In this document: piece after piece, positions 1-10,133 of the stretch
Layout: each line of letters starts with the position of its first letter
Numbering within the stretch: position 1 is the stretch's first letter
Source: Syntrophales bacterium
GTDB taxonomy: Bacteria > Desulfobacterota > Syntrophia > Syntrophales > UBA2192
DNA: 10,133 bases
NCBI GenBank assembly: GCA_025454095.1
Contig: JALOPC010000141.1
Span: 1-10,133, forward strand
Direction: 5' to 3'
Notes under the pieces: model-generated
Told to the model about the DNA's origin: nothing
What the model saw: only the letters and a program-made list of their open reading frames with translations
The model's database searches: none
Made by a program: the position numbers and the translations under genes

Positions 1-2
1 GG

Positions 3-422
3 ATGGTCAACAAGGTCATTCTCATCGGCAGGCTCGGGGCGGACCCCGAAGTACGCTACACGCAGGACGGGACGATGGTGACGACCCTTCGCATCGCCAC
101 GGACGAGTCGTGGAAGGACAAGAACGGGGAGAAGGTGCAGAAGACCGAATGGCACCGGGTCGTCACGTTCCGCAAACTGGCGGAGATCTGCGGGAGTTAT
201 CTGTCCAAGGGCCGCCTGGTGTTCATCGAGGGGAAACTTCAGACCCGGTCCTGGGAAGACAAGGAGGGCCAGAAACGCTACATGACGGAAATCGTCGCCT
301 CGAACATGCAGATGCTCGAATCGAAGGGAAGCGGCGGCAGCCGCGAGGCCGCGGGCCCCGACAGCGGGATGCCCTCCTACGGCGGAGGCGAGCAGGCCCC
401 CGACGAGGACGTGCCGTTCTAG
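3..422 (+). CDS. ssb: Single-stranded DNA-binding protein
   Basis: This 139-residue protein coats single-stranded DNA during replication, recombination and repair and recruits partners through its C-terminal tail. Residues 1-110 form the OB-fold. It opens with [18 protein letters not shown] and includes the [20 protein letters not shown] region and the [20 protein letters not shown] strand pair, all characteristic of bacterial Ssb. A short Gly/Ser/Pro-rich linker follows (about 109-130). The protein ends in DEDVPF, the acidic tail that docks SSB-interacting proteins. The length is slightly short for the family because the linker is brief. The ATG at base 3 gives the usual MVNKV start, but only two bases precede it, so the ribosome binding site and any slightly earlier start cannot be seen. 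A strong terminator follows 27 bases after the stop. Confidence 0.96.
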
Positions 423-448
423 GGGCGGCAACCACTCGCAGACGTCAA

Positions 449-480
449 AAGGCCCGGTCGCGTGACCGGGCCTTCTTTTT
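449..480 (+). terminator. Intrinsic terminator of ssb, possibly bidirectional
   Basis: A perfect 11-bp GC-rich stem (449-459 with 464-474) closes a 4-base loop and runs into TTCTTTTT at 473-480. It lies 27 bases after the ssb stop. Read on the minus strand, the same hairpin is followed by TTTT (from 447-450), so it may also end the converging rodZ-tatA transcript. Confidence 0.9.
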
Positions 481-544
481 GTCCGTTCGTTTCCACGTGC
501 ATCCGGAGAGGCGCGGGGTGCCGCATCCGTACCCGGAGGGGCAC

Positions 545-730
545 TCAGCCCTGCTTCTTCTCTTCGATCTTTTTCGCTTCCGCTTCCTCCTCGCCTTCCT
601 TGGAGGACTTCTTGAAATTCCGGATCCCCTTGCCGATGGCGCCCCCGATTTCGGGGAGTTTCCCCGCCCCGAAGACAATGAGGATGATGACGAGGATGAT
701 GATCAGTTCCGGCATTCCCAATCCAAACAT
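545..730 (-). CDS. tatA: Twin-arginine translocase subunit TatA/TatE family
   Basis: This 61-residue protein is a pore-forming subunit of the Tat pathway, which exports folded proteins carrying twin-arginine signals across the cytoplasmic membrane. It has the standard TatA layout: a short N-terminus with Glu at position 8 ([10 protein letters not shown]), one membrane helix (about 7-20), the FGAGKLPE hinge (20-27), an amphipathic helix (28-41), and a charged Lys/Glu-rich tail. The length fits TatA or TatE better than TatB, which has a longer tail. The ATG start is preceded by GGAG with a suitable spacing. It lies 60 bases downstream of the rodZ-like gene on the same strand and is probably cotranscribed with it. 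No tatC is visible in this window. A TatA versus TatB assignment from a 61-residue protein is not absolute. Confidence 0.93.
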
Positions 731-790
731 GGTGTCTGTCTCCTTGCTGTCGCATCGCCCGGGGCTTGCGGCCCGGGCTTGGCTGCTGTG

Positions 791-1735
791 TTATTCCGTG
801 GCCGGTTTCGGCTCTTCCGGCTTCTTTTTCTCCACGCGCTTCCCCTCGGGGTAGACCAGGTGCACCACCTCGCCGCGCTTGCCGGGGCTTCCCAGGGACT
901 GCCCCTGGAAGGTGATCTGGACGCCGCCGGCGTTGCCGAGATCGACGGTGATCTTTTCCTTCGCTTCCGTGCTCACCTTCTCGCCGGCCTGCAGGAGCCT
1001 CTGGACAGCCGGTGTCTTGTCGGCCCTCACCTGGACCCATGCCGCCTCGGTGGCCTCGATCGTGAGGCTCAGGGCGCCCCCCGCTGCGGGCGGCGGCGCC
1101 GCGGCCGCGGGTTCCTTCTTTTCCACTGCAGCCGGCGGGGCGTCCGGCTTCTTCGGTTCGGGGGCTGCGGCCTGCTGCTGCGGCTGAGGCGGGGCCGCTT
1201 CGGGCTGCTGCGCGGGCTGGGCCGGCGGTTCCTCGGGCGGTTTCACCTCGGCAGGCTTTTCGGGCGGCTTGACCTCTTCCCGGGCCGCGGTTTTTGCCGG
1301 TTGGGGCTTCTCGGGCCTGTCCTGGAACGCATAGACGCCCAGGATCACGATCACGGCCATGGCCAGGACGGTCCAGCCGGCCTTGCTTCCCATGCCCCCG
1401 ATCCAGTCCAGGAAGGCCTTCCCCGCGTCGGGCCCCTTCGCTTCCCCGGCTGCCTGCGCTTCGGGCGGCGCGGGCGGGAGGGTTTTTTCGATGTGTTTCG
1501 CGTATCGCGCCAGGATGGGCCCGGCATCGACGCCCAGGAGACCCGCGTAGGTTTTGATGAAGGTCTTCGTGTAGACGGGCTCGGGCAGATCCTCGAAGCG
1601 GCCGTTCTCGATGGACTCCAGGAAGGAAAGCCGGATCCGGTAACGGCGGGCGATGTCTTCCAGCCGGAGGCCTTTGGATTCGCGGGTGCGTTGCAGCTCT
1701 GCGAAAAACTCGTTTTTCAGATCCGTTTTCTCCAC
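791..1735 (-). CDS. RodZ-like membrane HTH protein (HTH_25, DUF4115)
   Basis: This 314-residue protein has the RodZ layout. An N-terminal cytoplasmic helix-turn-helix of the Xre/HTH_25 type spans about 8-70 (RESKGLRLEDIARRYRI, FLESIENGRFEDLPEPVYTK). One membrane segment lies at about 121-137 (WTVLAMAVIVILGVYAF). A long Pro/Ala/Glu-rich periplasmic linker (about 140-218) precedes a C-terminal DUF4115 beta domain (about 220-297). RodZ links MreB filaments to the cell-wall elongation machinery. RodZ-type proteins of this layout are widespread in Desulfobacterota, and whether this one controls cell shape is not proven by the sequence. The start codon is GTG (1735-1733), with AAAGG seven bases upstream. 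It precedes tatA on the same strand and is divergent from the inositol-phosphatase gene. Confidence 0.85.
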   Translation of the reverse strand: MEKTDLKNEFFAELQRTRESKGLRLEDIARRYRIRLSFLESIENGRFEDLPEPVYTKTFIKTYAGLLGVDAGPILARYAKHIEKTLPPAPPEAQAAGEAKGPDAGKAFLDWIGGMGSKAGWTVLAMAVIVILGVYAFQDRPEKPQPAKTAAREEVKPPEKPAEVKPPEEPPAQPAQQPEAAPPQPQQQAAAPEPKKPDAPPAAVEKKEPAAAAPPPAAGGALSLTIEATEAAWVQVRADKTPAVQRLLQAGEKVSTEAKEKITVDLGNAGGVQITFQGQSLGSPGKRGEVVHLVYPEGKRVEKKKPEEPKPATE

Positions 1736-1838
1736 GGTCTTGCCTTTCCAGCCTCCCGGGTCCGCGAGTTTTGGCTAGGTTTATCACCAATATGCGGGCC
1801 GTGCAACAGAAAATGTCCCGCCCTGCGGGGGCGCGCGG

Positions 1839-1865
1839 CCGATCGGGGCGCATCGGTTTTTTCTT
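1839..1865 (+). terminator. Terminator-like hairpin in a divergent promoter region
   Basis: CCGAT (1839-1843) pairs with ATCGG (1852-1856) around an 8-base loop. Two possible G-U pairs extend the stem, and it is followed at once by TTTTTTCTT. It has the form of an intrinsic terminator pointing rightward, yet no rightward gene lies upstream within the gap between rodZ and the phosphatase gene. It may insulate the downstream promoter or be part of a longer leader, or it may be chance. Confidence 0.35.
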
Positions 1866-1892
1866 CACAGAGCGGGCCCGTTGCGATATGGT
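1864..1892 (+). promoter_or_regulatory. Candidate sigma-70 promoter of the inositol phosphatase gene
   Basis: TTCACA (1864-1869) and TATGGT (1887-1892) are separated by 17 bases, matching the sigma-70 consensus at five and four of six positions. Transcription would begin near 1899, about 25 bases before the chosen start codon. This position argues against the longer upstream reading frame that opens at 1771. Confidence 0.45.
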
Positions 1893-1923
1893 GGGCCGCC
1901 CGAGAAAACAACGGATGGTGACC

Positions 1924-2727
1924 ATGGGATCGTACAGGGATTTTGCCGCGGAACTGGCGCTGGAGGCAGGGCGTTTCCTCAAGGGAAGATTCAACACGGC
2001 GCACGACATCACCTACAAGGGGGAGATCGACATCGTGACGGAGGCCGACCGGGGCTGCGAGGCGCTGCTGATCGCGCGCATCGAGAAGGCCTTCCCGGGT
2101 CACGGGATTCTTGCCGAGGAGACGAGAGGGGCGGCCGAGACGAGGGAGTTCACCTGGATCGTCGACCCCTTGGACGGGACCACGAACTACGCGCACCACT
2201 ACCCCGTGTTCTGCGTCTCCATCGCCCTGCAGCACGGAGGCGAGGTCATCGCCGGCGCCATCTGCAACCCGATGCTGGAGGAGCTCTTCGTCGCAGAGAA
2301 GGGCGGGGGGGCCTGCCTGAACGGGCAGCGCCTCGCCGTCACGAAGACGGCCGAGCTGACGCGGAGCCTTCTCTCCACGGGCTTTCCCTACGACATCCGC
2401 GTCAACCCCGACAACAACATCAACTATTTCAACGCCATGGCCGTCCGGGCGCAGGCGATCCGGCGCGCGGGTGCCGCCGCCCTGGATCTGGCCTACGTCG
2501 CGGCAGGACGGTTCGACGGTTTCTGGGAGCTGAAACTGCACCCCTGGGACACGGCGGCGGGCTGCCTCATGGTGACCGAGGCGGGCGGGCGGGTGACGGA
2601 CCTCTTCGGCGGGCCCTTCAATCTTTACTCACCGCACGTCCTGGCGACGAACGGGAGGATTCACGAGGCCATGTCGGAGATTTTGAAGGAGACGGACCCG
2701 ATGGATGCGAGACTCGTGAAGAAATGA
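1924..2727 (+). CDS. suhB: Inositol monophosphatase family protein (SuhB-like)
   Basis: This 267-residue, Mg-dependent sugar-phosphate phosphatase most likely hydrolyses myo-inositol 1-phosphate. The family signatures are complete: VTEADR (38-43), GILAEET (61-67), motif A WIVDPLDGTTNYAHHYPVF (78-96) with metal-binding Asp81 and Asp84, and motif B HPWDTAAGCLMVTEAGG (206-222) with Asp209. The open frame extends back to 1771, but homology begins at MGSYRDFAAELALEAG, so the ATG at 1924 is preferred. An ATG at 1915 is possible, and neither has a strong Shine-Dalgarno. It converges on a myo-inositol-phosphate synthase, which supports a real inositol role. Relatives can also act on fructose 1,6-bisphosphate or PAP, so substrate specificity is inferred. 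Confidence 0.92.
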   Translation: MGSYRDFAAELALEAGRFLKGRFNTAHDITYKGEIDIVTEADRGCEALLIARIEKAFPGHGILAEETRGAAETREFTWIVDPLDGTTNYAHHYPVFCVSIALQHGGEVIAGAICNPMLEELFVAEKGGGACLNGQRLAVTKTAELTRSLLSTGFPYDIRVNPDNNINYFNAMAVRAQAIRRAGAAALDLAYVAAGRFDGFWELKLHPWDTAAGCLMVTEAGGRVTDLFGGPFNLYSPHVLATNGRIHEAMSEILKETDPMDARLVKK

Positions 2728-2832
2728 GGGTCTAGGGTATAGGGTCTCGGGTATAGGGAAGGTACTGCAGATTATTTTGTATAGACGGAATCTTCTTCCA
2801 TCCCGATACCCTAGTCCCGATACCCGATACCC
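2728..2832. repeat. Inverted repeat built from tandem 7-base units
   Basis: The left arm (2728-2758) is GGGTCTA, GGGTATA, GGGTCTC, GGGTATA, GGG. The right arm (2802-2832), read on the other strand, is GGGTATC, GGGTATC, GGGACTA, GGGTATC, GGG. The arms match at 25 of 31 positions in the same unit register and are separated by 43 bases. The element fills the gap between the convergent phosphatase and inositol-phosphate synthase genes and could form a long hairpin in either transcript. No T-tract follows, so it is not a standard intrinsic terminator. A 9-base direct repeat TAGACGGAA sits at 2782-2790 and 2857-2865. Confidence 0.85.
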
Positions 2833-2877
2833 CTCTTCCGCACCGGATAGACCGACTAGACGGAACAGACCCGGCGG

Positions 2878-3972
2878 CTATTTACCCTTGATGAACGCCT
2901 CCGTCATTTCGCAGGCTTCTTCGTCCGTGAACTGCCTGGGCGGATGCTTCATGAAGTAGGCCGAGGGGCCGTAGAGGATGCCGCCGATCCCCTTGTCGAG
3001 GGCGATCTTGCAGCAGCGGATGGCGTCGATGACCACGCCGCCCGAGTTGGGGGAATCCTCGACGGAGAGCCGCATCTCGAGGTTCATGGGAACGTCCCCG
3101 AAAATGCTTCCTTCCATCCTGAGGAAACAGACCTTGTTGTCCTTCTGCCAGGCCACCCAGTCGCTGGGGCCGATGTGGATGTTCTCCGGCGTGAGCCGCT
3201 TGCCCGTCTGGGACTGCACGGCCTCGGTCTTGGAGATGCGCTTGGACTTGAGGCGGCTGCGGTCCAGCATGTTGAGAAAATCCGTGTTGCCGCCCGTGTT
3301 GAGCTGGTAGGTCCGCTCGAGTTTCACCCCCCGCAGGTTGAAGAGGTGCGTGAGCACCCGGTGGATGATCGTGGCCCCGAGCTGGCTCTTCACGTCGTCG
3401 CCGATGATGGGCAGGCCCTTCCTCTCGAACCGCGCCGCCCACGCGGGGTCGCTGGCGATGAAGACGGGGATGTTGTTGATGAAGGCCACGCCGGCCTCGA
3501 GGGCGCAGCCCGCGTAGAACCGGGTCGCCTCTTCGGAGCCCGCCGGCAGGTAGTTCAGCAGGATCTCGGCCCCCGAGTCCTTCAAGGCGCCGACCACGTC
3601 CTTTTTCGTCGCCTGCTTCTGTTTTGCCGGGACAAAGGCAAACCGGGGGTCGTACTGGCTCATGTGGGGGGCGACGCTGTCGAGCATCTTCCCCATCACG
3701 ACCCGGGCCCCTTTCTTCGGGACCTTCGGCTGGAAGACGGCGGTGCAGTTGGGCGGCTGGAAGATGGCCTCGGCGATGTCCTTGCCGACCTTGCGGCGGT
3801 CGATGTCGAAGGCGCAGACCACCTCGATGTCGGAGGGCCGGTAGCCGCCGATGTCCCAGTGCATCAGGCCGATGAGATCCTTCGGTGATTTGTTACGGTA
3901 ATACTCGATTCCCTGGATCAGCGAAGAGGCGCAATTCCCGACACCCGCGATTGCAATCCGGACCTTCCCCAA
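2878..3972 (-). CDS. ino1: Myo-inositol-1-phosphate synthase (inositol-3-phosphate synthase)
   Basis: This 364-residue NAD-dependent cytosolic enzyme isomerises glucose 6-phosphate to myo-inositol phosphate, the committed step of inositol synthesis. Visible family motifs are the N-terminal Rossmann loop GVGNCASSL (10-18), LLNYLPAGSEEAT (138-150), IIGDDVKSQLGAT (189-201), LNTGGNTDFLNM (224-235), KSKRISKTEAV (242-252), GPSDWVAW (268-275) and EDSPNSGGVVIDAIR (305-319). The length fits the short prokaryotic (actinobacterial/archaeal) form rather than the longer eukaryotic one. The start codon is TTG (3972-3970), supported by GGGGGAG five bases upstream and by alignment to the usual MGKVRIAI start. 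The nearby ATG at 3977 is out of frame. It converges on an inositol phosphatase gene and lies downstream of a broken rfbB on the same strand. Confidence 0.95.
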   Translation of the reverse strand: MGKVRIAIAGVGNCASSLIQGIEYYRNKSPKDLIGLMHWDIGGYRPSDIEVVCAFDIDRRKVGKDIAEAIFQPPNCTAVFQPKVPKKGARVVMGKMLDSVAPHMSQYDPRFAFVPAKQKQATKKDVVGALKDSGAEILLNYLPAGSEEATRFYAGCALEAGVAFINNIPVFIASDPAWAARFERKGLPIIGDDVKSQLGATIIHRVLTHLFNLRGVKLERTYQLNTGGNTDFLNMLDRSRLKSKRISKTEAVQSQTGKRLTPENIHIGPSDWVAWQKDNKVCFLRMEGSIFGDVPMNLEMRLSVEDSPNSGGVVIDAIRCCKIALDKGIGGILYGPSAYFMKHPPRQFTDEEACEMTEAFIKGK

Positions 3973-4028
3973 AACATCTCCCCCTTTTGTCCAGCTTAAA
4001 CCCGACTCGGATGATTTCGCAAGCGATA

Positions 4029-4057
4029 CTATTACAACATATCGCGGGACAATTCAA
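4029..4057 (-). promoter_or_regulatory. Candidate promoter of the inositol-phosphate synthase gene
   Basis: On the minus strand, TTGAAT (plus 4052-4057) and TAATAG (plus 4029-4034) are 17 bases apart in a locally AT-rich stretch. Transcription would start near 4022, giving a leader of about 50 bases. The -10 match is only partial. It would let the synthase be expressed independently of rfbB. Confidence 0.35.
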
Positions 4058-4069
4058 CGGGAAGGACGC

Positions 4070-4096
4070 AAAAAGCTGCGGAACTCATTTTCCCGC
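4070..4096 (-). terminator. Possible weak terminator overlapping the rfbB stop
   Basis: On the minus strand GCGGGAA (plus 4090-4096) pairs with TTCCGC (plus 4078-4083) with one bulged G. After AGC it runs into TTTTT (plus 4070-4074). The rfbB stop codon lies in the loop. The stem is short, so this is tentative. Confidence 0.3.
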
Positions 4097-5168
4097 CGCC
4101 CCGTAGTGCTCGTCGATCCACTTGAGGTACTCGCCGCTGCGGACGCGGGTCACCCACCCGGCGTTTTCCAGGTACCAGAGGATCGTCTTGCGCAGGCCCG
4201 TGCGGAAGGACTCGAGGGGGGCCCATTTCAGCTCCGACTGCAGCTTGCTCGAGTCGATGGCGTAGCGCCAGTCGTGGCCGGGGCGGTCCGTGACGAAGGT
4301 GATCAGCTCGCGCCGGGGGCCTGCGCCGGCCCGGGGGCGGATCTCGTCGAGGATGTCGCAGATGCCGTGGACGACGGCGATGTTTTCCTCCTCGGAGTTG
4401 CCCCCGATGTTGTAGGTCTCGCCGCGGCGCCCGTGGTTCATGATCGTCCAGATGGCCTCGCAGTGGTCTTCCACGTAGAGCCAGTCGCGGACGTTCTTGC
4501 CGTCGCCGTAGACGGGAAGGGGCTTGCCCTCCAGGGCGTTGAGGGTGATGAGCGGGATCAGCTTCTCCGGGAACTGCCAGGGCCCGTAGTTGTTGGAGCA
4601 GTTGGAGATCGTCACGGGCAGCCCGTAGGTCTTGCAGTAGGCCCGCACGAGGTGGTCCGAAGACGCCTTCGAGGCGCTGTAGGGGCTGTTGGGCTTGTAG
4701 GGCGTCGTCTCGGTGAAGAGGCCTTCCTTGCCGAGGCTGCCGTAGACCTCGTCGGTGCTCACGTGGTGGAAGAGGCGGAAGCCCTCCGCGTGGTTGCGCG
4801 CCGCCTCGAGGAGGTTGAAGGTGCCCACGATGTTCGTGAAGATGAACTCGGCGGGCCGCTTGATCGAGCGGTCCACGTGGCTCTCGGCCGCGAAGTGGCA
4901 CACCGCGTCGATGCCGTACCCGGTGAAGATTGCGTCCATCCTCTCGAGGCTGCAGATGTCCTCCCGCAGGAAGACGTAGCGGCCGGGGTAGCGCTTTTCG
5001 AGATCGCTGAGATTTTCGGGGTTCCCGGCGTAGGTCAGCTTGTCCGTAGGTCAGCTTGTCCACGTTCACGAGCCGGCCCTCGAAGCCCGACTTCTCCAGC
5101 AGGGAACGGATGAAGTTGCTGCCGATGAAGCCGCAGCCGCCGGTGACCAGCAGGTTCTTGAATTCCAT
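4085..5168 (-). pseudogene. rfbB: dTDP-glucose 4,6-dehydratase, frameshifted by a 16-bp tandem duplication
   Basis: RfbB/RmlB uses NAD to convert dTDP-glucose to dTDP-4-keto-6-deoxyglucose for rhamnose and other deoxysugars of surface polysaccharides. The ATG at 5168 has AAGGAG upstream and encodes the Rossmann motif VTGGCGFIGSNF and VNVDKLTY. There the frame shifts because GTAGGTCAGCTTGTCC occurs twice in tandem (5030-5045 and 5046-5061). Removing one copy restores a continuous 355-residue protein, the normal family length. The restored protein has AAESHVDRS (88-96), the catalytic STDEVYG (132-138: Thr133, Asp134, Glu135) and YSASK (158-162: Tyr158, Lys162). As given, the first fragment runs on out of frame, and an internal ATG at 4939 could start only a 284-residue piece lacking the NAD loop. 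No rmlA, rmlC or rmlD is in the window. A sequencing or assembly error is possible. Confidence 0.93.
5030..5061. repeat. Exact 16-bp tandem duplication inside rfbB
   Basis: Two identical adjacent copies of a 16-base word lie at 5030-5045 and 5046-5061. Sixteen is not a multiple of three, so the extra copy shifts the rfbB frame just after the VDKLTY codons. Confidence 0.98.
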
Positions 5169-5223
5169 CGTGTCTCCTTGTCGTCGCACCGTTTCTTGTG
5201 CGGCATCTTTCGTGAAGGCCGCG

Positions 5224-5323
5224 GAAGTTGCGAAGTTGGGAAATTGCGAAGCTTGGACGATTTCGAAGAGTTGTCAGATCGTAGGTCTGTCCGGGCTTCC
5301 CAACTTCAAAACTTCTCAACTTC
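5224..5323. repeat. Inverted repeat built from tandem 8-base units
   Basis: The left arm (5224-5256) is GAAGTTGC, GAAGTTGG, GAAATTGC, GAAGCTTGG. The right arm (5291-5323), read on the other strand, is GAAGTTGA, GAAGTTTT, GAAGTTGG, GAAGCCCGG. They match at 26 of 33 positions and are separated by 34 bases. ACGAT (5257-5261) and ATCGT (5278-5282) in the spacer could pair inside the larger hairpin. The element occupies the middle of the 289-base gene-free gap 5169-5457 between divergent rfbB and the small cysteine-rich gene. I see nothing else certain in that gap. Confidence 0.85.
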
Positions 5324-5457
5324 AATCTTTTCCCCGCCCGGCATGGAACTTGCGAATCCTGACGCCGGAGGGTCGATCTGCACGTGATGCCAACTACCAT
5401 GAATCCTTCGAATTCTCAACGGGCAATCCCGCGGCCGGCCGGGAAGGGACGGCAGGC

Positions 5458-5661
5458 ATGGTGAAGAACAATCCGGGGGCGGACCCGAAGCTCCACTGCT
5501 CCGAGTGCCGGCACTTCTTCATTACCCACGAGCCGGCCCACCCCTACGGCTGCCGCGCCATGGGGTTCAAGTCCCGGGAGCTCCCGTGCACCGTCGTGCT
5601 GCGCAGCTCCGACGGGCCCTGCCTGCTTCACCGGCCGAAGGGCAAACCCGGCAATCCGTGA
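5458..5661 (+). CDS. Small cysteine-rich conserved-looking protein
   Basis: This is a 67-residue protein of unknown function. It has a CxxC pair (Cys14, Cys17: CSECRHFF) and further cysteines at 32, 44 and 55, with histidines at 19, 24, 28 and 58. That pattern suggests a small metal-binding, perhaps zinc, fold, although no named family can be assigned with confidence. I recall short proteins with a similar CRHF...PYGCRAMGFKS...PC pattern in Desulfobacterota and Geobacter-type genomes, usually annotated as hypothetical. The frame is open far upstream, but the ATG at 5458 follows a purine-rich GGGAAGGGA stretch and places the start just before the conserved-looking part. It ends 105 bases before the preferred start of the GAF-ANTAR gene and may share a transcript with it. 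Confidence 0.7.
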   Translation: MVKNNPGADPKLHCSECRHFFITHEPAHPYGCRAMGFKSRELPCTVVLRSSDGPCLLHRPKGKPGNP

Positions 5662-5727
5662 ACGAGAGCCGCATTTTTTATTGCATTTCGGGGCATGGAT
5701 GTTATAGGAAGCAAAAAACGAATGCGC

Positions 5728-5763
5728 CGGGCAGCGATGCCCGTGCCCGTGCGGGGTTCACGG
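5728..5763 (+). promoter_or_regulatory. Leader hairpins before the GAF-ANTAR gene, first with ANTAR-like hexaloop
   Basis: CGGGC (5728-5732) pairs with GCCCG (5739-5743) around the hexaloop AGCGAT, which has A at position 1 and G at position 4. These are the conserved loop bases reported for ANTAR-recognised RNA. A second hairpin, CCGTG (5747-5751) with CACGG (5759-5763), has a 7-base loop CGGGGTT that does not fit the pattern and holds the only Shine-Dalgarno-like bases. The assignment assumes that translation starts at 5767. Confidence 0.35.
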
Positions 5764-5766
5764 TAC

Positions 5767-6516
5767 ATGAGTCCGAAAAAAGTATCGAAGAAAGCGGAAG
5801 AGCAGGCCGACCGGGGCAGGGGAAGCTCTGCGGAGGGCGCGATCAGCGCCCTGCTGACGGTCAGCCGGGCCATCACGTCCGAAAAATACCTGGAAGACAT
5901 CCTGGGCCTGATCGTCACCGTGACCGCCGAGGTCATGGAGTCCAAGATCTGTTCGCTCATGCTCATCGACGACGACGGCAAGCTGCACGTCAAGGCCACC
6001 CAGAGCATGAGCAAGGAATACAACAAGAAACGGCTCGTGGAACTCGGCAAGGGCATCGTCGGGAAAGTGGCCTCGGAAAACCGCCCCGCCATCGTGCGGG
6101 ACGTGAGGGAAGAGGAAGAGTACATCTACCGCGACATGGCGCGCAAGGAAGGCCTCGTCTCGCTGCTGTCCGTCCCCCTGGCCGTGAAGGGCCGCGTCAT
6201 CGGCGTCATCAACTGCTACACCTCGCGTCCCCACGATTTCACGGAGGCCGAGGTCACCGTTGTCACCACGATCGCCAACCAGGCCGCCGTCGCCATCGAG
6301 AACACGGAGCTGCTCGTCCGGAGCCGGGTCATCGAGGAGGAACTCGAGTCGCGCAAGCTCATCGAGCGGGCCAAGGACATCCTGGCGACCGAAAACGGAA
6401 CGGGCGGCGAGGAGGCCTACCGGAAAATCCGGCAGATGAGCATGAACATGCGCCGTCCCATGCGCCAGATCGCCGAGGCGATCATCATCTCCCGGGGCGT
6501 CGACGCGGGTTCGTGA
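5767..6516 (+). CDS. GAF and ANTAR domain-containing RNA-binding regulator
   Basis: This 249-residue protein (from the preferred start) has a GAF sensor domain (about 25-181: ISALLTVSRAITSEKYLEDIL through IANQAAVAIENTELL). An ANTAR domain follows (about 189-243: ESRKLIERAKDILATENG, EEAYRKIRQMSM, RRPMRQIAEAII). ANTAR domains bind paired RNA hairpins and prevent transcription termination. The GAF domain presumably senses a small ligand or redox cue, but the signal is unknown. There is no receiver or kinase domain. The frame opens at an ATG at 5695, but those 24 extra residues look non-conserved and basic, so the ATG at 5767 (MSPKKVSKKA) is preferred. The choice matters because the region between the two holds two hairpins. 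It converges on the PEP-synthase-like gene. Confidence 0.9.
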   Translation: MSPKKVSKKAEEQADRGRGSSAEGAISALLTVSRAITSEKYLEDILGLIVTVTAEVMESKICSLMLIDDDGKLHVKATQSMSKEYNKKRLVELGKGIVGKVASENRPAIVRDVREEEEYIYRDMARKEGLVSLLSVPLAVKGRVIGVINCYTSRPHDFTEAEVTVVTTIANQAAVAIENTELLVRSRVIEEELESRKLIERAKDILATENGTGGEEAYRKIRQMSMNMRRPMRQIAEAIIISRGVDAGS

Positions 6517-6558
6517 CGCAGGCCCGCCCCGGTGGCCTTTTCGGGCGGGGCCGCTCCG

Positions 6559-8541
6559 TCACGAGGCGGCGTAGCAGATCAGTTTCTGGTTGACCACGTC
6601 CGACACCAGCCTCAGGTCCTTTTCCCTGACATCGTAGACCCGGACCACCTTCTCGTAACGGCCCTCGTTCGGCAGCAGGTCGAGGAGCCGGTTGGGCAGG
6701 CTCTCGAGCCAGCCTTCGTTGAAGAAGACCCCGTCCTTTTCCGGGTAGATGGCCATGTAGAAGATGTCCGTCTCGACCAGGTCCTGGAAGAAGTGCGTCC
6801 CGAAGGAGAGGTCCGGGATGAGGCTCCCGTCGCGGTAGGCGATTTCCGCGATGACCGCGATCTTGCTGATCTCCGAAAACGTCACGGGAACCCCCATGGC
6901 CGGGGTGGTCGTCCCCCAGCGGCCGGGACCGAAGACCGCCGTCGGCATGTCCTCCCGCCGGTCGATCAGCTTGTTGAGGCGGCCCACGACGCGGGCGACG
7001 TCGTACTTTTCCGAGAGGGTCAGCTTCGTGTACCCTTTCGGGTCGATGTAGATGACGCGGGCCAGGGACTGGGAGACGCTGCCCCCCATGAAGTTGCCCT
7101 CCTGCCGGATGAAGACCTTCTTCCTGGCGATCTTCTCCGGGATCTCGACCTGGGCTTTTTGCCCCTTCGTCTGAAAGGGACGGCACTGCAGGAGATTGAC
7201 CTGGAGGAGGCCCTCGGCGTTGAAGTTCGCCGTGAACTCGATGTCGATGGGGTACTGGTACACCTTCTCGAGCTCCTTGAGCATCCGGGACATGACCGCC
7301 GTGAAGTCGGTCCGTGACAGCAGCTCGTCGAAGGTCAGGATCCAGACGTCCTCGCCGGGTCGGCCCGACGTCCGCATCCTCTCCGAGGTTTCCTCGTCCC
7401 GGACGCCGATCAGGTCCAGGCGGGCGTCGACCCCCTCGCTGATGACCTGCATGAGCGAAAGGGAGTGAAACCGGTTGTCCTCGAGGTTCAGCAGGTCCAC
7501 GTCGTGCTGCGAGAAGCGCCGGGCGTCGGCAATCCCGCCGTGCGACTTCACCAGGGGCGCGTCGAGGGCCACGATGCGGGGGTAGTCGTTCTCCACCCGG
7601 TTGACGGCGCGCGTCCCCATGCCGAACACGATGCGCAGCATCCCGGCCCGGGGGTCCATCCCCTGCTTCCAGACGAAGGGGTTGTAGGAGAGGCCCACGC
7701 CGGCCATCTCGGGGAAGAAGTAGTGCTTCCGGTAGGTGCCGGAGACGCGCTGGACGAGCAGGGCCATCTGCTCGTCGTGCTGGTCGAGGCCGCGCTGGAG
7801 CCGGTAGGTCAGGGCGTCCTCGTTCATCGTGCTGGCGAAGATTCGCCGCACCGATTCCTCGAAGAGCTCGTAGCGCCGCTCCGGCGTGCCCTGGTTGACG
7901 CAGAAGTAGCTCTCGTACTTGCCCGCGAAGGCATTGCCGAAGGCGTCCTCCAGGAGGCTCGAGGAGCGGACGATGATCGGCGACTGCCCGAAATACTCCA
8001 GCATCAGCTGAAACTGCTCCTTGACCTCCTGCGGGAACGTGCCGCTGAGCATCCTGGCCTTGAGCTCCCGGGCGCTCTCGAAGTACCCCTCCCGGGTCTT
8101 GTGGGCCATGAGGGTCTTCCACCAGCCGTTCTGCACGATGTAGGAGTAGAAGACGTCGGAGCCGATGAAGTAGGAGTCGTGCAGCTCCAGGTGCCGCGGC
8201 CAGTCGAAGTCCCTGTCCCTGCGCAGGATGTTGCGCGCCAGGAGCATGCCCACCGACTTGCCGCCGATGAACCCGGTGCCGATCAGGCGGTCCTTGATCT
8301 CCAGGATGTCCTGCAGGGTGAAGTACTCCTTCACGAGGGAGAGAATGCGCTTCTCCCGGCCGATCAGGACCCGCGAGAGCTGATCGACGAGTTCCCTCTT
8401 GTCCTCGGCGGCCGTGTCGTCCCCGGCAAGCTCCCGGGCCTTGAGGAAGATCCGGTCCCAGTAATCGAGGTGCCGCTCCGCGTCGACGGTGCTGCGGTCG
8501 GCCAGGGCGGCGAAGAGCCGCGTGGCGTCCACGCTGTTCAT
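6559..8541 (-). CDS. PEP/pyruvate-binding (PPDK/PEP synthase N-terminal-like) protein
   Basis: This 660-residue protein carries the ATP-grasp nucleotide-binding part of the PEP synthase/pyruvate phosphate dikinase family. Recognisable elements are IGGKSVGML (92-100), IIVRSSSLLEDAFGNAFAGKYE (189-210, matching the VRSS..ED..FAG signature), GMGTRAVNR (307-315), and the IDIEFTANFN...VNLLQCRPF strand that closes the ATP site. I find no phosphohistidine swivel motif and no C-terminal TIM-barrel PEP domain. It is therefore not a complete PEP synthase, and its phosphate acceptor is unknown. The N-terminal 90 residues and the last 190 are outside the recognised core. The ATG at 8541 overlaps the stop of the upstream KaiC-like gene by four bases (ATGA), implying translational coupling. 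Relatives may be one fused protein. Confidence 0.85.
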   Translation of the reverse strand: MNSVDATRLFAALADRSTVDAERHLDYWDRIFLKARELAGDDTAAEDKRELVDQLSRVLIGREKRILSLVKEYFTLQDILEIKDRLIGTGFIGGKSVGMLLARNILRRDRDFDWPRHLELHDSYFIGSDVFYSYIVQNGWWKTLMAHKTREGYFESARELKARMLSGTFPQEVKEQFQLMLEYFGQSPIIVRSSSLLEDAFGNAFAGKYESYFCVNQGTPERRYELFEESVRRIFASTMNEDALTYRLQRGLDQHDEQMALLVQRVSGTYRKHYFFPEMAGVGLSYNPFVWKQGMDPRAGMLRIVFGMGTRAVNRVENDYPRIVALDAPLVKSHGGIADARRFSQHDVDLLNLEDNRFHSLSLMQVISEGVDARLDLIGVRDEETSERMRTSGRPGEDVWILTFDELLSRTDFTAVMSRMLKELEKVYQYPIDIEFTANFNAEGLLQVNLLQCRPFQTKGQKAQVEIPEKIARKKVFIRQEGNFMGGSVSQSLARVIYIDPKGYTKLTLSEKYDVARVVGRLNKLIDRREDMPTAVFGPGRWGTTTPAMGVPVTFSEISKIAVIAEIAYRDGSLIPDLSFGTHFFQDLVETDIFYMAIYPEKDGVFFNEGWLESLPNRLLDLLPNEGRYEKVVRVYDVREKDLRLVSDVVNQKLICYAAS

Positions 8542-8993
8542 GATCGGTGGCGCCCCCGGAGGAGGGCGAAATAAGCCACCGTGTTGAGCTCGAAGAGGTA
8601 CGGGCAGGTGATCACGAAGAAATTGCCGATCATCAGGTCCGTCGCCCAGGCGAGCAGCAAGTCCGAGAGGGAGTCGAAGACGTAGAACACGTCGCGCCCC
8701 TCCTGGCGGATGATGTTGTGGACCTGGGTGGAGAAGGATTCGAACCCCGCGTCGGGGTTGAGCTTGTAGACGGCGATCTTCCGGGTTTCCTCGAGCAGGG
8801 GCGCGTGGCGGGCGAAACGCATGTAAACGACCCGCTCGTTGTTCGCGAGGGCCTCCCTGACGAAGGGCATGATGAAGCTCTGGTAATCCTCGATGGAGTC
8901 AACCTGCAGGACCACGTTGTCGCCTGTCTGCAGGTGACCGAGTACCCTGTCGAGTCCCTTGATGCCGGTGCTGACGCGGGAAAAGGATTTCAT
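8538..8993 (-). CDS. KaiC/RadA-like RecA-fold protein lacking a P-loop
   Basis: This 151-residue protein resembles the N-terminal half of KaiC-type RecA-fold ATPases. STGIKGLDRVLGHLQTGDNVVLQ (8-30) matches the usual TGI..LD..LGGL..G opening. The Walker A position reads VDSIEDYQS instead of GxxGxGKT, so ATP binding in the normal way is unlikely. A Walker B-like strand is present at VFYVFDSLSDL (102-112). It ends abruptly after ITCPYLFELNTVAYFALLRGRH, where KaiC-like domains usually continue. The ATG has AGAGG five bases upstream and a good promoter. It is the first gene of a two-gene operon and overlaps the PEP-synthase-like gene by ATGA. It probably serves as a regulatory or binding module for that protein. 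Confidence 0.78.
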   Translation of the reverse strand: MKSFSRVSTGIKGLDRVLGHLQTGDNVVLQVDSIEDYQSFIMPFVREALANNERVVYMRFARHAPLLEETRKIAVYKLNPDAGFESFSTQVHNIIRQEGRDVFYVFDSLSDLLLAWATDLMIGNFFVITCPYLFELNTVAYFALLRGRHRS

Positions 8994-9022
8994 GACAACC
9001 TCTGCGATGTTGAGTTGGGGGA

Positions 9023-9050
9023 ATCATATCAGATTCGAACTCATTTTCCA
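9023..9050 (-). promoter_or_regulatory. Candidate sigma-70 promoter of the KaiC-like/PEP-synthase-like operon
   Basis: On the minus strand TGGAAA (plus 9045-9050) and TATGAT (plus 9023-9028) are 16 bases apart, matching the consensus at four and five of six positions. Transcription would begin about 22 bases before the KaiC-like ATG. The surrounding 9000-9114 stretch is markedly more AT-rich than the genes, as expected for a divergent control region. Confidence 0.45.
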
Positions 9051-9114
9051 TTGTTTTTAAGACCAAAATGTACTACTTTACGGCAACTCCAAAAACGTTT
9101 CAATTTTGTTCCAT

Positions 9115-10133
9115 ATGAGCAACCACACCTTCGAAGAACTGGCCGCCCTTCATGCCATCGCCAAGGCCCTGGCGCAGCCCTGGGACCTGCGGGACCAGCT
9201 CGAGCAGGTCCTCGGCGAGATGAGCGCCCGGCTCGGCATGCAGCGGGGGATGATCTCCATCCTGGACCGGGACACCGGCGAGGCGCTGCTCGAGGTCGCC
9301 CACGGGGTCGATCTGGAGGGCGTGGACGTCTCCTATCGTTCCGGCGAGGGAATCACCGGGAAGGTGGCCCAGACGGGGGAACCCATTGCGGTGCCAAGCC
9401 TGGGGAAGGACAGCCTGTTCCTTGACCGCACCGGGGCGCGGAGGCACCTGAAGAACCGGGACGAGCTGGCCTTCCTGTGCGTCCCCATCACCTACGATTC
9501 GCGGGTGGTGGGCATCCTGTCGGCGGACAAGCCGGCAGGGCATGTCACGGAGATGGACCGGGAACTGGCGATGCTCGCCTCCGTGGCCGAACTGATCGCC
9601 AAGGCCGTCCACGTGCTCGCCCTGGAGGACGAGAACCGGCGCCTGCGCCGCATGGTCAGCCCCGCGGGCGGGGCGGGTCTTGACCTCATCGGGCAGTCCA
9701 AGGTCATGCAGGAGGTCTACGCCCTGATTCGGCACGTTGCCGATTCCGCGACGACGGTCCTCATCACGGGGGAGACCGGGACGGGAAAGGAACTGGTCGC
9801 CAAGGCGATTCACTCCAACAGCCCCCGCAGCAAGGGGCCCCTGGTCATGGTCAACTGCGCGGCCATCCCCGAGACCCTCATCGAGAGCGAACTCTTCGGC
9901 CACGAGAGGGGGGCCTTCACCGGGGCCTTCCGGCAGCACCGGGGCCGGTTCGAGGAGGCCCACAACGGCACGATCTTCCTCGACGAGGTGGGGGAACTTT
10001 CCCCGGCGGCCCAGGCCAAGCTCCTGCGGGTCCTGCAGGAAAAGCAGTTCCAGCCGCTGGGCTCGTCGCGCCTGGTGACCACCAACGCCCGCGTGATCGC
10101 CGCCACCAACCGCCGCCTGGAGGACTGTGTCGC
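9115..10133 (+). CDS. NifA-type sigma-54-dependent activator (GAF + AAA+), 3' end beyond window
   Basis: The visible 339 residues form a GAF sensor domain (about 8-168), a short linker helix ([10 protein letters not shown]) and the start of the sigma-54 AAA+ activator domain. The latter has Walker A GETGTGKE (219-226), the sigma-54-contacting GAFTGA loop (266-271), Walker [11 protein letters not shown] (285-294) and sensor I ATNR (330-333). Such proteins use ATP hydrolysis to open promoters bound by RpoN. The layout is that of NifA/FhlA relatives, and the C-terminal HTH lies outside the window. Its ligand and targets are unknown, so a nif role should not be assumed. The ATG at 9115 fits the family start but has no recognisable Shine-Dalgarno (TTTTGTTCCAT precedes it). 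It is divergent from the KaiC-like operon. Confidence 0.93.

Follow-up and report, generated by a model that had tools for sequence, protein, structure and literature searches.

The window, a stretch of 10,133 nucleotides analysed at its full length, is contig C126 of the draft genome G000 of a Syntrophales bacterium (2,207,381 bases in 377 contigs, 86.12 % complete, 3.05 % contaminated). Its minus strand carries a gene for a dTDP-glucose 4,6-dehydratase, rmlB, whose two parts lie in different reading frames on either side of a tandem duplication, as well as a second split gene, with a PPDK_N domain (Table 1). Six congeners (G001 to G006) and a relative from the same family (G007) were used for comparison. 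The neighbours of rmlB are an inositol-phosphate-synthase-like gene and a GAF/ANTAR gene, and the region is not a capsule locus. Upstream of rmlB, positions 5224-5323 form an imperfect inverted repeat with 35-base arms that are 80 % complementary. Pieces of it recur at many sites across the genomes of the genus, and a similar stretch of 113 bases is located between two genes in G004 and is absent from G006; possibly it is a dispersed palindromic element. Tracts of seven-base units of the AGGGTAT and CCCGATA types were observed between two genes of the window (2727-2758 and 2802-2832), and a CCCGATA-type tract is also present in locus L174 of G000.

Table 1. Features of the window at the two interrupted genes
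Feature	Positions	Strand	Basis
Exact 16-base tandem duplication, two copies plus one base; shifts the frame of rmlB	5029..5061	-	Tandem Repeats Finder
rmlB, N-terminal part ahead of the repeat; start ATG 5168	5062..5168	-	TIGR01181 positions 2-38 at 5040-5153; translation
Main part of rmlB, second frame; earliest possible start codon 4939	4085..5047	-	TIGR01181, PF16363, PF01370; ORF 4085-4939
Split gene, 660-aa C-terminal piece with the PPDK_N domain; the unsplit ORF of G002 and G004 has 863 aa	6559..8541	-	
N-terminal piece (151 aa) of the 863-aa ORF of G002 and G004	8538..8993	-	
Joint without 157 bases, out of frame	8547..8548	-	Bases present in G001, G002, G004 and G007

Tandem Repeats Finder described the site as a repeat of period 16 with 2.1 copies and a match of 100 %. 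The exact 16-base duplication reported in a preliminary description of this DNA is thus present in the assembled sequence; its span had been given as 5030 to 5061, while the periodic stretch itself comprises 33 bases and begins at 5029. The duplication is not a product of chance, because its 33-base word, present once in the window, occurred in none of 200 shuffles, and an exact tandem with a unit of 12 to 60 bases, of which the window has one, was obtained in 1 of 100 third-order Markov resamples. With 33 periodic bases and a unit of 16, the edges of the duplication share about one base. A gross chimera at the repeat joint was rejected, as one contig of G002 is collinear with the whole length of the window. 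A plasmid search gave matches at 60-80 % identity only.

The main part of rmlB scored 436.9 bits against the TIGR01181 cut-off of 365.1 (profile positions 31-319 at 4148-5047), but no single uninterrupted frame joins it to the NAD-binding N-terminus. The frame opening at ATG 5168 encodes RmlB as far as the repeat, including a TGGCGFIG stretch that we take to be the NAD-binding motif, and then continues off-frame to a stop near 4034, 378 codons in total. In the second frame the earliest ATG, GTG or TTG is at 4939 and yields a product of 284 aa without the NAD-binding part. As assembled, the full RmlB is not encoded in any one frame, and the frameshift originally proposed for this gene was confirmed. 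The length of about 355 residues suggested for the restored protein agrees with the 355 aa of the intact relatives G002, G004 and G005, and no second lesion was present inside rmlB. A set of 109 rmlB loci, 29 picked by DNA similarity and the best 80 by the C-terminal part, some records being contained twice (e.g., L009 and L082), had the N-terminal motif in the same frame as the C-terminal part in 108 cases; the other locus is cut by a contig end. This common frame makes it highly improbable that the split gene still functions through a ribosomal frameshift at the repeat or a restart at 4939. Both parts are open and conserved, and ATG 4939 could start the shorter protein, but such an internal start would lose the NAD-binding N-terminus, and a slippery sequence was not seen by eye.

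All five congeners with rmlB sequence at the repeat site had either a single copy or an unbroken frame. One copy is present in G002, G004, G005 and G006. In G001, where the gene is spread over two contigs, one frame crosses the site (profile positions 2-48), and the alignment there is 16 bases shorter than the query. G003, a genome 88 % complete, had no match above the RmlB cut-off. A search for the duplication pattern with any codon choice retrieved 1 of 155 genomes of the order, namely G000 itself, and none of the 154 others; nor was the pattern found in genome_contigs, from which the own genome may be left out. Exact tandems with a unit of at least 10 bases occurred in the searched region of 2 of the 109 rmlB loci, both upstream of the N-terminal motif. 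Among the best 80 matches to the main part, the closest named relative was Deltaproteobacteria bacterium isolate AS06rmzACSIP_61, a metagenome-assembled genome, with 90 % protein identity, followed by Syntrophobacterales and Smithella records. The organism is probably an uncultured anaerobe close to Smithella, and no sign of a pathogen was noticed. The comparisons at the repeat site bear on a maintained on/off switch, in which the 16-base duplication would be gained and lost in the population and would toggle the dTDP-sugar pathway. The anatomy, a frame-shifting tandem duplication inside a nucleotide-sugar gene, fits such a switch, and a mechanism of this kind has been published for pneumococcal capsule genes, according to the sections of PMC4022640 and PMC4243769 used here. 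The duplication is, however, found in no relative within the order and has just two copies, the single-copy relatives have no repeat tract at the site, and the neighbouring genes are not those of a capsule locus; a switch is an improbable explanation here.

By its dN/dS values, the main part of rmlB is under normal purifying selection. Ratios of G000 to G002, G004 and G005 were 0.17, 0.14 and 0.11, compared with 0.14, 0.14 and 0.11 among these three congeners; G006 was left out of the comparison. The N-terminal part, with 35 codons too short to judge, gave 0.08-0.27 for G000 and 0.02-0.13 among the same congeners. Since the gene has not decayed, the break is either very young or not real, and the initial view of a very recent or artefactual event was borne out.

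A second intact rmlB, which the preliminary description had proposed to look for, was not found above the family cut-off in a profile search of G000 (bin 86 % complete); apart from the gene's own N-terminal piece, the remaining TIGR01181 matches had at most 100 bits. A loss of the dTDP-sugar pathway was rejected as an explanation: rmlD is above its cut-off in all seven genomes of the genus, G000 included, and rmlA-like and rmlC-like genes, both scoring under their cut-offs, are present in six and seven of them, respectively. Contig C98 of G000 carries an rmlA-like gene together with an rmlC-like one, both open and again under the cut-offs. The split rmlA-like gene of G005 was likewise rejected as a parallel loss; it contains a run of 52 N in that assembly. 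In the same congener rpoC is split (G005:C56:4720-4724) with about 25 profile positions missing, which is probably another assembly defect.

The preliminary description had stated that no other damage was visible. This did not hold when a sample of G000 was scanned at the DNA level against sampled G004 for indels of at least 10 bases whose 60-base flanks were at least 80 % identical on each side. The sample consisted of 60 whole or nearly whole contigs (8 masked), the window, C98 and part of C234, together 368,342 unmasked bases or about a sixth of the genome. Five indels were detected in 150,617 aligned bases, and the length of four is not divisible by three. The window has two (+16, -157), C226 (locus L193) another two (-133, -123) and C229 (locus L194) one (-61). 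The -157 lesion at 8547 divides the PPDK_N-domain gene into its two pieces. The -133 lesion (about 18360 on C226) breaks the frame of the single dihydroorotase (pyrC) match of G000, and its bases are missing relative to both G002 and G004. This gene is whole in five of six congeners, with a partial match in G001, and dihydroorotase is expected to be essential. Compared with G004 only, a glycosyltransferase gene has lost its end and its stop codon to the -123 lesion (about 7400 on C226), and the -61 lesion (about 386 on C229) falls inside an OsmC-like gene. Each of the five lesions is sharply bounded within well-conserved DNA and, as far as compared, occurs in G000 alone; judged by eye, the edges share at most a base or two. 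For three of the lesions, the bases that the congeners have and G000 lacks were without a match in the sampled G000 sequence, which covers a minority of the 377 contigs. With further sharp indels in conserved genes on the same contig and on two others, a maintained switch was not supported.

The same scan of G001, G002, G003, G005 and G006 against G004 served as control and gave one event in 159,263 bases, between two genes, and none within a gene. Without the selected +16, the in-gene lesions numbered 4 in G000 and 0 in the controls (P = 0.056); without the window they numbered 3 and 0 (P = 0.10), two of the three being on one contig. The excess of in-gene lesions in G000 is suggestive only, and the broken single pyrC weighs more than the lesion rate. 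Small clean frame-changing indels were about equally frequent, 16 in 150,617 bases of G000 and 12 in 159,263 bases of the controls, thus the G000 assembly is not generally noisy. In a protein-level scan, the frame changed at 9 of the 97 gene places of G000 and at 3 of the 55 of the controls. The DNA scan was preferred because the protein-level scan took some antisense frames and so missed rmlB. Among the nine places, those in the window (-157) and in L193 (-133) were upheld by DNA. Five were set aside, as the G004 query frames match no Pfam family (L057, L179, L193 at 19461, L195 and L220), and the frame change in L175 is by eye at a stop/start boundary. L200 has a possible one-base deletion ahead of a glycosyltransferase domain and was left out of the lesion count. 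The three control places were L222, which is the run of N in G005, L219, which parallels L220, and L207.

A bin-wide excess of tandem duplications was not found: exact tandems with a unit of at least 14 bases numbered 3 in 358,749 bases of G000 (21,472 masked) and 8 in 400,000 bases of G004, overlapping rows being counted separately. In the sampled contigs of G000 the rmlB repeat is the sole exact tandem with a unit of at least 11 bases that shifts the frame of a gene. Unmerged overlaps are therefore rare at best. Concerning other conserved genes of G000, rpoC and one carB are whole, the match to dnaE covers 967 of 1022 positions, and another carB-like match runs to the end of its contig.

The rmlB duplication is, on the sequence comparisons above, probably an assembly artefact, an explanation that we hold with moderate confidence. 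Some contig joints in the draft bin would have been given a wrong overlap or gap. At the rmlB joint the ends of two contigs, having 16 bases in common, were probably set one after the other with the overlap unmerged, so that these bases would appear twice, and at the other joints the 61 to 157 bases between the contig ends would have been lost. The living organism would then have one copy and a working RmlB. This explanation is favoured because wrong overlaps or gaps at contig joints would account for all five lesions, for which we infer a single technical cause; natural decay would require that the loss of the only pyrC found is tolerated. Evidence against an artefact is that rpoC and one carB are intact and that duplications are rare in the bin; the small sample also counts against it. 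Assembly error had been named from the outset as the main competitor of a biological change, and given the further sharp indels it is the better of the two.

A real and recent spontaneous tandem duplication, caused by replication slippage or misrepair of a break, may instead have inactivated rmlB in the sampled strain with no role in switching. We regard this as possible and rather doubtful. The duplication is exact and clean, the remaining gene is intact, the contig is collinear with G002 throughout, other exact tandem duplications are rare in the bin, and the gene may be dispensable in the genus, as G003 (88 % complete) has no match above the cut-off. However, the single base or so shared at the edges offers little to start slippage, and the other sharp lesions in the assembly, one of them in the only dihydroorotase match, suggest a technical cause. 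If the duplication is an artefact, a clean frameshift in a draft bin has to be judged against the other sharp lesions of the same assembly before a biological reading is given; here, after a single scan for indels flanked by conserved sequence, the candidate switch became one among five joint-like defects.

In comparison with the RmlB/RfbB family (TIGR01181), the gene resembles its members in a main part above the curated cut-off and in the alignment of both parts with intact congeners; it differs in being split over two frames as assembled. We know of no report of capsule-type duplication switching in this environmental group. A duplication that is real and reversible, by which an uncultured syntroph-like anaerobe would turn a dTDP-rhamnose-type surface sugar on and off, would extend a known type of capsule switch to environmental anaerobes, a prospect that appears remote. 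In Streptococcus pneumoniae, reversible tandem duplications within capsule genes have been published (Waite et al. 2001, 2003 as cited in PMC4022640 and PMC4243769), thus the mechanism first proposed for rmlB would already be known and only the host would be new. In the sections of these sources that we draw on, the likeness is a direct tandem duplication that shifts the frame within the ORF of a surface-polysaccharide-related gene. The assembly of G000 has such an in-ORF duplication, and the same duplication is absent from the 154 other genomes of the order. The difference is that loss and return of the capsule are described there, whereas a single assembled sequence is considered here. For insertions of up to nine bases, PMC4022640 expects a reversion no higher than about 1e-5. 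A parallel for an assembly artefact is provided by false pseudogenes arising from genome assembly errors, documented in the abstract of Cooley and Wright 2024 (PMC11017572). The abstract treats frameshifts and internal stops generally, while a duplicated 16-base overlap is the inferred event in rmlB; in both cases an otherwise conserved gene of a draft genome has a frameshift, and the assembly contains other frame-breaking lesions.
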